Assembly: GCF_019218285.1 (NCBI RefSeq)
Contig: NZ_JAHUZG010000003.1
Coordinates: 496,001-560,000 of the forward strand
Reading direction: 5' to 3'
Source of the DNA: Antarctobacter sediminis
GTDB lineage: Bacteria > Pseudomonadota > Alphaproteobacteria > Rhodobacterales > Rhodobacteraceae
DNA length: 64,000 nt
Under the pieces are notes generated by a model. It was given only the letters and a program-made list of their open reading frames with translations, had not been told where the DNA came from and did not search any database. Positions 1 through 64,000 of the stretch are shown one piece after another (the first letter of the stretch is position 1; the number at the start of each line of letters is the position of its first letter). Both the position numbers and the translations under genes were made by a program.

Positions 1-312
1 GGCCGTGGTCACGGGGGCAGGCAGGGTCAGGACGCTGCGGTGGCTGCTGTGCATGGTGCCCCAAAGATGGGACACCGCGCCAGCCGGGGATTCGATCCGC
101 CAGAAACGGCCGGTGCCGTTGGGAATTTCGGCCGCGCGCCGTTCCAGTTCGTCCCTGCCCTCGGGGGCAAAGACCGTGTCATGGATTTCGATCCGGGGGG
201 GAAAGCACAGCGCGCGCGTGGCCCATGCCTGCGCCTCGGCCCGTGGCGCATCGGCCAACAGGGCAAGGCAGGCCAGACCGCCGCAAAGCACACCCCGGAT
301 CATGCCGCGCAT
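1..312 (-). CDS. TraB/GumN-family protein, N-terminal part (cut by window edge)
   Basis: The frame runs open from an ATG at 312 to the window edge, giving the first 104 residues. A hydrophobic signal-like stretch (residues about 4-20, LCGGLACLALLADA) suggests export. Residues about 75-90 read RIESPAGAVSHLWGTMHSSH, and the LWGTMHS core is the hallmark at the start of the TraB/GumN (TraB-PrgY) domain, a fold thought to be metal-dependent and protease-like. The start lies 4 nt after the ybaB stop, so the two are probably co-transcribed. A second in-frame ATG at 303 is possible. The family's biochemical role is not well established, and most of the domain lies outside the window. Confidence 0.75.
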   Translation of the reverse strand, partial: MRGMIRGVLCGGLACLALLADAPRAEAQAWATRALCFPPRIEIHDTVFAPEGRDELERRAAEIPNGTGRFWRIESPAGAVSHLWGTMHSSHRSVLTLPAPVTTA

Positions 313-315
313 GGA

Positions 316-660
316 TCAGAACGGCAGCTTCATGTCGGCGGGCAGGCCCATCGACTCGGTCAGGGCGCGCATTTCCGACTGCGCGCGGTCGCTGGCGCGG
401 GCCTGAGCGTCCTTGATCGCGGCAAGGATCAGATCCTCGGCCACTTCCTTTTCTTCGGGGACAAAGATGCTGGGGTCGATTTCCAGCGCGGTCAGTTCGC
501 CTTTGGCGGTGGCGGTGGCCTTGACCAGACCGGCACCGGATTCGCCGACGACTGTCATATTGGCGAGGTCTTCTTGCATCTGGGCCATCTTGGCCTGCAT
601 TTCCTGCGCCTGCTTCATCATCTTGGCCATATCGCCAAGACCGCCGAGTCCCTTGAGCAT
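316..660 (-). CDS. ybaB: YbaB/EbfC nucleoid-associated protein
   Basis: This 114-aa protein starts MLKGLGGLGDMAKMMKQAQ and continues with a Met/Gln-rich helix (KMAQMQEDLANM), typical of the YbaB/EbfC family. Family members are small dimeric DNA-binding proteins that coat the nucleoid, and length and sequence match. In many bacteria the order is dnaX-ybaB-recR. Here a small secreted-protein gene separates it from dnaX, and a TraB/GumN-like gene follows instead of recR. All are on the minus strand and likely form one unit with the downstream gene. Confidence 0.93.
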   Translation of the reverse strand: MLKGLGGLGDMAKMMKQAQEMQAKMAQMQEDLANMTVVGESGAGLVKATATAKGELTALEIDPSIFVPEEKEVAEDLILAAIKDAQARASDRAQSEMRALTESMGLPADMKLPF

Positions 661-712
661 CTACCTGTCTCCGCTGGATGGTTTGCGCGGTTATCGCAGG
701 GGCGGGGCGGTG

Positions 713-735
713 GGGCAAGGGGCTGACCCTTGCCC
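713..735 (-). terminator. Hairpin after the small secreted-protein gene
   Basis: A perfect 9-bp inverted repeat (GGGCAAGGG / CCCTTGCCC, 5-nt loop) lies in the 100-nt gap between the stop at 761 and the ybaB start at 660. No U-run follows on either strand, so it may be a weak or Rho-assisted terminator or a processing stem. Confidence 0.35.
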
Positions 736-760
736 TGCCGTTCTCGGCGAAAGCGGGCCG

Positions 761-1213
761 TTACGGCGAGACCTGAGCCGCCTCGATCCGTTCGATCAAC
801 GCGTCAAGGTCCTGCGTGACAGATCCGGGGTCGCAGACCAGCGTCGCCAGAACCTCGTTGTCACGGGACACGTTGATGCCGCCGTCTTCGCCTTCGTACC
901 ACACCTCGTAGCCGTATGCGCCGTCTTCGGAACGGAAGGTCACCGATGCGTTCGGGACGCGGGTCATACCATTCCACGGAACGTAATAGATGCTGGCCAT
1001 GTCCATCGACAGTTCCAGTTCCGGGGCCTTGCCGGGCGCAAAATAGCCATAGGTGGCCTGCATGCCGTCCTGCCAGATCGCATCACAGACCTCGACGGCC
1101 TTGGCACCGTTGTTGAACGTACAGGCGAACCGTTCGGTGCCATCGATTTCGCAGTATTGGCCGGCAAGCACGGGGCTGCCCAAAAGCATAAGAGCGGGAA
1201 GGATAGATTTCAT
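761..1213 (-). CDS. Small secreted protein of unknown function
   Basis: The 150-aa product starts MKSILPALMLLGSPVLAGQYC: a Sec signal peptide with probable cleavage after VLA. The mature part has four cysteines (QYCEIDG, FACTFN, EVCDAIW, LVCDPG), consistent with two disulfides in the periplasm, and is rich in aromatic and acidic residues. I chose the ATG at 1213 because the signal peptide begins there; an in-frame TTG twelve bases upstream is possible. It sits between dnaX and ybaB on the same strand, where most genomes have no gene. I do not recognise the family. Confidence 0.6.
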   Translation of the reverse strand: MKSILPALMLLGSPVLAGQYCEIDGTERFACTFNNGAKAVEVCDAIWQDGMQATYGYFAPGKAPELELSMDMASIYYVPWNGMTRVPNASVTFRSEDGAYGYEVWYEGEDGGINVSRDNEVLATLVCDPGSVTQDLDALIERIEAAQVSP

Positions 1214-1298
1214 AACGATCACCAAGTTTTAAAGTCACGACAAAATCGTCGTGCGAGACTTGGCATGGTTGGCGTCCTGCGAAAAGCCTGCCGTATGG

Positions 1299-3047
1299 TC
1301 ACTCTTCCTCGAAGGGATCCCATTCGTCCTCGACCTCGGGCAGCGCTTCTTCCAGCGCTTCGGTCGCGGCTTCTTGCGCGGTGCGGATATTGGTGATCTT
1401 GGCCTTGGGAAAGGCGGCCAGCGCGGCGCGGACAAAGGGGTGTTCCTCTGCTTCGGCCTCCAGCGCCAATCGCGCGGCATCGCGTTTCTCAACCACGGTC
1501 AAGGCCTCGCAGCCGTTGACCAGCGTGACTGCCCAGCGATTGCCGGTCCAGCGTTGCAGGGCGCTGCCAAGCCGCTGTGCCAGATCCGGGGCGGCGTTGT
1601 CGGCGGGTGTGAACTCGATCCGGCCGGGTTGATAGGCGGCAAGACGCACCCCGGCTTCGATCTCGACCAGAAGTTTTACGTCGCGGTTGGTGCGGATCAA
1701 CTCCAGCACATGTTCGAAGGTCGGGTAATGGGCCAGCGCGGCTGAGGCGGCAGGCGCAAGGGCGGTCACGGTGCCGCCCTGCGATGCCCCCGATCCGCGC
1801 GGCGCGCTGGCCTGCGGACCGGGGCCGGTGGCATAACCGCCGCCGCCGGGGCCTCCGCCCGGACCGCCAGTAGGCGGTGGGGGCGGGGGGCTGTCCTGCA
1901 ATTTCCGCATCAGTTCCTCGGGAGAAGGACCTTCGGCCACATGAGTCAGGCGGATCACCGCCATTTCGGCAGCCATCATGGCCGAGGGGGCATTCGAAAC
2001 CTCTTCGATCGCTTTCAGCAGCATCTGCCACGCCCGTGCCAGCGCGCGCATCCCCAACCCATCGGCAAAGGCCTGACCGCGCCCGCGTTCATCGGGGGAA
2101 ACTGTGGGGTCCTCCGCCGCCTCTGGCGTGATCTTGACCACCGAAATCCAATGCGTCAGTTCGGCCAGGTCGCGCAGCACCGCCAGCGGGTCGGCCCCGT
2201 CGGCATATTGCGCCGAAAGTTCCTCCAGCGCGCCCGCCGCATCGCCGCGCATGATCCGTTCGAACAGGTCCATGACCCGGCCCCGGTCGGCCAGCCCCAG
2301 CATGGCGCGCACCTGATCGGCGGTGGTTTCGCCCGCACCATGCGAAATGGCCTGATCCAGCAGCGAGGTCGCATCCCGCGCCGACCCTTCGGCCGCGCGT
2401 GTCACCAGCGCCAGCGCATCATCGGTGATTTCGGCACCCTCGGCCGTCGCGATCTTGCGCAGCAGGCCGATCATGTCCTCGGGCTCGATCCGGCGCAGAT
2501 CGAACCGCTGGCAGCGGGACAGAACCGTGACCGGCACCTGCCGGATTTCTGTGGTGGCAAAGATGAATTTCACATGGCTGGGCGGTTCTTCCAAGGTCTT
2601 GAGCAGCGCGTTGAAGGCGCTTTTCGACAGCATGTGAACTTCGTCGATGATGTAGATCTTGTAGCGTGCGCTGGCCGCCCGGTAGTGCACGCTGTCGATG
2701 ATTTCGCGGATGTCGCCCACCCCTGTGCGGCTGGCGGCGTCCATTTCCATGACGTCGACGTGGCGACCTTCCATGATGGCGACGCAATGTTCGCACTGAC
2801 CGCAAGGATCGGTCGTCGGGCCGCCCTGTCCATCCGGCCCGATACAGTTCATCCCCTTGGCGATGATGCGGGCGGTGGTGGTTTTCCCCGTGCCGCGAAT
2901 CCCTGTCATGATAAAGGCTTGCGCAATGCGATCGGCGGCAAAGGCGTTTTTCAGTGTCCGCACCATCGCGTCCTGCCCGACGAGATCGGCAAAGGTTTCG
3001 GGGCGGTACTTGCGGGCGAGCACCTGATAGGCGGGCGAGTCGGTCAT
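1299..3047 (-). CDS. dnaX: DNA polymerase III subunit gamma/tau
   Basis: This 582-aa clamp-loader ATPase assembles the beta sliding clamp at the replication fork. Visible features: YQVLARKYRPETFADLVGQ near the N-terminus, Walker A GIRGTGKT (49-56), a Cys4 zinc module (C68, C82, C85, C88), Walker B IIDEVHML, sensor-1/SRC region LSRCQRFDLRR, then domain III. A Pro/Gly-rich linker (PPPPPPTGGPGGGPGGGG, about residue 390) precedes the tau-specific C-terminal region, which ends in an acidic tail. I see no obvious slippery A-run for a gamma-producing frameshift, but did not model one. It is followed by the small secreted-protein gene and then ybaB. Confidence 0.96.
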   Translation of the reverse strand: MTDSPAYQVLARKYRPETFADLVGQDAMVRTLKNAFAADRIAQAFIMTGIRGTGKTTTARIIAKGMNCIGPDGQGGPTTDPCGQCEHCVAIMEGRHVDVMEMDAASRTGVGDIREIIDSVHYRAASARYKIYIIDEVHMLSKSAFNALLKTLEEPPSHVKFIFATTEIRQVPVTVLSRCQRFDLRRIEPEDMIGLLRKIATAEGAEITDDALALVTRAAEGSARDATSLLDQAISHGAGETTADQVRAMLGLADRGRVMDLFERIMRGDAAGALEELSAQYADGADPLAVLRDLAELTHWISVVKITPEAAEDPTVSPDERGRGQAFADGLGMRALARAWQMLLKAIEEVSNAPSAMMAAEMAVIRLTHVAEGPSPEELMRKLQDSPPPPPPTGGPGGGPGGGGYATGPGPQASAPRGSGASQGGTVTALAPAASAALAHYPTFEHVLELIRTNRDVKLLVEIEAGVRLAAYQPGRIEFTPADNAAPDLAQRLGSALQRWTGNRWAVTLVNGCEALTVVEKRDAARLALEAEAEEHPFVRAALAAFPKAKITNIRTAQEAATEALEEALPEVEDEWDPFEEE

Positions 3048-3164
3048 GAACGGTCCTTTTGGCGGCCTCTGGAAGCTACCGGTTTGGCCGGGGGGATCGC
3101 AAGCCGTTCACGTGCCCCGGGAACCGATGACGCCGCGCCGGGGTTGAAACAGCAGGAGGGCCAT

Positions 3165-4010
3165 ATGCGACTGAGACATGTAAAGCGCAGCCGGAACGTC
3201 GAGGATCGTCGCGGACGGGGCGGCAAGGCGGCCGGCCTTGGCGGTCTTGGCGTGGGCGGCGTGCTGTTCGTTCTGGCCATCGGCTATTTCACAGGCATCG
3301 ACGTCACGCCCCTGCTGACCGGTGGCCAGCAAGGCCCGCAATCCAGCACCCCGCGTGAGCTGACCGAGGCCGAGCGACAGGCAGGCGATTTCAGCGCGCA
3401 GGTGCTGGCCACCACCGAAGAGGTCTGGGGCGGGATCTTTCCGCAGGCCTTTGGCCGCGCCTATGATCCGCCTGTGCTGGTGTTGTTTTCCGGCGTGACC
3501 TCCAGCCCCTGCGGCGGGGCTTCGGGGGCCACCGGCCCTTTCTACTGTCCCGCCGATGAAAAGGCTTATCTGGACACGGCGTTTTTTGCGACCATGCGGT
3601 CGCAGCTTGGGGCCGGGGGCGATTTCGCGGCGGCCTATGTCATCGCGCATGAGGTGGCCCATCATGTGCAGAATGAACTGGGTATCCTCGGGCAAGTGAA
3701 TGCCGCCCGCCAGCAGGCCAGCCAGCGTGACGCCAACGCCCTGACCGTCAGGCTGGAATTGCAGGCCGATTGCCTCAGCGGCGTCTGGGCGCGCAACGTC
3801 GAAGGGTTGATGGAAAAAGGCGACCTGCAAGAGGCGCTGAACGCCGCCCGCCGGATCGGGGATGACTATCTGCAACGACGCGCCGGGAAGGTTCCGCAGC
3901 CGCATACCTTTACACATGGCACCTCGGAACAGCGGCAACGCTGGTTCGCGCGCGGCTTTGATGCGGGTGATCCGAATGTCTGCGATACCTTCGACACGGA
4001 TCGGCTGTGA
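3165..4010 (+). CDS. Neutral zinc metallopeptidase, YpfJ family
   Basis: This 281-aa membrane-anchored protein has a basic N-terminus (RNVEDRRG), one transmembrane segment (about 23-43), a low-complexity linker, and a zinc-peptidase domain with HEVAH at 162-166 followed by HVQNELGIL. The downstream LQADCLSGVWA and FTHGTSEQR stretches are typical of YpfJ-type putative neutral zinc metallopeptidases. The ATG at 3165 follows a strong AGGAGGG site. The substrate is unknown; by topology the catalytic domain should face the periplasm. It diverges from dnaX, with about 115 nt between the starts. Confidence 0.88.
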   Translation: MRLRHVKRSRNVEDRRGRGGKAAGLGGLGVGGVLFVLAIGYFTGIDVTPLLTGGQQGPQSSTPRELTEAERQAGDFSAQVLATTEEVWGGIFPQAFGRAYDPPVLVLFSGVTSSPCGGASGATGPFYCPADEKAYLDTAFFATMRSQLGAGGDFAAAYVIAHEVAHHVQNELGILGQVNAARQQASQRDANALTVRLELQADCLSGVWARNVEGLMEKGDLQEALNAARRIGDDYLQRRAGKVPQPHTFTHGTSEQRQRWFARGFDAGDPNVCDTFDTDRL

Positions 4011-4196
4011 TGCAGATCAGGGGCCGCGAGGCTTGATTTCCGCGCCCGGACACGGCAAGCCTGTGGCAGGCCGTTCACCGGCGGCCTCCTGATCCGCGGA
4101 AAGCGCCTGCACCGGTTCCCGACGAAGAAATCCGACACCATCGGTTTTCTCTGGCCCGATACAGCGGATCGCGGGCCGTGACGGAGGAACCCGATC

Positions 4197-5726
4197 ATGA
4201 CCGAGCTTTCCCTCGATTCCCTGCGCTTCGAAGCCAAACGCCTGCACCGCGCCTTTATCGCGCGTGAGGTCTGGGCCGTGCAGCGCCTGCAACAACACCC
4301 GCCCAAGCGCGCCGGGGATGCCCTGCGCCGCGCGGATTTCCTGCATGTGATCGCGCAGGAAAACGGTTTTGCCAGCTGGCCGCGCCTGAAACTGGCGGCG
4401 GAAACCACCGGTCTGGACCGTGCGGCCAGACAGCAGCGCCTGAAAGTCGCGTTGTTCCACGGCCAGAACGCAGTGGTCGAAACCTTGCTGGCCGATACAC
4501 CGGATCTTGCCGACGGGTTGTTCGGCCTCGAATGCGCCCTTTATCGGCGCGAGGCGGTCGCGGCCGCGCTGGCCCGCGATCCCGAACTGGCGACCAAACG
4601 GCTGGGGCCGCGAACGCCGATCCTCCACCTTGCTTTTTCTCGCTGGCACAAGGCGCGCCCGGACCTGCGCGAGGACATGCTGGCGGTGGCCGAGATGCTC
4701 TTGGCGCACGGGGCCGATGTGAACGACGGCTATCCCTTTGCCGAGGGGGACGATCACCTGCTGTCCGCGCTTTATGGCGCCATCGGGCATGCGGACAACA
4801 TGACTCTTGCGCGCTGGCTTTTGGACCAGGGCGCCAATCCCAACGATGGCGAGTCGCTGTACCACGCGACCGAACTGGGTCATCACGACGGGCTGCGGAT
4901 GTTGCTGGAGGCGGGGGCCGATCCGCATGGCACCAATGCGCTGCTCCGCGCCATGGACTTCCACGATCACGCGGCCGTGGTGCTGTTGATTGAACACGGG
5001 GCAAAGCCGGACGACTTCAACGCGGCCGAAGTGGGCGGCGAACAGCCTTGGGTCGTGCCCGCCCTGCATCAGGCGGCGCGCCGGGGCTGTGACCGGCGCA
5101 TGGTCGAGATCCTGCTGGACGCCGGGGCCGATCCGGCCCGTATCTGGCAAGGGGCCAGCGCCTATGGCTTTGCCCGCGTTCACGGCAACCGCGCAGTAGC
5201 GGAGGCGATCGAGGCACGCGGTGCTGTCGTTCCACTAACACGCGAAGAAACCCTGTTGGCCGGAGCTGCCGAGGGTCAGGACAGCAGCGGTGCCTATATC
5301 GACCCGGCCATCCTGCCCAAAGCCTATCGCAACATCCTGCGCGAGATCCTGCACCTGCCGGATCGTCTGCCGCAGATGCGGCGGCTGGTGGCGCTGGGCC
5401 TGCCTTGGGATCAGCTGGACAGCATGGGCGTGCCCCCGGTGCAGGCTGCCGGGTGGGAGGGGCTGCCCGAGGTCATGGGCTTTTTCCTCGATCAAAGACC
5501 AGACCTGTCCCATGTCAACGGCTATGGCGGCACTTTGTTGTCGACCATCCTGCACGGGGCGGAAAACGCCCCCGACCGCGAAGGGCGTGATCATGTCGGT
5601 TGTCTGGAAATGGCCCTGACCCACGGGGTTGCCCTGCCACGGCGCGAAATCGGATTCGCGGCCCGCGAGGACGTCCGTGCCTTTCTGGAGGATTGGGCCG
5701 AGTCGCACCCCGGACAGGTTGTCTGA
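4197..5726 (+). CDS. Ankyrin-repeat protein
   Basis: The 509-aa protein has no signal peptide or membrane segment. An N-terminal part (SLDSLRFEAKRLHRAF ... FLHVIAQENGFASWPRLK) is the short helical module often found before ankyrin repeats in proteobacteria. From about residue 80 to 350 come degenerate ankyrin repeats with cores such as LLAHGADVNDGY, WLLDQGANPNDGE, LLEAGADPHGTN and LLDAGADPARI. The C-terminal 130 residues also look repeat-like. Ankyrin proteins mediate protein-protein contacts; no partner can be inferred. It stands alone, with a good terminator after it. Confidence 0.85.
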   Translation: MTELSLDSLRFEAKRLHRAFIAREVWAVQRLQQHPPKRAGDALRRADFLHVIAQENGFASWPRLKLAAETTGLDRAARQQRLKVALFHGQNAVVETLLADTPDLADGLFGLECALYRREAVAAALARDPELATKRLGPRTPILHLAFSRWHKARPDLREDMLAVAEMLLAHGADVNDGYPFAEGDDHLLSALYGAIGHADNMTLARWLLDQGANPNDGESLYHATELGHHDGLRMLLEAGADPHGTNALLRAMDFHDHAAVVLLIEHGAKPDDFNAAEVGGEQPWVVPALHQAARRGCDRRMVEILLDAGADPARIWQGASAYGFARVHGNRAVAEAIEARGAVVPLTREETLLAGAAEGQDSSGAYIDPAILPKAYRNILREILHLPDRLPQMRRLVALGLPWDQLDSMGVPPVQAAGWEGLPEVMGFFLDQRPDLSHVNGYGGTLLSTILHGAENAPDREGRDHVGCLEMALTHGVALPRREIGFAAREDVRAFLEDWAESHPGQVV

Positions 5727-5730
5727 CGCC

Positions 5731-5757
5731 GGTCCGCGCCTTCGGGCGCGGGCCTTT
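5731..5757 (+). terminator. Rho-independent-type terminator after the ankyrin gene
   Basis: A 10-bp stem (GGTCCGCGCC / GGCGCGGGCC, one G-T pair) closed by a UUCG tetraloop starts 5 nt after the stop at 5726 and is followed by a short TTTG. Strong stem, weak U-tract. Confidence 0.65.
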
Positions 5758-5868
5758 GCGTGGCATTCTGAACGCACCACGTGAAAAACCGTCTCCAACT
5801 GTCCCGATTCTGGCGGGATTCGCCCGGTTTGCCCCTGTCGAATCGCTAGGCCGACCGGGGACCGCGTG

Positions 5869-5943
5869 TATTATCCCCAGTGGCGGAAATCCGCGACCGT
5901 GGGGGCGGTCGGGGCGCCGTCGCTGCCACTGGGGAGACACCGA
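5869..5943 (+). promoter_or_regulatory. Structured leader or operator before the pseudophosphatase gene
   Basis: A perfect 11-bp inverted repeat, TCCCCAGTGGC (5874-5884) and GCCACTGGGGA (5925-5935), encloses a second hairpin, CGACCG (5894-5899) / CGGTCG (5906-5911). The right arm contains the GGGGAG ribosome-binding site (5931-5936) of the gene starting at 5944, so RNA pairing would hide it. A TATTAT (5869-5874) that could be a -10 element overlaps the left arm. If transcription starts just after it, the repeat would act as DNA (an operator) rather than RNA. Confidence 0.5.
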
Positions 5944-6501
5944 ATGGTCGAGGATGAGCAGATAACAGCCGGCACCGCCGGGTCTGTCGTTCTGCATGTC
6001 CTGCCGGTGGGGGGCGGTATCGTCGCCTTTTCCCCTCTGCCCGGCGCGAGAGGCGACTATCGCGGCGATCTGGACCACCTGTCCAGCTGGCGTCCCGCTA
6101 TGGTGATTTCCCTCGTGACCCCGTCCGAGATGCTGGATGCCGGAGCGCAGTCGCTTGGTCAGGACATTCAGGACAAGGGCACACGCTGGATTCACCTGCC
6201 GATTCCACGCGGCGAAGCGCCCAGTGCCGCGCTTGAGGAAACATGGTTCACGGTCAGCAAACAAGCACGCAAGGCGCTGTTGGGTGGCGGGCGCGTGATG
6301 ATCCACAGCCGTGACGGACGCGGGCGCGCCGGCATGTTGGCCCTGCGCCTGATGATCGAAGCGGGGGAGGCCCATGATGAGGCGTCGGACCGGCTGGCCG
6401 CGGTACAGCGCGGCATCTTCCTTGAGCCGTGGCAGCGCAACTGGTCCTTTGCCGCGCAACGCGATCCGGTGCCATTTGTGCGCCACGCCCGGTCTGGCTG
6501 A
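5944..6501 (+). CDS. Dual-specificity-phosphatase-like protein with inactive-looking active site
   Basis: This 185-aa cytoplasmic protein has the fold signature of small tyrosine/dual-specificity phosphatases (cyclin-dependent kinase inhibitor 3-like group): WRPAMVISLVT, then WIHLPIP, then a P-loop MIHSRDGRGRAGMLALRLMIE. The canonical loop is HCxxGxGR. Here residues 121-128 read HSRDGRGR, so the nucleophilic Cys is Ser122 (codon AGC, 6307-6309). The general-acid Asp expected after the PIP motif is replaced by PRGEAP (Arg89). Both catalytic residues are therefore missing, as in STYX-type pseudophosphatases that bind but do not hydrolyse phosphoproteins. The start is set by GGGGAG at 5931. It stands alone, convergent with the SRP RNA. 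Confidence 0.8.
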   Translation: MVEDEQITAGTAGSVVLHVLPVGGGIVAFSPLPGARGDYRGDLDHLSSWRPAMVISLVTPSEMLDAGAQSLGQDIQDKGTRWIHLPIPRGEAPSAALEETWFTVSKQARKALLGGGRVMIHSRDGRGRAGMLALRLMIEAGEAHDEASDRLAAVQRGIFLEPWQRNWSFAAQRDPVPFVRHARSG

Positions 6502-6525
6502 GGTTTTTTCTGGCCTGGAAACGGC

Positions 6526-6552
6526 AACGGCCCGGCGCAAAGCACCGGGCCG
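6526..6552 (-). terminator. Hairpin downstream of the SRP RNA
   Basis: The inverted repeat CGGCCCGG / CCGGGCCG with a 9-nt loop lies just beyond the 3' end of the SRP RNA on the minus strand and also after the convergent gene ending at 6501. The U-run on the minus strand is short (TTGCCGTTT), so it may end transcripts from either side. Confidence 0.5.
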
Positions 6553-6557
6553 ATTGA

Positions 6558-6655
6558 GGTGAGAGATTGCAACGACCCAAGCGGGGCTCGTTACGGCTGC
6601 TTCCTTCCGGACCTGACCGGGTTGGCGAGGCGCCTGCCCGCACAACCTCTCGACC
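6558..6655 (-). ncRNA. ffs: Signal recognition particle RNA (4.5S type)
   Basis: On the minus strand the conserved SRP domain IV core reads GGTCAGGTCCGGAAGGAAGC, with the GGAA tetraloop and the asymmetric loop bound by Ffh. The ends pair over ten bases (GAGAGGTTGT with GCAATCTCTC, 6561-6570 / 6643-6652), giving the single long hairpin of the small bacterial class, about 95 nt. With Ffh and FtsY it targets nascent membrane proteins to the translocon. Exact ends are estimated from the closing helix. Confidence 0.95.
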
Positions 6656-6658
6656 CTC

Positions 6659-6687
6659 TATTTAGGCCTCCTGCGCGGAATTTGCAA
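6659..6687 (-). promoter_or_regulatory. Promoter of the SRP RNA gene
   Basis: On the minus strand a -35 TTGCAA (6682-6687) and a -10 TAAATA (6659-6664) are separated by exactly 17 bp. The -10 ends a few bases before the predicted 5' end of the RNA, as expected for a housekeeping sigma promoter. Confidence 0.75.
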
Positions 6688-6739
6688 TGGGGGGCGATGT
6701 GCTCTCCCTTTCGGGGGAATTGGCCGCTATGACAGCGTG

Positions 6740-7834
6740 ATGGACGAGACATTCGAGATATTCGCAAGCGTGCCCCCGGGGCTGGAACCGATGCTTCTGG
6801 CCGAGGTGCAGGAGGCGGGATTCGCCGGGGCCGCGCAGGTGCCGGGCGGTGTGACCTTCGCCGGCGGCTGGGCCGAGGTGGCGCGGGCCAACCGTGACTT
6901 GCGCGGCGCAGGCCGTGTGCTGGCACGCTTTGCCAGCTTTCGGGCGATGCATCTGGCGCAGTTGGACAAGCGCGCGCGCAAGCTGGACTGGGCCGGGATC
7001 CTGCGCCCGGATGTGCCGGTGCGGGTCGAGGTCAGCTGTCGTAACTCGAAGATCTATCACGACCGCGCGGCGCGGCAGCGGGTGGAACGGGCGATTGCCG
7101 AAACCGTCGGCGCGCCGGTCTTGACCGAGGCCGCGGACGAGGCGGTGCGGATCATGCTGCGGATCGAGGATGATCTGGCGGTGTTCTCGGTCGATACCTC
7201 GGGTGAGCCGCTGCATCGGCGCGGGCACAAGCAGCAGGTCGGCAAGGCCCCGATGCGCGAAACGCTGGCGGCGCTGTTCCTGCGGGCCTGTGGCTATGAC
7301 GGGTCGGAAACCGTGATCGATCCAATGTGTGGTTCTGGCACCTTTGTCATCGAGGCATCGGAATGGGCGGCGGGGCTGGCCCCGGGGAGGGCCCGCAGTT
7401 TTGCCTTTGAAAAGCTGGCCGTCGCGGTGCCAGAGGCGCCGCGTCAGGCGCGGCGCGGGGTCACTGCCCAGTTCCACGGATCCGACCGGGACGACGGGGC
7501 GATCCGCATGAGTCTGGCCAATGCCGAACGGGCCGGGGTGGCGGATCTGTGCGATTTCAGCCGCGCCGCGGTCAGTGATCTGGTGCGGCCAGAGGGGCCG
7601 CCGGGGCTGGTCATGGTGAACCCGCCCTATGGCGCACGTATTGGCAATCGCAAGCTGTTGTTCGCGCTATACGGCACGTTGGGCGCTGTGTTGTCCGAGC
7701 GGTTCACAGGATGGCGGCTGGGCATGGTGACTTCGGATGGGGGGCTGGCCAAGGCCTCCGGGCTGAGCCTGACGGCGGGGCCACCGGTCAGTTTCGGCGG
7801 GCTGAAGGTGAAGCTGTATCAGGCGCGGTTGTAG
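6740..7834 (+). CDS. THUMP-domain class I SAM-dependent RNA methyltransferase (RlmL/YpsC-like)
   Basis: This 364-aa protein is predicted to modify a guanine N2 in RNA, probably 23S rRNA, as RlmL N-terminal-type enzymes do. The N-terminal half is the THUMP-type RNA-binding region (IFASVPPGLEPMLLAEVQEAG ... VEVSCRNSKIYHDRA, SVDTSGEPLHRRGHK). The C-terminal half is a Rossmann methyltransferase with the SAM loop DPMCGSGTFVIEA and the catalytic NPPYG motif (residues about 297-301), diagnostic for amino-methyltransferases acting on bases. I use the ATG at 6740 rather than the overlapping GTG at 6737. The family has a broad range of rRNA and tRNA substrates, so the exact target is open. Confidence 0.88.
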   Translation: MDETFEIFASVPPGLEPMLLAEVQEAGFAGAAQVPGGVTFAGGWAEVARANRDLRGAGRVLARFASFRAMHLAQLDKRARKLDWAGILRPDVPVRVEVSCRNSKIYHDRAARQRVERAIAETVGAPVLTEAADEAVRIMLRIEDDLAVFSVDTSGEPLHRRGHKQQVGKAPMRETLAALFLRACGYDGSETVIDPMCGSGTFVIEASEWAAGLAPGRARSFAFEKLAVAVPEAPRQARRGVTAQFHGSDRDDGAIRMSLANAERAGVADLCDFSRAAVSDLVRPEGPPGLVMVNPPYGARIGNRKLLFALYGTLGAVLSERFTGWRLGMVTSDGGLAKASGLSLTAGPPVSFGGLKVKLYQARL

Positions 7835-8072
7835 CCACTGTCCAAGCGTGGGCAGATTAGGGTGCTCTGACTCACCACCAAGATGACCGGGCCAGTTTCG
7901 GAGCGCCATCGCTTGCGATACCTGAGACCTCCGGCGGTCTGCATCAAGGGCGCTTGCAGCGCCGCCTGCGGCGGTGAACCCTTGACCCAGACCCCCGGAC
8001 GCCTCTTGGACGGTATCGCGACGGCGGCTCCGCGAAGATGGCCCTTGCCGGGATCCGGCTGCGGCGCGGGGT

Positions 8073-8411
8073 CTATTCGCGGACGAGACCGCCCGGGCAG
8101 AAGAAGCGGGTGTACAACCCGTAGCAGGTGGCCGTCATCTTGTAGCCCTTCACATCGACGCGGGCATACAGGTAGCGGTCGTCGTAGGTCAGGTCGATGC
8201 CCTGCATCAGCAGGTCACCGCAGGCGCGCGGGTCGGTGCGGCAGAGCAGCAGCGCCGCCGCATCCAGACCGGATTTTCCGTCCAGACCTTCGTTGACGAT
8301 GGCGAGTTGCAGTTGCTGGCGCAGTTCGGCCTCGGCGGCTTCGGGGCCGGGTTTGGTGACAAAGGCAGCGATCAGCGCCATGGCCAACATGCCGAACAGG
8401 AAACGGAACAT
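8073..8411 (-). CDS. Small membrane-anchored or secreted protein of unknown function
   Basis: The 112-aa product begins MFRFLFGMLAMALIAAFV, a signal peptide or N-terminal anchor, then an alanine/glutamate-rich helix (PEAAEAELRQQLQLAI) and a Cys-containing C-terminal domain (LLLCRTDPRACGDL, TATCYGLYTRFFCPGG). The start was chosen because AAGGGGG lies just upstream and the hydrophobic segment begins there; the open frame extends upstream without features. It follows the HAD hydrolase gene by 70 nt on the same strand. I do not recognise the family. Confidence 0.6.
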   Translation of the reverse strand: MFRFLFGMLAMALIAAFVTKPGPEAAEAELRQQLQLAIVNEGLDGKSGLDAAALLLCRTDPRACGDLLMQGIDLTYDDRYLYARVDVKGYKMTATCYGLYTRFFCPGGLVRE

Positions 8412-8481
8412 CGCGGCCCCCTTGAATTTCACGCAACTGACTATGCAGTAGGCGACCGGCCCGCGGCACGCAACAAGGGTT

Positions 8482-9120
8482 TCAGAACAGGCCGGCCATT
8501 TTCGCCCCGCCCAGCAGGTCCTCGGCCATATGATGCGCATAGCGGCCTGAAGGCGGCACCATGTCGGCCACCTGAACCACGGTCATCCCGGCGGCAAAGG
8601 CGGATTCGGCGCCGGTGTTGCTGTCCTCGAAGGCCAGACAGCGGCGGGGATCGGCCCCCAGCCGTTCGGCGGCAAGAAGATAGGGATCGGGGGCCGGTTT
8701 CGCCCGGCTGACGCAATCGCGGGTCACAACCACGTCGAACCGTGGCGCGAGACCGGATTGTGCAAGTTTGTGCAGCGCCCCGTCACGCCCAGAGGAGGTG
8801 GCGATCGCACGCGGCATGTTGCGTTCGGCGAGGTGCAGGAGAATCTCGGCCGCGCCGGGTTTCAGCGGGATGCCCGATGCGGACAGGCGACGGCTTTCCG
8901 CCTGCCAATCGGCGCCTATGGCGTCAAAGTCCCGGTCGCCGAAATGCTCTTGCAGGATGGACCGGCCGGTATCCACGGCAGTGCCGACGAGACGCAGGAA
9001 GATCGCTTCGCTGAGGTCGAGGCCATGCCGGGCCAGCGCCGCGCGGCCCGATGCAAAGGCGAGCCGTTCGGTATCCAGCAGGGTTCCGTCCAGATCAAAG
9101 ATCACGGCGTCATAAGGCAT
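8482..9120 (-). CDS. HAD-superfamily hydrolase, beta-phosphoglucomutase/phosphatase-like
   Basis: This 212-aa cytoplasmic enzyme carries the HAD motifs: motif I DLDGTLLDTE near the N-terminus (nucleophile and acid Asp), motif II ATSSGRDG, motif III Lys in SRAKPAPDPYL, and motif IV FEDSNTGAESAFAAGM. The small helical cap between motifs I and II places it in subfamily I (Gph/YcjU/phosphoglucomutase type). Likely a small-molecule phosphatase or sugar phosphomutase; the substrate cannot be told. The ATG at 9120 follows an AGGAG site at good spacing. Confidence 0.85.
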   Translation of the reverse strand: MPYDAVIFDLDGTLLDTERLAFASGRAALARHGLDLSEAIFLRLVGTAVDTGRSILQEHFGDRDFDAIGADWQAESRRLSASGIPLKPGAAEILLHLAERNMPRAIATSSGRDGALHKLAQSGLAPRFDVVVTRDCVSRAKPAPDPYLLAAERLGADPRRCLAFEDSNTGAESAFAAGMTVVQVADMVPPSGRYAHHMAEDLLGGAKMAGLF

Positions 9121-9162
9121 TGCGGCTCCTGTCGCTTGGTTGCTGCCGGGGTACAATGGAAA

Positions 9163-9184
9163 CGGGCGGCCCGAAAGCCGCCCG
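9163..9184 (-). terminator. Terminator after cpdB
   Basis: On the minus strand a perfect 8-bp stem CGGGCGGC / GCCGCCCG with a 6-nt loop is followed by TTTCC, about 35 nt past the cpdB stop. Confidence 0.65.
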
Positions 9185-9218
9185 CTGTCACGAGTTATGT
9201 CGCAGTCTTGCAGGCTGT

Positions 9219-11195
9219 TTACAGCTGGATGCGGAACAATGCGAAACCGTCCGCGCCTTCGCCTGCGTCCTCGATCTGAACCGCCTGCACGTCATCCATG
9301 TAGTTGCGCGCCTTGGGGCCGGTTTCGAAGACGACTGTGGTGCCCTCCATCGGCTTGAAGTGCCAGTTGGCATCCGCCGCCGGGTTGATGGTGCCCTGTT
9401 CGACGATGTAGCGCACGATCACGTCGCGGTTGGTGTCCGGTGCCTCGAAGATGATCGTGTCGCCCATGGCACCCGGGAAGCTGCCGCCGCCGGACGCGCG
9501 GTAGTTGTTGGTGGCGATGATGAATTCCATGTCATCGGTCACCGGCTGGCCATTGAACATCAGGTCCACGATGCGGCTGGCCTCAGGGTTTTCCAGCTCG
9601 CCCTTGGGACCAAAGCGCGACGGCTGGCTGAGGTCGATCTGGTAGGTCACACCGTCGATCACATCGAAGTTGTAAGACGGGAAGGCCGCGTTCAGCAGCG
9701 GCGCGTCCTGCGCGCCCGGCGTCACCTGATTGAACATGCCGGCGGAGCGTTCCAGCCAGCCCTTGACCTGCGCGCCCGTCACCTTCACCGCGCGAACGGT
9801 GTTCGGGTAGAGATAGAGGTCGGCCACGTTCTTGATCGCCACGGCGCCGGGGGCGACATCGGTGTAATAATCGGGGCCACCGCGACCACCGGCCTTGAAA
9901 GGCGCGGCGGCGGAAAGGATCGGCAGGCTTTCGTACTCGGTGCCCTTCATCATCTGTTCGATGTACCATTTCTGGGCGATCGAGACGATCTGGACCGAGG
10001 GATCATCGGCCACCAGAGCAAAGTAGCTGTGCAGCGGGGCCGAGGTCTGGCCCACGGCGCGGCGCACATAGGCCAGCGTTTCCTCGTGGTCGGTCTGGGT
10101 GGCGTCCAGCACCGGCTGGTAATCCTCGACCAGCGCGGTGATCGAGCGATCCTCGTTCCGCTTGGAGATCGGGCGCGATTCCGAGGTGGTGGTGACCACA
10201 CGCCAGCTGTTGCCGTCGCGTTCCAAGAGCAGGTCGATCAGGCCCATGTGCGAGCCCCAGAAGCCGCCCATGACGGCGGGCTTGCCGTGGATCGTGCCCT
10301 TGTCCACGTCGACGGCGGCGAAATCCGCATAGGTCGGCGAGGGGAAGACAAGGTGCGAGTGGCCAGTGACAAGCGCGTCGATCCCGTCGAGCGCCGCCAG
10401 CGGCACACTGGCGTTTTCCATGCCGTCGCTGTGATCGGCCGAGCCGATGCCCGAGTGCGACAGGGCGATGATGAGATCTGTGCCCTGTTCCTGCATTTCG
10501 GGGATATAGGCCTTGGCGGTTTCGACGATGTCGCGCGCCTCGACGTTGCCTTCAAGGTGCTTGCGATCCCAGTTCATGACCTGCGGCGGGGTAAAGCCGA
10601 TGACGCCGATCTTGATCGGGTGTTTGGTGCCGTCGCCCATCTCGATCTCGCGGTCGAGGATCGTGTAGGGCTTGACCAGGGTCTCATCCTCACGCGCGGA
10701 GGCACCTTTTTTCTTGGCCAGGTTGGCAAGAACGACCGGGAAGTCAGCGCCGGCCAGCGATTTCTCAAGAAAGCTGAGGCCGTAGTTGAATTCATGGTTG
10801 CCCAGGGTGGCGACATCATAGCCCAGCGTGTTGAAAGCGGTGATGATCGGGTGGCTGTCGCCGTCGTTCATGCCGCGTTCATAGGCGATGTAATCGCCCA
10901 TCGGGTTACCCTGGAGAAAGTCGCCATTGTCCACCAGCAGCGAATTCTTCGCCTCGGCGCGGATGCCATTGATGATGGACGCGGTGCGCGACAGGCCGAC
11001 GGTGTCGACAGGGCGGTCCGAGTAATAATCATAGGGGTGAACGTGGACATGGATGTCCGTCGTTTCCATGATCCGCAAATGCGCCTGGTTCGAGGCAGCA
11101 TTGGCCGAGTAAGGGTGCAAGGTGATCAAGGCGGCCCCGGCAGTGGTGCCCGCCAGGAACTGGCGGCGCGATAGTTTTGTGTTCGGGAAGGACAT
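9219..11195 (-). CDS. cpdB: 2',3'-cyclic-nucleotide 2'-phosphodiesterase / 3'-nucleotidase
   Basis: This 658-aa periplasmic enzyme hydrolyses 2',3'-cyclic nucleotides and 3'-nucleotides to nucleosides and phosphate, letting the cell scavenge phosphorus from RNA fragments. The N-terminus has a twin-arginine signal ([19 protein letters not shown]). The metallophosphatase domain shows [43 protein letters not shown] and [10 protein letters not shown]. The C-terminal 5'-nucleotidase domain follows ([15 protein letters not shown]). Length matches E. coli CpdB (about 650). A PHO box lies 48-65 nt upstream of the start, so it is probably a PhoB-regulated phosphate-starvation gene. Confidence 0.95.
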
Positions 11196-11242
11196 GGGAA
11201 ACCTCTAGTGTTCGATTCAGGAGCTTCCCATGCACTTCTTTC

Positions 11243-11260
11243 CTGACAGTCGCATGACAG
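11243..11260 (-). promoter_or_regulatory. PHO box upstream of cpdB
   Basis: The minus strand reads CTGTCAT-GCGA-CTGTCAG: two 7-bp half sites with 11-bp periodicity, the known PhoB-binding pattern, differing from the perfect repeat at one base. It faces cpdB at 48 nt from the start codon. It also lies about 120 nt before nudC, on the other side. Confidence 0.8.
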
Positions 11261-11381
11261 TCCCGAAATTCAAGCCTCAACTGTAGCGTGTATCTTGATG
11301 TTCCGCTACGGCATTTCGGCTTGCCGGTTTGCATCCCCGGGCGACACGGGGCAGGTTGCGCCAACAATGAATGAGGGCGCC

Positions 11382-12347
11382 ATGCGGCACGCGGAACAAG
11401 TGACATTCGGAGGTTCAGGGCTGGACCGGGCGGCAGAACTGCGTGGGGACATCGGTGCCCTTGCGGCAGCCATGCAGGATGCGCGCTCGCGCACGATCTT
11501 GATGTGGCGCGGCAAGCCGCTGGTGACCGGGGATGATGGCATGACCCTGCTGCGCCTGCCGCTGGATCACCCGATCCTGTCCGAGTCTGACAATCCGCCA
11601 ATCCTGTTGGGCCGCGAAGAGGGGGCGGCTGTCTTTTGTCATGACATCTCGCGTTGGACCCCGGATGATTTCGACGCAGAGGCACAGGCCAGTTTCCTTG
11701 ATCCCAGCGAATATGTGCATCCCGGCTGTCCCGAAGGGCGTTTTGCCGAAATGCGCCGCATCATGACATGGCTGACACCGCGCGATGCCGAACTTGCCGC
11801 AACGGCCAAGGCGGTGCATGGCTGGCACGCCTCGCACGGCTTCTGTTCCCGCTGCGGCGCAAGATCCGAAATGCATCAGGCCGGGTGGCAGCGCATCTGC
11901 CCCGCTTGCGGCGCGCATCATTTCCCGCGCACCGATCCTGTGGTCATCATGCTGATCACGCGGGGCAATCGCTGTTTGATGGGGCGCTCCCCCGGATGGC
12001 CCGAGGGGATGTATTCCTGCCTTGCCGGTTTCGTCGAACCCGGCGAAACCATCGAGGCGGCGGTCCGCCGTGAAACATGGGAAGAGGCCGGGATCCGTGT
12101 GGGTGCAGTGCGTTACCTTGCCAGCCAGCCATGGGCATTTCCGGCCTCGTTGATGTTCGGGTGCCATGGCGAGGCGCTGGACGATCAGATTACAATCGAC
12201 CCTGCAGAGCTGGAAGATGCGATCTGGGTCACGCGCGAAGAGCTTGCCCAAGCCGCCGCAGGCCAGAACCCGAGGTTGATGCCCGCACGAAAAGGGGCAA
12301 TTGCGCATTTCCTGTTGCGTAACTGGATGGCGGATAGACTGGACTGA
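11382..12347 (+). CDS. nudC: NAD(+) diphosphatase, Nudix family
   Basis: This 321-aa enzyme cleaves NADH/NAD to NMN(H) and AMP; in other bacteria NudC also removes NAD caps from RNA. Four zinc cysteines are at C155, C158, C173 and C176 (FCSRCG, ICPACG). The Nudix box GFVEPGETIEAAVRRETWEE plus AG spans about 216-237 and fits the consensus. It is followed by SQPWAFPASLM (248-258), the NADH-pyrophosphatase signature, with Ala in place of the usual Pro. I chose the third candidate ATG because GAGGG lies six bases upstream. It is divergent from cpdB. Confidence 0.93.
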   Translation: MRHAEQVTFGGSGLDRAAELRGDIGALAAAMQDARSRTILMWRGKPLVTGDDGMTLLRLPLDHPILSESDNPPILLGREEGAAVFCHDISRWTPDDFDAEAQASFLDPSEYVHPGCPEGRFAEMRRIMTWLTPRDAELAATAKAVHGWHASHGFCSRCGARSEMHQAGWQRICPACGAHHFPRTDPVVIMLITRGNRCLMGRSPGWPEGMYSCLAGFVEPGETIEAAVRRETWEEAGIRVGAVRYLASQPWAFPASLMFGCHGEALDDQITIDPAELEDAIWVTREELAQAAAGQNPRLMPARKGAIAHFLLRNWMADRLD

Positions 12348-12406
12348 CAGGTCTACTGCGGTAGGATACCGGCAAAGAGCCGGACAACTAGAGGCGGAGC
12401 AGGCAC

Positions 12407-12868
12407 ATGGAACTGACGGCACGCGAAGATATCGAAGCCCCGCAAGACCGGGTCTTTGCCATGATGAGCGATTTCGACACCATCGAACGGCAGGCCATGC
12501 GGCGCGGGGTCGAAGTTTCGCGCACCGCCGAAGGGCCCGGCGCGGGGATGGCTTGGGACACGGGGTTTCGGTTTCGTGGCAAACGGCGGCAGGCACAGGT
12601 CACGTTGACCGAATACCAGCCTTCGGAACGTCTGGTCTTTACCAGCGTGTCGGGCGGGCTGACCATGGTGCTGACGCTGGACATCGTGGCGCTGTCGCCG
12701 GGCCGGACCCGGATCAATGCCACCACCACCATGAGCGCCAAGACTCTGTCGGCACGGCTGTTCCTGCAATCCATGAAACTGGCCCGGGGCGGCATGGACA
12801 AACGGTTCCGCAAGGGCGTGGCCGAACTGGCCGGTGCCATGGAAACGCGTCTGCGCGGCGCCGCCTGA
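12407..12868 (+). CDS. SRPBCC-family protein
   Basis: This 153-aa protein shows the START/Bet v1-like SRPBCC pattern: MELTAREDIEAPQDRVFAMMSDFDTIE at the N-terminus, central beta strands (GFRFRGKRRQAQVTLTEYQPSERLVFTSVSGG) and a long C-terminal helix. Such proteins form a hydrophobic cavity and bind lipids or other small ligands; a polyketide-cyclase-like role is sometimes named but not supported here. A GGAGCAGG-type site precedes the ATG. It follows nudC by 60 nt in the same direction. Confidence 0.75.
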   Translation: MELTAREDIEAPQDRVFAMMSDFDTIERQAMRRGVEVSRTAEGPGAGMAWDTGFRFRGKRRQAQVTLTEYQPSERLVFTSVSGGLTMVLTLDIVALSPGRTRINATTTMSAKTLSARLFLQSMKLARGGMDKRFRKGVAELAGAMETRLRGAA

Positions 12869-12930
12869 CCGGTTGCGGCGGCAGGCCGGGGCGCTAGATT
12901 GCCGGGATAGGCAGCGGGGAGGAGCGCCGA

Positions 12931-13725
12931 ATGTTTCGATTGACCTGGGTTCTCGCGGTGTTGGCCGCGCCTTTATCCGCGCATGAATTCTGGATCGAAC
13001 CCTCGGGGCCCCGCTTTGACGAGGGCGCAGCTGTGCAAGCCCGGCTTCTGGTCGGAACAGAACTGAAAGGCGCAACCTACAGCTACAACCCGCAGAATTT
13101 CACCCGGTTCGAGATTGTCACCGCGGCGGGGGTTCAGCCGGTCGAGGGCCGGGTCGGCGACAAGCCCGCGCTGAACATGGTGCCCGAGGGCAACGGGCTG
13201 GCCACCATCGTCCACGTCACCCGCAACTACAACCTGACCTATCGCGAGTGGGAAAAATTCACCGGTTTCTGTACCGAAAAGGATTTCACTTGGGCCATCG
13301 ACCGGCACCTTGAACGCGGCCTTGGTCAGGACCGTGTCCGTGAAAGGTATTCCCGCCATGCCAAAAGCCTCGTGGCGTTGGGCGATGGTGTCGGCGCGGA
13401 CCGTGAACTGGGCCTGATCACCGAGATCGTGGCCGAGGCCAACCCCTTTACCGATGACCTGTCGGATGGGATGCCGGTGCGGGTGCTGTACCAAGGCGCG
13501 CCGCGCGCCGACGTGCAGGTGGAACTGTTCGAGCGTGATCCAGAGGGCAATGTCACCATCCACCGCTACCGCACAGACGCCGAAGGCCGCGCCACGATCG
13601 GGGTGAAACCGGGGCATTTCTATCTTGTCGACGCCGTTGTGATGCGGGAACTTGAGATCGAGGAGGAGGGCGACCCGGCCTGGGAAAGCCTCTGGGCCTC
13701 ACTGACATTCGAGGTGCCGAAATGA
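12931..13725 (+). CDS. DUF4198-domain periplasmic protein
   Basis: This 264-aa protein begins with a signal peptide (MFRLTWVLAVLAAPLSAHEFWIEP). The AHEFW(I/L)xP start of the mature protein is typical of DUF4198, a family related to NikM-like and carrier-type periplasmic domains sometimes linked to metal uptake. A C-terminal beta-sandwich (GAPRADVQVELFERDPEGN ... RYRTDAEGRATIGV) fits. Its stop overlaps the next start (ATGA), so it is translationally coupled to the FAD oxidase; what this says about its role is unclear. Confidence 0.75.
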   Translation: MFRLTWVLAVLAAPLSAHEFWIEPSGPRFDEGAAVQARLLVGTELKGATYSYNPQNFTRFEIVTAAGVQPVEGRVGDKPALNMVPEGNGLATIVHVTRNYNLTYREWEKFTGFCTEKDFTWAIDRHLERGLGQDRVRERYSRHAKSLVALGDGVGADRELGLITEIVAEANPFTDDLSDGMPVRVLYQGAPRADVQVELFERDPEGNVTIHRYRTDAEGRATIGVKPGHFYLVDAVVMRELEIEEEGDPAWESLWASLTFEVPK

Positions 13726-15128
13726 CACTGGTCGAGGAACTGGGCGGGGTGCTGGATGCCTCGGGTCTGCTGACGGGCGAGGATATGGCCGCGTGGTCGC
13801 GGGACTGGACCGGCCAATACGCATGGACCCCCCTTTGCGTGGCGCGCCCGCGCAGCACCGCCGAGGTCTCGGCCGTGCTGCGCGCGGCCCATGCCGCCAA
13901 AGTGCCGGTGGTGCCGGTGTCGGGCCATACCGGGCTCGCAGGCGGAACCTTCGGCGCGGGCGCAGTCATGCTGTCGCTGGACCGAATGAACCGGATCGAG
14001 GAAATCCGCGCCCCGGCACGGCTGGCGATTGTCGAGGCGGGCGTGGTGCTGAGCGACCTGCATACGGCGGTAGCCGAAAAGGGGCTGAACTTCCCCATGA
14101 CCTTCGGCGCCAAAGGATCGGCGCGGATCGGCGGATTGCTGGCAACCAACGCGGGCGGGTCCAACGTTCTGCGCTATGGAAACACGCGCGATCTGGTGCT
14201 GGGGATCGAGGCGGTGCTGGCGGATGGCCGTGTCGTCGACCTGATGTCGGAACTGCACAAGAACAACACCGGCTATGACCTGCGCCACCTGCTGATCGGC
14301 TCCGAAGGCACGCTGGGCATCATCACACGGGCGGTGCTGAAACTGGTGCCGCAACCGCGCGCCTACGCCACCGCAATGGTGGCAACCGAGGACCTGCCCG
14401 GCGCGCTGGCGGTCCTGAACCGCCTGCAAGACGTCACGGGCGGCGCGGTCGAAGCCTTTGAATACATGCCGCGCCTCTACATGCAGACCTTTGCCCGAAT
14501 GCACCCGGAGGCGCAAAAGGTCTTTGATGCGGAATACGAGGTCAACATCCTCGTGGAACTGGGCGCCACCGCGCCGCGCGATGTCGAGCCGGGGCCGGAT
14601 GGGCAGGTGCCGCTGTCTTCCTACCTCGAAGACGTGCTGGGCGACCTGCTGGAAGAGGGGGCGGTGGTCGACGCCGTGGTGGCGCAGAACGATGCGCAGC
14701 GCGCCGCCATGTGGGCCCGGCGTGAAGCCGCAGCCGAAGTGTCTCTGTCGCACAAGCCACTAATCAACAACGATGTTTCCGTCCCGGTGGACAAGGTCGG
14801 CACCTTCCTCGAACAGGCGGATGCCCGGCTAAACGGGATCGACGTCGGCGCCCGTGCGATGGTCGTGTCACACCTTGGCGATGGCAACATACACTACGCG
14901 GTCTGGCTGACCGATGAAAATGCCAAGGATGCGGTGATGGAGGCTGTCGAAGACGTGGTCCTGTCGCTGGGCGGGTCGTTTTCCGCCGAACATGGCATCG
15001 GCCTGTCCAAGCGCCCCTCGATGGCGCGCCGCAAGGATGCTGTCGCGCTGGAAATGATGCGTGCAATCAAATCCGCGCTGGACCCTGGCAATATCCTTAA
15101 TCCGGGCAAGGTGCTGCCCGAGGCGTAA
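13722..15128 (+). CDS. FAD-binding oxidoreductase, GlcD / D-2-hydroxyacid dehydrogenase type
   Basis: This 468-aa flavoenzyme has a PCMH-type FAD-binding domain (VVPVSGHTGLAGGTFG, then FGAKGSARIGGLLATNAGG and GSEGTLGIITRAVLKL) and a C-terminal FAD-linked oxidase domain (HLGDGNIHYAVWL, FSAEHGIGLSKR). This is the layout of D-lactate, glycolate-subunit GlcD and D-2-hydroxyglutarate dehydrogenases. No glcE or glcF genes follow, so a single-subunit D-2-hydroxyacid dehydrogenase is most likely. The start overlaps the DUF4198 gene by four bases. Confidence 0.85.
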   Translation: MTLVEELGGVLDASGLLTGEDMAAWSRDWTGQYAWTPLCVARPRSTAEVSAVLRAAHAAKVPVVPVSGHTGLAGGTFGAGAVMLSLDRMNRIEEIRAPARLAIVEAGVVLSDLHTAVAEKGLNFPMTFGAKGSARIGGLLATNAGGSNVLRYGNTRDLVLGIEAVLADGRVVDLMSELHKNNTGYDLRHLLIGSEGTLGIITRAVLKLVPQPRAYATAMVATEDLPGALAVLNRLQDVTGGAVEAFEYMPRLYMQTFARMHPEAQKVFDAEYEVNILVELGATAPRDVEPGPDGQVPLSSYLEDVLGDLLEEGAVVDAVVAQNDAQRAAMWARREAAAEVSLSHKPLINNDVSVPVDKVGTFLEQADARLNGIDVGARAMVVSHLGDGNIHYAVWLTDENAKDAVMEAVEDVVLSLGGSFSAEHGIGLSKRPSMARRKDAVALEMMRAIKSALDPGNILNPGKVLPEA

Positions 15129-15177
15129 GCGCGGCGCTTTCTTCGCGGCGCTCCGTTCCGCGGCATCGGTCGGGCGA

Positions 15178-15279
15178 GGGGGCGCTGCCCCCTCTGACCC
15201 CCGGAGTATTTTCCCCAAGAAGAAGCACAAGAGATCATCGGTCTCCAGCGCCCTTGGTTTCTTCTTGGTCCAAATACTC
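15178..15279. repeat. Dispersed intergenic repeat element, copy A (with inverted arms)
   Basis: The element lies between two convergent genes. It has a GC palindrome GGGGGCGCTGCCCCC (15178-15192), then CCCCCGG and the motif GAGTATTT...CCAAGAAGAAG (15204-15225). A second, inverted copy of that motif lies at 15258-15279, giving arms of about 22 bp around a 32-nt loop. Related sequence occurs at 43529-43550 and 45518-45582. It may act as a bidirectional terminator here. Confidence 0.7.
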
Positions 15280-15303
15280 AAAAAGCCTGTATCGCCACGC
15301 GCA

Positions 15304-16128
15304 TCAAGCGTCCCGTTGGGCAATCCAGTCATGGTCGGGGTGGTTCTTGAACCGCCATTTGCGCAAGGGGCCGGCCATGACGTTCAGGTAATACATCTCA
15401 TAGCCATAAGGCGCGCCGCAGGGGTGGTGGCCCTTGGGTACCAGCACCACGTCATGGTCGCTGACGGACATGGTTACGTCCAGTGACCCGTCTTCGGTAA
15501 AGACCCGCTGGTGGCCATAGCCCTGCGCCGGGTTCAGCCGGTGGTAGTAGGTCTCTTCGAGGTAGGTCATGTCGGGGAAGGTGTCTTCGTCATGGCGATG
15601 CGGCGGGTAGGAGGACCAGTGGCCCGACGGCGTGTAGACCTCGGTCACCAGAAGCGAGGAGGCCACGTCGCGTTCCTCCATCGCGATGGGGTGGATGTAG
15701 CGGGTGTTGGTGCCCTTGCCGCGTTCGACGAGGTCGATGCCGGCGGGGCCTACCTGCGCCGCCGGATAATCGCCGATGGCCGGGGCCGAACAGACCGCCA
15801 GCGTGCAGTTCGTGGTGGCGGTGGCGGTCCAGTCGCTGCCGGCGGGAAGGTAGACGGCGTGGGGCGGGATGCGGTCGAAGACGTTCATCCGGTCGCCGAG
15901 TTCGCCGAAATCCTTTCCGGCACCGCTGACATGGGCCTTGCCTTCGACCAGCACGAGGATCACCTCACGATCGCCGGTGTGGCCCTCGGCGCGTTCGTCG
16001 GCGCCCAGTCGCCAGAGGTCGAAGCCGACATAGCCCCAGTCGGGGCTTTCCGGGGTGCGGGCGTTGTCCACGGTGATTTCGTGGACTTTGCCGCTGGTTC
16101 CGGCGGGTTTGCGGAGAAGTTGGGTCAT
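15304..16128 (-). CDS. iolB: 5-deoxy-glucuronate isomerase
   Basis: This 274-aa cupin-fold enzyme converts 5-deoxy-D-glucuronate to 5-dehydro-2-deoxy-D-gluconate in myo-inositol catabolism. Motifs: the N-terminal MTQLLRKPAG ... VGFDLWRLGADE, and the C-terminal cupin SSYPPHRHDEDTFPDMTYLEETYYHRLNPAQGYGHQRV, containing the metal-binding His/Glu set. LVPKGHHPCGAPYGYEMYYLNVMAG at the end is characteristic. It is the last gene of the iol operon, 16 nt after the dioxygenase gene. I placed the start at 16128, where the family N-terminus begins; the frame is open far upstream without IolB sequence. Confidence 0.95.
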   Translation of the reverse strand: MTQLLRKPAGTSGKVHEITVDNARTPESPDWGYVGFDLWRLGADERAEGHTGDREVILVLVEGKAHVSGAGKDFGELGDRMNVFDRIPPHAVYLPAGSDWTATATTNCTLAVCSAPAIGDYPAAQVGPAGIDLVERGKGTNTRYIHPIAMEERDVASSLLVTEVYTPSGHWSSYPPHRHDEDTFPDMTYLEETYYHRLNPAQGYGHQRVFTEDGSLDVTMSVSDHDVVLVPKGHHPCGAPYGYEMYYLNVMAGPLRKWRFKNHPDHDWIAQRDA

Positions 16129-16144
16129 CGGGGCTTTCCTTGGG

Positions 16145-17311
16145 TCAGGGCTGGCGGCGCGCGTCCTGTTGGGCCAGCGCCTTGGCAAAGGCGTCGGGTG
16201 ACAGGCCATCGGACAGGGCGCGGTGGAACAGCGCGTTCTGGGTTTCGGGGGCGAGCCCGCCAAGCGGCGGATCGCTGTCAAGATTGGTCGGGAAAGAGTA
16301 GCCTTCGGCCGCGGCGCCAATGGCGGCGGCGGTGGTTTCATCGTCCAGCTTGCCGCTCGCTCGCAGCGCCTGGATCGCCGGGTAGAGGACGCCGCACATG
16401 GCGCTGCGGTCCACGGTTTCCATCGCGCGGCCAAAGGCCGAGGACACCTGCAGCAGGTTCGCCATGCGGTGGATGTCGCTGCTGCGGTTTTCGCCTGCCG
16501 CATGGAACAGCGCCGGGTTGAAGAACACGGCGTCGCCCTTGGACAGTGGCAGCTGGATGCAGTTTTCTTCGAAATACTCGCGGAAATCCTCGCGTCGGTA
16601 GGCCATGTAGCCGGGGCGGAAAAGTTGCGAGAAGGGCAACAGCTTGGTCGGGCCGCTTTCGATCGGCATGTCGCAATGGGCGACCGCGCCTTGCAACGTC
16701 ATCACCGCCGAAAGGTCATGCACATGGGCCGGGAAGCGCGCCGCCACCTCGGCGGTCTGGAAACCGAGGTGATAATCGCGATGCGCACTTTGCGCCTGAC
16801 CGCCGGGGCGGACGAGGTTCACCTGCGCGGTCATCTGGTAGAAGGGGCCAAGCCATGCCTCGCAGACGGCGGCGATGGCGGTGTTGCCGTAGTAGAGGGC
16901 AAAGGCCTGCGGGTCTTCGAGGCAGTGTTTTTGCAGCGAGTTCCAGATCCGCGCGTTCGACCCTGCCTTGGCGAAATGATCGCCTGCGCCCAGTCCGGCC
17001 TCATGTTCGCGCGCGATGATACGTTCGAAGACCTCGGTCGCGCGGTCGATGGGCGCGGTGTCCTGATAGGCGCCCTTCAGGGCCAGAGCCCCGGCGGATT
17101 GCCCCAGAACAAAACCCCATTCCGCCAGCAGTTCGGCGCGTTGGGCCGGGTCGCTCAGCACGCCTTGCAGTGCCGCGATATCATAGACGGGAACGTTCTT
17201 TTCCACCGCCGAGGCGAACCGCAGGTCCGAAACCGACAGGGATTGCCCCGTAAGCTGCGCGAACTCGGCAAGGTCACAGGATGTGACGTCAAAATAAGCC
17301 GTATCTTTCAT
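16145..17311 (-). CDS. Phytanoyl-CoA dioxygenase (PhyH)-family Fe(II)/2-oxoglutarate enzyme
   Basis: This 388-aa protein carries the PhyH facial triad: HRD with H177 and D179 (QSAHRDYHLGFQ), the distal H270 (FFNPALFHAAGENRS) and R282 (HRMANLL) placed to bind 2-oxoglutarate. All key residues are present, so it should be an active hydroxylase or oxidative demethylase. It lies between iolE and iolB, starts with GGGAGGAG just upstream, and overlaps the preceding small gene by ATGA, so it is firmly part of the inositol operon. A dioxygenase is not part of the standard iol pathway; an inositol derivative such as a methyl ether is a possible substrate, which is inference. Confidence 0.85.
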   Translation of the reverse strand: MKDTAYFDVTSCDLAEFAQLTGQSLSVSDLRFASAVEKNVPVYDIAALQGVLSDPAQRAELLAEWGFVLGQSAGALALKGAYQDTAPIDRATEVFERIIAREHEAGLGAGDHFAKAGSNARIWNSLQKHCLEDPQAFALYYGNTAIAAVCEAWLGPFYQMTAQVNLVRPGGQAQSAHRDYHLGFQTAEVAARFPAHVHDLSAVMTLQGAVAHCDMPIESGPTKLLPFSQLFRPGYMAYRREDFREYFEENCIQLPLSKGDAVFFNPALFHAAGENRSSDIHRMANLLQVSSAFGRAMETVDRSAMCGVLYPAIQALRASGKLDDETTAAAIGAAAEGYSFPTNLDSDPPLGGLAPETQNALFHRALSDGLSPDAFAKALAQQDARRQP

Positions 17312-17538
17312 GGGTCTCCTCCCTGGTCTTCTTGTTTCTTGCGGACCGCCTGAGCGTCCCAGGCGACAAAGAACTGATGGGCGCAATAGGTGCCGATGGC
17401 GGCAAAGAGGATGGCCCAGAGCGGGTTGCCCCAGCTGAGTTCCAGTCCCGCCCATCCAAGGCAGAGCGCCACCGTCGCCACCCGCCGCCAGAGCGGTAGG
17501 AAAAACGGGTGTTGGACGTCAAAGGCGCTCTGTTTCAT
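17308..17538 (-). CDS. Small membrane protein inside the inositol operon
   Basis: This 76-aa protein starts MKQSAFDVQHPFFLPLWRR and has two predicted transmembrane segments (about 20-35 and 38-58: VATVALCLGWAGLELSW, AILFAAIGTYCAHQFFVAW) with a charged, Lys/Gln-rich tail. It lies 3 nt after iolE and its stop overlaps the dioxygenase start (ATGA), so all three are translationally linked. I do not recognise the family. It could assist uptake or anchor the dioxygenase, but nothing in the sequence proves either. Confidence 0.75.
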   Translation of the reverse strand: MKQSAFDVQHPFFLPLWRRVATVALCLGWAGLELSWGNPLWAILFAAIGTYCAHQFFVAWDAQAVRKKQEDQGGDP

Positions 17539-17541
17539 GGG

Positions 17542-18441
17542 TCAGCTTTCGATTTCCAGCCCGGCCTTGGCGCAAACGTCGAGGATGTGCTGATAGCCCT
17601 TCTTGGAATACTCGTAGGGCGGGGCCTTGGCCGGGTCCTGTTCGGCCTCGACCACGATCCAGCCATTGTAATCCATCGATTTGAGCTTGTTCGCCACCTG
17701 CTGGAAGTCGATGCAGCCGTCGCCCGGTACGGTGAAGGCGCCCGCGATCACCGCATCAAGGAAGCTCCGGTTGTTGTCGCGCACGTCCTTGACCACCTCG
17801 GGGCGGATGTCCTTGAAATGCACGTGCAGAACGCGGTCGGACCAGCGGTCGAGCGTGCGCATCACGTCGCCGCCGCCGAACAGCAGGTGACCGGTGTCGA
17901 AGCAGAGCGAGACCTCGTCCGAGGTGCCCTCCATCAGCCAGTTCACGTCATCCTCGTCCTCGCAGAAGGATCCCATGTGGTGATGGTAGGCCATGGGCAT
18001 GCCCTGATCCTTCATCCACTTCGCGACTTCCGAGAGCTTGCGGCCATAGTCCAGCACCTCGTCCCGGGTCAGCTTGGGGCGGTCGTTGACCGGCGTGCCG
18101 ATCTGACCCTGCACGGTGTTGGAACATTCGGCATAAACGATGCAGGGGCTGTTCAGGGCCACGAATTGCTCGACCTGCTGGCGGACGGCCTCGATTTCCT
18201 GCGCCACATCGTTGACAAAGAGGTTGCCCGAGCACCAGCCACCACAAAGACCGATGTCGTATTTGTCGAGGTAGGCGCGCAGGCCGGGCGTGTCATGCGG
18301 CATGCGCTGGCCACGTTCGACGCCGGTATATCCGATCTCGCGGCTTTCCTTCAGCGCCTGTTCCATCGTGTAGGCGGCGGTGAGGTCGGGCAGGTCGTCG
18401 TTCTGCCAGGCAATGGGCGAAATGCCGATCTTGACGCTCAT
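17542..18441 (-). CDS. iolE: Inosose dehydratase
   Basis: This 299-aa TIM-barrel enzyme dehydrates scyllo-inosose (2-keto-myo-inositol) to the diketone used by IolD. The start MSVKIGISPIAWQNDDLPDL and VERGQRMPHD are typical. YHHHMGSFCEDEDDVNWLM, LCFDTGHLLFGGGD and VLHVHFKDIRPEV carry the metal-binding Glu/Asp/His of the AP-endonuclease-2 (xylose isomerase-like) fold, and VVEAEQDP closes the site. It follows iolD after a 62-nt gap holding a palindrome. Confidence 0.95.
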   Translation of the reverse strand: MSVKIGISPIAWQNDDLPDLTAAYTMEQALKESREIGYTGVERGQRMPHDTPGLRAYLDKYDIGLCGGWCSGNLFVNDVAQEIEAVRQQVEQFVALNSPCIVYAECSNTVQGQIGTPVNDRPKLTRDEVLDYGRKLSEVAKWMKDQGMPMAYHHHMGSFCEDEDDVNWLMEGTSDEVSLCFDTGHLLFGGGDVMRTLDRWSDRVLHVHFKDIRPEVVKDVRDNNRSFLDAVIAGAFTVPGDGCIDFQQVANKLKSMDYNGWIVVEAEQDPAKAPPYEYSKKGYQHILDVCAKAGLEIES

Positions 18442-18473
18442 TTGGATGTCTTTCCGTTGGATGTTGGGGGTAA

Positions 18474-18491
18474 GCCGGGCTTAAGCCCGGC
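18474..18491. repeat. 18-bp perfect palindrome between iolD and iolE
   Basis: GCCGGGCTTAAGCCCGGC is a perfect palindrome in the only sizable gap inside the iol operon. As RNA it forms a 7-bp stem with a UUAA loop. Flanking TTTCCG and CGGAAA add outer complementarity. It may stabilise or attenuate the distal message. Confidence 0.6.
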
Positions 18492-18503
18492 CTACGGAAA
18501 TTG

Positions 18504-20327
18504 TCAGCCGCGGTCCTTGAGTGCGGCCTCGTAGCCTTTGCGGGCCTCTTGCACCTCGGCGCGTTCCGAGACCTCGGGGACGGCCACGTCCCACCAGTTG
18601 CCGCCATGCGGGGTGCTGGGGTAGGGGTCGGTGTCGATGACGACGACAAAGGGGCCAGTGGCCTCCTTGGCGCGGGCCAGCGCCTCTTCCATCTCGGCGA
18701 TAGAGTTTACATGCACCGCGGCCGCACCCATCGAGGCCGCATGTGCGGCAAAGTCGATATTGGCGGCATTCTCGTGCACCGTGTGGTCCAGCAGGTTGTT
18801 GAACTCGGCCCCGCCGGTGCCCATTTGCAGCCGGTTGATGCAGCCGTAGCCGCGGTTGTCGGTGATGACGAGCGTGAACTTGATGCCCATCATCACGGCG
18901 GTCGCCAGTTCCGAGTTGGCCATCATATAGGTGCCGTCCCCGGCAAAGCAGACCACGTCGCGGCCGGGCTGGGCCATCTTGATGCCCATGGCGCCGGCGA
19001 TCTCATAGCCCATGCAGGAATACCCGTATTCCATGTGATAGGCGCCGGGGCGCGGGGCCTTCCACAGCTTGTGCAGCTCACCCGGCATGGTGCCTGCGGC
19101 GCACATGACGACCGTATCCGGCCCGCTGGCGCGCTGAACGGCACCGATCACCTGCTGATCCGTGGGCAGGGCATTGCCGTCGGCGGGCGCATCGGTCAGC
19201 GGGTCGACATTGGCGAACCAGTCCGCTTTCAGCCCGCTATCCACGTCTGCGGCCCGGTAGCTGGTCAGTTCCAGCGCCAGTTCCGTCAGGCCCGTCTTTG
19301 CGTCCGATTGCAGCGGTATGGCACCGTGTTTCACCGCGTCATAGGCATTGACGTTCAGGCTGACCAAGGTCGCCTGCGGGGTCTTGAACAGCGACCACGA
19401 CCCGGTGGTGAAATCCTGAAACCGGGTGCCGACACCCAGCACCAGATCCGCCTCGGCGCAGACCGCGTTGGCCGAACTCGCCCCGGTCACGCCCACCGGC
19501 CCCATGTTCAGCGGGTGATCCCAGGCCAGCGCCGACTTGCCCGCCTGCGTCTCGACCACCGGGATGTTATGCGCCTCGGCAAAGCTCTGCAGATCCGCAC
19601 AGGCGTCCGCGTAATGCACGCCGCCCCCGGCGACGATCACCGGGCGTTTGGCGGCGCGGATCTTTTCCACCACGCGGTGCAGCTCGTGATGATCCGGGCG
19701 GATGCGGCGGCGGAACCATGTGCGCGGCTCGAAGAAACTCTCGGGGTAATCGTAGGCCTCGGCCTGCACGTCCTGGCAGAAGGCCAGCGTGACCGGGCCA
19801 CATTGCGCCGGGTCGGTCATGGTGGCCATGGCGCGGGGCAGGGCGGTCAACAACTGTTCCGGACGGGTGATCCTGTCGAAATAGCGCGAGACCGGCTTGA
19901 AACAGTCATTGGCCGAAACCGTGCCGTCCTCGAAATCCTCGATCTGTTGCAGAACCGGGTCCGGGCCGCGATTGGCAAAGACATCGCCGGGCACCAGCAG
20001 CACGGGCAGGCGGTTCACATGAGCCAGCGCGGCGGCGGTGACCATATTGGTCGCGCCCGGCCCGATGGAAGAGGTCACCATCATTGCGCGCTGTCGGCCC
20101 GATTGCTTGGCATAGGCAATGGCGCAATGGGCCATGGTCTGTTCGTTGTGGCCGCGCCAGGTGGGGAAATCGCCCTGCGCGTGGTACAGTGCCTCGCCAA
20201 GGCCCGCCACGTTGCCATGGCCGAAGATCGCCCAGCACCCGGCAAGGAAACGCTCGCCATCCTCGTTCATCTGCGCCGAAAGATAGCGCACCATCGCCTG
20301 TGCGGCGGTCAGTCGGATCGTCTTCAT
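18504..20327 (-). CDS. iolD: 3D-(3,5/4)-trihydroxycyclohexane-1,2-dione hydrolase
   Basis: This 607-aa thiamine-diphosphate enzyme opens the ring of the diketo-inositol intermediate to 5-deoxy-D-glucuronate. It has the three ThDP-enzyme domains: N-terminal Pyr domain (MKTIRLTAAQAMVRYLSAQ, catalytic Glu region CWAIFGHGNVAGLGEAL), a central domain, and the PP domain with GDGTYMMANSELATAVMMGIKFTLVITDN, the GDG-N cofactor motif. GGAGGAGT precedes the ATG at 20327. It begins 2 nt after the iolC stop, so the genes are tightly coupled. Confidence 0.96.
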   Translation of the reverse strand: MKTIRLTAAQAMVRYLSAQMNEDGERFLAGCWAIFGHGNVAGLGEALYHAQGDFPTWRGHNEQTMAHCAIAYAKQSGRQRAMMVTSSIGPGATNMVTAAALAHVNRLPVLLVPGDVFANRGPDPVLQQIEDFEDGTVSANDCFKPVSRYFDRITRPEQLLTALPRAMATMTDPAQCGPVTLAFCQDVQAEAYDYPESFFEPRTWFRRRIRPDHHELHRVVEKIRAAKRPVIVAGGGVHYADACADLQSFAEAHNIPVVETQAGKSALAWDHPLNMGPVGVTGASSANAVCAEADLVLGVGTRFQDFTTGSWSLFKTPQATLVSLNVNAYDAVKHGAIPLQSDAKTGLTELALELTSYRAADVDSGLKADWFANVDPLTDAPADGNALPTDQQVIGAVQRASGPDTVVMCAAGTMPGELHKLWKAPRPGAYHMEYGYSCMGYEIAGAMGIKMAQPGRDVVCFAGDGTYMMANSELATAVMMGIKFTLVITDNRGYGCINRLQMGTGGAEFNNLLDHTVHENAANIDFAAHAASMGAAAVHVNSIAEMEEALARAKEATGPFVVVIDTDPYPSTPHGGNWWDVAVPEVSERAEVQEARKGYEAALKDRG

Positions 20328-20329
20328 GG

Positions 20330-22228
20330 TCACTCCTCCCCGCGTGCGGCATCCCAGTAGCCACACAGCCGTGCATAGTTGTCTTTCATCTGCGCCACGG
20401 CCTCGGCATCCGTGAGCGCCCCGGTCATCCAGCCCTTGGCGGCTTCGGCAAAGATCGTGCGGCCGACGGCAAATCCTTTGACCAGCGGGTATTTCGCCGC
20501 GACCTCAAAGCTTTCCTTCAGCGCCGAATCCTCGGCCCCAAGACCCAGCACCACGATACCACGGGTGTTCGGGTCGTTTTCCTCGATGGCGGCGACCGCG
20601 TTCTGCCAACCGGCCTCTGTCTTCATCGGTTCCAGCTTCCACCAGTCGGGATAGACGCCCAGATCGTAGAAACGGCGGATCACCTGCGCGGTGGTGTCGT
20701 CACCCACCGGTCCGGCTTTCGACGGGATCACCTCCAGCAGGAATTCCAACCGGTTGCGGCGGCAGGCGTGGAACAGGCGGGTGACGGTGGCTTCCTGCTC
20801 GGCCTTCATCTCGGGCGTGTCGTCGGGATGGTAGAAACACAGCACCTTGACCACATGTTCCAGCGGCCATTCGTTGAGGCCCCCGAAATCCGGCCCGATC
20901 TCGGGTTCCAGCGTCAAGGGGCGCGAGCCGGGCCATTCCACCGGGCGGCCGATCCACAGGCCGGTGCCTGCCGCCTTGTACAGCGCATCGCGGCCAAGGC
21001 GCGAGTCGCAGAGCAGCCCGTAACCGGGATTGCCGCCCGCCACCTCGGCGCAGGCCTCTAGGCACAGTTCCTTGAAGGTGCCGATCTTGTCGGGCGTTGC
21101 GCCGTCCAGATCCTCCAGCTGCATCCGGTGGTCGAAGGCAAAGACGCGCATGGTCGACCAGTCGCCCTTGCGGTTGGTGGCCCAGTGGACCTGCTCCAGC
21201 TCCTGATCCTTGCGCAGGGCCTTTTCCTTGACGCCGCGTTTCAGGAAGAACTCCAGTTCCGCCCACGAAGGATAGGCGGGCGTGCAGCCGTGGCGCGACA
21301 CGGCAAAGGCGCCGCAAGCGTTGGCATAGGTCAGCGCGGTCGGCCAATCCTGATCGGTCAGCCAGCCTTTCAGAAGGCCGGACATGAACCCGTCGCCAGC
21401 GCCCAGCACGTTGAAGACCTCGATCGGGAAACCGGGGCCGCTTTGCCCTTCGTCCAGCGTGTCGGGCACGTCGCCGGTAAAGGCCACGGCGCCCATCGGT
21501 CCCCGCTTGCAGACCAGCGTCGCGCCCGAAACCTTGCGCACATTGCGCAGCGCCTGGATCGTATCGGTGGTGCCGCCCGCGATGTGAAATTCTTCCTCGG
21601 TCCCGACGATCAAGTCAAAGAGGTGTAGCGTCGATTGCAGCTTGGCCGTGACCTTGTCCGAGGCGATGAACCGGTTTTCGCCGTCGCCATGCCCGGACAA
21701 GCCCCAGAGGTTTGGGCGATAGTCGATGTCCAGCGCGGTCTGCATTCCATTCGCGCGGGCGATGTTCAGCGCCTTCAGCACGGCGGCCTCGGTCCGCGTG
21801 TGGCTGAGGTGCGTACCGGTGGCCACGACCGAACGTGCCTGCGTGATGAACCCCTCGTCGATGTCGTCTTCGCACAGCGCCATATCGGCACAATTGTCGC
21901 GGTAGAAGATCAGCGGGAACTGTTCCTGATCGCGGATACCCAGCAGCACCAGCGCCGTCAGGCGCTCCGGGTCGGTTACGACGCCGCGCGTGTCGACGCC
22001 TTCCTTTTGCAGTTCTTCGGTGATGAAGCGGCCCATGTGCTCATCCCCTACGCGGGTGATCAGCGCCGATTTCAGGCCCAGCCGCGCGGTGCCCGCCGCG
22101 ATATTTGTGGGCGATCCGCCGATATACTTGTTGAAGCTTGCCATGTCTTCAAGACGCCCGCCGATCTGCGCGCCGTATAGGTCCACCGAGGACCGGCCAA
22201 TGGTGATCACATCAAGGGTCTTGCCCAT
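20330..22228 (-). CDS. iolC: Bifunctional 5-dehydro-2-deoxygluconokinase / phosphogluconate aldolase (IolC-IolJ fusion)
   Basis: The 632-aa protein has two parts. Residues about 1-325 are a PfkB-family kinase (DVITIGRSSVDLYG, GGSPTNIAAGTARLGL, VFNVLGAGDGFMSGLLKGWL) that phosphorylates 5-dehydro-2-deoxygluconate. Residues about 340-632 are a DUF2090 domain (FAFDHRMQLEDL ... GRTIFAEAAKGWMTG), an aldolase-like TIM barrel proposed to split the phosphorylated product into dihydroxyacetone phosphate and malonate semialdehyde. Fusions of this type are known in alphaproteobacteria. It is the first gene of the operon; the ATG at 22228 follows GGAAAGG, and a LacI-type operator candidate lies about 170 nt upstream. 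Confidence 0.93.
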   Translation of the reverse strand: MGKTLDVITIGRSSVDLYGAQIGGRLEDMASFNKYIGGSPTNIAAGTARLGLKSALITRVGDEHMGRFITEELQKEGVDTRGVVTDPERLTALVLLGIRDQEQFPLIFYRDNCADMALCEDDIDEGFITQARSVVATGTHLSHTRTEAAVLKALNIARANGMQTALDIDYRPNLWGLSGHGDGENRFIASDKVTAKLQSTLHLFDLIVGTEEEFHIAGGTTDTIQALRNVRKVSGATLVCKRGPMGAVAFTGDVPDTLDEGQSGPGFPIEVFNVLGAGDGFMSGLLKGWLTDQDWPTALTYANACGAFAVSRHGCTPAYPSWAELEFFLKRGVKEKALRKDQELEQVHWATNRKGDWSTMRVFAFDHRMQLEDLDGATPDKIGTFKELCLEACAEVAGGNPGYGLLCDSRLGRDALYKAAGTGLWIGRPVEWPGSRPLTLEPEIGPDFGGLNEWPLEHVVKVLCFYHPDDTPEMKAEQEATVTRLFHACRRNRLEFLLEVIPSKAGPVGDDTTAQVIRRFYDLGVYPDWWKLEPMKTEAGWQNAVAAIEENDPNTRGIVVLGLGAEDSALKESFEVAAKYPLVKGFAVGRTIFAEAAKGWMTGALTDAEAVAQMKDNYARLCGYWDAARGEE

Positions 22229-22398
22229 GCCAAACTGCCTTTCCGGAACGTCGAGAGGGCGTGCCGCTCTCCTCAGCGCGGCACGTGTTGGCGCTACCGT
22301 GAGGGGAGGGCGGCATCCGGTCAATTCCCCGGGCCGTGAATCCTTTCATCTGTGAGGGTGTTTGACAGGCATCAAAGAGAGGTTTTCGCCAAATGAAG

Positions 22399-22410
22399 TG
22401 AAACGTCTCA
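22399..22410. promoter_or_regulatory. Candidate LacI-family operator upstream of iolC
   Basis: TGAAACGTCTCA is a palindrome at 10 of 12 positions with a central CG, the usual form of LacI/GalR-family sites. It lies in the 320-nt gap (22229-22548) between iolC and the LacI-type regulator, about 170 nt upstream of the iolC start. The rest of the gap shows no gene; TTGATG/TTTGACA-like hexamers near 22360-22375 could belong to the promoter but are not convincing. Confidence 0.5.
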
Positions 22411-22548
22411 AGAGTGTACCTCGGCGTCCGTTCACCGCCCCGGTGTCGGAGCGGGCAGGGGGCGCGGGGCCTCTTGCCCGCTACCCGAGGAGCGGCGTGC
22501 GACGCAAGCCCATGAAAAAAATTGGTTTTGGCGCCAGTGAAGCCCGGC

Positions 22549-23580
22549 CTAGACGGATTCCGGCAGATAAAGATCGGGGCGTAGAAAGTGCTGACCGGGC
22601 GAGGCGCTTTCCTGTTGCTGGACGGCGGCGATCATCAGCGTGACAGTATCGTTGCAAAGCTGTTCAAGAGGCGTGGCAATGGCCATCTCCGCATAGCGGT
22701 CTGCCAGTGCGGCGCGCGATTCCGGAATCAGTTCGTGCAGGATCAACGTCACCTGGCCGGGCGCGCGCACTTCGCGCAGGGCGGCAATCGCGCCTTCCAT
22801 GCCGCCGCCCGAGCAATACAGCCCTTTCAGATCTGGATGCCGCTGTAACAGTTCCAGCGTCGTTTCATAGGTCAGTTGCCGGGTTTCAAGGTTGACCATC
22901 GTGTCGAGGATGCTGAAATCCGGCGCGTATTCGCGGAAGTAGCTGCGGAACCCGGTTTCACGCAGTTCGTGGCCATGCCAGCGATAGCCGCCCACAAACA
23001 CTGCCAGTTTACCGGGGTGGCCCACTGCTCGGAACATCATGTGGGCCGCAATCCGACCGGCCTTCATGTTGTTGAGACCGATATATCCGTGGCGCACGCC
23101 CTGCGCATAGTCATTCAACATGGCGAAACAGGGGATGCCGCGCCCCTGCAACTGGGCCACGGTATCGGTGATCTGCATGTGATTGACCGCCGAAGAGGCG
23201 ATGGCATCGGTCCGGTCGGCAAGTTTCATCATCAGACCGGCGATGTCTCCGGGGCTTTGCGAGGGGGCGAATTCGACCGCGATCGAGCCGCGAATGCCCG
23301 GTGCGCGGGCGACGGCGGCCTCCATCTCGCGGGCGACGTTTTGCCAGAAGGGTTGCCGCGCCTTGGGAAAGACAAAGCCGAAACGGATTTCCGGCAGGTC
23401 GGCAAACATGCGTTGGCCGATCAACGCCGCCGCATGATAGCCGATGCGCTGCGCGGCCTCATAGACCCGGCGGGCGGTTTCCTCACGGACCTTGGCGCGG
23501 CCGTTCAATACGCGGTCGACGGTGGCCACGCTGACGCCTGCCTCGCGGGCGAGGTCGGTGATTGTCGGGCGTCCTGCCAT
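22549..23580 (-). CDS. LacI-family transcriptional regulator, probable inositol repressor
   Basis: The 343-aa protein starts with the LacI-type helix-turn-helix and hinge (TITDLAREAGVSVATVDRVLNGRAKVREETARRV) and continues as a periplasmic-binding-protein-like effector domain (FGFVFPKARQPFWQNVAREME, ADRTDAIASSAVNH, YIGLNNMKAGRIAAHMM). It is encoded directly upstream of iolC on the same strand, with a candidate operator in between, so regulation of the iol operon by an inositol-related ligand is likely. It is not the DeoR-type IolR of Bacillus. Confidence 0.85.
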   Translation of the reverse strand: MAGRPTITDLAREAGVSVATVDRVLNGRAKVREETARRVYEAAQRIGYHAAALIGQRMFADLPEIRFGFVFPKARQPFWQNVAREMEAAVARAPGIRGSIAVEFAPSQSPGDIAGLMMKLADRTDAIASSAVNHMQITDTVAQLQGRGIPCFAMLNDYAQGVRHGYIGLNNMKAGRIAAHMMFRAVGHPGKLAVFVGGYRWHGHELRETGFRSYFREYAPDFSILDTMVNLETRQLTYETTLELLQRHPDLKGLYCSGGGMEGAIAALREVRAPGQVTLILHELIPESRAALADRYAEMAIATPLEQLCNDTVTLMIAAVQQQESASPGQHFLRPDLYLPESV

Positions 23581-23597
23581 GGCGGTTCCTCACGACT

Positions 23598-23624
23598 GCA
23601 ACACAATGCAGGGCATCATGATGC
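23598..23624. promoter_or_regulatory. Inverted repeats upstream of the LacI-type regulator
   Basis: GCATCATGATGC (23613-23624) is a perfect 12-bp palindrome 33-44 nt before the regulator start, and a looser repeat TGCA...TGCA lies next to it at about 23598. This position suits an autoregulatory operator, but the sequence differs from the candidate upstream of iolC. Confidence 0.4.
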
Positions 23625-23704
23625 AATTTGCAAGAAATCCAATCCCATTCTTTCATCGGTTGCGCGGTGATTGTGCCCTGATGTGCAAGGTTTCCCGCCA
23701 GAGC

Positions 23705-24175
23705 CTAGATGTTCGGATCTTCGGCGGCGCGTTCGAGCGCGTCAAAGGCCTGCATCAGTACAACGATCTGTGTCGGGTCGATATAGGACCGCAGCGCCTG
23801 CTGGCGCGCCTGCATCCGGGGCATGGTGCGTTCAAAGATCTCACGACCCTTGTCGGTCAGATCCAGGTGCAGTGCCCGGTTGTCCGCCTCGTCCCGGGTG
23901 ACGGAAAGATAGCCTTCGTTGCTGAGGGATTTGACGTTCCGGCTGATCAGGCCTTTGTCCATTGCGGTCATGCGCGACAACTGCGCCGATGTGCAGCGGC
24001 CACCATCCCCAAGCACCGCGATGATACGCCATTGCGTGATGGTCAGCCCGGCGTGATCGCGCAGGATGCGCGAGGCCTGAGCGTTCAGCTTGGATTGCAC
24101 CTTGGCAAGGCGGTAGGTGAGAAAATTGGCCAATGGCGCCTGTGCCAGGCCGACGGGATCGGTGTCGGTGTCCAT
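23705..24175 (-). CDS. MarR-family transcriptional regulator
   Basis: This 156-aa winged-helix regulator has the MarR layout: N-terminal dimer helix (LANFLTYRLAKVQSKLNAQASRIL), helix-turn-helix (LTITQWRIIAVLGDGGRCTSAQLSRMTAMDKGLISRNVKSL), the wing DEADNRALHLDLTDKGREIFE and a C-terminal dimer helix. It represses or activates in response to small phenolic or other ligands in known members. It stands alone after the terminator of the envelope operon and shows no clear target nearby. Confidence 0.9.
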   Translation of the reverse strand: MDTDTDPVGLAQAPLANFLTYRLAKVQSKLNAQASRILRDHAGLTITQWRIIAVLGDGGRCTSAQLSRMTAMDKGLISRNVKSLSNEGYLSVTRDEADNRALHLDLTDKGREIFERTMPRMQARQQALRSYIDPTQIVVLMQAFDALERAAEDPNI

Positions 24176-24301
24176 GAAAAAACTATCCTTGCCGGAAGGC
24201 GAATAAACAAAAGGCCCAAGGCCTGCCTCAGGTTAGCGGCGCGATTGCGTTACAGGCAAGGAAGAAAGGCAGGGGCCGCGTCCCGTGTCGGACGTGGCAA
24301 A

Positions 24302-24329
24302 CCCCTGCCCACGCGACCGCGGGCAGGGG
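24302..24329 (-). terminator. Terminator after the OmpA-type gene
   Basis: A long stem (CCCCTGCCC-CG / CG-GGGCAGGGG with a small bulge) lies just past the stop at 24337 on the minus strand and is followed by TTTG. It ends the three-gene envelope operon. Confidence 0.65.
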
Positions 24330-24336
24330 AACTGTA

Positions 24337-25065
24337 TCAGTACTGGCAGACCGTCGTCGCGGTTTGCAGGACGGCACCCGGAGTATTGGGCAGGCGCATG
24401 AAGGTCACGCGCCGGTTTTCGGCGGCATCGGGATATGCCTCGTTCTTGAGGACGTATTCCCCCCAGCCCACCGGGTAGAGCGGCACGCCGACATAGGCGC
24501 CTTCCAACAGGCGGGTGACAGAGGCCGCGCGCCGCAGGCTGAGGTCACAGTTGTATCCTTCCGAGCCAACCGCATCCGTGTGGCCGACCACCGCATAAGA
24601 CGTGCCTTGCAGCGCCGGGTCGTTCAGCGCGGCGATCAGCGTATCGATCTTGCCGCTCTGGTCCTGCCGAACCTTGTCACTGTCATAGTCGAACTCGATG
24701 GTGATCGCGACCGAAGGCAGGACGACCTTGCCGGTCTTGGGCGGTTCGGGCGCGTCGTATTTCGGCGGTTCGGGCGGCGGTGCCTTGCTGACAACCACCT
24801 TCTTGTTGTCGAGGTCCAGAACCAGGGTTTCGAACTGAACCGCCGGCCCGGCGCTTTCCAGCGCGATCCCGTCCGGGTCGATGTCGACCCCGGCGCAGTT
24901 GCCCGCATTGGCGTTCAGCAGGCAATTTGCCATCGCGCTTTTTGGCTGCGGTTTGAACGACATGATCGGGTCGTCGCCCTGGATGAAGATTTCGCCCTGC
25001 TGCGCAAGGCCTGCCGAGATCGGCAGGCCAAGGCAGAGAGCGACGCCGCAGAGAAGCTTACGCAT
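24337..25065 (-). CDS. OmpA-family outer-membrane/periplasmic protein
   Basis: This 242-aa protein has a signal peptide (MRKLLCGVALCLGLPISAGLAQQ), a short N-terminal region with two cysteines (NCLLNANAGNC), a proline-rich linker (APPPEPPKYDAPEPPK) and a C-terminal OmpA domain (ITIEFDYDSDKVRQDQSGKIDTLIAAL ... VVGHTDAVGSEGYNCDLSLRRAASV ... GWGEY ... ENRRVTF), which binds peptidoglycan. There is no beta-barrel. It starts 16 nt after the di-heme protein gene and is the last gene of the operon. It probably ties the complex to the cell wall. Confidence 0.88.
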   Translation of the reverse strand: MRKLLCGVALCLGLPISAGLAQQGEIFIQGDDPIMSFKPQPKSAMANCLLNANAGNCAGVDIDPDGIALESAGPAVQFETLVLDLDNKKVVVSKAPPPEPPKYDAPEPPKTGKVVLPSVAITIEFDYDSDKVRQDQSGKIDTLIAALNDPALQGTSYAVVGHTDAVGSEGYNCDLSLRRAASVTRLLEGAYVGVPLYPVGWGEYVLKNEAYPDAAENRRVTFMRLPNTPGAVLQTATTVCQY

Positions 25066-25080
25066 CGCTCTCGTCTCCTT

Positions 25081-27654
25081 TTAGTAGTCCCGGACCACGA
25101 CCGAGATCTGAGCCTTGGTCACGTCGGGGTTATGTTTGGACACGGCGCGGTAGTCGACGCCACTGTCGGTGTGCTTCTTGTCTTTCTCGCCGGCACCAAG
25201 GTCGAGGACCAGGGTTTCGTTGACGACGGTCTCATAGTGATCTTTCGACACGGCCTTGTGACCAACCGAGCAAGAGACCTTGGAGGTATCGCGGGTCACC
25301 TTGTCGATGGCCGCCTGACCGCCGTTGCAGATCGCAAGGATGGTTTCCAGGCCCGGCTCCGAGGTGCGCAGCGCACCCTTCGGCGGGAAGACGTACTGGG
25401 TGCCGCCGGGGATGACGATGTCATCGAGGCCCGGGAAAGGATACAGCACACAGCTGTCGTGGTCGTCGTCGATCGAGATCAGCGTCAGACGGCAGTCGTG
25501 GCGCGGTTCGATAAAGACCCGCAGTTCGTCACCAACCTTGTAGGTAGGCTTGTCGGTGTAGACGGTCAGGTGGCTTTGCGCCGCAACCGAATGCTGAACC
25601 GGGTCATAATCAGCGCCGTATTTCTTGGCGTCGTCATGGGTCTTGATCGGTTCCTTGCCTTTCACGACATAGTCGTTGCCGGTCGGCTTGTAGTCATCGT
25701 CCGCCTTGACGGCCACGGTGGTCTTGTAAGGATCGTCCTTGGTCACGACCACTTTCTTGTCGTCATAGTCGTCGGCCTTGACGATCGGCTTGGCGTCATA
25801 GTCGTCGTCCTTGACCACCACGATCTTTTTCTTCGGCTCATAGTCGGTGTCCTTGACCACCTGCTTGACCGAGTAGGACAGGTCCGCCGTCACGACGTGA
25901 TCCGTCTTGTAGGGGTAGTAGTCGGTCAGTTTGTCGAGCAGCACAGGATAGGCCGCCGTCCATTCGTCCCGAGCGATGGGCGAGGTGTCCAGACGGGTCA
26001 GCAGGCCGGCCATTTCATGCCCGGCAAAGGCCATCCGCCCACGCAGGGCATCCGAGGTCAAACCCAGTTCGTTGGCCGCCTGATCGAAGTCGATGAAGTA
26101 ATCGACGTGATAGACAAACAGGCCGCGCACCGGTTCCAGGCCAGCGGCCTTGGTGTCCGGGTCGATCCCGGCGCTTTCAAGGGTGGCAAGGAAGGCTTCC
26201 ATGTCGCGCTGGAAGTACTCGTTCACCACATCCTTGCCCGGATAGATCGCGTCGATGGTCTGACGTGCCGAAGAGGGCAGGGCGAGGTTGTTCAGCGCAA
26301 CGTCACGCACGGTGTCGTTGTTGAACCGCATACCTTTCGAGTGGCACGAGATGCACGAGATGCCGTTGACCACTTCGCCGGTGCCGTCGGGATAGTCCGT
26401 GTCACGGACGATCTGGGTCGGGCCGACGTTCAGGCGATCGCCTTCGGCGGTGTTCAGGTAATAGGCATGGAAACCGTTGGGCAGGGTAAAGATCGACTCG
26501 CCGCCGTCATGGTTGAAGGCAAGGTCAGGCCCATAGGCATCTGCCGGTCCCAGCGGGTATTCAAAGAAGCTCTGCCGCTTTTTCGACCCCGCAAAGTCAT
26601 AAGAGGTCCAGAAGAAACCGGTGCCCATCGGGTGACGTTCGATAAGGCGGTTGTGCGTGGACACACCCGAATCCTGAAAGCCGGCGCGGACGACCTGCTC
26701 GTTCAGGATGTTTTTCTTCATGCTGATGCCCAGCTTGTGTTCCAGGCCCTGAACGGTGTCCGGCAGGCCAAGCACGTCGTAATACATCGGCGAAACCGAG
26801 GCGGTCGCCGCGAACCAGTCGGCCCGGATGATCGGGATCTTGGTGCCCGCGAGGTGTTGCAGCGAACCAAGGTAGGGGTCGGTGTCGCTTTCCATCGCGT
26901 AGGGATATTCGGCCTCGAGATAGGCCCAGGTCTCGTGGGTCCAGTCGAGATCCGGCAGGAAGACGCGCAGCAGAACGCCGTGTTCGTCGACCTTTTCGAA
27001 CTTGTAGACGTTCGGGTTCCAGCTGAGCGCATTCATCAGCTTGACCGTACCCGCCAGGTAGGCGGTGTAGTTGTCGTCGGTGACCTCCGGGTCATTCCAC
27101 ATCGGGCGCATCGAGATATAGCGCACGCGGTCGCGGCGGTTGGTCGGCAGGCTCTGCATGTCGGCATGTGCCATGGCGTACATATCCGCCAGCGAGATGA
27201 ACTTGCGCGGTTCGGGCGCGGTATCGCCAAGGGCGACGATCCAGTCCTGAAGCTGCTGAAGCTCGGCTTCGTTCGGCACACAGCTGGGATCCCAGCAGTT
27301 GTCCGGCATCGCCGGCGCGCCGCCGGTGATCACCTGATACAGCTTGGATTTCGAAGGCTCGCCCACGGCGACAAGCTTGGGGTCGTTGGCCAGCCGGCGC
27401 ATGTCAAGAACGTGACCGAAACCGGCCTTGGCCTTGGTCAGGCCGTCGCCCAGTTTGCCGGTCTGGTGACAATCGGCGCAATATTTGTCGAGCACCGCAT
27501 AGGCAGCCTTTTCGGCATCGGTCGCATCGGCGGGAAGCTCATAGTTCAGGTCTTCGGGATCAATGAGCAAGGTGCCGTCCTGCGCCCATGCGGGCACGGC
27601 GAAAGCGGTCGCAAGGGCGATCGCGCTCACCTTCATCAGGTCGTTGGGTTGCAT
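25081..27654 (-). CDS. Periplasmic di-heme c-type protein with DUF4384 C-terminal domain
   Basis: The 857-aa protein has a signal peptide (about 1-24, cleavage after AWA) and two c-type heme sites: CADCH (C59, C62, H63) and CISCH (C434, C437, H438). A large heme-bearing region runs to about 580. Residues about 598-660 are an acidic/lysine linker of imperfect 11-13-residue repeats with a VVKDDDYDxK core. The C-terminus (LTVYTDKPTYKVGDELRVF ... LYPFPGLDD) is a DUF4384 domain, usually found on envelope-associated proteins. The start is the ATG with AGGAGA upstream; an overlapping ATG 5 nt earlier is out of frame. Electron transfer or heme-linked sensing is likely, but the partner is unknown. Confidence 0.8.
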   Translation of the reverse strand: MQPNDLMKVSAIALATAFAVPAWAQDGTLLIDPEDLNYELPADATDAEKAAYAVLDKYCADCHQTGKLGDGLTKAKAGFGHVLDMRRLANDPKLVAVGEPSKSKLYQVITGGAPAMPDNCWDPSCVPNEAELQQLQDWIVALGDTAPEPRKFISLADMYAMAHADMQSLPTNRRDRVRYISMRPMWNDPEVTDDNYTAYLAGTVKLMNALSWNPNVYKFEKVDEHGVLLRVFLPDLDWTHETWAYLEAEYPYAMESDTDPYLGSLQHLAGTKIPIIRADWFAATASVSPMYYDVLGLPDTVQGLEHKLGISMKKNILNEQVVRAGFQDSGVSTHNRLIERHPMGTGFFWTSYDFAGSKKRQSFFEYPLGPADAYGPDLAFNHDGGESIFTLPNGFHAYYLNTAEGDRLNVGPTQIVRDTDYPDGTGEVVNGISCISCHSKGMRFNNDTVRDVALNNLALPSSARQTIDAIYPGKDVVNEYFQRDMEAFLATLESAGIDPDTKAAGLEPVRGLFVYHVDYFIDFDQAANELGLTSDALRGRMAFAGHEMAGLLTRLDTSPIARDEWTAAYPVLLDKLTDYYPYKTDHVVTADLSYSVKQVVKDTDYEPKKKIVVVKDDDYDAKPIVKADDYDDKKVVVTKDDPYKTTVAVKADDDYKPTGNDYVVKGKEPIKTHDDAKKYGADYDPVQHSVAAQSHLTVYTDKPTYKVGDELRVFIEPRHDCRLTLISIDDDHDSCVLYPFPGLDDIVIPGGTQYVFPPKGALRTSEPGLETILAICNGGQAAIDKVTRDTSKVSCSVGHKAVSKDHYETVVNETLVLDLGAGEKDKKHTDSGVDYRAVSKHNPDVTKAQISVVVRDY

Positions 27655-27695
27655 AACATAGTCTCCTGTTGAAAGAGGGCTTGGTTGGAATCGGG

Positions 27696-29558
27696 TTACT
27701 GACACCGGATCGAGAGGTATTTCTTCGAGGCCCAGCCGGTGACCCCGCCGGTGCCGCGTTGTGGGTTCATGCACTGTCCCGAGAGGCAGCGGACCTGGGC
27801 CCAGTTGCCGCTCTGGTTCAGCACCTGAAGTCTGTCGCCGAGGTAGGTCTCGGAGATGATCCGGCCGCGCGTGCTGGCCTGCGTCCGGATATTCAGAAAG
27901 CCGGACCCGTTGTTGCGGGTGTGGCTGGTGAGCCTGTTCAGGTTGATCACCGTCGCGGTACACTGTGCGACCGGGCGGTCTGTCGGCTTGCTGGAGGCGA
28001 GGTAGCGGTTGGAAACCCACCCGTTCTGCCCGTTCGACAGACGCACGTTGTTCCAGCCGTCGTTTTCACCCAGCACGGTCACCTTGTCGGCAAAGTCGAT
28101 ACGGTTGATCACGCCATACTGCGTGCCCGGGCCCGAGCGGACGTTCAGGTGGTCGGTCCCGGTGACATACATCGTGTGTGTCTGCGTCGGCGGCGGAGTC
28201 ACCACCTTTTCGGGCGTCTTGAGATAGGTGATCCGTTCGATCACAACCCGCGCGATACAGTCGGCATCGGCACCACAGCGGTCGCGGGTTCCGGTACGCC
28301 AGGCGTGTTGCTGGGTCGCGGTCACATTGCGGGCGGGGGCCTTGTAGGCACGCTCCATCTCTTCGTCGAGACCGGCAAGATAGCGGTCGCCGCAGATCGT
28401 GCGTTCGGTTGTGTTCAGGTTGCCCGACTTGCACCACCACAGCAGCGGCTCTTGGGGGCGGGTATCGACCACGGGCGGTGCAACCGGGGTTTCATCCGCG
28501 GTGCACTGACGTGCCACGTAGGATTTGGCGAGGATCGAATAGCCGTGCTCGCCGCAGACCTGAAGGTAGGCTTCGTAGGCGAAGCATTCGTTGAACTCCT
28601 TGGCCTCGGCATAAAGCGCATCGCACAGTGCCAGTTCCGGCTCGACCGGGGGCGGCGTGACCTCGCCATTGTCGGCGGGCGGTGCCGGTGGGTTGACCGG
28701 ATCGGGGGCCCCGGGGACAACGGCGGCCTTGAGGATCGTCGATTGTGCCAGAATTTCGGCCATGGGAATGGCATAGTTCACCGCGTCACGGTTGGACCCG
28801 GCATGATGCAGGCCCACGACCTTTTGCAACGAGGCGTCGATCACAGGTGAGCCAGAGTTGCCCGGCAACGTGTCACAGGTGTGCAGAAGCTGCCTGTTCG
28901 ACAGGGCAGGCGCATTGGCGCGGCATTTCTCGCGGCTGATGCGCTGGGCTTCGCCCATCGGGTGGCCGATCACCCAGTAGGGATCGTTGTCCTGCGGCGT
29001 GACGGCTGCAAGATCCAGCTTGCCGAATTCGGACGAGGGATCGCCGATTACCTCCAGCACTGAATAATCCAGATCCTTGGAGGACTCGACCGGAGTGGGC
29101 ACCACGGTAAAACGGCGCGTGCCCTGATCGACGCCGGGCTGACGATAGCCTGCCACGAACAGCACCGAGTCGATGCGCGTGGCACCTGCGCGTTCGTTGT
29201 TCAGGATGCCCGGCACGCAATGGTGGTTGGTCAGGATGTGCTTTTTGTCGACGATGAAGGCGGTGCAAGGGTAAACGCCTGTATCCGTCAGGATATCCAG
29301 TCGGCCCACCGCCAGCCCCAGCTTGGAAAACACGCTGTTGGGCGAATAGTTGAGGATCGGTTCGTTGTTATAGTCGCCGATCGCCAGTTCAAGGTTGATG
29401 TCGCTGCCGCCCCCGGCCGCCTGATTGCGGCGCAGCACCACGCTGCCAAAGCTGGTCCGGTCGAACCCGACGAAGTCCTGCGCGTGGGATGGGGCCGGCG
29501 TCATGGCCGAAAGTCCCAGCGCAGTCATCAGTGTTGCCAGAGCAGCAGCGGTACGCAC
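27696..29558 (-). CDS. Secreted trypsin-like serine protease with LprI-like and two SH3 domains
   Basis: The 620-aa protein has a signal peptide ending SHAQ (about 1-27) and a chymotrypsin-fold protease with the full triad: H113 (LTNHHCVPG), D164 (KDLDYSVLEV) and S235 (TLPGNSGSPVI). A proline-rich spacer (about 284-306) leads to a cysteine-rich LprI/DUF1311-like segment (LNTTERTICGDRYLAGLDEEMERAY, about 381-405). Two bacterial SH3 domains follow (HLNVRSGPGTQYG from about 470; FLNIRTQASTRGR in the last 70 residues), suggesting cell-wall binding. Translation starts at GTG 29558 with AAGGA upstream. It is the first gene of the envelope operon and has its own promoter candidate. Confidence 0.85.
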   Translation of the reverse strand: MRTAAALATLMTALGLSAMTPAPSHAQDFVGFDRTSFGSVVLRRNQAAGGGSDINLELAIGDYNNEPILNYSPNSVFSKLGLAVGRLDILTDTGVYPCTAFIVDKKHILTNHHCVPGILNNERAGATRIDSVLFVAGYRQPGVDQGTRRFTVVPTPVESSKDLDYSVLEVIGDPSSEFGKLDLAAVTPQDNDPYWVIGHPMGEAQRISREKCRANAPALSNRQLLHTCDTLPGNSGSPVIDASLQKVVGLHHAGSNRDAVNYAIPMAEILAQSTILKAAVVPGAPDPVNPPAPPADNGEVTPPPVEPELALCDALYAEAKEFNECFAYEAYLQVCGEHGYSILAKSYVARQCTADETPVAPPVVDTRPQEPLLWWCKSGNLNTTERTICGDRYLAGLDEEMERAYKAPARNVTATQQHAWRTGTRDRCGADADCIARVVIERITYLKTPEKVVTPPPTQTHTMYVTGTDHLNVRSGPGTQYGVINRIDFADKVTVLGENDGWNNVRLSNGQNGWVSNRYLASSKPTDRPVAQCTATVINLNRLTSHTRNNGSGFLNIRTQASTRGRIISETYLGDRLQVLNQSGNWAQVRCLSGQCMNPQRGTGGVTGWASKKYLSIRCQ

Positions 29559-29600
29559 GACGAAGATCCTTCAAAAAAAGGGTTTCCAAAAGTCGTGTTC

Positions 29601-29629
29601 AGTTTGTTCAGAAGGGGCCGTTGCGTCAA
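29601..29629 (-). promoter_or_regulatory. Promoter candidate for the envelope operon
   Basis: On the minus strand TTGACG (29624-29629) and CAAACT (29601-29606) are 17 bp apart, about 45 nt before the GTG start of the protease gene. The -35 is near consensus and the -10 weak. Confidence 0.4.
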
Positions 29630-29633
29630 CGAA

Positions 29634-29661
29634 GGAAAACCCGACCTTGGGAAAAGTCGGG
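29634..29661 (-). terminator. Terminator of the amino-acid transporter operon
   Basis: On the minus strand a 6-bp stem CCCGAC / GTCGGG with a 10-nt loop is followed by TTTTCC, about 50 nt past the stop at 29711. It separates the transporter genes from the protease promoter. Confidence 0.65.
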
Positions 29662-29710
29662 CAAAATCGGGAGTTTGGGATCTGGTCGCCGGGGGTGAAA
29701 CCCGTGATGC

Positions 29711-30439
29711 CTACAGCACGCGGGACAGGAAGGCGCGGGTGCGCGCCTCTTGCGGGTCGTTGAAGACCTGTTCAGGCGTTCCGGATTCGAGAATGCGCCC
29801 CTCGTGCAGGAAGCAGACCGTATCGGCCAGTTCGCGTGCAAAACCCATCTCATGGGTTGCAAGAACCATGGTCATGCCCTCGGCGCGCAACTGTCGCAGA
29901 ACGTCCAGAACCTCACCCACCAGCTCGGGGTCCAGCGCCGACGTGATTTCGTCGAACAGCATGATCTCGGGGCGCATGGCGAGCGCGCGCACGATCGCGA
30001 CGCGTTGTTGCTGGCCGCCGGACAACTGGTCTGGGAAATGCTGCATCCGGTTGGCAAGGCCGAAACGGGCAAAAAGCTCGGCTACCTCGGGTTCCAGTTC
30101 GGCGCGGCTGCGGCCATGAACGCGACGCGGGGCCAGCATCGCATTGTCCAGCGCGGTCATATGCGGGAACAGGTTGTAGCTTTGGAACACCATGCCGATC
30201 CGCTGGCGCACTGGCTGCGGGTCGAACCCGGGTTCCGAAATATCGGTGCCGTCCAGCGTGATGCTGCCGTCGTCGATGGGTTCCAGCAGGTTCATGCAAC
30301 GCAGCAGCGTGGACTTGCCCGACCCCGAGGCACCGATCAGGCAGATCATCTGCCCTTTCGTGACTTCTAGGTCGATGCCCCGCAGCACGGGGTTTTCGCC
30401 AAAGCTCTTGCGGATGTCGGACAGGATCAGGCTTGCCAT
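29711..30439 (-). CDS. Polar amino-acid ABC transporter, ATP-binding protein
   Basis: This 242-aa ATPase powers uptake of an amino acid through the adjacent permease. It has Walker [10 protein letters not shown], the GlnQ-type [23 protein letters not shown]-loop, the signature [15 protein letters not shown], Walker [14 protein letters not shown] and the switch His ([12 protein letters not shown]). The GlnQ/HisP subfamily is clear from [17 protein letters not shown]. It starts one base inside the permease stop (TGATG-type overlap), so the two are coupled. The likely substrate class is polar amino acids; specificity cannot be read. Confidence 0.94.
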
Positions 30440-31263
30440 CAGCTGCGCGCCTTTCGTTGCCGGTTCATCAGGTGGTCGGCATAGCGTGTTGCGGGAATGG
30501 TGATCGCAAGGAAAATCAGCGCCGCGCCCACATAGGGTGTGAAATTGGCCATCAGCGACTTATAGACGCCTGCCTGCCGAAAGATCTCGACCGGGCCGAT
30601 AAAGCTTAGCAGCGCCACGTCTTTTTGCAGCGCGATAAAGAGGTTCATGTTGGCGGGCACCACGCGACGGATTGCCTGCGGCAGGATCACGAAACGCATG
30701 CAGTCTGCCGGGGCAAGCCCCAGAGACAGCGCGGCGGACCGCTGACTTTCGTGGATGGATTCGATGCCCGAGCGGATGACCTCGGCCACATAGGCGGCGT
30801 AGACAAGGACCAGAGCCAGAGAGCCCCAGATATAGGGCGAATTCCAAGGGCGTGGCAGGCCAAGGCCGGGAATGCCAAAGCCGATCAGGTAGATCACAAG
30901 GATCACCGGCAGACCGCGAAAGATATCGGTGTACAGCACCGCCGCCAGCCGCAGGGGATAGAGCGCTGGCGTGCGCAGGTCCCGCGCGATGGCCACCGCC
31001 AGCCCCAGCGCCGCAATCAGCGGTGCGCACCACGCAAAGATCGCGATGTCCAGCAGAAAGGCATTCAGCAGGCCGGGAAAGGTCTTGGCAAAGACTTCTC
31101 CGTTGAAGAACACGCGCTGCACCCTGTCCCATCCCGGCGCAAGCGGGATCAGGACAACAAGAGCGATCACCACGGCAAGCGTGGATCCGGCGGCGATAAG
31201 ATTGGCGCGACGACGTTGCCGCGCTTCGAATATCTGGCGACGAGTGGGCATGCGCCGCGCCAT
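30439..31263 (-). CDS. Polar amino-acid ABC transporter, permease
   Basis: The 274-aa membrane protein has about five to six transmembrane segments and the HisM/GlnP-type EAA loop ([43 protein letters not shown]), which docks to the ATPase. An extra basic N-terminal stretch ([21 protein letters not shown]) precedes the first helix. I chose the ATG at 31263; one at 31251 is equally possible, and the frame is open upstream. No second permease is present, so it probably forms a homodimer. Confidence 0.88.
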
Positions 31264-31412
31264 AAGACGAAACAGGCCCGATGGGAAGGGTCTGAAGACG
31301 GTTTTCGCACCGGCAAATCCTGCGGCGAGTCCGATCCGGGGCTTTCGATCCGATCGGGGCCGGGGTATCGCGGAACTGGTGGTGCCACCAAGGTTCAAAG
31401 ACAGGAAAGCCC

Positions 31413-32318
31413 ATGATCGTCCGAGACCAGCCGTCCTCTCTGCGCCTGTTCCTTGTGCTGCAAGGCTCTGTGGTGCCGATGATCCTGTCCAAGATCCTCA
31501 GCATCACCCTGCTGTCGGTGATCGTCCTTTTGGTGGACCTGCACGTGATGACCCTGCCGCATATCTCGATCGCGGGGATGGGCATCTTTGGCGTGGCATT
31601 GTCGCTGTTTCTCGGCTTTCGCAACAATGCCGCCTATGACCGCTGGTGGGAGGCGCGCAAGCTGTGGGGCACGATGATCGCCGACGTGCGCAACCTCGGT
31701 CGGCACATGTGCATCTATGTCGGCAAGGGGGAAGACCGCGAAAGGATCCTGTCCTGCGTGGTGGCCTTCGCGCATCTGCATCGGGGGTTCCTGAGGGGCG
31801 TCGACGTGCGGGACCAGATCACCGGCTGGGTTGGCGCCGAAAAGGCCGATGTGATGCTTGCACACAGGAATCCGGCGGATGCGGCGCTGCGGTCGATGGC
31901 GGACCAGATCGCCGATCTGTCCCGGACCGGCGGTATCAGCGGCTATGGGCAACTGACCCTGTCACAGACCTTGTCATCGCTGGCCCTTGCGCAGGCCGGG
32001 TGTGAGAGGATCTCGACCACGCCCTTGCCCTATGTCTATTCGCTTTTGGTGCGGCGGACGACCTACCTTTATTGCTGGCTTCTGCCCTTCGCCCTGATCG
32101 AGGCGGCGAACTGGTTCGCACCGGTGGTCGCGGCGGTCGCGGCCTATGTGTTCTTTGGCCTTCAGGCGGTCACGAACGAACTGGAACAGCCCTTTCGCCA
32201 CGTGCAGAACGGCCTGCCGCTGGACGCCATGTGCCGCACGATCGAGATTTCCGTGGCCGAGGCGCTGGACCGCACCCCGCCAGAGCCGTTGTTGCCCGGC
32301 AACCACGTGCTGACCTGA
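31413..32318 (+). CDS. Bestrophin-family (UPF0187) membrane protein
   Basis: The 301-aa protein shows the bestrophin pattern: N-terminal SLRLFLVLQGSVVPMILSKI, a first hydrophobic pair, FLGFRNNAAYDRWWEARKLWGTMIADVRNL (the conserved N-A-Y-D-R-W-W-E-A-R core), then TTPLPYVYSLLVRRTTYLYCWLLPFALIEA and an acidic-aromatic NELEQPFRH end. Bacterial bestrophin homologues form pentameric ion channels, in some cases cation-selective. An AGGAAA site precedes the ATG. It lies on the opposite strand inside an ABC transporter locus, between the permease and the binding-protein gene. Confidence 0.9.
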   Translation: MIVRDQPSSLRLFLVLQGSVVPMILSKILSITLLSVIVLLVDLHVMTLPHISIAGMGIFGVALSLFLGFRNNAAYDRWWEARKLWGTMIADVRNLGRHMCIYVGKGEDRERILSCVVAFAHLHRGFLRGVDVRDQITGWVGAEKADVMLAHRNPADAALRSMADQIADLSRTGGISGYGQLTLSQTLSSLALAQAGCERISTTPLPYVYSLLVRRTTYLYCWLLPFALIEAANWFAPVVAAVAAYVFFGLQAVTNELEQPFRHVQNGLPLDAMCRTIEISVAEALDRTPPEPLLPGNHVLT

Positions 32319-32372
32319 GAGCGGCCAGAGCGGCCCGAGCGATCGTGAAGCGCGCCCGGGCCAGTGATAGGG

Positions 32373-33188
32373 TTACTCGATGACCGGAACGCCGGTGGTT
32401 TCCTGAAGCCACTCGGCCTCGATCTCGGCCAGCTTGCCACTGTCTTTCAACGCGGTCAGGGCGGCGTTGACGCAGGGTTTCAGCGCACTGCCTTCTTCCA
32501 TCAGCAGGCCGAACTGATCGGGATTCTCGGTCCGCTCGGGCGGGAACTGGCCAAGGATCACGCCGTTTTCCAGCACAACCGCCGCAAGGTACAGCGCGGT
32601 CGGAAGGTCGAACAGCGCGGCGTCGATCTGGCCCGCCTGCATTGCGGCAGTTACGTCGACGTTGTCACCGTAAAGCATCGGCTGCTTGTCGGGATCGATC
32701 AGGTCGGTCAGCATTGGCACGGCGGTGGTATTGGCATCCGCGCCCCACAGCAGCGACTTGAGGTTTTCAACCTTGGGTTCCGCGCCAGCGTCAACCACCG
32801 ATTGCGTGGTCAGAACGGCCATGGCCGAGCTGTAATAGGGCAGCGAGAAATCGACGACCTTTTCACGATCCTCGGTGATCGAGAACTGTTGCAGGTTGAA
32901 ATCGAAATCCTTGGCGCCGGGCTGGATCGACTGATCGAAAGAGGTGCGGACCCATGTCACCTGTTCGGGCGCAAAACCCATTTCTGCGGCGACCGCATAG
33001 GCGACGGCGGCCTCATAGCCTTTGCCGCTTTCAGGGGCGTCGTCCAGCACCCAGGGGAAAAAGGCCGGGTTGCCGGTGGCCACGGTCAGCGTGCCGTCGG
33101 TCAGGGTCTTTCCGGCAGCACAGTCGTTCTGGGCAAAGGCGGCGCCCGCCAGCCCGCAGGCGAGGGCGGCATAGATCGTCAGTTTCAT
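32373..33188 (-). CDS. Polar amino-acid ABC transporter, periplasmic binding protein
   Basis: This 271-aa protein has a signal peptide (MKLTIYAALACGLAGAAFAQ) and a family 3 solute-binding domain (TLTDGTLTVATGNPAFFPWVLDD ... GKGYEAAVAYAVAAEMGF ... FDFNLQQFSITEDREKVVDFSLPYYSSAMAVL). It delivers the substrate to the permease at 30439-31263, from which it is separated by the opposite-strand bestrophin gene. A promoter with perfect TTGACA lies upstream. Only two mature cysteines are visible. The specific amino acid is not deducible. Confidence 0.88.
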   Translation of the reverse strand: MKLTIYAALACGLAGAAFAQNDCAAGKTLTDGTLTVATGNPAFFPWVLDDAPESGKGYEAAVAYAVAAEMGFAPEQVTWVRTSFDQSIQPGAKDFDFNLQQFSITEDREKVVDFSLPYYSSAMAVLTTQSVVDAGAEPKVENLKSLLWGADANTTAVPMLTDLIDPDKQPMLYGDNVDVTAAMQAGQIDAALFDLPTALYLAAVVLENGVILGQFPPERTENPDQFGLLMEEGSALKPCVNAALTALKDSGKLAEIEAEWLQETTGVPVIE

Positions 33189-33222
33189 AGGAGGGTTCCC
33201 CTGTCCTTGTTTGATTGGCGAC

Positions 33223-33251
33223 AGCTTTGCCTTGCGGCGCGGCGTTGTCAA
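33223..33251 (-). promoter_or_regulatory. Promoter of the binding-protein gene
   Basis: On the minus strand a perfect -35 TTGACA (33246-33251) is followed after 17 bp by AAAGCT (33223-33228), about 35 nt before the start codon. The -10 is weak. Confidence 0.5.
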
Positions 33252-33362
33252 TTTGGCTGCGGTTTTCCGCGCTGGCGTTTGGGCCTGAACGGGCCGTGCC
33301 ATGTCGTGATGCTGTCACGCCCGGGGCATAAGATGCGCGGGATTCGGACCGGGGGACAGGCC

Positions 33363-34181
33363 ATGAAATTCATTCATATGTCGGACATTCATCTGGGTGT
33401 GCCGGGCATGTTGATCGAGGGGATCGACCCGCACGAACGGTTGGCGCGTGCCTTTGGACACATTGCCGAACATCATTCGGACGCGGCGCGGCTGATCATC
33501 ACCGGCGATCTGACCCATTGGGCCGATCCCGAGGCCTACGCGGCCCTGAAACAGGCCCTGCGGGTACTGCCGATGCCGGTACGCCTGATGGTGGGCAACC
33601 ACGACGACCGCGCGGTGTTCCTTGACCATTTTCCCGATCATCCGCGCGACGCGGGTGGCTTTATCAACCACGCCGAAGACCTTCCCGAGGGGCGGTTCAT
33701 CTATTGCGACACGGTTCAGCCGCAGACCCACGCGGGTCATTTCTGCGCGGCTCGGCGCGGCTGGCTGAAACAGCAGCTTGAGGGCTGCGACACCGCCTTT
33801 TTGTTCTTTCATCACAACCCGCTGCACCTTGGCGATCCGTCGACGGACATGCTGTCTCTGAACGACCGTGATCAGGGACCGCTGCGGACCCTGCTCAAAG
33901 CGCATCGCGCCAAGATTGCGCATATCTTCTTTGGCCACGTACACGAGCCGCTTTCGGGCACCTTGGCGGGTATTCCCTTTTCCGGCGTTGCCTCGACCGT
34001 ACATCAGGCGATCCCAAACCTGTCACCGTCGAAACTGTCGGGTATGGGACCGCTGGATCCGTCTTATCGCGTGGTTCTGATCCGTGGCGAGGACGTGGTG
34101 GTGCACCAGATCCCCTTCGCTTGGGATGGCGAGGTGATCTGGCACGGCAACGATTGGGAAGACTGGGCCAAAGAGGCCTGA
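33363..34181 (+). CDS. Metallophosphoesterase, cyclic-nucleotide / glycerophosphodiester phosphodiesterase type
   Basis: This 272-aa cytoplasmic enzyme carries the calcineurin-like motifs: MSDIHLGVPG, ITGDLTHW, VGNHDDR, FFHHNPLHLG and FGHVHEP. The spacing fits the CpdA/GpdQ class III phosphodiesterases, which hydrolyse cAMP or glycerophosphodiesters with two metal ions. The ATG at 33363 lies after GGGGGACAGG; the frame is open far upstream but lacks motifs. It is divergent from the amino-acid binding-protein gene and converges with the aldo/keto reductase, 8 nt away. Confidence 0.88.
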   Translation: MKFIHMSDIHLGVPGMLIEGIDPHERLARAFGHIAEHHSDAARLIITGDLTHWADPEAYAALKQALRVLPMPVRLMVGNHDDRAVFLDHFPDHPRDAGGFINHAEDLPEGRFIYCDTVQPQTHAGHFCAARRGWLKQQLEGCDTAFLFFHHNPLHLGDPSTDMLSLNDRDQGPLRTLLKAHRAKIAHIFFGHVHEPLSGTLAGIPFSGVASTVHQAIPNLSPSKLSGMGPLDPSYRVVLIRGEDVVVHQIPFAWDGEVIWHGNDWEDWAKEA

Positions 34182-34189
34182 GTACGGCT

Positions 34190-35152
34190 TCAGCCGGGCT
34201 TGTAGGCGCGGTTGGCCTCGGGGTCTTCGTCCGAGAAGGGCAGAGCGGAGAGGTCGTCCCACAGCGCCTCGGGCAGTTTCATCGCCGCCCAGTCCAGCGT
34301 TTGCTGCACGCGTTCCGGTTTCGACACGCCCACGATGGTCGAGGTGATGCGCGGGTCGCGCAGCGAGAATTGCAGCGCCGCCGGTCCGGTCGGCACGCCG
34401 TGGCGGGCGCAGACCTCCTCGATGGCGCGGACAGGGGCCAGCGCGGCGTCGTCGGCCTCTTGATAGGTGATGCGCGGCATCTGGGCGCTGCCCTTGGCCA
34501 GCACACCGCTGGCAAAGGGGGCCGCGTTCAACACGGCAATTTCATTGTCATAGGCATAGTCGAACATGCCATCGGCCGCCCGGTTCAGCAGGGTGAAGCG
34601 GTTGTGAGAAATCAGCGCGTCGAAAGGATAGGCGCGCAGGATCGGCTCCATGATGTCCAGCCGCCCCATGGCAAGACCGACCGCCTGCGCCAGCCCCTCT
34701 TCCTTGAGCTTGAACAATTCGTCCAGCGCGCCGCCTTCGCCGGTGATCTCTTGCAGATCGCGGGCATGTTCCGGGTCGTGCAGGTGAAGCAGGGGGATGG
34801 TGTCGAGGTTCAGCGCGGTCAGGCTTTCCTCAATGCTTTCGCGGACGCGGGTCGCGTCAAAGCGGCCCGTTTCCATGTCGCGGTCCAGTTTCGTGGACAG
34901 GACAAAGCCGTCGGGCAGGCCGCCGCGTGCCTTGATGACCTGCCCGATGCGCTCTTCGGATCGGCCAAAGCCGTAGTTGCGCGAGGTGTCGAGAAAATTC
35001 ACCGGCCCGTCGAAGATGGCATTGATCGTGGCAAAGGCCCGGTCATCGTCAACGGAATACCCGTAGGTGTCGGGCATGTCGCCAAGGGCCGAGGCCCCGA
35101 AACAAAGCTCTGTGACGTCAAGGTCGGTCTTGCCAAGGGCGTAGCGGGCCAT
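34190..35152 (-). CDS. Aldo/keto reductase, D-threo-aldose 1-dehydrogenase-like
   Basis: This 320-aa TIM-barrel NAD(P)-dependent oxidoreductase shows MARYALGKTDLDVTELCFGASALG, NFLDTSRNYGFGRSEERIG (catalytic Asp and Tyr), FVLSTKLDRD (catalytic Lys), LLHLHDPEHA (His) and STIVGVSKPERVQQTL (cofactor phosphate binding). The motif set is closest to L-fucose / D-threo-aldose dehydrogenases. The start follows AGGAGG. A 16-bp palindrome lies 73-88 nt upstream and may be its operator. Confidence 0.88.
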   Translation of the reverse strand: MARYALGKTDLDVTELCFGASALGDMPDTYGYSVDDDRAFATINAIFDGPVNFLDTSRNYGFGRSEERIGQVIKARGGLPDGFVLSTKLDRDMETGRFDATRVRESIEESLTALNLDTIPLLHLHDPEHARDLQEITGEGGALDELFKLKEEGLAQAVGLAMGRLDIMEPILRAYPFDALISHNRFTLLNRAADGMFDYAYDNEIAVLNAAPFASGVLAKGSAQMPRITYQEADDAALAPVRAIEEVCARHGVPTGPAALQFSLRDPRITSTIVGVSKPERVQQTLDWAAMKLPEALWDDLSALPFSDEDPEANRAYKPG

Positions 35153-35453
35153 GGGGCCTCCTGAATGTCCGGGGTTTGGGCAATTTGTGACCGGATCGGG
35201 CTGGGCTGGCAAGGGGCGCGCGGGTGTCCACGCGTGGACAGTTTGGGGGGACTGCGGAATCGATGGGTTACAGGGGCAAATTTACCCTTTGTTTGGATTT
35301 GCCCGGCGCAGGCAGACGCCGCGGCCCCCCGGTCTGGAAACCCTATCAGACAGAGGGGCATGCCAGATTTCTGCCGGGCAGAATGCGCGGCAAGACCGGC
35401 ATTCGCAGGATGTGCTGCGATCGCCGGTTTCCGGAGAAGGCGTCTACAGCCGC
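35153..35453. promoter_or_regulatory. Intergenic region with a 16-bp palindrome and a hairpin
   Basis: No gene is evident. TGTCCACGCGTGGACA (35225-35240) is a perfect 16-bp palindrome upstream of the aldo/keto reductase, a good operator candidate. GGGCAAAT (35274-35281) and ATTTGCCC (35297-35304) form an 8-bp stem with a 15-nt loop further up. Confidence 0.5.
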
Positions 35454-35735
35454 CTACTTGCCGACCCATCCGGTATAGCTTTCGCCTTCGTCGTTTTCCG
35501 CCGTACACGGTTGGCCGACGGTGCGCGGCGGACCGGACAGAAAGGCGCGAAAGGATTCGTTTACACATCGGTCCCCCAAGTCGGTGACATGCAGGCATTG
35601 GCCGACAATCTGGATAAAACCCGGGCCGCAGTAATCCGAGCATCCCGCTTCCAGGCAGGTCTGAGCGGATGACGGCACGGGGATCGCCATCCCCGAGGCC
35701 GCGAGCGCCGCCATTGATAGAAACTTTCTGAACAT
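35454..35735 (-). CDS. Small secreted cysteine-rich protein, unknown
   Basis: The 93-aa product has a signal peptide (MFRKFLSMAALAASGMAIPVPSSAQ) and six cysteines in the mature 68 residues (TCLEAGCSDYCGPG, QCLHV, RCVNES, PCTAEN), suggesting three disulfides in a compact periplasmic or extracellular protein. It ends in SYTGWVGK. A weak GGAATG site precedes the ATG. I do not recognise the family. It is followed in the same direction, after 300 nt, by the aldo/keto reductase. Confidence 0.6.
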   Translation of the reverse strand: MFRKFLSMAALAASGMAIPVPSSAQTCLEAGCSDYCGPGFIQIVGQCLHVTDLGDRCVNESFRAFLSGPPRTVGQPCTAENDEGESYTGWVGK

Positions 35736-35807
35736 GTCATTCCCTCTCTGCTGGATTGCTTCCCATTGTCCGGGCCCGAGTGCGCAGATCGCTCGAATGC
35801 CCGACGT

Positions 35808-36146
35808 TCAATACGCGGCGCAGACGGAGGCGCTGAGCGCGACAAGTGCTTCGTGCGGGACGGATTGCTTGTCAGGGTAACTCTGGTAGACGGCGCCCCA
35901 CATCCATGACGCGGACGCCCCGCATCTGACGGTCAGGTCGCCCCTGAAATCCCCTGTCTTGCCCTCGCCCTTGAGAGTGACGGAGCAGGTTCCATTGCCG
36001 TTGGAACGGACGTTTTCGACCCACCAGTTCTGACTGTAGACGCCTTCGAGGTCTTCTGTGTAGGAGCCTCCGCCCCAACAGTTTGCGATTGCGGCGGATG
36101 GCGCAAGCGCCCCGACCAGAAGAGCAACGATCAGTCTGCATGTCAT
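35808..36146 (-). CDS. Small secreted protein, unknown
   Basis: The 112-aa product starts MTCRLIVALLVGALAPSAAIANC, a signal peptide probably cleaved after AIA. The mature part has an aromatic/glycine-rich start (CWGGGSYTEDLEGVYSQNWWVENV), a beta-rich middle (CSVTLKGEGKTGDFRGDLTVRC) and a Cys near the end, four cysteines in all. I set the start at the signal peptide; the upstream open frame has no features. Same strand as the other small Cys-rich protein, 72 nt upstream of it, so they may be co-expressed. Confidence 0.55.
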   Translation of the reverse strand: MTCRLIVALLVGALAPSAAIANCWGGGSYTEDLEGVYSQNWWVENVRSNGNGTCSVTLKGEGKTGDFRGDLTVRCGASASWMWGAVYQSYPDKQSVPHEALVALSASVCAAY

Positions 36147-36474
36147 GACGCGGCGTCCAATTCTGTCTGTGGGCAAAGCCGAATTGCACCCGCCAGAAAG
36201 CGTGACTACCCCGACCTTGGCCGACATTCCCCAAGCGGAATGCCATCCATCAATGGGCGCTCACGTTTGCGCATTGTCAGAAAATATTGGGCACCAATCA
36301 TGAACTCCCATCTGGAGAAGCCTACGGGATAACCCGGGTAATAGCGACCCTGCTGTGGGCAGGCGTGGACGGGGCCACCGCCTTGGCCGCCGGGTTTTCC
36401 ACCAAGACAGCTGCGCCCGCGCAGCGGGCTGCAGGGGCGCAGGTGCATCGCGAGGCAAAACGCGTGGCCGGACG
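36147..36474. other. Intergenic stretch without a supported gene
   Basis: Short frames on both strands lack a ribosome-binding site or recognisable sequence. A hairpin CATTCC / GGAATG (36225-36242) and an AT-rich patch near 36283-36295 (AAAATATTGG) could belong to the promoter of the gene at 35808-36146. Nothing else is visible. Confidence 0.5.
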
Positions 36475-36945
36475 TCAGGCGGCGGGGTAGTGAGTAAACA
36501 CCTCAGTCGTGCCGTCGCGGCGGATGAGGTGGACGTCGTAGGCCTCGCGCTCGGACTCTGGGCCCATGCCGGGCGAGCCGTAGGGCATCCCCGGAACGGA
36601 CAGGCCGCGGGCGTCGGGGCGTTCGGCCAGCAGGCGACGGATGTCGGCGGCGGGGACATGGCCCTCGATCAGGTAGCCGTCGATCCGCGCGGTGTGGCAC
36701 GACGTCATTTCCGGCGGGATCCCGTTGTCCATCTTGAACCGGATCAACGCGGCGTTGTGCGTATCCTCGGTTGTGACGGCAAAGCCCTCGCGCCGGAGGA
36801 TCTTGACCCATGCGCTGCAACAGCCGCAGTTGCGATCCTTGAGCACGTGGATCCGGGGCGTCTCGGCGCGCAGCGCACCGGGAAGGGCGGTGGCCGCAAG
36901 GGCGCCCAGCAAGAGGCCCCGTCGGTGAATGGTCATGGTCGTCAT
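36475..36945 (-). CDS. DUF411-family periplasmic metal-binding protein
   Basis: The 156-aa protein has a twin-arginine-like signal (HRRGLLLGALAATALPGALRAE) and the DUF411 core: IHVLKDRNCGCCSAWVKILRREGF with CGCC, then GIPPEMTSCHTARIDGYLIEGHVPAADIRRLL and GLSVPGMPYGSPGM. DUF411 proteins often lie next to copper-resistance genes and are thought to bind metal through the cysteines and methionines. No copper genes are adjacent here. The ATG at 36945 is used; one nine bases later is possible. Confidence 0.85.
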   Translation of the reverse strand: MTTMTIHRRGLLLGALAATALPGALRAETPRIHVLKDRNCGCCSAWVKILRREGFAVTTEDTHNAALIRFKMDNGIPPEMTSCHTARIDGYLIEGHVPAADIRRLLAERPDARGLSVPGMPYGSPGMGPESEREAYDVHLIRRDGTTEVFTHYPAA

Positions 36946-37014
36946 ATGCAGTCCCTGTCTGGTTCCGCAAAAGCAGATAGGGGTTCCGGTGGGGGGAAGG
37001 TCAAGACCGGCGGC

Positions 37015-39441
37015 CTATCCTCGCGGCAATGTCATCTGCGGATCATAGGGGCTGGGGTCGATGACCTCTGCGGCGATGCGATCGCCCAGCAGGTCGAGGT
37101 CCAGCCGCGTGCCCGGCGCGGCCAGATCAGGATCGACAAAGCCGAGGGCCAGGTTCATCCCGGTCCGAAACCCGTAAGCGCCCGAAGTCACCGTGCCGAC
37201 CACCCGGTCGCCCTGCATCATCGAGGCGCCGGGCGCGGCTTGGCGGTCCGGGGCGTCGTGGCGCAGGGTGACAAGGTGTTTGCGCAGCCCGACGTCCTGC
37301 CGTTTCAGCAGTGCCTCCTTGCCGTGGAACGCTTTGTCGAAGGTTACGAAACGGTCCAATCCGGTCTCGAAAGGGGTGAATTCGGTCAGCAGGTCGGCCT
37401 TCCAGTGCAGGAAGCCCTTTTCCAACCGCATGGACTCGACGGCGAGGCTGCCGAACAGGCGTAGCCCGTGTTGCCTGCCCGCCTCGCGCAGGGCGGTGTA
37501 GGCGGCAAAAAGCGAGGCGTTGGGGACGTGGATTTCATAGGCCAATTCGCCGGAAAAGCTGACCGACAGCACGGTGGCCGGGGCGTAGCCGACGAAACAC
37601 TCGCGGGCCGACAACCACGGAAAGCCGGTGGCAGACCAGTCGCCGCGCGCAACCTCGGACAGGACGGCGCGCGCCTTGGGGCCGGCAAGAACGAGGATGG
37701 TCTGATCGTTGGTCAGGCTGCGGATGCGCACGTCTTCGCCGGGGCGCAGATGTTGGCTCAGCCAGTCGCGGTCATGGTATTCCGAAGCCGCCGCCGACCC
37801 GTACCAAAGCCTGTCCGGCCCCCGGTCCGAGGCGGGCAGGTTGGCGAAGGTCGCCTCGGCCTTGATCATGCCGTGGTCGTTCAGCAGATAGCCAAGGCCC
37901 ACGCGGCCGTCCTTTTTCGTCACCCGGCCACAACACAGCCGATCCAGAAAGGCATGACGGTCGGCGCCGGTGAGTTCGAGGCGGTTGAACCCGTTGACCT
38001 CGCAGAGGCCGACGGCGGTCTGCACGGCGGCCACTTCTGCCCGAACGGCGTCATGCGCCTCGTCAAAGCGGAAGCTGGGCGTGACATGTACGCCGGGGGC
38101 AAAGACCTCGGCCCGTTCCCAACCGTTTACCGGCGCGAAATGCGCGCCTTCGGCCTGAAGCACCGGGGTCAGGGGCGTGGTCTTGGCCATGCGGCCCGCC
38201 GGACGATGTTCATTGGGGAAATGAAAGCGGAATTCATTCTGGTAGTCCTGGATCGCCATGCGGGCGGTCAGTTCCGTGTTGGCATGGCCGGTAAAGCGGC
38301 GCGGGTCGATACACCAGCTGTCATAGCAGGCCTCGCCATGCACGATCTGCTGTGCCAGCATCCAGCCGTGGCCGCCGCCTTCGCCAAGGCCCGCGCGCAA
38401 GCCGATGATGCAATAGGCGTTGCGCTTGCCGGGGATCGGGCCGACCAGCGGCGCGCCGTCGATGGTATAGGTGATCGGGCCGTTGACGACGGTGGTGATG
38501 CCCACCTCGGTCAGGGCGGGCATCCGGGCAAAGGCGCCTTCAAGCACATCCATCACCCGTTCCAGATCATCGGGGCAGAGCGCGTTGACGAAATTCGGAT
38601 CGATCCCGTCCATGCCCCATGTCTTGCAGTCCTGTTCGTAAAAGCCGACCAGCAGGCCGTTTTTCTCTTGCCGCGAGTAATAGTCCGAAATCGGGCAGCG
38701 GATCAGCGGCATCCGGTGGCCTGCCTCCCGGATAGCGGGGATCTCCTCGGTCACGAAATACTGGTGTTCCATCGACATCACCGGGTGATGCACGCCCATC
38801 ATGGCGCCGACCTCGTTCACGCGATAACCGCAGGCGTTGATGACAACCTCGGCGTGGATCTCGCCCTTGGGGGTGGTCACAATCCACGTGTCATCGGACA
38901 GTTGCCGCAGAGCGGTGACGGGCGTGTTGCGGTGTACCTCTGCCCCGGCCTTGCGGGCGCGTCGGGCCAGCGCCTGACACAGCTGGGCCGGGTCGATGTC
39001 GCCGTCCAGCGGATCCCAGAGCCCGCCGATCAGGTTGTCGGTCGAGATGAGCGGATGGCGGCGGGCGCATTCCTCAGCGTCGATCACCTCGAACGCCACC
39101 CCCATGCCGCGTGCCATCGACGCGAAATGCCGGTATCCGTCCATCTGCGCCGCGGTGTTGGCAAGGCGGATGCCACCGTCGGCGTGGTGGTAGGTGATGG
39201 GGTAATCCGGGTCCTCGGCAAGCTCTTTGTACAGCGCGATGGAATGGCTTTTCAGGCCGACCATGGTCTGGTTCATGCCAAAGTTCGTCACCTGCGCCGC
39301 CGAATGCCAGGTGGTGCCCGAGGTCAGTTCGTCCCGTTCCAGCAGCATCACATCGGTCCATCCCTCCTGCGTCAGGTGGTACAGCGTCGAGCAACCGGCA
39401 ATGCCTCCGCCGATGACGACGGCGCGGGTGGTGGTCTTCAT
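37015..39441 (-). CDS. FAD-dependent oxidoreductase with GcvT domain, dimethylglycine/sarcosine dehydrogenase type
   Basis: The 808-aa protein joins a DAO-type FAD domain (residues 1 to about 370; dinucleotide loop RAVVIGGGIAGCSTLYHL, SGTTWHSAAQVTNFG) to a GcvT-like aminomethyltransferase region (from about 440; FDEAHDAVRAEVAAVQTAVGLCEVNGFNRLELTGADR, then GELAYEIHVPNASLFAAYTALREAGRQHGLRLFG and a GCV_T C-terminal barrel). This layout oxidises N-methyl groups and passes the C1 unit to tetrahydrofolate. It is divergent from an MttB-like methyltransferase, fitting methylated-amine breakdown. The ATG at 39441 begins the FAD domain. The exact substrate is unknown. Confidence 0.88.
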   Translation of the reverse strand: MKTTTRAVVIGGGIAGCSTLYHLTQEGWTDVMLLERDELTSGTTWHSAAQVTNFGMNQTMVGLKSHSIALYKELAEDPDYPITYHHADGGIRLANTAAQMDGYRHFASMARGMGVAFEVIDAEECARRHPLISTDNLIGGLWDPLDGDIDPAQLCQALARRARKAGAEVHRNTPVTALRQLSDDTWIVTTPKGEIHAEVVINACGYRVNEVGAMMGVHHPVMSMEHQYFVTEEIPAIREAGHRMPLIRCPISDYYSRQEKNGLLVGFYEQDCKTWGMDGIDPNFVNALCPDDLERVMDVLEGAFARMPALTEVGITTVVNGPITYTIDGAPLVGPIPGKRNAYCIIGLRAGLGEGGGHGWMLAQQIVHGEACYDSWCIDPRRFTGHANTELTARMAIQDYQNEFRFHFPNEHRPAGRMAKTTPLTPVLQAEGAHFAPVNGWERAEVFAPGVHVTPSFRFDEAHDAVRAEVAAVQTAVGLCEVNGFNRLELTGADRHAFLDRLCCGRVTKKDGRVGLGYLLNDHGMIKAEATFANLPASDRGPDRLWYGSAAASEYHDRDWLSQHLRPGEDVRIRSLTNDQTILVLAGPKARAVLSEVARGDWSATGFPWLSARECFVGYAPATVLSVSFSGELAYEIHVPNASLFAAYTALREAGRQHGLRLFGSLAVESMRLEKGFLHWKADLLTEFTPFETGLDRFVTFDKAFHGKEALLKRQDVGLRKHLVTLRHDAPDRQAAPGASMMQGDRVVGTVTSGAYGFRTGMNLALGFVDPDLAAPGTRLDLDLLGDRIAAEVIDPSPYDPQMTLPRG

Positions 39442-39517
39442 GTCTGGTCTCCGTTCTGGCAGCCGTATCGGGGCGGAAAGCCGGGCATCGGGCAAGGGTG
39501 GCGATCTGTGTTAAGCG

Positions 39518-39540
39518 TCTCGAAATGTGAGTTTTCGAAA
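39518..39540. promoter_or_regulatory. Inverted repeat between the divergent GcvT-type and MttB genes
   Basis: TCGAAA (39520-39525) and TTTCGA (39533-39538) form an inverted repeat with a 7-nt spacer in the 157-nt intergenic region, a candidate operator for both genes. Confidence 0.35.
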
Positions 39541-39598
39541 GCCTGTAGCTGCACGAGGTGGCTTGCCAGATAGCGGGGCCGCGACCGTAGTGGCGGGC

Positions 39599-41134
39599 AT
39601 GGAACGCGATGATATGCAGAAATCCCGCCGGGCGGGTCGAGGCGGTGGCCGTCAGGCGCGCCATGCCGCCCGGGCGGCGGGGCCGGTCAACCCTGCGCCA
39701 CCGGGCCAGCGGGGTGGGCAATATGCGCCGCTCAGCGCCCCGGATATCGAGGCGATCTACGGTGCGGCCAAGCGGTTGCTCCGGGATCTGGGGATGGGCG
39801 AGGTGCCGCCTCGCCTGCAAGCCGACCTTGTGGCGGCAGGTGCCGAGGCGCGCGCGGGGCGCGTCCATTTTCCTGCCAGTCTGGTCGACGACGCCGTGGA
39901 CAAGGCCGCCAGACAGTTTGTCCTGCACGGGCGCGATCCATCGCGGTCAATCGAAGTGGGCGGCGACCGCGTGCATTTCGGAACCGGCGGCGCGGCGGTG
40001 CAGGTGCTGGATCTGGACAACGGCAACTATCGCGCGGCCACGCTGAGGGATCTCAAGGATTTCACGCGGTTGCAGGACGGGTTGGAGAATATCAGCTGGT
40101 TCACCCGCTGCTGCATCGCCACGGATCTAGAGGATGTGCGCGACCTTGACCTGAACACCGCCTTTGCCCTGCTGTCCCACACCACGAAACCGGTGGCCAC
40201 GGCCTTTACCCTGGCCGAGACAGTGGCGCCGGTGGTGGCGATGATGGACATGGCGCTGGGGCAAGAGGGTGCCTTTGCGGCGCGGCCCTTCGTCAAGGCG
40301 CATATCAGCCCGGTGATCTCTCCGATGCGCTATGGCGAGGACGCGGTCGAGGTGGTCTATGCCTGCATCGACCACAATATCCCGCTGTCCTGCATCACCG
40401 CCGCGCAGGCCGGGGCGACGGCCCCCGCCACGCTGGCCGGGTTCCTTGCGCAATCGCTGGCGGAAACGCTGGCCAGCCTTGTCATGGTCCACGCGATCCG
40501 GCCGGGGCATCCGATGGTGTTTTCCAACTGGCCCTTTGTCATCGACCTGCGCACCGGGGCGTTTTCCGGCGGCGGCGGCGAGGTGGCGTTGATGAACGCG
40601 GCCTCGGCGCAGGTGTCGAATTGGCTGGGCCTGCCTTCGGGGGTGGCGTCGTCGATGACCGATGCCAAGGCGGTGGATGCGCAATACGGCGCGGAAAAGG
40701 CGATGACGGCATTGGCGGCGGCGCTGGCCGGGGGCAACCTGATCTATGAAAGCGCCGGGATGACGGCATCGCTGTTGGGGGCGAGTTTCGAGGGCTTTAT
40801 CCTCGACAACGACATGTTGGGGGCCGTCTATCGCATGTTGCGCGGGGTCGAGGTCAGCGATGAGACGCTGGGGGTCGATGCGATCTGCGAGGCGGTGCTG
40901 GGCGAGGGGCATTTCCTCGGCTCGGCCCAGACCATGGCGGCGATGGAGCGGGACTATCTGTATCCGCGGCTGGCGGATCGGACAGACCCGCGCAGTTGGC
41001 AATTGGCGGGCGCGCAGGATGCCTGGACCCGGGCACGGGACGAGGCGCGCAGGATCCTGTCGTCGCCCGGGCCAAGCTACCTCAGCTCGGCCCAGGATGC
41101 GGCGATCCGCGCCGCCTTTCCGCAGTTGCGCTGA
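39599..41134 (+). CDS. MttB-family (trimethylamine methyltransferase-like) protein without pyrrolysine
   Basis: The protein (511 aa from ATG 39599, or 506 from 39614) has the MttB TIM-barrel sequence: LSAPDIEAIYGAAKRLLRDLGM, VHFGTGGAAVQVLDLDNGNYRAATLRDLKDFTRL, SCITAAQAGATAPATLAGFLAQSLAE, GGEVALMNAASAQVSNWLGLPSGV. No in-frame TAG codon interrupts it, so it is one of the many non-pyrrolysine homologues, some of which demethylate quaternary amines such as glycine betaine onto a corrinoid protein. No corrinoid-protein gene is next to it. An Arg/Gly-rich N-terminus (RRAGRGGGRQ) is usual for this group. Start choice is uncertain. Confidence 0.85.
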   Translation: MERDDMQKSRRAGRGGGRQARHAARAAGPVNPAPPGQRGGQYAPLSAPDIEAIYGAAKRLLRDLGMGEVPPRLQADLVAAGAEARAGRVHFPASLVDDAVDKAARQFVLHGRDPSRSIEVGGDRVHFGTGGAAVQVLDLDNGNYRAATLRDLKDFTRLQDGLENISWFTRCCIATDLEDVRDLDLNTAFALLSHTTKPVATAFTLAETVAPVVAMMDMALGQEGAFAARPFVKAHISPVISPMRYGEDAVEVVYACIDHNIPLSCITAAQAGATAPATLAGFLAQSLAETLASLVMVHAIRPGHPMVFSNWPFVIDLRTGAFSGGGGEVALMNAASAQVSNWLGLPSGVASSMTDAKAVDAQYGAEKAMTALAAALAGGNLIYESAGMTASLLGASFEGFILDNDMLGAVYRMLRGVEVSDETLGVDAICEAVLGEGHFLGSAQTMAAMERDYLYPRLADRTDPRSWQLAGAQDAWTRARDEARRILSSPGPSYLSSAQDAAIRAAFPQLR

Positions 41135-41141
41135 CCTAAAG

Positions 41142-42590
41142 TCAGGCGGCGGCCTGATTTCGGGTTGCCACCTGTGCCGGATTTGCCGCGCTGCCATGCA
41201 GGCGCAGGCCGGCCAAGGCGCGTTCCACCTCGGATGCGTTCTGGCGCATGATGGCCGCGGCGGCGGTGGTCTGTTCCACCATGGCGGCGTTTTGTTGGGT
41301 GACCGAGTCCATCTGGCTGACGGCCGAGTTGACTTCGGACAGGGCGGTGGATTGCTCGCTTGATGCGGCGGCGATGGCGGCAGACAGGCTCGACACCTTG
41401 TCGAAACTGTCCACGATGGCTTGCAGGTTGCGCGCGGCATTGTCGATCAGGTCTACGCCGCTGGTCACCTCTTTCGAGCTGTTCGAGACCAGTTCGGTGA
41501 TCTGCCGCGCTGCGTCCGACGCATTGCCGGCCAGCACGCGAACCTCTTCGGCCACGACGGCAAAGCCGCGTCCGGCGCTGCCGGCCCGCGCGGCCTCGAC
41601 CCCGGCATTCAGGGCCAGAAGATTGGTCTGAAAGGCGATGTCGTCGATCAGCCCGATGATGCGGGTAATCTGATCCGAAGACGTTTGAATCCGGTTCATG
41701 GCACCGGATGCCTCTTCGACGGTTCGGGCGCCCTCCATGGCGGTCTGCGCGGCGCTGGCAGCGACGCGGTCAGCTTCTTGTGTGTTCTCGGCAGAACTGG
41801 CGACATTTTCGGTCAGCTCATGCACGGCGGCGGCGGTTTCCTCCAATGAGGCGGCCTGATTGGCGGTGCGCTGGGACAGATCGTCGGCGGCGGCGGAAAC
41901 CTCTTCGATGATCTTCACAAGGTTGGCCATGGTGCCGGTGACTTTGGTCATCGTGTCCCGCAGGCTGTCGGTGGCACCATTCAGCTTGCGCCGCACATCA
42001 TCGAACCGTTCGGGGTAGTCGCTGTTGTCCGGTCCGGGGATGACATGGGTCAGATCGCCCTCGGCCAGTTTGTCGATCGCGGTATTTAGATGGGCGAAAG
42101 CGGCGGATTGCTCTTCGGCCTGAATGCGAAAGCAGGTTTCGACCACTCTTTCGATGTCCAGCGCAAAGGCGCGGGTCAGTACGCCGACCATGGTGGCCAG
42201 TTGCGCGCGTTTTCGCCTTGGCACCCGTTTGAACAGGGCCGTCACCAGATCCGATGTCGCCAGCGAATAGGCGGACATGTAAGTGTCCAGTGGCAGGTTG
42301 ATGCGGGCATGTGTGCGCCCGATCCGATCCACCGAGGCAAGGTAATCGGCATCAAAAGTGGCGGACAGCAAACGTGTCCAATGCTTTTTTTGCGCGTTGC
42401 GCGCGTAATCCATGCGTTCCGGCCCGTCGAAGAAGGCCGCAGCCTCTGGATCGGCTTGGGCGCGGGTGTAGAAGGCGGCCAAAACGGCATCAAGTTCGGG
42501 CTGTAATAACGTCCCGACCTCTCGCAGTAACTCTGCGTTCTTGCCGTCCAATTGGAAGTGCGAAAGTTTCTTGGTCAGATCGTTTGTCAT
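41142..42590 (-). CDS. Globin-coupled chemoreceptor (HemAT-like)
   Basis: This 482-aa soluble methyl-accepting protein has no transmembrane segment. Residues 1 to about 160 are a globin-coupled sensor domain, with the proximal heme ligand H94 in [20 protein letters not shown], so it should sense O2 or another gas through heme. A HAMP-like stretch follows ([29 protein letters not shown]), then the signalling domain with the conserved hairpin tip [26 protein letters not shown] ... [13 protein letters not shown]. No C-terminal receptor pentapeptide is seen. I set the start at MTNDLTKK (42590), matching the globin domain. Confidence 0.9.
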
Positions 42591-42775
42591 CGGCTGTTCC
42601 GTTGCTGATCCCGTGGTGATCCCGGTCGCGTGGCAGCCATATAAGGGCAGAGAGGTTAACAAGCCCGTCGCGTCAGGCCGGACAGGCGGCATTTCTTGTC
42701 TGGCGTTTGCTTAAAGTTGTCCCTGCGTAAGGTTCGAGATTGTGTTGATAGGTCAACGGTTTGCCGATTTTCTGG

Positions 42776-43474
42776 TCAGACTGATACCTTTTTCAGCAGC
42801 ACCTCGCGCGGGGTGTCCGCCTTGGGCGCGTCATGGATCACGCGGCCCCGTTCCAGCGCCACGAAATGGTCGCCAAGATCATAGGCGAAGTCGAAGAATT
42901 GCTCGACGAGGATGATCGCCATGTCGCCCTTTTCCCGGAGATAGCGGATCACCTCACCGATCTGTTTGATGATGTTGGGCTGAATCCCCTCGGTCGGTTC
43001 GTCCAGCAGCAAGAGCTTCGGCTGGGCAATGAGCGCGCGTGCAATGGCCAGCTGCTGTTGCTGTCCGCCAGAAAGATCGCCGCCGCGCCGGGCAAGGAAC
43101 TGCTTGAGGATCGGGAACAGTTCAAAGGTTTCCTCGGGGATGCCCCAGTCGGATCTGGGCAGGCAGGCATAGCCGGTTTCGAGGTTTTCGCGCACGGTCA
43201 TCAGGGGGAAGATGTCGCGGCCCTGCGGCACGTATCCGACCCCCGCGCGGGCCAGCGTATGGGCCGAGGTGCCCTTGGCGACAGGTTTGCCGTCCAGCGC
43301 CATCTCGCCGCCCGAGCGCGGGTGCGTGCCCGAGATCGCCTTGAGCAACGAGGTCTTGCCGACCCCGTTGGTGCCCATCAGGCAGGTGACCGCGCCGGGT
43401 TTGGCCGTCATCGAGATGTCATGCAGGATCTGGCTGTGGCCGTAGTGGAGGGTCAGGTCGGAAAGGCTCAGCAT
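42776..43474 (-). CDS. urtE: Urea ABC transporter, ATP-binding subunit
   Basis: This 232-aa LivF-type ATPase has MLSLSDLTLHYGHSQILHDI, Walker A MGTNGVGKTSLLK, the LSGGQQQQLAIARAL signature and Walker B LLLDEPTEGIQPNIIKQIG, the last typical of UrtE. It ends the urtABCDE operon and pairs with UrtD to drive high-affinity urea import. The start is at 43474; the frame continues upstream through a repeat element. The 88-nt gap to urtD holds copy C of that repeat. Confidence 0.94.
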   Translation of the reverse strand: MLSLSDLTLHYGHSQILHDISMTAKPGAVTCLMGTNGVGKTSLLKAISGTHPRSGGEMALDGKPVAKGTSAHTLARAGVGYVPQGRDIFPLMTVRENLETGYACLPRSDWGIPEETFELFPILKQFLARRGGDLSGGQQQQLAIARALIAQPKLLLLDEPTEGIQPNIIKQIGEVIRYLREKGDMAIILVEQFFDFAYDLGDHFVALERGRVIHDAPKADTPREVLLKKVSV

Positions 43475-43528
43475 GGCGTTGGTGTTCCTGTCATCCGGGC
43501 CCTGCGCGGGTTTGCGCGGACGGAAGTG

Positions 43529-43550
43529 AGTATTTGTCCCAAGAAGAAGC
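43529..43550. repeat. Dispersed intergenic repeat element, copy C (short)
   Basis: GAGTATTT followed by GTCCCAAGAAGAAG matches the left arm of the element at 15204-15225, with one or two differences. The GC palindrome of the longer copies is absent. It lies in the urtD-urtE gap. Confidence 0.6.
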
Positions 43551-43562
43551 GGCGGGTCACTT

Positions 43563-44306
43563 TTACCGGCCAAGGTAGACTTCGATCACCTGCGGGTCGC
43601 TGGTGACATGGTCGATGGAGCCTTCGGCGAGGACCGAGCCTTCGTTCAGGACGGTGACCTTGCAGCCAAGGCGGCGAACAAATTCCATGTCGTGTTCCAC
43701 CACGACGACGGCGCGGGTCTTTGCCGCCTCGACCAGCATTTCGGTGGTTTTTTCGCGCTCGGCCGGGGTCATGCCGGCGGCGGGTTCGTCGACCAGCAGC
43801 AGGCGCGGTTCCTGTGCCAGCAGCATGCCGATTTCCAGCCATTGTTTCTGGCCGTGGCTGAGCTCGCCCGCGGGGCGGGGCAGTTCATCGGTCAGGCCGA
43901 TCTGTTCGGCGATAGTTTCGATCCGATCCGCGCCCTGTCGGGTCTTTTTGTAGAAGAGCACGTCGAAGGGGCCGCGCGGGTTTCTGAGCGCCATGGCGAG
44001 GTTTTCGCGCACGGTCTGGGCCTCGAAGACGGTTGGCTTCTGGAATTTGCGGCCGATGCCTTCGCGGGCGATGGCGGATTCCGACAGGCCGAGGAGGGAA
44101 ATCCCCTTGTCGCCCCAGAGCACATGGCCTTGGTCCGGTTTGGTCTTGCCGGTGATGATGTCCATGAAGGTGGTCTTGCCCGCGCCGTTGGGACCGATGA
44201 TCGCGCGCAGTTCCGGTTCTCCGATCTGGAAGCTGAGGTTGTTGATCGCCTTGAACCCGTCGAAGGACACGGAGACGCCGGACATTTCAAGCAGGGTCTT
44301 GCTCAT
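43563..44306 (-). CDS. urtD: Urea ABC transporter, ATP-binding subunit
   Basis: This 247-aa LivG-type ATPase shows LEMSGVSVSFDGFKAINNLSF, Walker A GPNGAGKTTFMDIITGKT, GIGRKFQKPTVFEAQTVREN (UrtD-typical), the signature LSHGQKQWLEIGMLL and Walker B LLLVDEPAAGMTPAE. The ATG at 44306 overlaps the urtC stop (ATGA), so translation is coupled. Confidence 0.95.
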   Translation of the reverse strand: MSKTLLEMSGVSVSFDGFKAINNLSFQIGEPELRAIIGPNGAGKTTFMDIITGKTKPDQGHVLWGDKGISLLGLSESAIAREGIGRKFQKPTVFEAQTVRENLAMALRNPRGPFDVLFYKKTRQGADRIETIAEQIGLTDELPRPAGELSHGQKQWLEIGMLLAQEPRLLLVDEPAAGMTPAEREKTTEMLVEAAKTRAVVVVEHDMEFVRRLGCKVTVLNEGSVLAEGSIDHVTSDPQVIEVYLGR

Positions 44307-45466
44307 GATTTCCTCGCGAACTTGTCGACCAGACCGCCAAGACCTTGCGGGGCGAACAGCGTGACGGCGACGAAGGAGAGGCCCAGCAGCACCAGCCACC
44401 AATCGGTCCACTGGATCGTGTAGACGCCGAGGTCAATGTCGGGGGCGCCACCGCCGGTGAACCAACTGGAGGCCAGCGTGACGAAGACCGTGCCGAGGAC
44501 GGCGCCGTAGAGCCGGCCACGCCCGCCGATGGCCACCCAGACGGCGAGGTAGATCGAAGCGATGGGGGCGATTTCGGCCGGGTTGATGATGCCCGCCTGC
44601 GGGTAGTAGAGCGCGCCCGCGATGCCGGCAACCACGGCGGTGAGGGTGAAGACGAAGAGCTTGTAGCTTTCCACGTGATAGCCGAGGAAACGCACGCGGG
44701 TTTCATCGTCGCGGATGGCGCGGATCACGCTGCCCATCTTGCCCGAGGTGACGAAGGCAAACAGGACATAGCCCAGCGCCAGCGCCACGGCGGAGGCCCA
44801 GAAGAAAGCCATGCTGACCACGCTTTGCGGGGTGGATTCGAAACCGGGGATGTTCTGGAGGCCCGAGAGGCCATTGTTGCCGCGCAGCCCGCTGTCATTC
44901 TGGAACAGGTAGAGCGAGAGCGCGAGGGTCATGGCCTGGGTCAGGATCGAAAGATAGACCCCGGTGACGCGGCTGCGGAAGGCCAGCCAGCCGAAGACCA
45001 GCGCCAGCAGGCCGGGCACCAGAACGACCATCAGCAGTTGCATTGGCAGGGAATGGGCGAAGGCCCAGATCGGCGGGAACTCGGACGCGCCGACCACGCC
45101 GAAGATCTGGGTGGCGATGGCATCGGAGAGTTCTTGCGGGGAGGGGGGGACGACCTGTGCCGCCATGCTTTCGGTGACGATGACCTCGGTCCGGGCATAC
45201 ATGAGCCACATGCCCACCGCGTAGCCGCCGATGCCGAAAAAGGCGAAATGGCCGAGGCTGAGGATGCCGCAATAGCCCCAGACAACGTCCATCGCGATGG
45301 CGATGAGGCAGAGGCAGAGGGTTTTGCCGAGGGTCTTGACGAAGCTGGTCGAGATCAACCCGGTGCCGGTTGCCTCGGCCATGAGGGTCACGACGCAGGT
45401 GAACAAACCGAGGCAGGCGAGGAACCAGAGGACTGAGGGGTTCTTGGCGAAGAAGCTGCGGGTCAT
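44303..45466 (-). CDS. urtC: Urea ABC transporter, permease
   Basis: The 387-aa LivM-type permease has about ten hydrophobic segments and the motifs GYCGILSLGHFAFFGIGGYAVGMWLMY, NGLSGLQNIPGF and IRDDETRVRFLGYHVESYKLFVF (ATPase-docking loop). With UrtB it forms the urea channel. GGGAG precedes the ATG. It is separated from urtB by about 210 nt holding repeat copy B. Confidence 0.95.
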   Translation of the reverse strand: MTRSFFAKNPSVLWFLACLGLFTCVVTLMAEATGTGLISTSFVKTLGKTLCLCLIAIAMDVVWGYCGILSLGHFAFFGIGGYAVGMWLMYARTEVIVTESMAAQVVPPSPQELSDAIATQIFGVVGASEFPPIWAFAHSLPMQLLMVVLVPGLLALVFGWLAFRSRVTGVYLSILTQAMTLALSLYLFQNDSGLRGNNGLSGLQNIPGFESTPQSVVSMAFFWASAVALALGYVLFAFVTSGKMGSVIRAIRDDETRVRFLGYHVESYKLFVFTLTAVVAGIAGALYYPQAGIINPAEIAPIASIYLAVWVAIGGRGRLYGAVLGTVFVTLASSWFTGGGAPDIDLGVYTIQWTDWWLVLLGLSFVAVTLFAPQGLGGLVDKFARKS

Positions 45467-45517
45467 GCGATCGCTCCCTGAAGCGGATGGCCTGTGGGTC
45501 CGGGGGCCGGTCGGGGT

Positions 45518-45582
45518 GGGGGCGCTGCCCCCTCTTGCCCGCTGGGCAATTCACCCCCGGGATATTTCCGGACAGAAGAAGA
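45518..45582. repeat. Dispersed intergenic repeat element, copy B
   Basis: The same palindrome GGGGGCGCTGCCCCC (45518-45532) as copy A is followed by TTGCCCGCTGGGCAA (a second hairpin) and CCCCCGGGATATTTCCGG...AGAAGAAG (45555-45582). It fills the urtB-urtC gap. A 69-codon open frame through it on the minus strand is probably not a gene. Confidence 0.65.
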
Positions 45583-45676
45583 TGGGTGTTTCGCCTTTCT
45601 TCCACCGGAGGGGGTGGGGGGGAGGGGCGTTACGAGAACGCCGTTCAGGTGGCTGCAATACAGGGTGCGCATGGTC

Positions 45677-47620
45677 TCAGTCTCCTGCCGCGCGGCCCTT
45701 GAGGGCGACGATGCCCTTGGGGCGGAACTGGATGAAGAGGATGATGAAGAGGATCATGTAGGTCTGCGCCGCCAGAGTGTTGGACGGATTGAACCATTCG
45801 ATGCCCTTTTGCAGGGTGCCGATCATGAAGGCGCCCGCGAGCGTGCCCCAGACATTGCCGACGCCGCCCACGACCACGGTCATGAAGCTTTGCACGATGT
45901 AGTCGGCCCCCATTTCCGAGGTGACCTTGGCGTAGAGCCCGATGGCGACGCCCGCGATGCCGGCGATACCGGAGCCGAGGCCGAAGGTCATCATCTTGAT
46001 GCGGTCGGGGTTGATGCCCATCGAGGCGGCCATGCGCGGGTTTTGCGTCACGGCGCGGACCTCCAGCCCGAGGCGGGTTTTCTTCAGAATGAAGAGCAGC
46101 AGGGCAAGGAAGAGCAGCGCCAGAACGAAGATCGCGATGCGGATGTAGCTGATGGCGATGACCTCGTTGATCTGCCATGCGCCGTCGAGCCAGCCGGGCG
46201 AGGTGAGGGGGCGCGCCTGCGTGCCAAAGATGTTCTTGGCCAGCTGTTGCAGGGCAATCGACACGCCGAAGGTGGCCAGCAGCGTTTCCAGTGGCCGGTT
46301 GTAGAGCCAGCGGATCACCAGCCGTTCCATTGCCACCCCGGCGGCGAAGGTCACGGCAAAGGCCAGCGGCAGGGCGATGATCAGCGACAGCGTGTAATCG
46401 GGGATGAACAGTTGCACCACGTAGCCGGTATAGGCGCCCATCATGATGAATTCGCCATGCGCCATGTTGATGACGCCCATGACGCCGAAGGTGATGGCAA
46501 GGCCGATGGCGGCGAGGAAATAGATCGAAGCCAGCGAGATCGCATCCAGCCCGAGGTCGGCAGCCCGGCTGATGCCGACGCGGCCTTGCACATCGATCCA
46601 TGTCTGTTCGGCGATGTCCGTGATGGTCCTGTCGGGTTCGTCATAGGCCTCGTAGATGGTCCATCCGGCGAGGGTTTCGGTGACGATCTCGGGCGTGGCG
46701 CGGGGCGGGACGGTGCCTGCCGCGGCCAGCGCGTCATAGGCGCGCAGGCGCATGTCGGGCGCGCCCAGTTGGCTGACCGGGATGCCGCCGACCTTGCCGC
46801 CTTGCACATGGCTTTCCAGCAGCTGGCGGATCGCGGAGGGGTTCAGCAAGGCCGGTGCGCCGGCGGGTTCGGCAATCATCGCGTAGGCCTCGGCCGGTGT
46901 CAGGTCGGTGCCGGGCTTCAGGATGCGGGCGACATTGGCGTCTTGGGGGAGGGTTTCGGCGATCTGCGTCCTTGTGGTCAGGATCTGCGACAGGACGGCG
47001 CGGCCATCGACGCTGAGGTCGCCGGACAGGGAGGCGATGGCGTCGATGCGGGCCTGCGGTGTCTCGCCGTAGCGGGCGACAAGATAGGTCAGCAGTTTCT
47101 CTTTGCGGGCCTTCAGCGCGGGATCGGGCTCTCCGTTGATCGACGCAGAGAGCGGCGCGATCTGGCCGGGATCCAGCCCGCGGGCGATGGCCTCGACCGC
47201 TTCGGTGCGGCGGGCAATATCGGGATCGGACAGCTGGAATTGCACCAGCGCCTCGGCGATGGCCTTGCGCACGCCGCCGTTGGGTTTGATCTGCTTCACC
47301 GCGCCTGAATCGACGCCGGTTTCGACCGGTTCGCCGCTGGCGAGGTCAAGCAGGGTCAGGCTGTCGCCGCTGTCCTCGATGTAGAAGAACAGCCCGTCCT
47401 CGGTGCGGACATGGACCTCTTTGTCCTGCCAGCGTTCGAGGAAGCGCGGAACTTCGGGCAGGCCCGAGGCTGTCAGTGCCTCCAGCACGGGGCCGACGGT
47501 CTTGCGCGAGGGTTTGGCGACCTCGGCCTGATGCGCTTGCAGGATGGATTGCAGGTCCTGCGAAAACCCGGGCGCGGGAAGCCATGCGATCAGGAGAACC
47601 GCAAGAAGGGCACGAAGCAT
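45677..47620 (-). CDS. urtB: Urea ABC transporter, permease
   Basis: The 647-aa protein is the long form of UrtB: a signal peptide (MLRALLAVLLIAWLPAPGFSQ), a periplasmic alpha-helical region of about 330 residues with HEAT-like features (RRTEAVEAIARGL ... KARKEKLLTYLVARYGETPQARIDAIASL), then a LivH-type permease with GLAITFGVMGVINMAHGEFIMMGAYTGY and GLEVRAVTQNPRMAASMGINPDRIKMMTFGLGSG. The extra domain is common in proteobacterial UrtB. It starts 105 nt after urtA. Confidence 0.95.
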   Translation of the reverse strand: MLRALLAVLLIAWLPAPGFSQDLQSILQAHQAEVAKPSRKTVGPVLEALTASGLPEVPRFLERWQDKEVHVRTEDGLFFYIEDSGDSLTLLDLASGEPVETGVDSGAVKQIKPNGGVRKAIAEALVQFQLSDPDIARRTEAVEAIARGLDPGQIAPLSASINGEPDPALKARKEKLLTYLVARYGETPQARIDAIASLSGDLSVDGRAVLSQILTTRTQIAETLPQDANVARILKPGTDLTPAEAYAMIAEPAGAPALLNPSAIRQLLESHVQGGKVGGIPVSQLGAPDMRLRAYDALAAAGTVPPRATPEIVTETLAGWTIYEAYDEPDRTITDIAEQTWIDVQGRVGISRAADLGLDAISLASIYFLAAIGLAITFGVMGVINMAHGEFIMMGAYTGYVVQLFIPDYTLSLIIALPLAFAVTFAAGVAMERLVIRWLYNRPLETLLATFGVSIALQQLAKNIFGTQARPLTSPGWLDGAWQINEVIAISYIRIAIFVLALLFLALLLFILKKTRLGLEVRAVTQNPRMAASMGINPDRIKMMTFGLGSGIAGIAGVAIGLYAKVTSEMGADYIVQSFMTVVVGGVGNVWGTLAGAFMIGTLQKGIEWFNPSNTLAAQTYMILFIILFIQFRPKGIVALKGRAAGD

Positions 47621-47725
47621 GTGTCAGCCTGTCATTGGAAAGGGGACCAAGCGGCGGGGCAGCGTGCCGCCCCGCCTTGTGTCATGCAGGGGCAGGGCGG
47701 TGGGACCGCCCCGCGCGCTGCCGGG

Positions 47726-49006
47726 TCAGTAGTTCGACTTGAGCTGAACGCAGGTCGAGGTCTCGGTGTTGTACATGCCGCAGCCGAGGTCTTTCCAATC
47801 CGACTTGAGCACGGCCGATTCCGGCAGGAAATCGGTCCAGGCGTCGCCCGGAACCGGATCGGTCTGGCTGATGATGTCGAACTGGCCTTCGGCGGTGATT
47901 TCGCCGATCAGGACCGGCTTGGTCAGGTGGTGGTTCGGCAGCATGACCGCGGTGCCGCCGGTCAGGTTCGGAAATTCCTGTCCGTACATGGCGGTGCGCA
48001 CCGCGTCGACATCGGTGGTGCCAGCCTGCGAGACCGCGTTCACCCACATGTTGAAGCCGATGTAATGGGCCTCCATCGGGTCGTTGGTCACGCGATCCTC
48101 GCCCATGCGGGCCTTCCACGCTTCGACCCATGCGGCGTTGGCGTCGGTTTCGGCGGACTGGAAGTAGTTCCAGGCTGCGAGGTGGCCGACGAGGTTGACC
48201 GTGTCGAGCCCCGAGAGTTCCTCTTCGCCGACCGAGAAGGCCACGACGGGGATATCATCCGCCGAGATGCCCGCAGCCGCCAGTTCCTTGTAGAATCCGA
48301 TGTTGGCGTCGCCGTTGATTGTGCTGATGACGCCGACCTGCTTGCCGTCTTCGCCCAGCTTGACCACGTCGCCGACGATGGTTGCCCAGTCAGAGTGACC
48401 GAAAGGCGTGTAGTTCACGAAGATGTCTTCTTCGGCGATGCCCTTGGATTTCAGGTACGAGGCGAGGATGTTGTTGGTCGTGCGCGGATAAACGTAGTCA
48501 GTGCCGAGCAGGGCGAATTTCTCGACGCCCAGTTCCTCGAGGAAGTAATCCACCGCCGGGATCGCCTGCTGGTTCGGAGCCGCGCCGGTGTAGAAGACGT
48601 TTTTCGACGATTCCTCGCCTTCGTATTGCACGGGGTAAAAGAGCAGGCCGTTCAGTTCCTCGATCACCGGCAGCACGGATTTTCGCGACACCGACGTCCA
48701 GTTGCCAAAGATCACGTCAACCTCATGCACGGTCAGCAGTTCGCGCGCCTTTTCGGCAAAGAGCGGCCAGTCCGAGGCCGGGTCGACCACGACCGCCTCA
48801 AGCTGACAGCCCAGCAGGCCGCCTTTTTCATTCTGCTCGTCGACCAGCATCAGCATGGTGTCTTTCAGGGTGGTTTCCGAGATCGCCATGGTGCCGGACA
48901 GCGAGTGGAGCACGCCCACCTTGATCGGGCAGTCCTGGGCGCTGGCGCCGCTGGCGATGATGGCCAGTGCGGCGGCACCGGACAGCAGTTTCGTGAAACG
49001 GTTCAT
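47726..49006 (-). CDS. urtA: Urea ABC transporter, periplasmic urea-binding protein
   Basis: This 426-aa protein has a signal peptide (MNRFTKLLSGAAALAIIASGASAQ) and a family 5 binding fold (CPIKVGVLHSLSGTMAISETTLKD, then FGNWTSVSRKSVLPVIEELNGLLFYPVQYEGEESSKNVFYTGAAPNQQAIPAVDY), which are signatures of UrtA/FmdD. The C-terminus has conserved cysteines (GCGMYNTETSTCVQ). It is the first gene of the urea-uptake operon and is divergent from ureD, so urea import and hydrolysis share a control region. Confidence 0.95.
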   Translation of the reverse strand: MNRFTKLLSGAAALAIIASGASAQDCPIKVGVLHSLSGTMAISETTLKDTMLMLVDEQNEKGGLLGCQLEAVVVDPASDWPLFAEKARELLTVHEVDVIFGNWTSVSRKSVLPVIEELNGLLFYPVQYEGEESSKNVFYTGAAPNQQAIPAVDYFLEELGVEKFALLGTDYVYPRTTNNILASYLKSKGIAEEDIFVNYTPFGHSDWATIVGDVVKLGEDGKQVGVISTINGDANIGFYKELAAAGISADDIPVVAFSVGEEELSGLDTVNLVGHLAAWNYFQSAETDANAAWVEAWKARMGEDRVTNDPMEAHYIGFNMWVNAVSQAGTTDVDAVRTAMYGQEFPNLTGGTAVMLPNHHLTKPVLIGEITAEGQFDIISQTDPVPGDAWTDFLPESAVLKSDWKDLGCGMYNTETSTCVQLKSNY

Positions 49007-49386
49007 TCCTGTCTCCCCGCGGGCAGGCGCCCCTTGTCCCGGCATGGCCAAGGACATAGGTCCTTTCCCGCAACTGTTTGTTGCATCCAGTGTGGCGGCC
49101 TGATGAGCTGCAAACTTTCTTGGTCGCCACACGCCCTCTTCCGTTCATCGTCAAGCAGCGCGGTTCAGGCGCCCCGAGTCATCTGGCGCAGGTCGCTTGC
49201 GGTCAATCTTGCGTCGGGATTGGACTGCGACCCGGCGGGGAATGCCCAAAAATTCACCTCTTGCGAGTGTGATTGGTGAATTATTAATCGTGCAGGTCGA
49301 TCAAAGGGCGGTCGGCGCGGACCTGTCTGTTGCAATATTGGGCAGGGGCTGGCGGTAATGAGGCAGAACACGTCGCCGGGGGGGCA
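49007..49386. promoter_or_regulatory. urtA-ureD divergent control region with inverted repeat
   Basis: No gene is evident in the 380 nt. AATTCACC (49251-49258) and GGTGAATT (49275-49282) form a perfect 8-bp inverted repeat with a 16-nt spacer (24-nt centre-to-centre), in the most AT-rich part. It is a candidate operator for urt, ure or both. TTGCAATATTGG at 49332 could contribute to a ureD promoter. I found no clear sigma-54 motif. Confidence 0.45.
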
Positions 49387-50229
49387 ATGGCACTACAACT
49401 GCGCAAGGAACGCCCGGCCGAGGCCGCGGCCGGGGCGGCTCTGCCCCGGGCGCGTGGCACGCTTGATCTGGCGACCAAAACGCGCGGTCCTGTGTCGGGC
49501 ATCGACCGGTTGCGGACTTCGGGGTGCCTGCGGGCGCTGTTCCCCCGGCGGTCCGCCGGGGTCGAGGCAATTGTCATCAACACCTCGGGCGGTCTGACCG
49601 GCGGCGACCGGCTGGACCTTGGCGCCAGCGCAGGGGCCGGATCGCATCTGACGCTGACGACACAGGCGGCAGAGCGGGTCTATCGCGCCAGTGCAGATGT
49701 GGCGCGGGTTGAAACCCGGCTGAACGCGGCCCCCGGGGCGCATCTGCAATGGGTGCCACAGGAATTGATCCTGTTCGAAGGGGCCCGCCTGCGGCGGCGG
49801 CTGCGCGTCGATCTGGCAGGTGATGCCCGTTTGTTGTTGGTCGAGCCGGTGATCTTTGGCCGCAGCGCCATGGGTGAACACCTGACGGACATTGGGTTCG
49901 ATGACCGGATCGAGGTCTGGCGCGAGAATGCGCCGCTCTATCTTGATGCGCTGCGCCTGACCGGGGACTTGCAAGCGCAGATGGCCCGGCGCGCGCTGGG
50001 CGGTGGCGCGGGGGCCATGGTCAGCCTTGTCTATGTCGCCCCCGACGCCGAGGCGCATCTGGGCGCGGTGCGCGCGATGCTGCCCGATACCGGAGGCGTG
50101 TCCTTGATGCGGGACGATATGCTGGTGTTGCGCCTGCTGGCACCGGACAGCCTGTACTTGCGCCGCAGCCTCTTGCCCATTCTGGACCGGCTCAGCCGGG
50201 ACACACTGCCGACTTCGTGGAGACTCTGA
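49387..50229 (+). CDS. ureD: Urease accessory protein
   Basis: The 280-aa protein has the UreD/UreH pattern: [58 protein letters not shown] and [13 protein letters not shown]. It scaffolds delivery of nickel to the urease active site together with UreF and UreG. I begin at [10 protein letters not shown] (49387), where GGGGGG-rich sequence lies upstream; an earlier ATG at 49330 is possible. First gene of the urease operon, 4 nt before ureA. Confidence 0.93.
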
Positions 50230-50233
50230 CGAC

Positions 50234-50536
50234 ATGCAACTGACCCCGCGCGAAAAAGACAAGCTGCTGGTCGCGATGGCCGCCGAGGTGGCGCGCAAAC
50301 GCCTGAGCCGTGGCGTAAAACTGAACTACCCAGAGGCGATTGCCCTGATCACCGATGCCGTGGTCGAAGGCGCACGCGACGGCCGTTCGGTCGCGGACCT
50401 GATGCAGGCAGGGGCCGAGGTCATCACCCGCGAGCAATGCATGGAGGGCGTGCCCGAGATGATCCATGAGGTTCAGGTCGAGGCAACCTTTCCCGATGGC
50501 ACCAAGCTGGTGACGGTGCACGATCCGATCCGCTGA
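50234..50536 (+). CDS. ureA: Urease subunit gamma
   Basis: This 100-aa protein starts [39 protein letters not shown] and ends [12 protein letters not shown], a near-perfect match to UreA in sequence and length. It forms the (UreABC)3 enzyme that hydrolyses urea to ammonia and carbamate in the cytoplasm. Confidence 0.97.
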
Positions 50537-50567
50537 GGGCGGTCGCAATCTGAACAAAACAGGGGAC

Positions 50568-50738
50568 ATGAAGATGAAGACACTGGTGACATTCGGCGCG
50601 GCCCTTCTGGCGGCGGGTCCGGTCTGGGCGCATGAGGGCGGGCACCTGCACCCGCACGGGATGGAAAGCGGCCTGTCGCTCTTGCCGATGGCGGCGCTGA
50701 TTGGCGTGGCGGCCCTGATCGCCTGGAACCGCAAATGA
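50568..50738 (+). CDS. Small His-rich exported or membrane peptide between ureA and ureB
   Basis: This 56-aa open frame has a clear ribosome site (AGGGGAC), a signal peptide ([21 protein letters not shown]), a histidine-rich stretch [12 protein letters not shown], and a C-terminal hydrophobic helix ([18 protein letters not shown]) ending in a basic tail. Its stop overlaps the ureB start (ATGA), so ureB translation is coupled to it. The histidines suggest binding nickel or another metal in the periplasm at the inner membrane. I do not recognise a named family. Confidence 0.75.
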
Positions 50739-51052
50739 TCCCGGGAGAGCTTTTCCCCGCTGACGGGGATCTTGTGCTGAATGCGGGCCGCGAGGCGGTG
50801 ACGCTGCGGGTGGCCAATACCGGGGATCGCCCGGTGCAGGTCGGTTCGCACTATCACTTTGCCGAGGCCAACCCGGCGCTGGATTTCGACCGCGCCGCAG
50901 CGCGTGGGCTGCGGCTGGACATTGCGGCGGGGACGGCTGTCCGGTTCGAACCGGGGCAGGCACGTGAGGTGCAGTTGATCCCGATTTCAGGCGCGCGCCG
51001 TATCTTTGGTTTCAACCAGCAGGTGATGGGCGCGCTGGACGAAAAAGGGTGA
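50735..51052 (+). CDS. ureB: Urease subunit beta
   Basis: The 105-aa protein starts [53 protein letters not shown] and ends [16 protein letters not shown]: standard UreB in length and motifs. It starts inside the stop of the small His-rich peptide (ATGA). Confidence 0.97.
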
Positions 51053-51100
51053 GTCGGCACAGACTGGGGGTTTGAAGGACCAACCAGGGAAGGAAAGACC

Positions 51101-51919
51101 ATGTGCGATCTTTGTGTAATGGAGACGGTCAAGGAAAGGATGCTGTCGCGGCGTTCGTTCTTCAAAGCCAGCGCCGCCGCAGGGGCGGGGGCGGTTATCG
51201 GCGCCAGTGCCGCTGCGCCCGCCATGGCCGCAGCACATGGTGGTGTCGTGGACATGACGCATACCTTCGACGAGAGCTTTCCGACCTATTTCGGTGTGCC
51301 CGGAATTTCCTACGAAAAGGGGGCTGACTTTGCCAAGGACGGGTTCAACCTGTTCAGCCTGACGATGAACGAACACACCGGCACACATGTGGATGCGCCG
51401 CTGCATTTTTCGGCTGACGGGCAATCGGTGGATGAGATCCCGGTGGGCAACCTCGTCTGCCCGCTGGTCAAGGTCGACATTGCCGCCCGCGCCGCCGAAG
51501 ACCCGGACACCATGCTGACACCGGACGATCTGAAAGCCTGGATCGCCGCCCATGGCGACATTCCCGATGGTGCCTGCGTGGCGATGGATTCCGGCTGGGG
51601 TCCAAAAGTGGCCGGTGATGGGTTCCGCAACGCCGACGGCGATGGCGTGATGCATTTTCCGGGCTTTCATGTCGAAGCGGCCAAGATGCTGATGGAGGAA
51701 ACGGGCGCTGTGGCGATTGCTTCGGACACGCTGTCGCTGGACCCGGGCAATTCGGCCACCTTTGACACGCATTACGCATGGTTGCCGACCAACCGCTACG
51801 GGATCGAGAACCTTGCCAATCTGGGCAATGTACCTGCCGCCGGGGCAACGCTGATCGTTGGCGCGCCCAAGCATGCGCGCGGCAGCGGTGGCCCGGCCCG
51901 CATCCTGGCGATGGTGTAA
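51101..51919 (+). CDS. Exported cyclase-family (kynurenine formamidase-like) metal hydrolase
   Basis: The 272-aa protein has a twin-arginine signal (LSRRSFFKASAAAGAGAVIGASAAAPAMA) after a short MCDLC lead, then the cyclase-family motif HTGTHVDAPLH (92-102), the metal-binding signature of kynurenine formamidases and related amidohydrolases, plus SLDPGNSATFDTHYAWL near the end. It should act in the periplasm on an amide or lactone. It sits between ureB and ureC, so it may supply or sense a nitrogen substrate; that is inference. Confidence 0.85.
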   Translation: MCDLCVMETVKERMLSRRSFFKASAAAGAGAVIGASAAAPAMAAAHGGVVDMTHTFDESFPTYFGVPGISYEKGADFAKDGFNLFSLTMNEHTGTHVDAPLHFSADGQSVDEIPVGNLVCPLVKVDIAARAAEDPDTMLTPDDLKAWIAAHGDIPDGACVAMDSGWGPKVAGDGFRNADGDGVMHFPGFHVEAAKMLMEETGAVAIASDTLSLDPGNSATFDTHYAWLPTNRYGIENLANLGNVPAAGATLIVGAPKHARGSGGPARILAMV

Positions 51920-51924
51920 CGCCC

Positions 51925-52230
51925 ATGTTCCGGTCATCCCCTTATGAAATCTGGATAAACGCTTCGCGCTTTGCCTGTATGGCGGCCGAAGCGCAGGCGG
52001 TTGTTTCCATGCGTCTGTTGGGGATGGCCGGGCTGTGGTCCGTCACTCCGCAAGAGACGACGCGCATGATGCGCGAAAAGACCGAGAAGTTCCCACTGGC
52101 GATGCAGGAAGCGACCCGCGCCGCCTTGCGGGGGGACGACCCGTTTGGCGCGGCCCTTGGGCCGCTGCATCGCCAGACCCGGGCCAATGCCCTGCGGCTG
52201 GCGCGGCGCGGACCGAAATGGAGACTGTGA
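51925..52230 (+). CDS. Small Met/Ala-rich helical protein, 'antifreeze-type' family of Rhodobacteraceae
   Basis: This 101-aa protein has no signal peptide and is mostly amphipathic helix (WINASRFACMAAEAQAVVSMRLLGMAGLWSVTPQETTRMMREKTEKFPLAM). Proteins of this pattern are common in roseobacters and have been labelled type I antifreeze proteins or phasin-like from composition alone; the name should not be trusted. It starts 5 nt after the cyclase stop and its stop overlaps the next start (TGATG). Confidence 0.65.
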   Translation: MFRSSPYEIWINASRFACMAAEAQAVVSMRLLGMAGLWSVTPQETTRMMREKTEKFPLAMQEATRAALRGDDPFGAALGPLHRQTRANALRLARRGPKWRL

Positions 52231-52625
52231 TGGCGACGGTGAAACTCTTGTCCGACGATGAGTTGAGCGCCGATGCAAAAGCGGTTTTCGACGACATTCG
52301 CGCGGTGCGCGGCACGGATTTCATCAACAACTTCTGGCGGGCACTGGCGCATGACCCGGCGCTGTTGAAGGCGACGTGGGATCGGCTGAAGGCGGTCATG
52401 GGGCCGGGCGCGTTGGATCCGCTGGTCAAGGAAATGCTCTACGTCGCCGTTTCGGCCACGAATGGCTGTGCGTATTGCGCGCATTCCCATACCGCCAGTG
52501 CGCGGGCCAAGGGGATGACGCCAGAGATGTACGGTGAACTGCTGGCCGTGATCGGCATGGCCAACCAGACCAACGCGCTGGCCAATGCGATGCAGGTGCC
52601 GGTGGACGACCTGTTCAAGGAATGA
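52230..52625 (+). CDS. AhpD-like / carboxymuconolactone decarboxylase-family protein
   Basis: The 131-aa protein has the AhpD-like core E68-x11-C80-A-Y-C83-A-H-S-H87 in KEMLYVAVSATNGCAYCAHSHTASARAKG, the redox-active cysteines and proton-relay His of the alkylhydroperoxidase D family. It probably acts as a small thiol peroxidase or related oxidoreductase. Its ATG overlaps the stop of the preceding gene. It is part of the insertion between ureB and ureC. Confidence 0.85.
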   Translation: MATVKLLSDDELSADAKAVFDDIRAVRGTDFINNFWRALAHDPALLKATWDRLKAVMGPGALDPLVKEMLYVAVSATNGCAYCAHSHTASARAKGMTPEMYGELLAVIGMANQTNALANAMQVPVDDLFKE

Positions 52626-52629
52626 CGCG

Positions 52630-53109
52630 ATGCCGGTTCGTCTGAAAGGATCCTGCCGCTGTGGTGCCTGCGCGTTCGAGGTCGATAGCCACACGCCATA
52701 TCCCTACATGCGATGCTATTGCTCGATCTGCCGCAAACTGGCTGGCGGCGGGGGCTATGCGATCAACATCATGGGCGTGGCCCAGACGCTGACCATTACC
52801 GGGGCGGAGGTCATCGGCAAGATCAGAGTTGAGAAAGACGGTGCCATCAGCCCCATGTCCCGCAGCTTTTGCACGCGTTGCGGCACGGCCCTGTGGGGCT
52901 GGCACCCTGAGTGGCCGGACCTGTTGCACCCGTTTGCCTCGGCCATCGACACGGATCTGCCGGTGCCGCCAACACGTGTTCACATGATGCTGGCGGACAA
53001 GGCTCCGTGGGTGCAGCCCGACATTCGCGAGGGGGATCTGACATTTGACGGTTACCCCGACCAGTCCATCGAAGACTGGCACAAGACCCGAAACCTCTGG
53101 ATCGACTAG
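52630..53109 (+). CDS. GFA-family (glutathione-dependent formaldehyde-activating) protein
   Basis: The 159-aa protein has the GFA zinc pattern: GSCRCGACAFEV (C9, C11, C14), YMRCYCSICRKLAGGG (C29, C31, C34) and SFCTRCGTALW. Most GFA proteins are zinc-binding and of unknown substrate. It lies 10 nt before ureC and is probably co-transcribed with the urease genes. Confidence 0.88.
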   Translation: MPVRLKGSCRCGACAFEVDSHTPYPYMRCYCSICRKLAGGGGYAINIMGVAQTLTITGAEVIGKIRVEKDGAISPMSRSFCTRCGTALWGWHPEWPDLLHPFASAIDTDLPVPPTRVHMMLADKAPWVQPDIREGDLTFDGYPDQSIEDWHKTRNLWID

Positions 53110-53118
53110 GACGACAGG

Positions 53119-54828
53119 ATGCCCGCCAAGATCAAACGCTCTGACTATGCCGCCATGTTCGGCCCCACCACCGGCGACCGGCTGCGGCTGGCTGATACCG
53201 ACCTGATCATCGAGGTGGAAAAGGATCTGACCACCTATGGGGAAGAGGTCAAGTTCGGTGGCGGCAAGGTGATCCGTGACGGCATGGGGCAGGCCCAGAC
53301 CACGCGGGCCGAAGGTGCGGTGGACACGGTCATCACCAATGCGCTGATCGTGGACCATTCGGGGATCTACAAGGCGGATGTGGGCCTGCGCGATGGTCGC
53401 ATCCACAAAATCGGCAAGGCGGGCAACCCCGATACCCAGCCGGGCGTGGATATCATCGTCGGGCCGGGGACAGAGGCCATCGCCGGTGAGGGCAAGATCC
53501 TGACGGCGGGCGGGTTCGACAGCCACATCCACTTTATCTGCCCGCAACAGATCGAGGATGCGCTGCATTCCGGCCTGACCACCATGCTGGGCGGCGGCAC
53601 CGGGCCTGCGCACGGGACGCTGGCCACCACCTGCACCCCCGGTCCGTGGCACATCGGACGGATGTTGCAGGCGGCGGATGCTTTTCCGATGAACCTCGCC
53701 TTTGCGGGCAAGGGCAATGCCTCGCTGCCCGCCGCGCTGGAGGAACAGATCCGCGCCGGGGCATGCGCGCTGAAACTGCACGAGGATTGGGGCACGACGC
53801 CCGGCGCCATCGACTGTTGCCTGAGCGTCGCCGATGCGATGGACGTGCAGGTGATGATCCATACCGATACGCTGAACGAAAGCGGGTTTGTGGAGCACAC
53901 CGTCAAGGCCATGAAGGGCCGCACGATCCACGCCTTCCACACCGAGGGAGCGGGCGGCGGCCATGCCCCGGACATCATCAAGATCTGCGGCGAAGAGCAT
54001 GTCTTGCCTTCTTCGACCAACCCGACGCGGCCCTTTACCGTGAACACGCTTGAGGAACACCTCGACATGCTCATGGTGTGCCACCACCTCGACAAGTCGA
54101 TCCCCGAGGACGTGGCCTTTGCCGAAAGCCGCATCCGGCGTGAGACCATCGCCGCCGAGGACATCCTGCACGACATGGGGGCCTTTAGCATCATCGCCAG
54201 CGACAGCCAGGCCATGGGCCGCGTGGGCGAGGTGCTGATCCGCACATGGCAAACCGCCGACAAGATGAAGAAGCAGCGCGGACGCCTGTCCGAGGAAACC
54301 GGCGACAACGACAACTTTCGCGTCCGCCGTTATATCGCGAAATACACGATCAACCCGGCCATCGCCCATGGTATCGGGCATGAGATCGGCAGCATCGAAC
54401 CGGGCAAACGTGCCGACCTTGTGTTGTGGAACCCCGCGTTCTTTGGGGTCAAACCGGAAATGGTGCTGATTGGCGGCACGATTGCCTGCGCCCAGATGGG
54501 TGATCCCAATGCTTCGATCCCGACACCACAGCCGGTCTATACCCGGCCGATGTTCGGCGCCTACGGGCGCAGCGTGGAAAACTCGGCCGTGGTCTTTGTC
54601 TCCGAGGCCGCGCAGGCCGAGGGGGTCGGTGCCGAACTGGGGCTGGCCAAGCAGACACTGGCAGTGAGGAACACCCGTGGCATTGGCAAGAAGGATCTGG
54701 TGCTGAACGATGCCACGCCCACGGTCGAGGTGGACCCGGAAACCTACGAAGTGCGCGCTGATGGCGAGTTGCTGACCTGTGAACCGGCCAGCGAACTGCC
54801 CATGGCTCAACGGTATTTCCTGTTCTGA
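53119..54828 (+). CDS. ureC: Urease subunit alpha
   Basis: This 569-aa catalytic subunit holds the two-nickel centre. All ligands are in place: H136 and H138 ([11 protein letters not shown]), the carbamylated K219 ([10 protein letters not shown]), H248 ([12 protein letters not shown]), H274 ([15 protein letters not shown]) and D362 (ASDSQAMGR). The mobile flap Cys321-His322 (MVCHHLD) is intact, so the enzyme should be active. It requires UreDEFG for nickel loading. Length matches the family. Confidence 0.98.
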
Positions 54829-54921
54829 GAGGGCCGGGCGGGGCCGTCGCTTGAACTCGGCCAGTGGCTCACGCAACATGGGCCACACTGCCCCCCCCTG
54901 CCCATCGAATGGAGAGTGAAG

Positions 54922-55509
54922 ATGCGCGCAATTGGCTTGGCTGCCGCCCTGATCCCCCTGTCCCTGCCGGTTTTTGCCTGTCCCACCGGGGCAGATGTGG
55001 CAAAGGGCATTCGGTTCACCGTCGAAGAAACGGACAAAGAGGAATACCGTCGCATCGGGCCCGCGATGATCGAGGCGATCTATTCCACCGCGGACGGTGC
55101 TGCCACGCGCAACCTGTTGGCGCAGGGTGTCTATCTTGTGGAACTGGTCGATCTGATCGACGGGACGCCGGATCAGACGACCCGCATCACCTATGCCTTT
55201 CCCGGTCGTGCCGAGGACCTGAAACTGCCAGAACCGAATGGCGAGGTCGCCTATGATGTGGCGATCAACAATTTTGGCGACTTTGACAAGGAACGCCAGA
55301 TCTATGACTTCGGCCCGATGGCCAAGATCAACTTTGGCTCCTGTGAATACGACATGATCCCGATCGAGATCCGCTATGACCCGGACGACGCGAACACCGT
55401 GGACATTCTGTACTACCTGCCCGAGTTCGGTTTTTCCTTTTACGCGGGCAGCGACTATGACGGCGGGTCCGACCGCTATCGTTACTCTAATATCGAGGTG
55501 ATCGAGTGA
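54922..55509 (+). CDS. Secreted protein in the urease operon, unknown
   Basis: This 195-aa protein has a signal peptide (MRAIGLAAALIPLSLPVFA) followed by CPTGADVAKGIRFTVEETDKEEYRRI and a beta-rich acidic C-terminal part (DYDGGSDRYRYSNIEVIE). Two cysteines are visible in the mature part. The ATG at 54922 sits 5 nt after GGAGAG; an in-frame GTG six bases earlier is less likely. Its stop overlaps the ureE start, so it is coupled to ureE. Family unknown; a role in the urease context is guesswork. Confidence 0.7.
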   Translation: MRAIGLAAALIPLSLPVFACPTGADVAKGIRFTVEETDKEEYRRIGPAMIEAIYSTADGAATRNLLAQGVYLVELVDLIDGTPDQTTRITYAFPGRAEDLKLPEPNGEVAYDVAINNFGDFDKERQIYDFGPMAKINFGSCEYDMIPIEIRYDPDDANTVDILYYLPEFGFSFYAGSDYDGGSDRYRYSNIEVIE

Positions 55510-55982
55510 GCGAACTTCCCGTGGCGCAGCAGCTGGAGCGCGCCGAAGACAGGCAGGGCGGGGCGCAGGCGCGCGTCGTTCTGGACTACGAGGCGCGGTT
55601 TTTGCGCCGCAAACGTCTGACGACGGAAGATGGCTGGCCATTTGTCGTCGATCTGGAGCAGACCACCTCATTGGACGCGGGCGATACACTGGTGCTTGGC
55701 GACGGGCGGCGGGTCGAGGTTGTGGCCGCCGCCGAAGAGGTTCTGGAAGTGCGCGGCGACAACCTGCCCCGGCTGGCTTGGCACATCGGAAATCGGCACA
55801 CGCCGTGCCAGATTAGCGAAGGACGGTTGCTGATCCAGCGTGATCCGGTGATCCGTCACATGCTGGAGCATCTGGGCGCGGGGATCAACGAAGTGGTCGA
55901 GCCCTTCACCCCCGAAGGCGGTGCCTATGGACATGGCCGCACGCACAGTCACGAACACGGCCACACCGCCCATGCCCATTGA
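55506..55982 (+). CDS. ureE: Urease accessory protein, nickel metallochaperone
   Basis: The 158-aa protein has an N-terminal peptide-binding domain (DYEARFLRRKRLTTEDGWPFVVDL), a C-terminal metal-binding domain (LPRLAWHIGNRHTPCQI ... VIRHMLEHLGAGINEVVEPFTPEGGAYG) and a His-rich tail ([16 protein letters not shown]) that binds nickel. Translation starts at GTG 55506, overlapping the previous stop by two bases. It hands nickel to UreG. Confidence 0.94.
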   Translation: MSELPVAQQLERAEDRQGGAQARVVLDYEARFLRRKRLTTEDGWPFVVDLEQTTSLDAGDTLVLGDGRRVEVVAAAEEVLEVRGDNLPRLAWHIGNRHTPCQISEGRLLIQRDPVIRHMLEHLGAGINEVVEPFTPEGGAYGHGRTHSHEHGHTAHAH

Positions 55983-56613
55983 CCCGCGCCTTCTGACCCT
56001 GACGCAATGGCTGTCTCCGGCCTATCCGGTGGGGGGCTTTGCTTATTCCCATGGGCTGGAAAGCGCGGTGCGGGCCGGGTGGGTGACGGATGCAGGATCG
56101 TTGCGCGACTGGCTCGAGGACATTCTGACTGAAGGGTCCGGCAAGGCGGACGCGCTGTGGATCAGGCTGGCGTGGCACGGCGAAACGCCTGCTGCCGAAC
56201 TGGACGCCCTTGCCCGCGCGTGGCAGCCCGCACGCGAAAGGCTGCGCGAGGCCGACCGACAGGGGGCGGCCTTTGCGCGGGTCACGGCAGAGGTCTGGCG
56301 GCTGGACTTGCCGCCGATGCTTTTGCCGGTGGCGCTGGGCACGGCGGCACGCCAGATGGGCATGGCGGTCGAAGAGGTCGCCGCGCTTTACCTGCAATCC
56401 TTCGCGGGCAACCTTGTATCGGCCGCGCAGCGGTTGATGCCTCTGGGACAGACCGCGGCGCAGGCCGTGCTGGCCGAACTGGCACCCGTATGCGCCCGCG
56501 TGGCCGCGGACACAGAGGCGCAGACCTTGGACGACATGGTCTCTTGTGCCTTCTTGTCTGACGTTGCGGCCATGAAACATGAAACGCTTGAACCAAGGCT
56601 ATTCCAGTCATGA
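55972..56613 (+). CDS. ureF: Urease accessory protein
   Basis: The 213-aa protein has [32 protein letters not shown], then [26 protein letters not shown], hallmarks of UreF, which couples UreG GTPase activity to nickel insertion. I start at MPIDPRLL (55972), overlapping the ureE end by 11 nt; an earlier in-frame ATG at 55921 falls inside ureE's His tail. Confidence 0.94.
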
Positions 56614-57221
56614 CACGGATGAACGGCCCTTTGCGCATCGGCATCGGCGGACCCGTCGGCGCGGGCAAAACCACCCTGACCGCGCGGCTTGCGGAACGGT
56701 TGAAGGACGATTTCTCGATCGGTGTGATCACCAATGATATCTACACCCAAGAGGACGCCGAGGCGCTGATGCGGATGCAGATTCTGCCGGCGGATCGGGT
56801 GATTGGGGTCGAAACTGGCGGCTGCCCGCATACGGCAATTCGCGAAGATGCCTCAATCAACCTCGCAGCGGTTGCGGAAATGCGCGACAGGCATCCCGAG
56901 GTGGAAATCGTACTGATCGAATCCGGGGGGGATAACCTTTCGGCCACTTTCAGCCCGGAACTGGCGGATCTGACCGTCTATGTGATCGACGTGGCCGCGG
57001 GTGAGGAAATTCCGCGCAAAGGCGGACCGGCGATCACACGCTCGGATCTGTTGGTCATCAACAAGACGGATCTTGCACCCTATGTCGGCGCCTCGCTGGA
57101 GGTGATGGACAGGGATGCAACACGGGTCCGCGCCGGGCGGCCCTTTGTCTTTTCGGCGCTCAAAGGCGGGGAAGGAGTCGATCAGATCGTTGCGCAACTG
57201 CACGAGATCGCAGGCCTCTGA
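56610..57221 (+). CDS. ureG: Urease accessory GTPase
   Basis: The 203-aa GTPase has P-loop GPVGAGKT (14-21), [36 protein letters not shown] (the CPH metal motif), [20 protein letters not shown], and NKTD for guanine. It uses GTP to deliver nickel. It overlaps ureF by ATGA and ends the operon. The N-terminal His tail of some UreG proteins is absent. Confidence 0.97.
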
Positions 57222-57347
57222 TCCGGGGCGGGGCTCAGGCGGCGCGCTCGCCGAGGTCCCAAAGCGGGGAAAGCCGTCCCGCTGGTCTGGTATCTGCCCC
57301 GGGGTATCCGGGAAAAACACGGTTTTTGAAGCTGTGGGGCTGGTCGA

Positions 57348-57449
57348 TCAAAACGCGGCCCAGTCGGTGAACTTGTAGGTCTTGGGCTTGGTCATGCCGG
57401 GAACCGGGGTCGTCGGCTGGGTGGGGCGGGGTTGATTGTGCTTGGTCAT
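57348..57449 (-). CDS. 33-residue peptide, unknown
   Basis: A short open frame starts at ATG 57449 with GGAG eight bases upstream. The product starts MTKHNQPRPTQPTT and ends TYKFTDWAAF: basic, Pro/Thr-rich, with no signal peptide. The clear ribosome site and distinct composition suggest a real small protein, but there is no homology evidence. It is convergent with ureG and upstream of the FucU/RbsD gene on the opposite side. Confidence 0.45.
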   Translation of the reverse strand: MTKHNQPRPTQPTTPVPGMTKPKTYKFTDWAAF

Positions 57450-57526
57450 CTTGTGTCTCCTTCTATGCATACCAACATGGGAGAAGGAGCATTGTTCCGA
57501 CAGTCACGAAAACCGTACCGCCCGGT

Positions 57527-57961
57527 TCAGTCGGGCGGAATGACCCCTTTCTTCAGGATAATGTTGCCATAAAGCCTTGTTTCGCCGGTTTGAATCACGG
57601 CAAACGCGGTCTTTGCCCGGTCGTAGAAGGCAAAGCGTTCCAAGGTCGAAATTGGCGCTGGGGTATCGGCGGTTTGGTCGATAATGCGCTGAAACTCGGT
57701 AACAATTTCCGGCATGGCATCTGCGTTTCCGACGACCTGCATGGTATGGGCGGGATCGGTGACGAAACTGTCCAGCGGCATCAGGGTCAGCACGGCCTTC
57801 AGCACCTGAGTGGCGGGCAGACCATCCAGCCGGTGAACCTGACAGCCCATTGAATAGGCGGGGAAATTCGCATCGGCGATGACGATCTCATCGCCGTGCC
57901 CCATGGCGCGCAGCGCGTGCAGGATGTCGGGCGACAGGATGGCCGGGATATTGCGCAGCAT
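57527..57961 (-). CDS. FucU/RbsD-family sugar mutarotase
   Basis: The 144-aa protein shows MLRNIPAILSPDILHALRAMGHGDEIVIADANFPAYSMG, the start common to L-fucose mutarotase FucU and RbsD, with the catalytic His/Asp region GHGDEIVIADANFP. It interconverts sugar anomers. The C-terminus (RLYGNIILKKGV) carries the second site. The FucU/RbsD split cannot be settled from the sequence, and no sugar transporter is adjacent. Confidence 0.88.
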   Translation of the reverse strand: MLRNIPAILSPDILHALRAMGHGDEIVIADANFPAYSMGCQVHRLDGLPATQVLKAVLTLMPLDSFVTDPAHTMQVVGNADAMPEIVTEFQRIIDQTADTPAPISTLERFAFYDRAKTAFAVIQTGETRLYGNIILKKGVIPPD

Positions 57962-58102
57962 GAAGGGTCCTCCGGAATACCTGACCATGAAACCCCGGCC
58001 CCTTGGGCGGTGCAAGGGGGAATGCCTGCGCTGATGCGGGCCTTTTGCCGTCAGGAAAACCGTCTAGAGTGGGCCAAACGGTGCGGACAAATGAGAGGCG
58101 GC

Positions 58103-58489
58103 ATGGAAAACGAGACACCAAGGGGCCTGCCGACATTGCGGACACTGGCAATGCCCGGCGACGCCAATGTCAGCGGTGACATCTTTGGCGGCTGGGTCCT
58201 CAGCCAGATGGATCTGGCCAGCGGCATCATTGCCGGGCAACGCGCGCAGGGGCGGGTGGCGACGGTGGCCGTCGACGCGATGAAATTCATCCGCCCGGTC
58301 AGCATCGGTGATGTGCTTGAGGTCTATGGCTGGGTTGAACGGGTTGGCCGTACCTCGATGGGGATCGGGCTGGAGGCCTGGGTGATCCGCAACCGGATCG
58401 GCAAGCGCGAGAAGGTGACCGAAGCGGTCTTTACCTACGTGGCCCTGGACGAAGAGGGCAACAAGCGCAAGGTTCCGCCCGAGGCCTGA
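58103..58489 (+). CDS. Acyl-CoA thioesterase, hotdog fold (YciA-like)
   Basis: This 128-aa protein has LPTLRTLAMPGDANVSGDIFGGWVLSQMDLASGI, with the catalytic Asp in a GDIFGGW loop, and VATVAVDAMKFIRPVSIGDVLEVYGWVERVGRTSM, typical of YciA-type acyl-CoA thioesterases. They release fatty acids from CoA. The start follows GAGAGG at 58094; another in-frame ATG at 58091 is possible. Confidence 0.9.
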   Translation: MENETPRGLPTLRTLAMPGDANVSGDIFGGWVLSQMDLASGIIAGQRAQGRVATVAVDAMKFIRPVSIGDVLEVYGWVERVGRTSMGIGLEAWVIRNRIGKREKVTEAVFTYVALDEEGNKRKVPPEA

Positions 58490-58510
58490 ACAGACCCCGG
58501 GCGGTCAGGA

Positions 58511-58717
58511 TCAGAGCAGTTCCAGATCCGACGCGCTTTCGCGGCCGTCACGGCCGGTGCGCAGTTCGAAGCTGACTTTCTGGTTGTCCTGCAGGCCGGT
58601 CAGGCCCGAACGCTCGACTGCAGAGATGTGGACGAAGATGTCCTTGCCGCCGCCTTCGGGCGCGATGAAGCCGTAGCCTTTGGTGGTGTTGAACCATTTC
58701 ACGGTGCCGGTGGGCAT
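58511..58717 (-). CDS. Cold-shock domain protein
   Basis: The 68-aa protein is a single cold-shock domain: MPTGTVKWFNTTKGYGFIAPEGGGKDIFVHISAVERSGLTGLQDNQKVSFE, with RNP1 KGYGFI and RNP2 DIFVHIS. It binds single-stranded RNA. GGAGA precedes the ATG. The upstream 5' region (58718-58979) may carry a long leader as in other csp genes, but I cannot define its structure. Confidence 0.94.
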   Translation of the reverse strand: MPTGTVKWFNTTKGYGFIAPEGGGKDIFVHISAVERSGLTGLQDNQKVSFELRTGRDGRESASDLELL

Positions 58718-58979
58718 GTGAGAGTCTCCAAGAATTTTGCCGCACGCGGAAGTGCTGCGGCTCGGCAATGTCAGAGCAGTATCGGTTGCGCTGACGCCGG
58801 ATACCGGAGACAGGTAGGCGATAGTGGTAACGTAGCGCTTCTGGATATGGCAGCTTTGGTGAGTCGAGGCAAGATGGATTGACGCGCCGGTCCCGGCGCG
58901 TGAAGCTGTCGCTCATCCATGTCGGCAGGCTTTTGCCTGAACCGGGGCAGTCAGGCAAGCCCCGGTTCCGTCCCGTTGT

Positions 58980-59450
58980 TCAGTTTCGGGTCAATTCCCC
59001 GCTCACCTTGTTGGTATAGCTTTCGCCGCCCGCGTCGAATGTGCCACCGCCGGTGATCGAGGCCCATTTCCCGGTGCCGCCCATCACCATCCAGTCGCCC
59101 TGTGTGCGACCCTCGGCGCTGAGGCCCGTGGCGATCCATTTGATCACGGCCACGTCTCCGTCGCCGTCGGTGTAGCGGCACAGGCCATCGCCAGACACCG
59201 CGCCCTTGTCGATCAGAATGGCGCCAAAGCAGGGGCCGGATGCGCTGGCAAAGGGGTTGTCCGGGCTTTCCGTTTCGAACCGATCGTACATCGAGGTGGC
59301 ATGGACAACGACCAGCCCCTCGCTCACCGGCATCGGCGTGGCCGTCGATGTGCCGTGTCCAATGCCGGTGGCGTCGATGGTTTCGGAAAGAACAGGGGTG
59401 GAAAAAACAACAAAGACGGCCGCTAGGGCGCTGAAACGGGTCGAATACAT
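58980..59450 (-). CDS. Secreted beta-rich protein, unknown
   Basis: The 156-aa protein has a signal peptide (MYSTRFSALAAVFVVFSTPVLS) and then a mature part rich in Gly/Thr/Asp with regular beta-strand pattern (GDWMVMGGTGKWASITGGGTF), reminiscent of allene-oxide-cyclase-like or avidin-type barrels. I cannot assign the family. A GGAGGAG site lies upstream. It is next to another small secreted protein gene, 82 nt away, in the same direction. Confidence 0.6.
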   Translation of the reverse strand: MYSTRFSALAAVFVVFSTPVLSETIDATGIGHGTSTATPMPVSEGLVVVHATSMYDRFETESPDNPFASASGPCFGAILIDKGAVSGDGLCRYTDGDGDVAVIKWIATGLSAEGRTQGDWMVMGGTGKWASITGGGTFDAGGESYTNKVSGELTRN

Positions 59451-59532
59451 GATTTTCTCCTCCGGAAACGGCCCCGGTTGGGCCCGGGGCGCGTTCAGGA
59501 GGATAACATGAAACCGCGCGGACGCGGCGGGA

Positions 59533-59946
59533 TCAGTTGCAGGTGAACCGCTCTGTCCACGTACCCCAGTTGTTCATGTCCATGTTGCGCTGGCGAAAAC
59601 CGTAGGTGTTCGACGAACCGCGAATGCGGAAATGCCGCGCAGACCCGCGCCAAAAGATGCGGCTGTTCACCGGGGCGATGCTTTCCGCATAGGTGTAGAA
59701 GATCCGGTTGGTGGTGAAGCCCACCGTGGCGGTTTCACCGGGAGCCAGGTTCCACCAGCCGCGTGTGATCCAGTTGCCCGAGAGGTCCCGGTAATGGATA
59801 GCCGTCTGAATGCGGCGGTTGCAGGCGTTGAGGTAGATAATCGTGAACTGGTTGTTCTGGGCGTATTGGGTGTCTGCCTGGGCGCGTGTTTCACCGGCGG
59901 AAAACGCCGTCATAAGGCAGAGCGCCAGCATGAGAAGACGATGCAT
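59533..59946 (-). CDS. DUF1036-domain secreted protein
   Basis: The 137-aa protein has a signal peptide (MHRLLMLALCLMTAFSAGETRAQ) followed by a DUF1036-like core: IIYLNACNRRIQTAIHYRDLSGNWITRGWWNLAPGETATV, then FYTYAESI and a C-terminal Cys. DUF1036 domains have a Cys-rich sandwich and an N-terminal hydrophobic leader; function unknown. AAGGA lies upstream. Confidence 0.78.
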   Translation of the reverse strand: MHRLLMLALCLMTAFSAGETRAQADTQYAQNNQFTIIYLNACNRRIQTAIHYRDLSGNWITRGWWNLAPGETATVGFTTNRIFYTYAESIAPVNSRIFWRGSARHFRIRGSSNTYGFRQRNMDMNNWGTWTERFTCN

Positions 59947-60075
59947 GTAAGGATCCTTGCCAATAATTTGCTGTTGTTAAGAAAAGTTAAGACAGCCCGA
60001 ACCGAACGGTCAAGCACGTAGCTGACCTAGGGTCGTCACAAGCGGCTGGCAAGTAAGGATTCCTTGCCTTTGCCG

Positions 60076-60348
60076 CTAGATTTCGCCCCGCGAGAGTTTT
60101 CCTGCGAGGAAGATCAAAAGGTAAAAGCCCCAGACGATTACCAGCAACTTCAACGCCAGCCGAGTGGGTAGATAGATGTAAAGGACGCCGAAAATGCCCG
60201 AGCAGAGACAACCGAAGAAAAGGTAGAATGCCGGCTGTTTCGAAAAGTCGATCTGCTGGCCAAACAACTCGAAACGGCTGCCGACCCAGAACATCAGCGC
60301 AATCGACGAAATGGCGATCGTTGCGCCGATCGCCATCCTCTTGTTCAT
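60076..60348 (-). CDS. Small membrane protein downstream of ettA, unknown
   Basis: The 90-aa protein has three predicted transmembrane segments (about 5-25, 40-58 and 66-82: IGATIAISSIALMFW, FYLFFGCLCSGIFGVLYIYL, LLVIVWGFYLLIFLAG). It starts 16 nt after the ettA stop on the same strand, so it is likely co-transcribed. Its base composition is less GC-rich than its neighbours. No family recognised. Confidence 0.65.
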   Translation of the reverse strand: MNKRMAIGATIAISSIALMFWVGSRFELFGQQIDFSKQPAFYLFFGCLCSGIFGVLYIYLPTRLALKLLVIVWGFYLLIFLAGKLSRGEI

Positions 60349-60364
60349 TCTGACCGCTCCGGTG

Positions 60365-62020
60365 TCAGCGCGTGAATTTCTTGTGCTTCAGGCGGGTCGG
60401 TTCAAGGGCATCGGCGCCAAGGCGGCGCTTCTTGTCCTCTTCGTAGTCTTCGAAGTTGCCTTCGAACCATTCCACATGCGCCTCGCCCTCGAAGGCAAGG
60501 ATATGCGTGCAGATCCGGTCGAGGAAGAACCTGTCGTGCGAGATGACCACGGCGCAGCCCGCGAAATCGACCAAAGCGTCTTCCAGCGCCCGCAGCGTTT
60601 CCACGTCTAGGTCGTTGGTCGGTTCGTCGAGCAGGATGACGTTGCCGCCTTCTTTCAGCAGGCGCGCCATGTGGACGCGGTTGCGTTCGCCGCCGGACAG
60701 CAGGCCAACCTTTTTCTGCTGGTCGCCGCCCTTGAAGTTGAAGGCCGAGCAATAGGCGCGGCTGTTCATCTCGGCATCGCCCAGCTTGATCTGCTCTGCT
60801 CCGCCGGAAATTGCCTCCCAGACGGTTTCGTCAGCGGACAGGTCATCGCGGGACTGGTCCACATAGGCCAGTTTCACCGTGTCGCCGTATTCCAGCGTGC
60901 CTGCGTCGGGGTTCTCGTGCCCGGTCAGCATCTTGAACAGGGTAGATTTACCCGCGCCGTTCGGGCCGATCACACCGACGATACCCCCCGGCGGCAGCGA
61001 GAACGAAAGGTCTTCGATCAACAACTTGTCGCCCATGGCCTTTTTCAGGCCCGAAACCTCGATCACCTTGGCCCCAAGGCGCGGACCGTTGGGGATGATG
61101 ATCTGCGCGCGGGAAAGCTTTTCGCGTTCGGACTGGTTGGCAAGCTCGTTATATGCGCTGATCCGGGCCTTGGACTTCGCCTGACGCGCCTTGGCGCCTT
61201 GGCGCATCCATTCCAGTTCGCGTTCCAGCGTCTTCTGCTTGGCCTTGTCCTCGCGGGCTTCCTGTTCCAGCCGCTTGGCCTTCTGCTCCAGCCAGCTGGA
61301 ATAGTTGCCTTCGTAGGGGATGCCGCGGCCACGGTCCAGTTCAAGGATCCAACCGGTGATCGAGTCGAGGAAATACCGGTCGTGGGTGACGATCAGGATC
61401 GTGCCCTTGTAGTCGATCAGGTGGTTCTGCAACCAGGCGATGGTTTCCGCGTCGAGGTGGTTGGTCGGTTCGTCCAGCAGCAGCATGTCGGGCGCTTCAA
61501 GCAACAGCTTGCACAACGCAACGCGGCGGCGTTCCCCGCCCGACAGGCTCGAAACATCGGCATCGTCCGGTGGGCAGCGCAGCGCCTCCATGGACACGTC
61601 GACCTGGCTGTCCAGATCCCAGAGGTTCTGGCTGTCGATCACGTCTTGCAGCTTGGCCATCTCGTCGGCGGTCTCGTCCGAGTAGTTCATGGCCAGTTCG
61701 TTGTACTTGTCGAGAATGGCCTTTTTCTCGGCCACGCCCAGCATGACGTTTTCGCGCACGCTGAGCGACTCGTCCAGCTTGGGTTCCTGCGGAAGATAGC
61801 CGACCTTGGCACCCTCGGCGGCCCATGCTTCGCCGGTGAAATCCTTGTCGAGGCCGGCCATGATCTTCATCAGGGTCGACTTACCGGCGCCGTTGACGCC
61901 GACGACACCGATCTTGACGCCCGGAAGGAAGCTTAGCCGGATGTTTTCAAAGCATTTCTTGCCGCCCGGATAGGTCTTGGAGACGCCATCCATGTGATAA
62001 ACATACTGATACGAGGCCAT
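60365..62020 (-). CDS. ettA: Energy-dependent translational throttle protein (ABC-F ATPase)
   Basis: This 551-aa soluble protein has two ABC domains joined by a long basic linker and no membrane segment. Signatures: [22 protein letters not shown], Walker [10 protein letters not shown] and [26 protein letters not shown] and [15 protein letters not shown], and Walker [17 protein letters not shown] and [15 protein letters not shown]. The arm/linker pattern ([38 protein letters not shown]) fits EttA, which binds the ribosomal E site and couples ATP level to translation initiation. Confidence 0.95.
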
Positions 62021-62186
62021 GATCCGCTCCTGTCACGCGTGCGCAATGTTCGTGACGGAGTAGCGCGTTGGGGCGGGCGGTGCAATCGGCGGCGAAAACT
62101 CGGGAAAATTTGCCTTAAACCGATCTAAAGATTTCGGGGTCATCTACGAATGGATCGCCGCTGGGCGGGCATCTGGAGAGGTCGGG

Positions 62187-63461
62187 ATGATGCAAGGAAG
62201 GCCAGAGCAGGGGCAAGGCTGTCTTGGCCTGCGCTGGTGGCTGGTGTTGTGGGTCGCGGGGCCTGCGACGGGTTTGTCACTGCTGGTCGGTGTCTTTGCG
62301 GGCTGGTGGTTCGGGGGCGCGGGCTGGTTGCCGGTTGCGTTGGCCTTGTTGCAGGCCTTGATCGTTTGTGTGGCTGCCCTGTTTGCGACCAAGGCAATCG
62401 TCCGGCGTCTGGCAGAGTTGCAGGCTGCCGTGCTGCAAAGCGCGGCGGGCGGTTCGGTCGATCTGCCCGAGCGGACATCGGGGGATGAGATTGGCGCCTT
62501 GTCGCGGGCGGTCGCTGAGATGCAAACCGCTCTGACGCAGGCGCGGCACGATCCGGCCAAGGCCGCGCAGCAACAGGATCTGGACGCGCTGCGAACCGGG
62601 CTGGAAACCCTCGCGTCTGGCAGGCTCGTGGCCTTGTCCGTTTCCGATCCCGGGGTCGTCCGCGCTTTTGACGCGGTTCAAACCTGTTTGCAGGTGCTTG
62701 CGGCGCGGCGTCGGGCCGACCAGCAACAGGCCACCGCAGGGAGAGAGGAACTGGCAGTCAAAGCGGCGCGGATCGTCGAACACGGGCAAACAAGGATCGA
62801 AGCGGTGACGCAGTTGTACACGGCTATCTCCGCGCAAGAGACCGACCTGCGGGAGGCGTCGGTCCGGGCGAAGGAGGACGTGACAGCCCTGACTTTGGTG
62901 CGCGACGGGATCGCCACAGGGGCGCAATTGCGTGGACAGGCGGTCGAGGCCATGGGCAGCATCGTGACATCGACCGAAGAGATCGGTCGCGTTGTCGAAG
63001 TGCTTGAGGACATTGCCTTTCAGACCAACCTGCTGGCGCTGAATGCCGGGGTCGAGGCGGCACGGGCCGGGCCTGCCGGCCGGGGTTTTGCTGTTGTGGC
63101 TGAAGAGGTCCGCGGCTTGGCCGCACGATCGGCGGACCGCGCGGGCGAAATCCGGGACCTGGTCGAGGCGTCGCGTGACAGGGTCGATCAGGGCGTTCGT
63201 CTGGTTGCCGCCCTCGGACGCGCGATTGCTGATACGCGGGGTGACGTGGCTGCGCTGGCCGGTCGCAGCGACGCATTGGCAGACCTGGTCGCCAATCAGG
63301 CAGAAGCAGTGGCAGAGCGCGCCCGGAGGCTCGACGATTTGGCCGGGGAGATGGCAAAAGACATGGCGCAGGCCACTGCTCTGCACGGTCACCTGGTCGA
63401 TCCGCAGCCGTCCCCGACGGTGGCAGGGCCGTTGCCTGTGCCTGAAAAACGCGCGGTATAA
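62187..63461 (+). CDS. Methyl-accepting chemotaxis-type receptor with short cytoplasmic sensor region
   Basis: The 424-aa protein has two adjacent transmembrane segments near the N-terminus (about 17-41 and 47-67) with almost no periplasmic loop, then a HAMP domain ([42 protein letters not shown]) and a signalling domain with the tip [43 protein letters not shown]. With no ligand domain outside, it may sense membrane or cytoplasmic signals, or act as a partner receptor. GAGAGGTC lies before the ATG (62187; another ATG follows directly). Confidence 0.85.
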
Positions 63462-63565
63462 GGCCGATGGCAGGTCGCGCGATGCCGGTTTCTTGCACAT
63501 CCCCGGGCAACCGCGTATCCGCATCGGCGGCGCGCTGGCGCGCGCCTCAATCGGGAGGAGGCGGC

Positions 63566-64000
63566 GTGCCACAGGCGAATGTGCAGCAATCACCACTGGC
63601 CGCGCCGGGGCGTATCGCTCTGCGCAGCGGGGGCGTTGATGCGCAAGCCCTGCGCCCGGGTTCCCGGGTCGGCTTGTTGGGCGGCTCTTTCGATCCGCCT
63701 CACGCGGGGCACCTGCATCTGTCGCGCGAGGCGCTCAAACGGTTCGGGCTGGATCGTGTCGTATGGCTGGTCAGTCCCGGCAATCCGCTGAAACCCAATC
63801 CGCCCGCGCCTTTGGCTGAACGGATCGCGGCGGCGAGGGCGCTTGTTGACGATCCCCGGATCACAATCAGCGATTTCGAGGCACGCTCTGGCACGCGCTA
63901 TACCGCCGAAACGTTGATCGCACTGCGGCAGAGCTTTCCCAATGTGCGCTTTACCTGGTTGATGGGGGCCGACAATCTGGCGCAGTTCCATCGGTGGGAA
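63566..64000 (+). CDS. nadD: Nicotinate-nucleotide adenylyltransferase, N-terminal part (cut by window edge)
   Basis: Open from GTG 63566 to the edge (145 codons). GGGAGGAGG lies just upstream, which decides for the GTG. Residues from about 35 read [42 protein letters not shown], with the GGSFDPxHxGH nucleotidyltransferase motif, and later [16 protein letters not shown] with the family GADN. It adenylylates nicotinate mononucleotide in NAD synthesis. Confidence 0.93.

Follow-up and report, generated by a model that had tools for sequence, protein, structure and literature searches.

Three genes on the minus strand of the window, by which we mean the whole 64,000-nucleotide stretch of DNA that was analysed, follow one another in the order S1 protease, heme protein, and OmpA-type protein (Table 1). 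The genes adjoin as an earlier note on this DNA had described, with gaps of 41 nt between the protease and heme genes and 15 nt between the heme and OmpA genes, and a signal-peptide-like N-terminal stretch can be seen by eye in all three products, again as claimed; the crude signal-peptide score used as a tally across loci was also passed by 372 of 969 other genes. The promoter candidate that the note placed ahead of the set was not recovered, a sigma-70 scan of positions 24100-29900 yielding no such site where 1.2 would be expected by chance. The terminator said to follow the set is backed by a GC-rich hairpin with a weak T run that is visible by eye, but the terminator scan lists another hairpin instead. 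Genes for an ABC importer of the polar amino-acid type lie upstream and adjoin the operon.

Table 1. Features of the operon and its surroundings in window coordinates
Feature	Position	Strand	Basis
Secreted S1 (trypsin/V8/HtrA-type) serine protease (predicted), 620 aa, GTG start, two C-terminal SH3b domains	27696..29558	-	
S1 protease domain, residues 94-265	28764..29279	-	Pfam, alignment
H113	29222-29220	-	aligned with S1 triad
D164	29069-29067	-	aligned with S1 triad
S235	28856-28854	-	aligned with S1 triad
Two bacterial SH3 domains, residues about 470-520 and 558-617	27708..28151	-	Pfam; second end from predicted model
Secreted di-heme c-type cytochrome (predicted), 857 aa, unnamed core, DUF4384 tail	25081..27654	-	
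Conserved heme core, residues 44-579, query for distant homologue searches	25918..27525	-	
Heme site 1, CADCH, residues 59-63	27466..27480	-	sequence motif
Met116	27309-27307	-	invariant in 62/62 aligned cores
His341, candidate ligand for heme site 2	26634-26632	-	alignment
Heme site 2, CISCH, residues 434-438	26341..26355	-	sequence motif
DUF4384 domain, residues 704-776	25327..25545	-	Pfam, 31.3 bits vs cut-off 27
OmpA-type peptidoglycan-binding protein (predicted), 242 aa, signal peptide	24337..25065	-	Pfam, NCBIfam
GC-rich hairpin, weak T run, possible terminator after last gene	about 24329-24302	-	by eye; absent from scan list
Terminator-like hairpin	24232-24212		terminator scan
Terminator-like hairpin between upstream ABC-importer genes and operon	29639..29662	-	scan

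The three predicted proteins

Judging from its triad and a Trypsin_2 match above the Pfam cut-off (64.1 vs 27.6 bits), the protease is a predicted member of the S1 (chymotrypsin-like) peptidases. The intact H113/D164/S235 triad reported earlier is indeed present, aligns with that of S1 proteases, and is kept in 29 of 29 aligned S1 proteins, two of which (L015 and L016) are second copies of loci L035 and L039 that were kept here and in the 87-protein set and left out of the tree. Cys 98, 114, 212, and 228 are invariant in the same 29 proteins. The predicted structure of the protease is of low quality (pLDDT 71, pTM 0.39), and its PDB matches, which start at an E-value of about 4e-8 and include HtrA, DegS, and MarP structures, were therefore used for the S1 fold only. 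The two SH3 domains of the original description were borne out by SH3_3, which matches two stretches (92.1 bits vs a Pfam cut-off of 27). The LprI-like segment was not: its profile reaches 14.2 bits against a cut-off of 22, with E ≤ 0.05 in four of 21 orthologues, and a lysozyme inhibitor as a defined part of the protease was rejected as unproven. Members of the S1 family also stand alone in the same genome (L134, L135, and L136), so a protease of this kind can in some cases do without the cytochrome.

The heme protein is a predicted c-type cytochrome on the basis of two CxxCH motifs, a Cytochrome_CBB3 profile (29.8 bits vs a Pfam cut-off of 27), and the signal peptide seen by eye, and its tail is assigned to DUF4384 by a profile above the cut-off, in agreement with the 857-residue architecture first proposed. 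The heme sites, on whose conservation in homologues the earlier note had made its proposal depend, are both kept in all 62 aligned cores. This alignment (A4) comprises the window core and 61 of 75 near-complete cores, from which ten near-copies, the cut core of L068, and three cores whose domain bounds had merged (L082, L095, and L097) were excluded. W138, W238, W349, Y179, Y252, Y291, and Y352 are likewise invariant (62/62 each). His341 is absent from three of the eight rows of alignment A1 and stays a candidate ligand of the second heme. The core was modelled with a pLDDT of 88 and a pTM of 0.86, and the model has no fold match at E ≤ 0.001 in the PDB or in BFVD; a viral origin of the fold was rejected on the latter result. 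Membership of the MauG/di-heme peroxidase family was also rejected, on the lack of a PDB match and on a CCP_MauG score of 15.3 bits against a cut-off of 25.6, with the weak signal confined to the region around heme site 2.

The third product is a predicted member of the OmpA-like domain family, with an OmpA profile of 42.7 bits against a Pfam cut-off of 27.2. Its domain keeps the GHTD and LSxxRAxxV motifs, which we take to be peptidoglycan-binding, and its earlier designation as an OmpA peptidoglycan binder stands as a prediction.

Conservation of the set and exchange of the protease

Protease, heme, and OmpA genes are linked. Chance grouping is ruled out, because the same three genes occur in the same order in 20 of 20 loci (L023-L042); in the heme-core tree, they are directly adjacent in 21 rows of the 24-row S1 clade. 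Among the window's near relatives, the genes are found together and in order; the scattering that the earlier note had named as fatal to its idea is not seen there. Gene calls in the relatives, and hence the gaps, come from a purpose-written script. The module is rare and its occurrence patchy. Within the order, a heme-protein match was obtained in eight of 292 genomes, own genome counted; the S1 type is confined to four (own, G021, G044, and G133, the last with an inserted amidase gene), the other four having caspases instead. Two of 385 genomes of the class matched at E ≤ 1e-20, and both belong to the same family as the window. Among 398 genomes sampled across the phylum, 11 matched at E ≤ 0.001, but for eight the match was only weak and partial. 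Plasmid carriage as a rule was rejected, the core matching one of 72,556 plasmid records; an independently annotated plasmid carries consecutive genes for a caspase, OmpA, ferredoxin reductase, and c-type cytochrome. With permease and ATPase queries, relatives of the window's importer were found in 17 of 21 loci (L023-L043), lying on the opposite side in L041, and not found in L037, L040, L042, L043, L045, and L017.

The strongest evidence of a functional link is that the partner protease is exchanged for unrelated folds. The unnamed heme core also lies beside subtilases (S8; Afipia) or caspases (C14; Labrys, Shinella, and Cucumibacter), usually with OmpA, and heme-core loci with a protease span Roseobacteraceae, Nitrobacteraceae, Xanthobacteraceae, Rhizobiaceae, and others. 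The comparison covered the best 80 of 202 relatives, found via two short peptide patterns; exclusion of 16 loci cut by contig ends left 64 with at least 2.5 kb on each side. In 59 of these 64, an S1, S8, or C14 gene lies within four genes of the heme gene (all except L069, L079, L080, L081, and L086), and in 50 it belongs to the same same-strand run. An OmpA gene lies within four genes in 55 loci and in nine there is none; four Afipia loci (L050, L056, L066, and L074) have no called OmpA between the S8 and heme genes. Across the 80 loci, proteases make up 85 of 566 near genes vs four of 567 far genes, and 36 of 260 vs two of 259 after dereplication at 80%; at 60%, where 11 loci are left, the contrast is weak (11/85 vs 2/73, p = 0.018). 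Domain labels outside the Pfam-scanned proteins stem from our own profiles, made from few seeds with one round of matches, and some of those at a distance from the heme gene may be wrong, for example, the second flavocytochrome label in L087.

Protease class tracks the heme-core tree, with one change for S1, two for S8, and four for C14, and L063 bears S8, OmpA, and C14 together. The catalytic residues of the alternative partners are largely kept: Asp and His of S8 in 17 of 17 proteins where aligned and Ser in 18 of 18, and His and Cys of C14 in 54 and 53 of 59. Flanking genes vary between clades; Afipia-type operons start with an ECF sigma factor (Pfam on L047) and have a likely anti-sigma factor (NCBIfam, 29.1 bits vs a cut-off of 100). 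Thirteen four-heme versions adjoin a flavocytochrome gene, with caspases within four genes. The same core is fused to WD40 repeats in L080 (Pfam) and L090 (own profile), and PSCyt1 scores 26.7-27.8 bits against a cut-off of 22 in L080, L090, and L098; at E ≤ 1 the window core does not match this profile.

Possible functions of the operon

The heme core beside three kinds of protease suggests a still undescribed system of heme-linked proteolysis in the cell envelope. We tentatively favor the reading that the operon encodes a peptidoglycan-anchored, cytochrome-coupled envelope protease module. The secreted protease and a periplasmic cytochrome whose core has no fold match would then form one unit with the OmpA-type protein, the anchor that would hold it at the peptidoglycan. 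The cytochrome would be the input part, sensing or accepting electrons that may come from periplasmic redox partners in the window operon and, in the four-heme relatives, from NAD(P)H via a ferric-reductase-like flavocytochrome. We infer a redox coupling in which the cytochrome controls the timing or the targets of the tethered protease, possibly by way of the oxidation state of conserved cysteines in that protease or through presentation of substrates by DUF4384. A bolder form, which we consider unlikely, makes the new-fold, cell-wall-anchored core a switch that activates whichever secreted protease partners it, be it trypsin-like, subtilase, or caspase, the core being fed in some lineages by an NAD(P)H flavocytochrome. 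Such a switch would be an independently assembled parallel to caspase activation triggered by cytochrome c, with WD40 fused to the core in planctomycetes.

The operon might instead serve a response to envelope damage, a possible though rather doubtful reading. The cytochrome would then detoxify or sense oxidants such as peroxide or NO, while the protease would break down, at the cell wall, envelope proteins that have become oxidised or misfolded. The parts would answer to a common stress, and the protease would not be gated directly. The sigma and likely anti-sigma factors of the Afipia-type operons fit this, as do the HtrA, DegS, and MarP fold matches, MarP being tied to acid and oxidative stress (PMC4992679). 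However, the sole matching peroxidase family stays below its cut-off, and a cytochrome that keeps its place while the protease fold changes suggests a closer tie than common regulation would give. That the core is a MauG-like oxidising enzyme, acting on protein substrates or on the protease, which would mature or remove the product, seems quite improbable to us: two hemes per core, many invariant Trp and Tyr residues, and the CCP_MauG signal near heme site 2 point that way, but neither this profile nor the fold search gave an accepted match, and no substrate gene was recognised.

Two further readings are very improbable. The protease could feed the neighboring amino-acid importer, the cytochrome being incidental, as the frequent presence of importer relatives and the adjoining ABC genes in the window would allow; yet the importer is missing from several loci and displaced in one, a terminator-like site divides it from the operon in the window, and the OmpA anchoring and conserved cytochrome would be left unexplained. 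Or the genes may be neighbors with no common function, held together by descent in a few clades, in keeping with the many near-copies among the loci, the 11 loci left at 60% dereplication, and the patchy occurrence, but at odds with the presence, in several families, of one core near proteases of three folds, with OmpA there in most cases, and with flanking genes that differ among clades.

One cytochrome core with three unrelated protease folds is unusual evidence for a coupling of heme chemistry and envelope proteolysis. If true, the cytochrome-coupled protease module would add a redox input to bacterial envelope proteolysis, give DUF4384 a testable setting, and offer a core without a solved relative.

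Comparison with known systems

MauG and the di-heme cytochrome c peroxidases have two CxxCH sites in one periplasmic protein. The window heme protein shares the two sites, but differs in its sub-threshold CCP_MauG match near heme site 2 only and in having no fold match. With the planctomycete cytochrome PSCyt1 and WD40-fused cytochromes it has the core in common through relatives L080 and L090, whereas its own tail is DUF4384, not WD40, and its gene belongs to a protease operon.

The protease resembles MarP (Rv3671c) in its S1 fold match (3k6y). MarP is described as a transmembrane protease of the envelope that is linked to acid and oxidative stress, a disulfide and oxidative stress both being tied to its active site (PMC4992679). 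In the window protease, by contrast, a single signal-like stretch can be seen by eye at the N terminus, and the protein has SH3 domains and a cytochrome as neighbor; MarP membership was rejected, the match to the NCBIfam MarP model being weak (21.6 bits vs a cut-off of 250).

Among the papers returned by full-text searches for such a pairing, none describes, in its title or abstract opening, a system of a heme core and an envelope protease. In the VMAP/iSTAND ternary conflict systems of Kaur et al. 2020, trypsin-like and caspase-like peptidases interchange, and OmpA domains occur in the iSTAND systems (PMC7159879). Those systems are, however, built on a MoxR-type NTPase and vWA (PMC7159879), whereas the window operon proteins bear signal peptides and heme sites, and no MoxR or other NTPase or vWA was found in the three operon genes and four neighbors, save the ABC importer ATPase.

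Elsewhere in the window's genome, a different operon (L022) contains the gene for a WD40 protein that our own profile also scores as C14.

The operon is also like the metacaspase (orthocaspase) operons of Asplund-Samuelsson et al. 2012, whose C14 genes lie in predicted operons, some with OmpA (14 of 217, while 70 of 217 had no function assigned to them; PMC3501461). Its protease is S1 and it has no caspase, the three window genes giving no C14 match at E ≤ 0.1, which sets it apart from metacaspase operons. The word "cytochrome" is absent from the main text of that survey (PMC3501461); if the module proposed here is real, bacterial caspase operons would gain a concrete partner to test.

The operon and its flanks

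The three genes lie side by side on the minus strand as the earlier note claimed, with intergenic gaps of 41 nt (between the protease and heme genes) and 15 nt (between the heme and OmpA genes). The encoded proteins exceed the Pfam cut-offs for the Trypsin_2, Trypsin and SH3 families (protease), for Cytochrome_CBB3 and DUF4384 (heme protein), and for OmpA. The LprI-like segment ascribed to the protease scores 14.2 bits, below the Pfam cut-off of 22, and the supposed promoter candidate was not recovered, as a scan around the operon gave no sigma-70-type promoter. The terminator said to follow the set stands insofar as a GC hairpin 3' of the last gene is seen by eye in the sequence; a terminator-like hairpin returned by the scan lies on the upstream side. 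The genome comprises 5,120,735 bases in 21 contigs, and its nearest named relatives by heme-core sequence are Mameliella, Maliponia and Antarctobacter (Roseobacteraceae).

Features of the operon and its upstream flank (window positions)
Feature	Position	Strand	Length	Remark
S1 protease	29558-27696	minus	620 aa	
Heme protein	27654-25081	minus	857 aa	
OmpA protein	25065-24337	minus	242 aa	
Terminator-like hairpin	29662-29639			from scan; between operon and upstream amino-acid ABC importer genes
Polar amino-acid ABC importer	29711-33302			binding protein, permease, ATPase; adjoins operon

Gene order and replacement of the protease

The module is sporadic, since a heme-protein match is found in only 8/292 genomes of the order, the window's own included. 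Four of these eight (own genome, G021, G044 and G133) are S1-type, and the other four (G002, G038, G206 and G207) have caspases in its place. It is rare in wider samples: 2/385 genomes of the class match at E ≤ 1e-20, both from the window's family, and 11/398 of the phylum at E ≤ 0.001, with three matches spanning the entire core and eight weak, partial ones. Near the window's lineage, the proposed set is indeed found together and in order: in 20/20 loci (L023-L042) the heme gene is flanked by an S1 gene immediately upstream and an OmpA gene immediately downstream, all three sharing one strand, and the gaps between the called genes measure 23-54 nt (S1/heme) and 1-254 nt (heme/OmpA). An amidase gene separates protease and heme gene in L017 (Pfam Amidase_2) and L043 (own-built profile), the S1 gene of L045 is on the opposite strand, and the cut locus L044 has the order heme, OmpA, S1. 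The S1 rows of the heme-core tree form one group of 24 with a support of 100, consisting of 21 strict triplets, the window's among them, two loci with the intervening amidase and one whose protease gene is reversed. A window-type triplet is also present in a record labelled Enemella evansiae (Actinomycetota; L028:7643-13071) that groups with the roseobacters in the tree; this assembly is probably mislabelled or contaminated.

A heme-core scan of a genome collection with a stated size of 84,980 species gave 202 relatives, and four layouts occur among the best 80, based on our own gene calls and labels anchored on Pfam scans of representatives. The first is the window type (S1, heme, OmpA). The second (Afipia, Pseudorhodoplanes, Bradyrhizobium) begins with an ECF sigma factor and a probable anti-sigma factor (29.1 bits in NCBIfam vs a cut-off of 100), followed by a subtilase (S8), OmpA and heme; four Afipia loci (L050, L056, L066, L074) lack a called OmpA gene. 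The third (Labrys, Bauldia, Methyloceanibacter) consists of a gene for a small cytochrome c, C14 caspases, part of which carry DUF4384, and heme, with OmpA additionally in Labrys and Bauldia. The fourth (Shinella, Pararhizobium, Cucumibacter) runs from a ferric-reductase-type flavocytochrome through a four-heme protein and OmpA to C14 and C14 with DUF4384; L019 and L020, from the window's own family, follow this plan, and Ancylobacter (L097) varies it with a WD40/C14 protein. In L063 a single heme gene is accompanied by S8, OmpA and C14 together, as would be expected of an intermediate. The planctomycete loci L080 and L090, the latter cut short, have WD40 repeats fused to the core and yielded no S1, S8 or C14 gene. 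DUF4384 is above the cut-off in the heme proteins of the window, L017, L020 and L079, and below it in those of L083 (25.4 bits) and L088 (20.4 bits).

A flavocytochrome gene lies within four genes in 13 collection loci, all four-heme and caspase-type, where it is directly upstream of the heme gene. No two-heme locus has one in that range, and in five four-heme loci flavocytochrome and caspase are both missing from it. The only match among 72,556 plasmid records, from Neorhizobium petrolearium, has caspase, OmpA, ferredoxin reductase and c-type cytochrome family genes in a row by its own annotation. Several secreted proteins accompany these loci: a small one (86-101 aa, rich in Cys, Lys and Tyr) directly after the four-heme gene in L079, L081, L082, L086 and L102, which have no called protease neighbour; one that presumably resembles FecR after the heme gene in loci with a divergent caspase (L048:5072-5662, L055:10844-11479, L059:5391-5987); and two, which we take to be ClpP-like, between the caspases of L021 (13220-16753).

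S1 proteases also occur apart from the cytochrome. A whole-protease search of the order at E ≤ 1e-10 matched 27/292 genomes, some to the SH3 part only. The window's genome has solitary relatives at L134 and L135 and three in tandem (242, 867 and 1093 aa) at L136:5656-12690, and the fetched stretches of all three loci lack heme core and OmpA. L137 and L138 have one S1 copy between the same neighbours as L136, presumably purine-synthesis genes. A separate operon of the window's genome (L022:5616-11785) encodes an uncharacterized 328-aa secreted protein, S1, OmpA, a WD40 protein that also scores as C14 (own-built profile) and a protein with a weak DUF4384 score (20.7 bits vs a cut-off of 27), and in another genome (L143) S1 adjoins OmpA with a C14 gene farther off. 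S1 and OmpA can thus pair without the cytochrome, yet an S1, S8 or C14 gene is within four genes of the heme gene in 59/64 of the loci whose flanks reach 2.5 kb or more in both directions; none was found in that range in L069, L079, L080, L081 and L086. The protease shares a same-strand run with the heme gene in 50/64, OmpA is within four genes in 55/64, and both partners are in 51/64.

Conserved residues and predicted structures

The heme sites claimed for the window's protein are conserved, as both CxxCH motifs are invariant in the 62-row heme-core alignment. Among 87 core proteins (80 collection loci and seven others, two of them second copies), 83 have two or four such motifs; the four with one (L044, L077, L085, L099) all border a contig end and are missing the N-terminal core part. 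Met116, also invariant, is a likely sixth ligand of heme 1. His341 is invariant in the 62 rows and absent from L018, L019 and L020 in a separate 8-row alignment, making it a candidate ligand of heme 2 that some relatives lack. The protease triad is likewise intact beyond the window, with His, Asp, Ser and four cysteines kept in 29/29 S1 proteins. S8 proteins keep Asp and His in 17/17 with these columns and Ser in 18/18; C14 proteins keep His in 54/59 and Cys in 53/59. C14 proteins without one or both come from L060, L062, L070, L073, L075 and L078, and a second, non-exceptional C14 gene is present in five of these six loci, none being called in L075.

The heme-core model built from the 62-row alignment (pLDDT 87.8, pTM 0.86) matches no PDB chain and nothing in a viral structure library at E ≤ 0.001, the nearest sensible PDB fragment being cytochrome c6A (E 4.3, about 109 columns). 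At this sensitivity, most of the core therefore seems to have a fold for which no related structure has been solved. The protease model is weaker (pLDDT 71, pTM 0.39), and its matches are S1 enzymes, among them HtrA, V8 protease, glutamyl endopeptidase and MarP.

Possible mechanism and relation to known systems

Location, linkage, conserved cofactor and catalytic residues, and replacement of the protease are direct observations, beside which we propose a mechanism. The OmpA protein would anchor the set at the peptidoglycan. Because the cytochrome core is the part that stays constant, it is probably the input, with the protease as putative output. In four-heme relatives, electrons from NAD(P)H could reach the core through the membrane flavocytochrome. 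Candidate redox switches are the invariant cysteines next to His113 and ahead of Ser235; in MarP, a disulfide is reported to be connected with both the active site and oxidative stress (PMC4992679).

Four main rivals stand against this redox-controlled protease: a response to oxidant damage, a modifying enzyme that acts like MauG, scavenging of nutrients together with the adjacent amino-acid importer, and linkage through descent alone. Scavenging is favored by relatives of the importer permease and ATPase in 17/21 loci L023-L043. As to descent, protease genes number 85/566 within four places of the heme gene vs 4/567 farther away in all 80 loci (Fisher p about 2e-22), a value inflated because the loci are related to one another. 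With one locus per 80% identity group, a protease is kept in 28/33 loci (near 36/260 vs far 2/259, p about 9e-10), and at 60%, in eight of 11 (near 11/85 vs far 2/73, p=0.018). The heme-core tree requires few changes of protease class: one for S1, two for S8 and four for C14.

In animal cells, cytochrome c is connected with caspases, a parallel to the cytochrome core and caspases described here. Full-text searches, which covered few subscription journals, turned up no account of a system that combines cytochrome, protease and OmpA. What comes closest is a survey of bacterial metacaspases, which lists OmpA in 14/217 operons and whose main text does not contain the word "cytochrome" (PMC3501461). 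The novelty concerns the gene system and fold rather than a demonstrated function, and exchange between trypsin-like and caspase-like peptidases is already known from the VMAP and iSTAND systems (PMC7159879).
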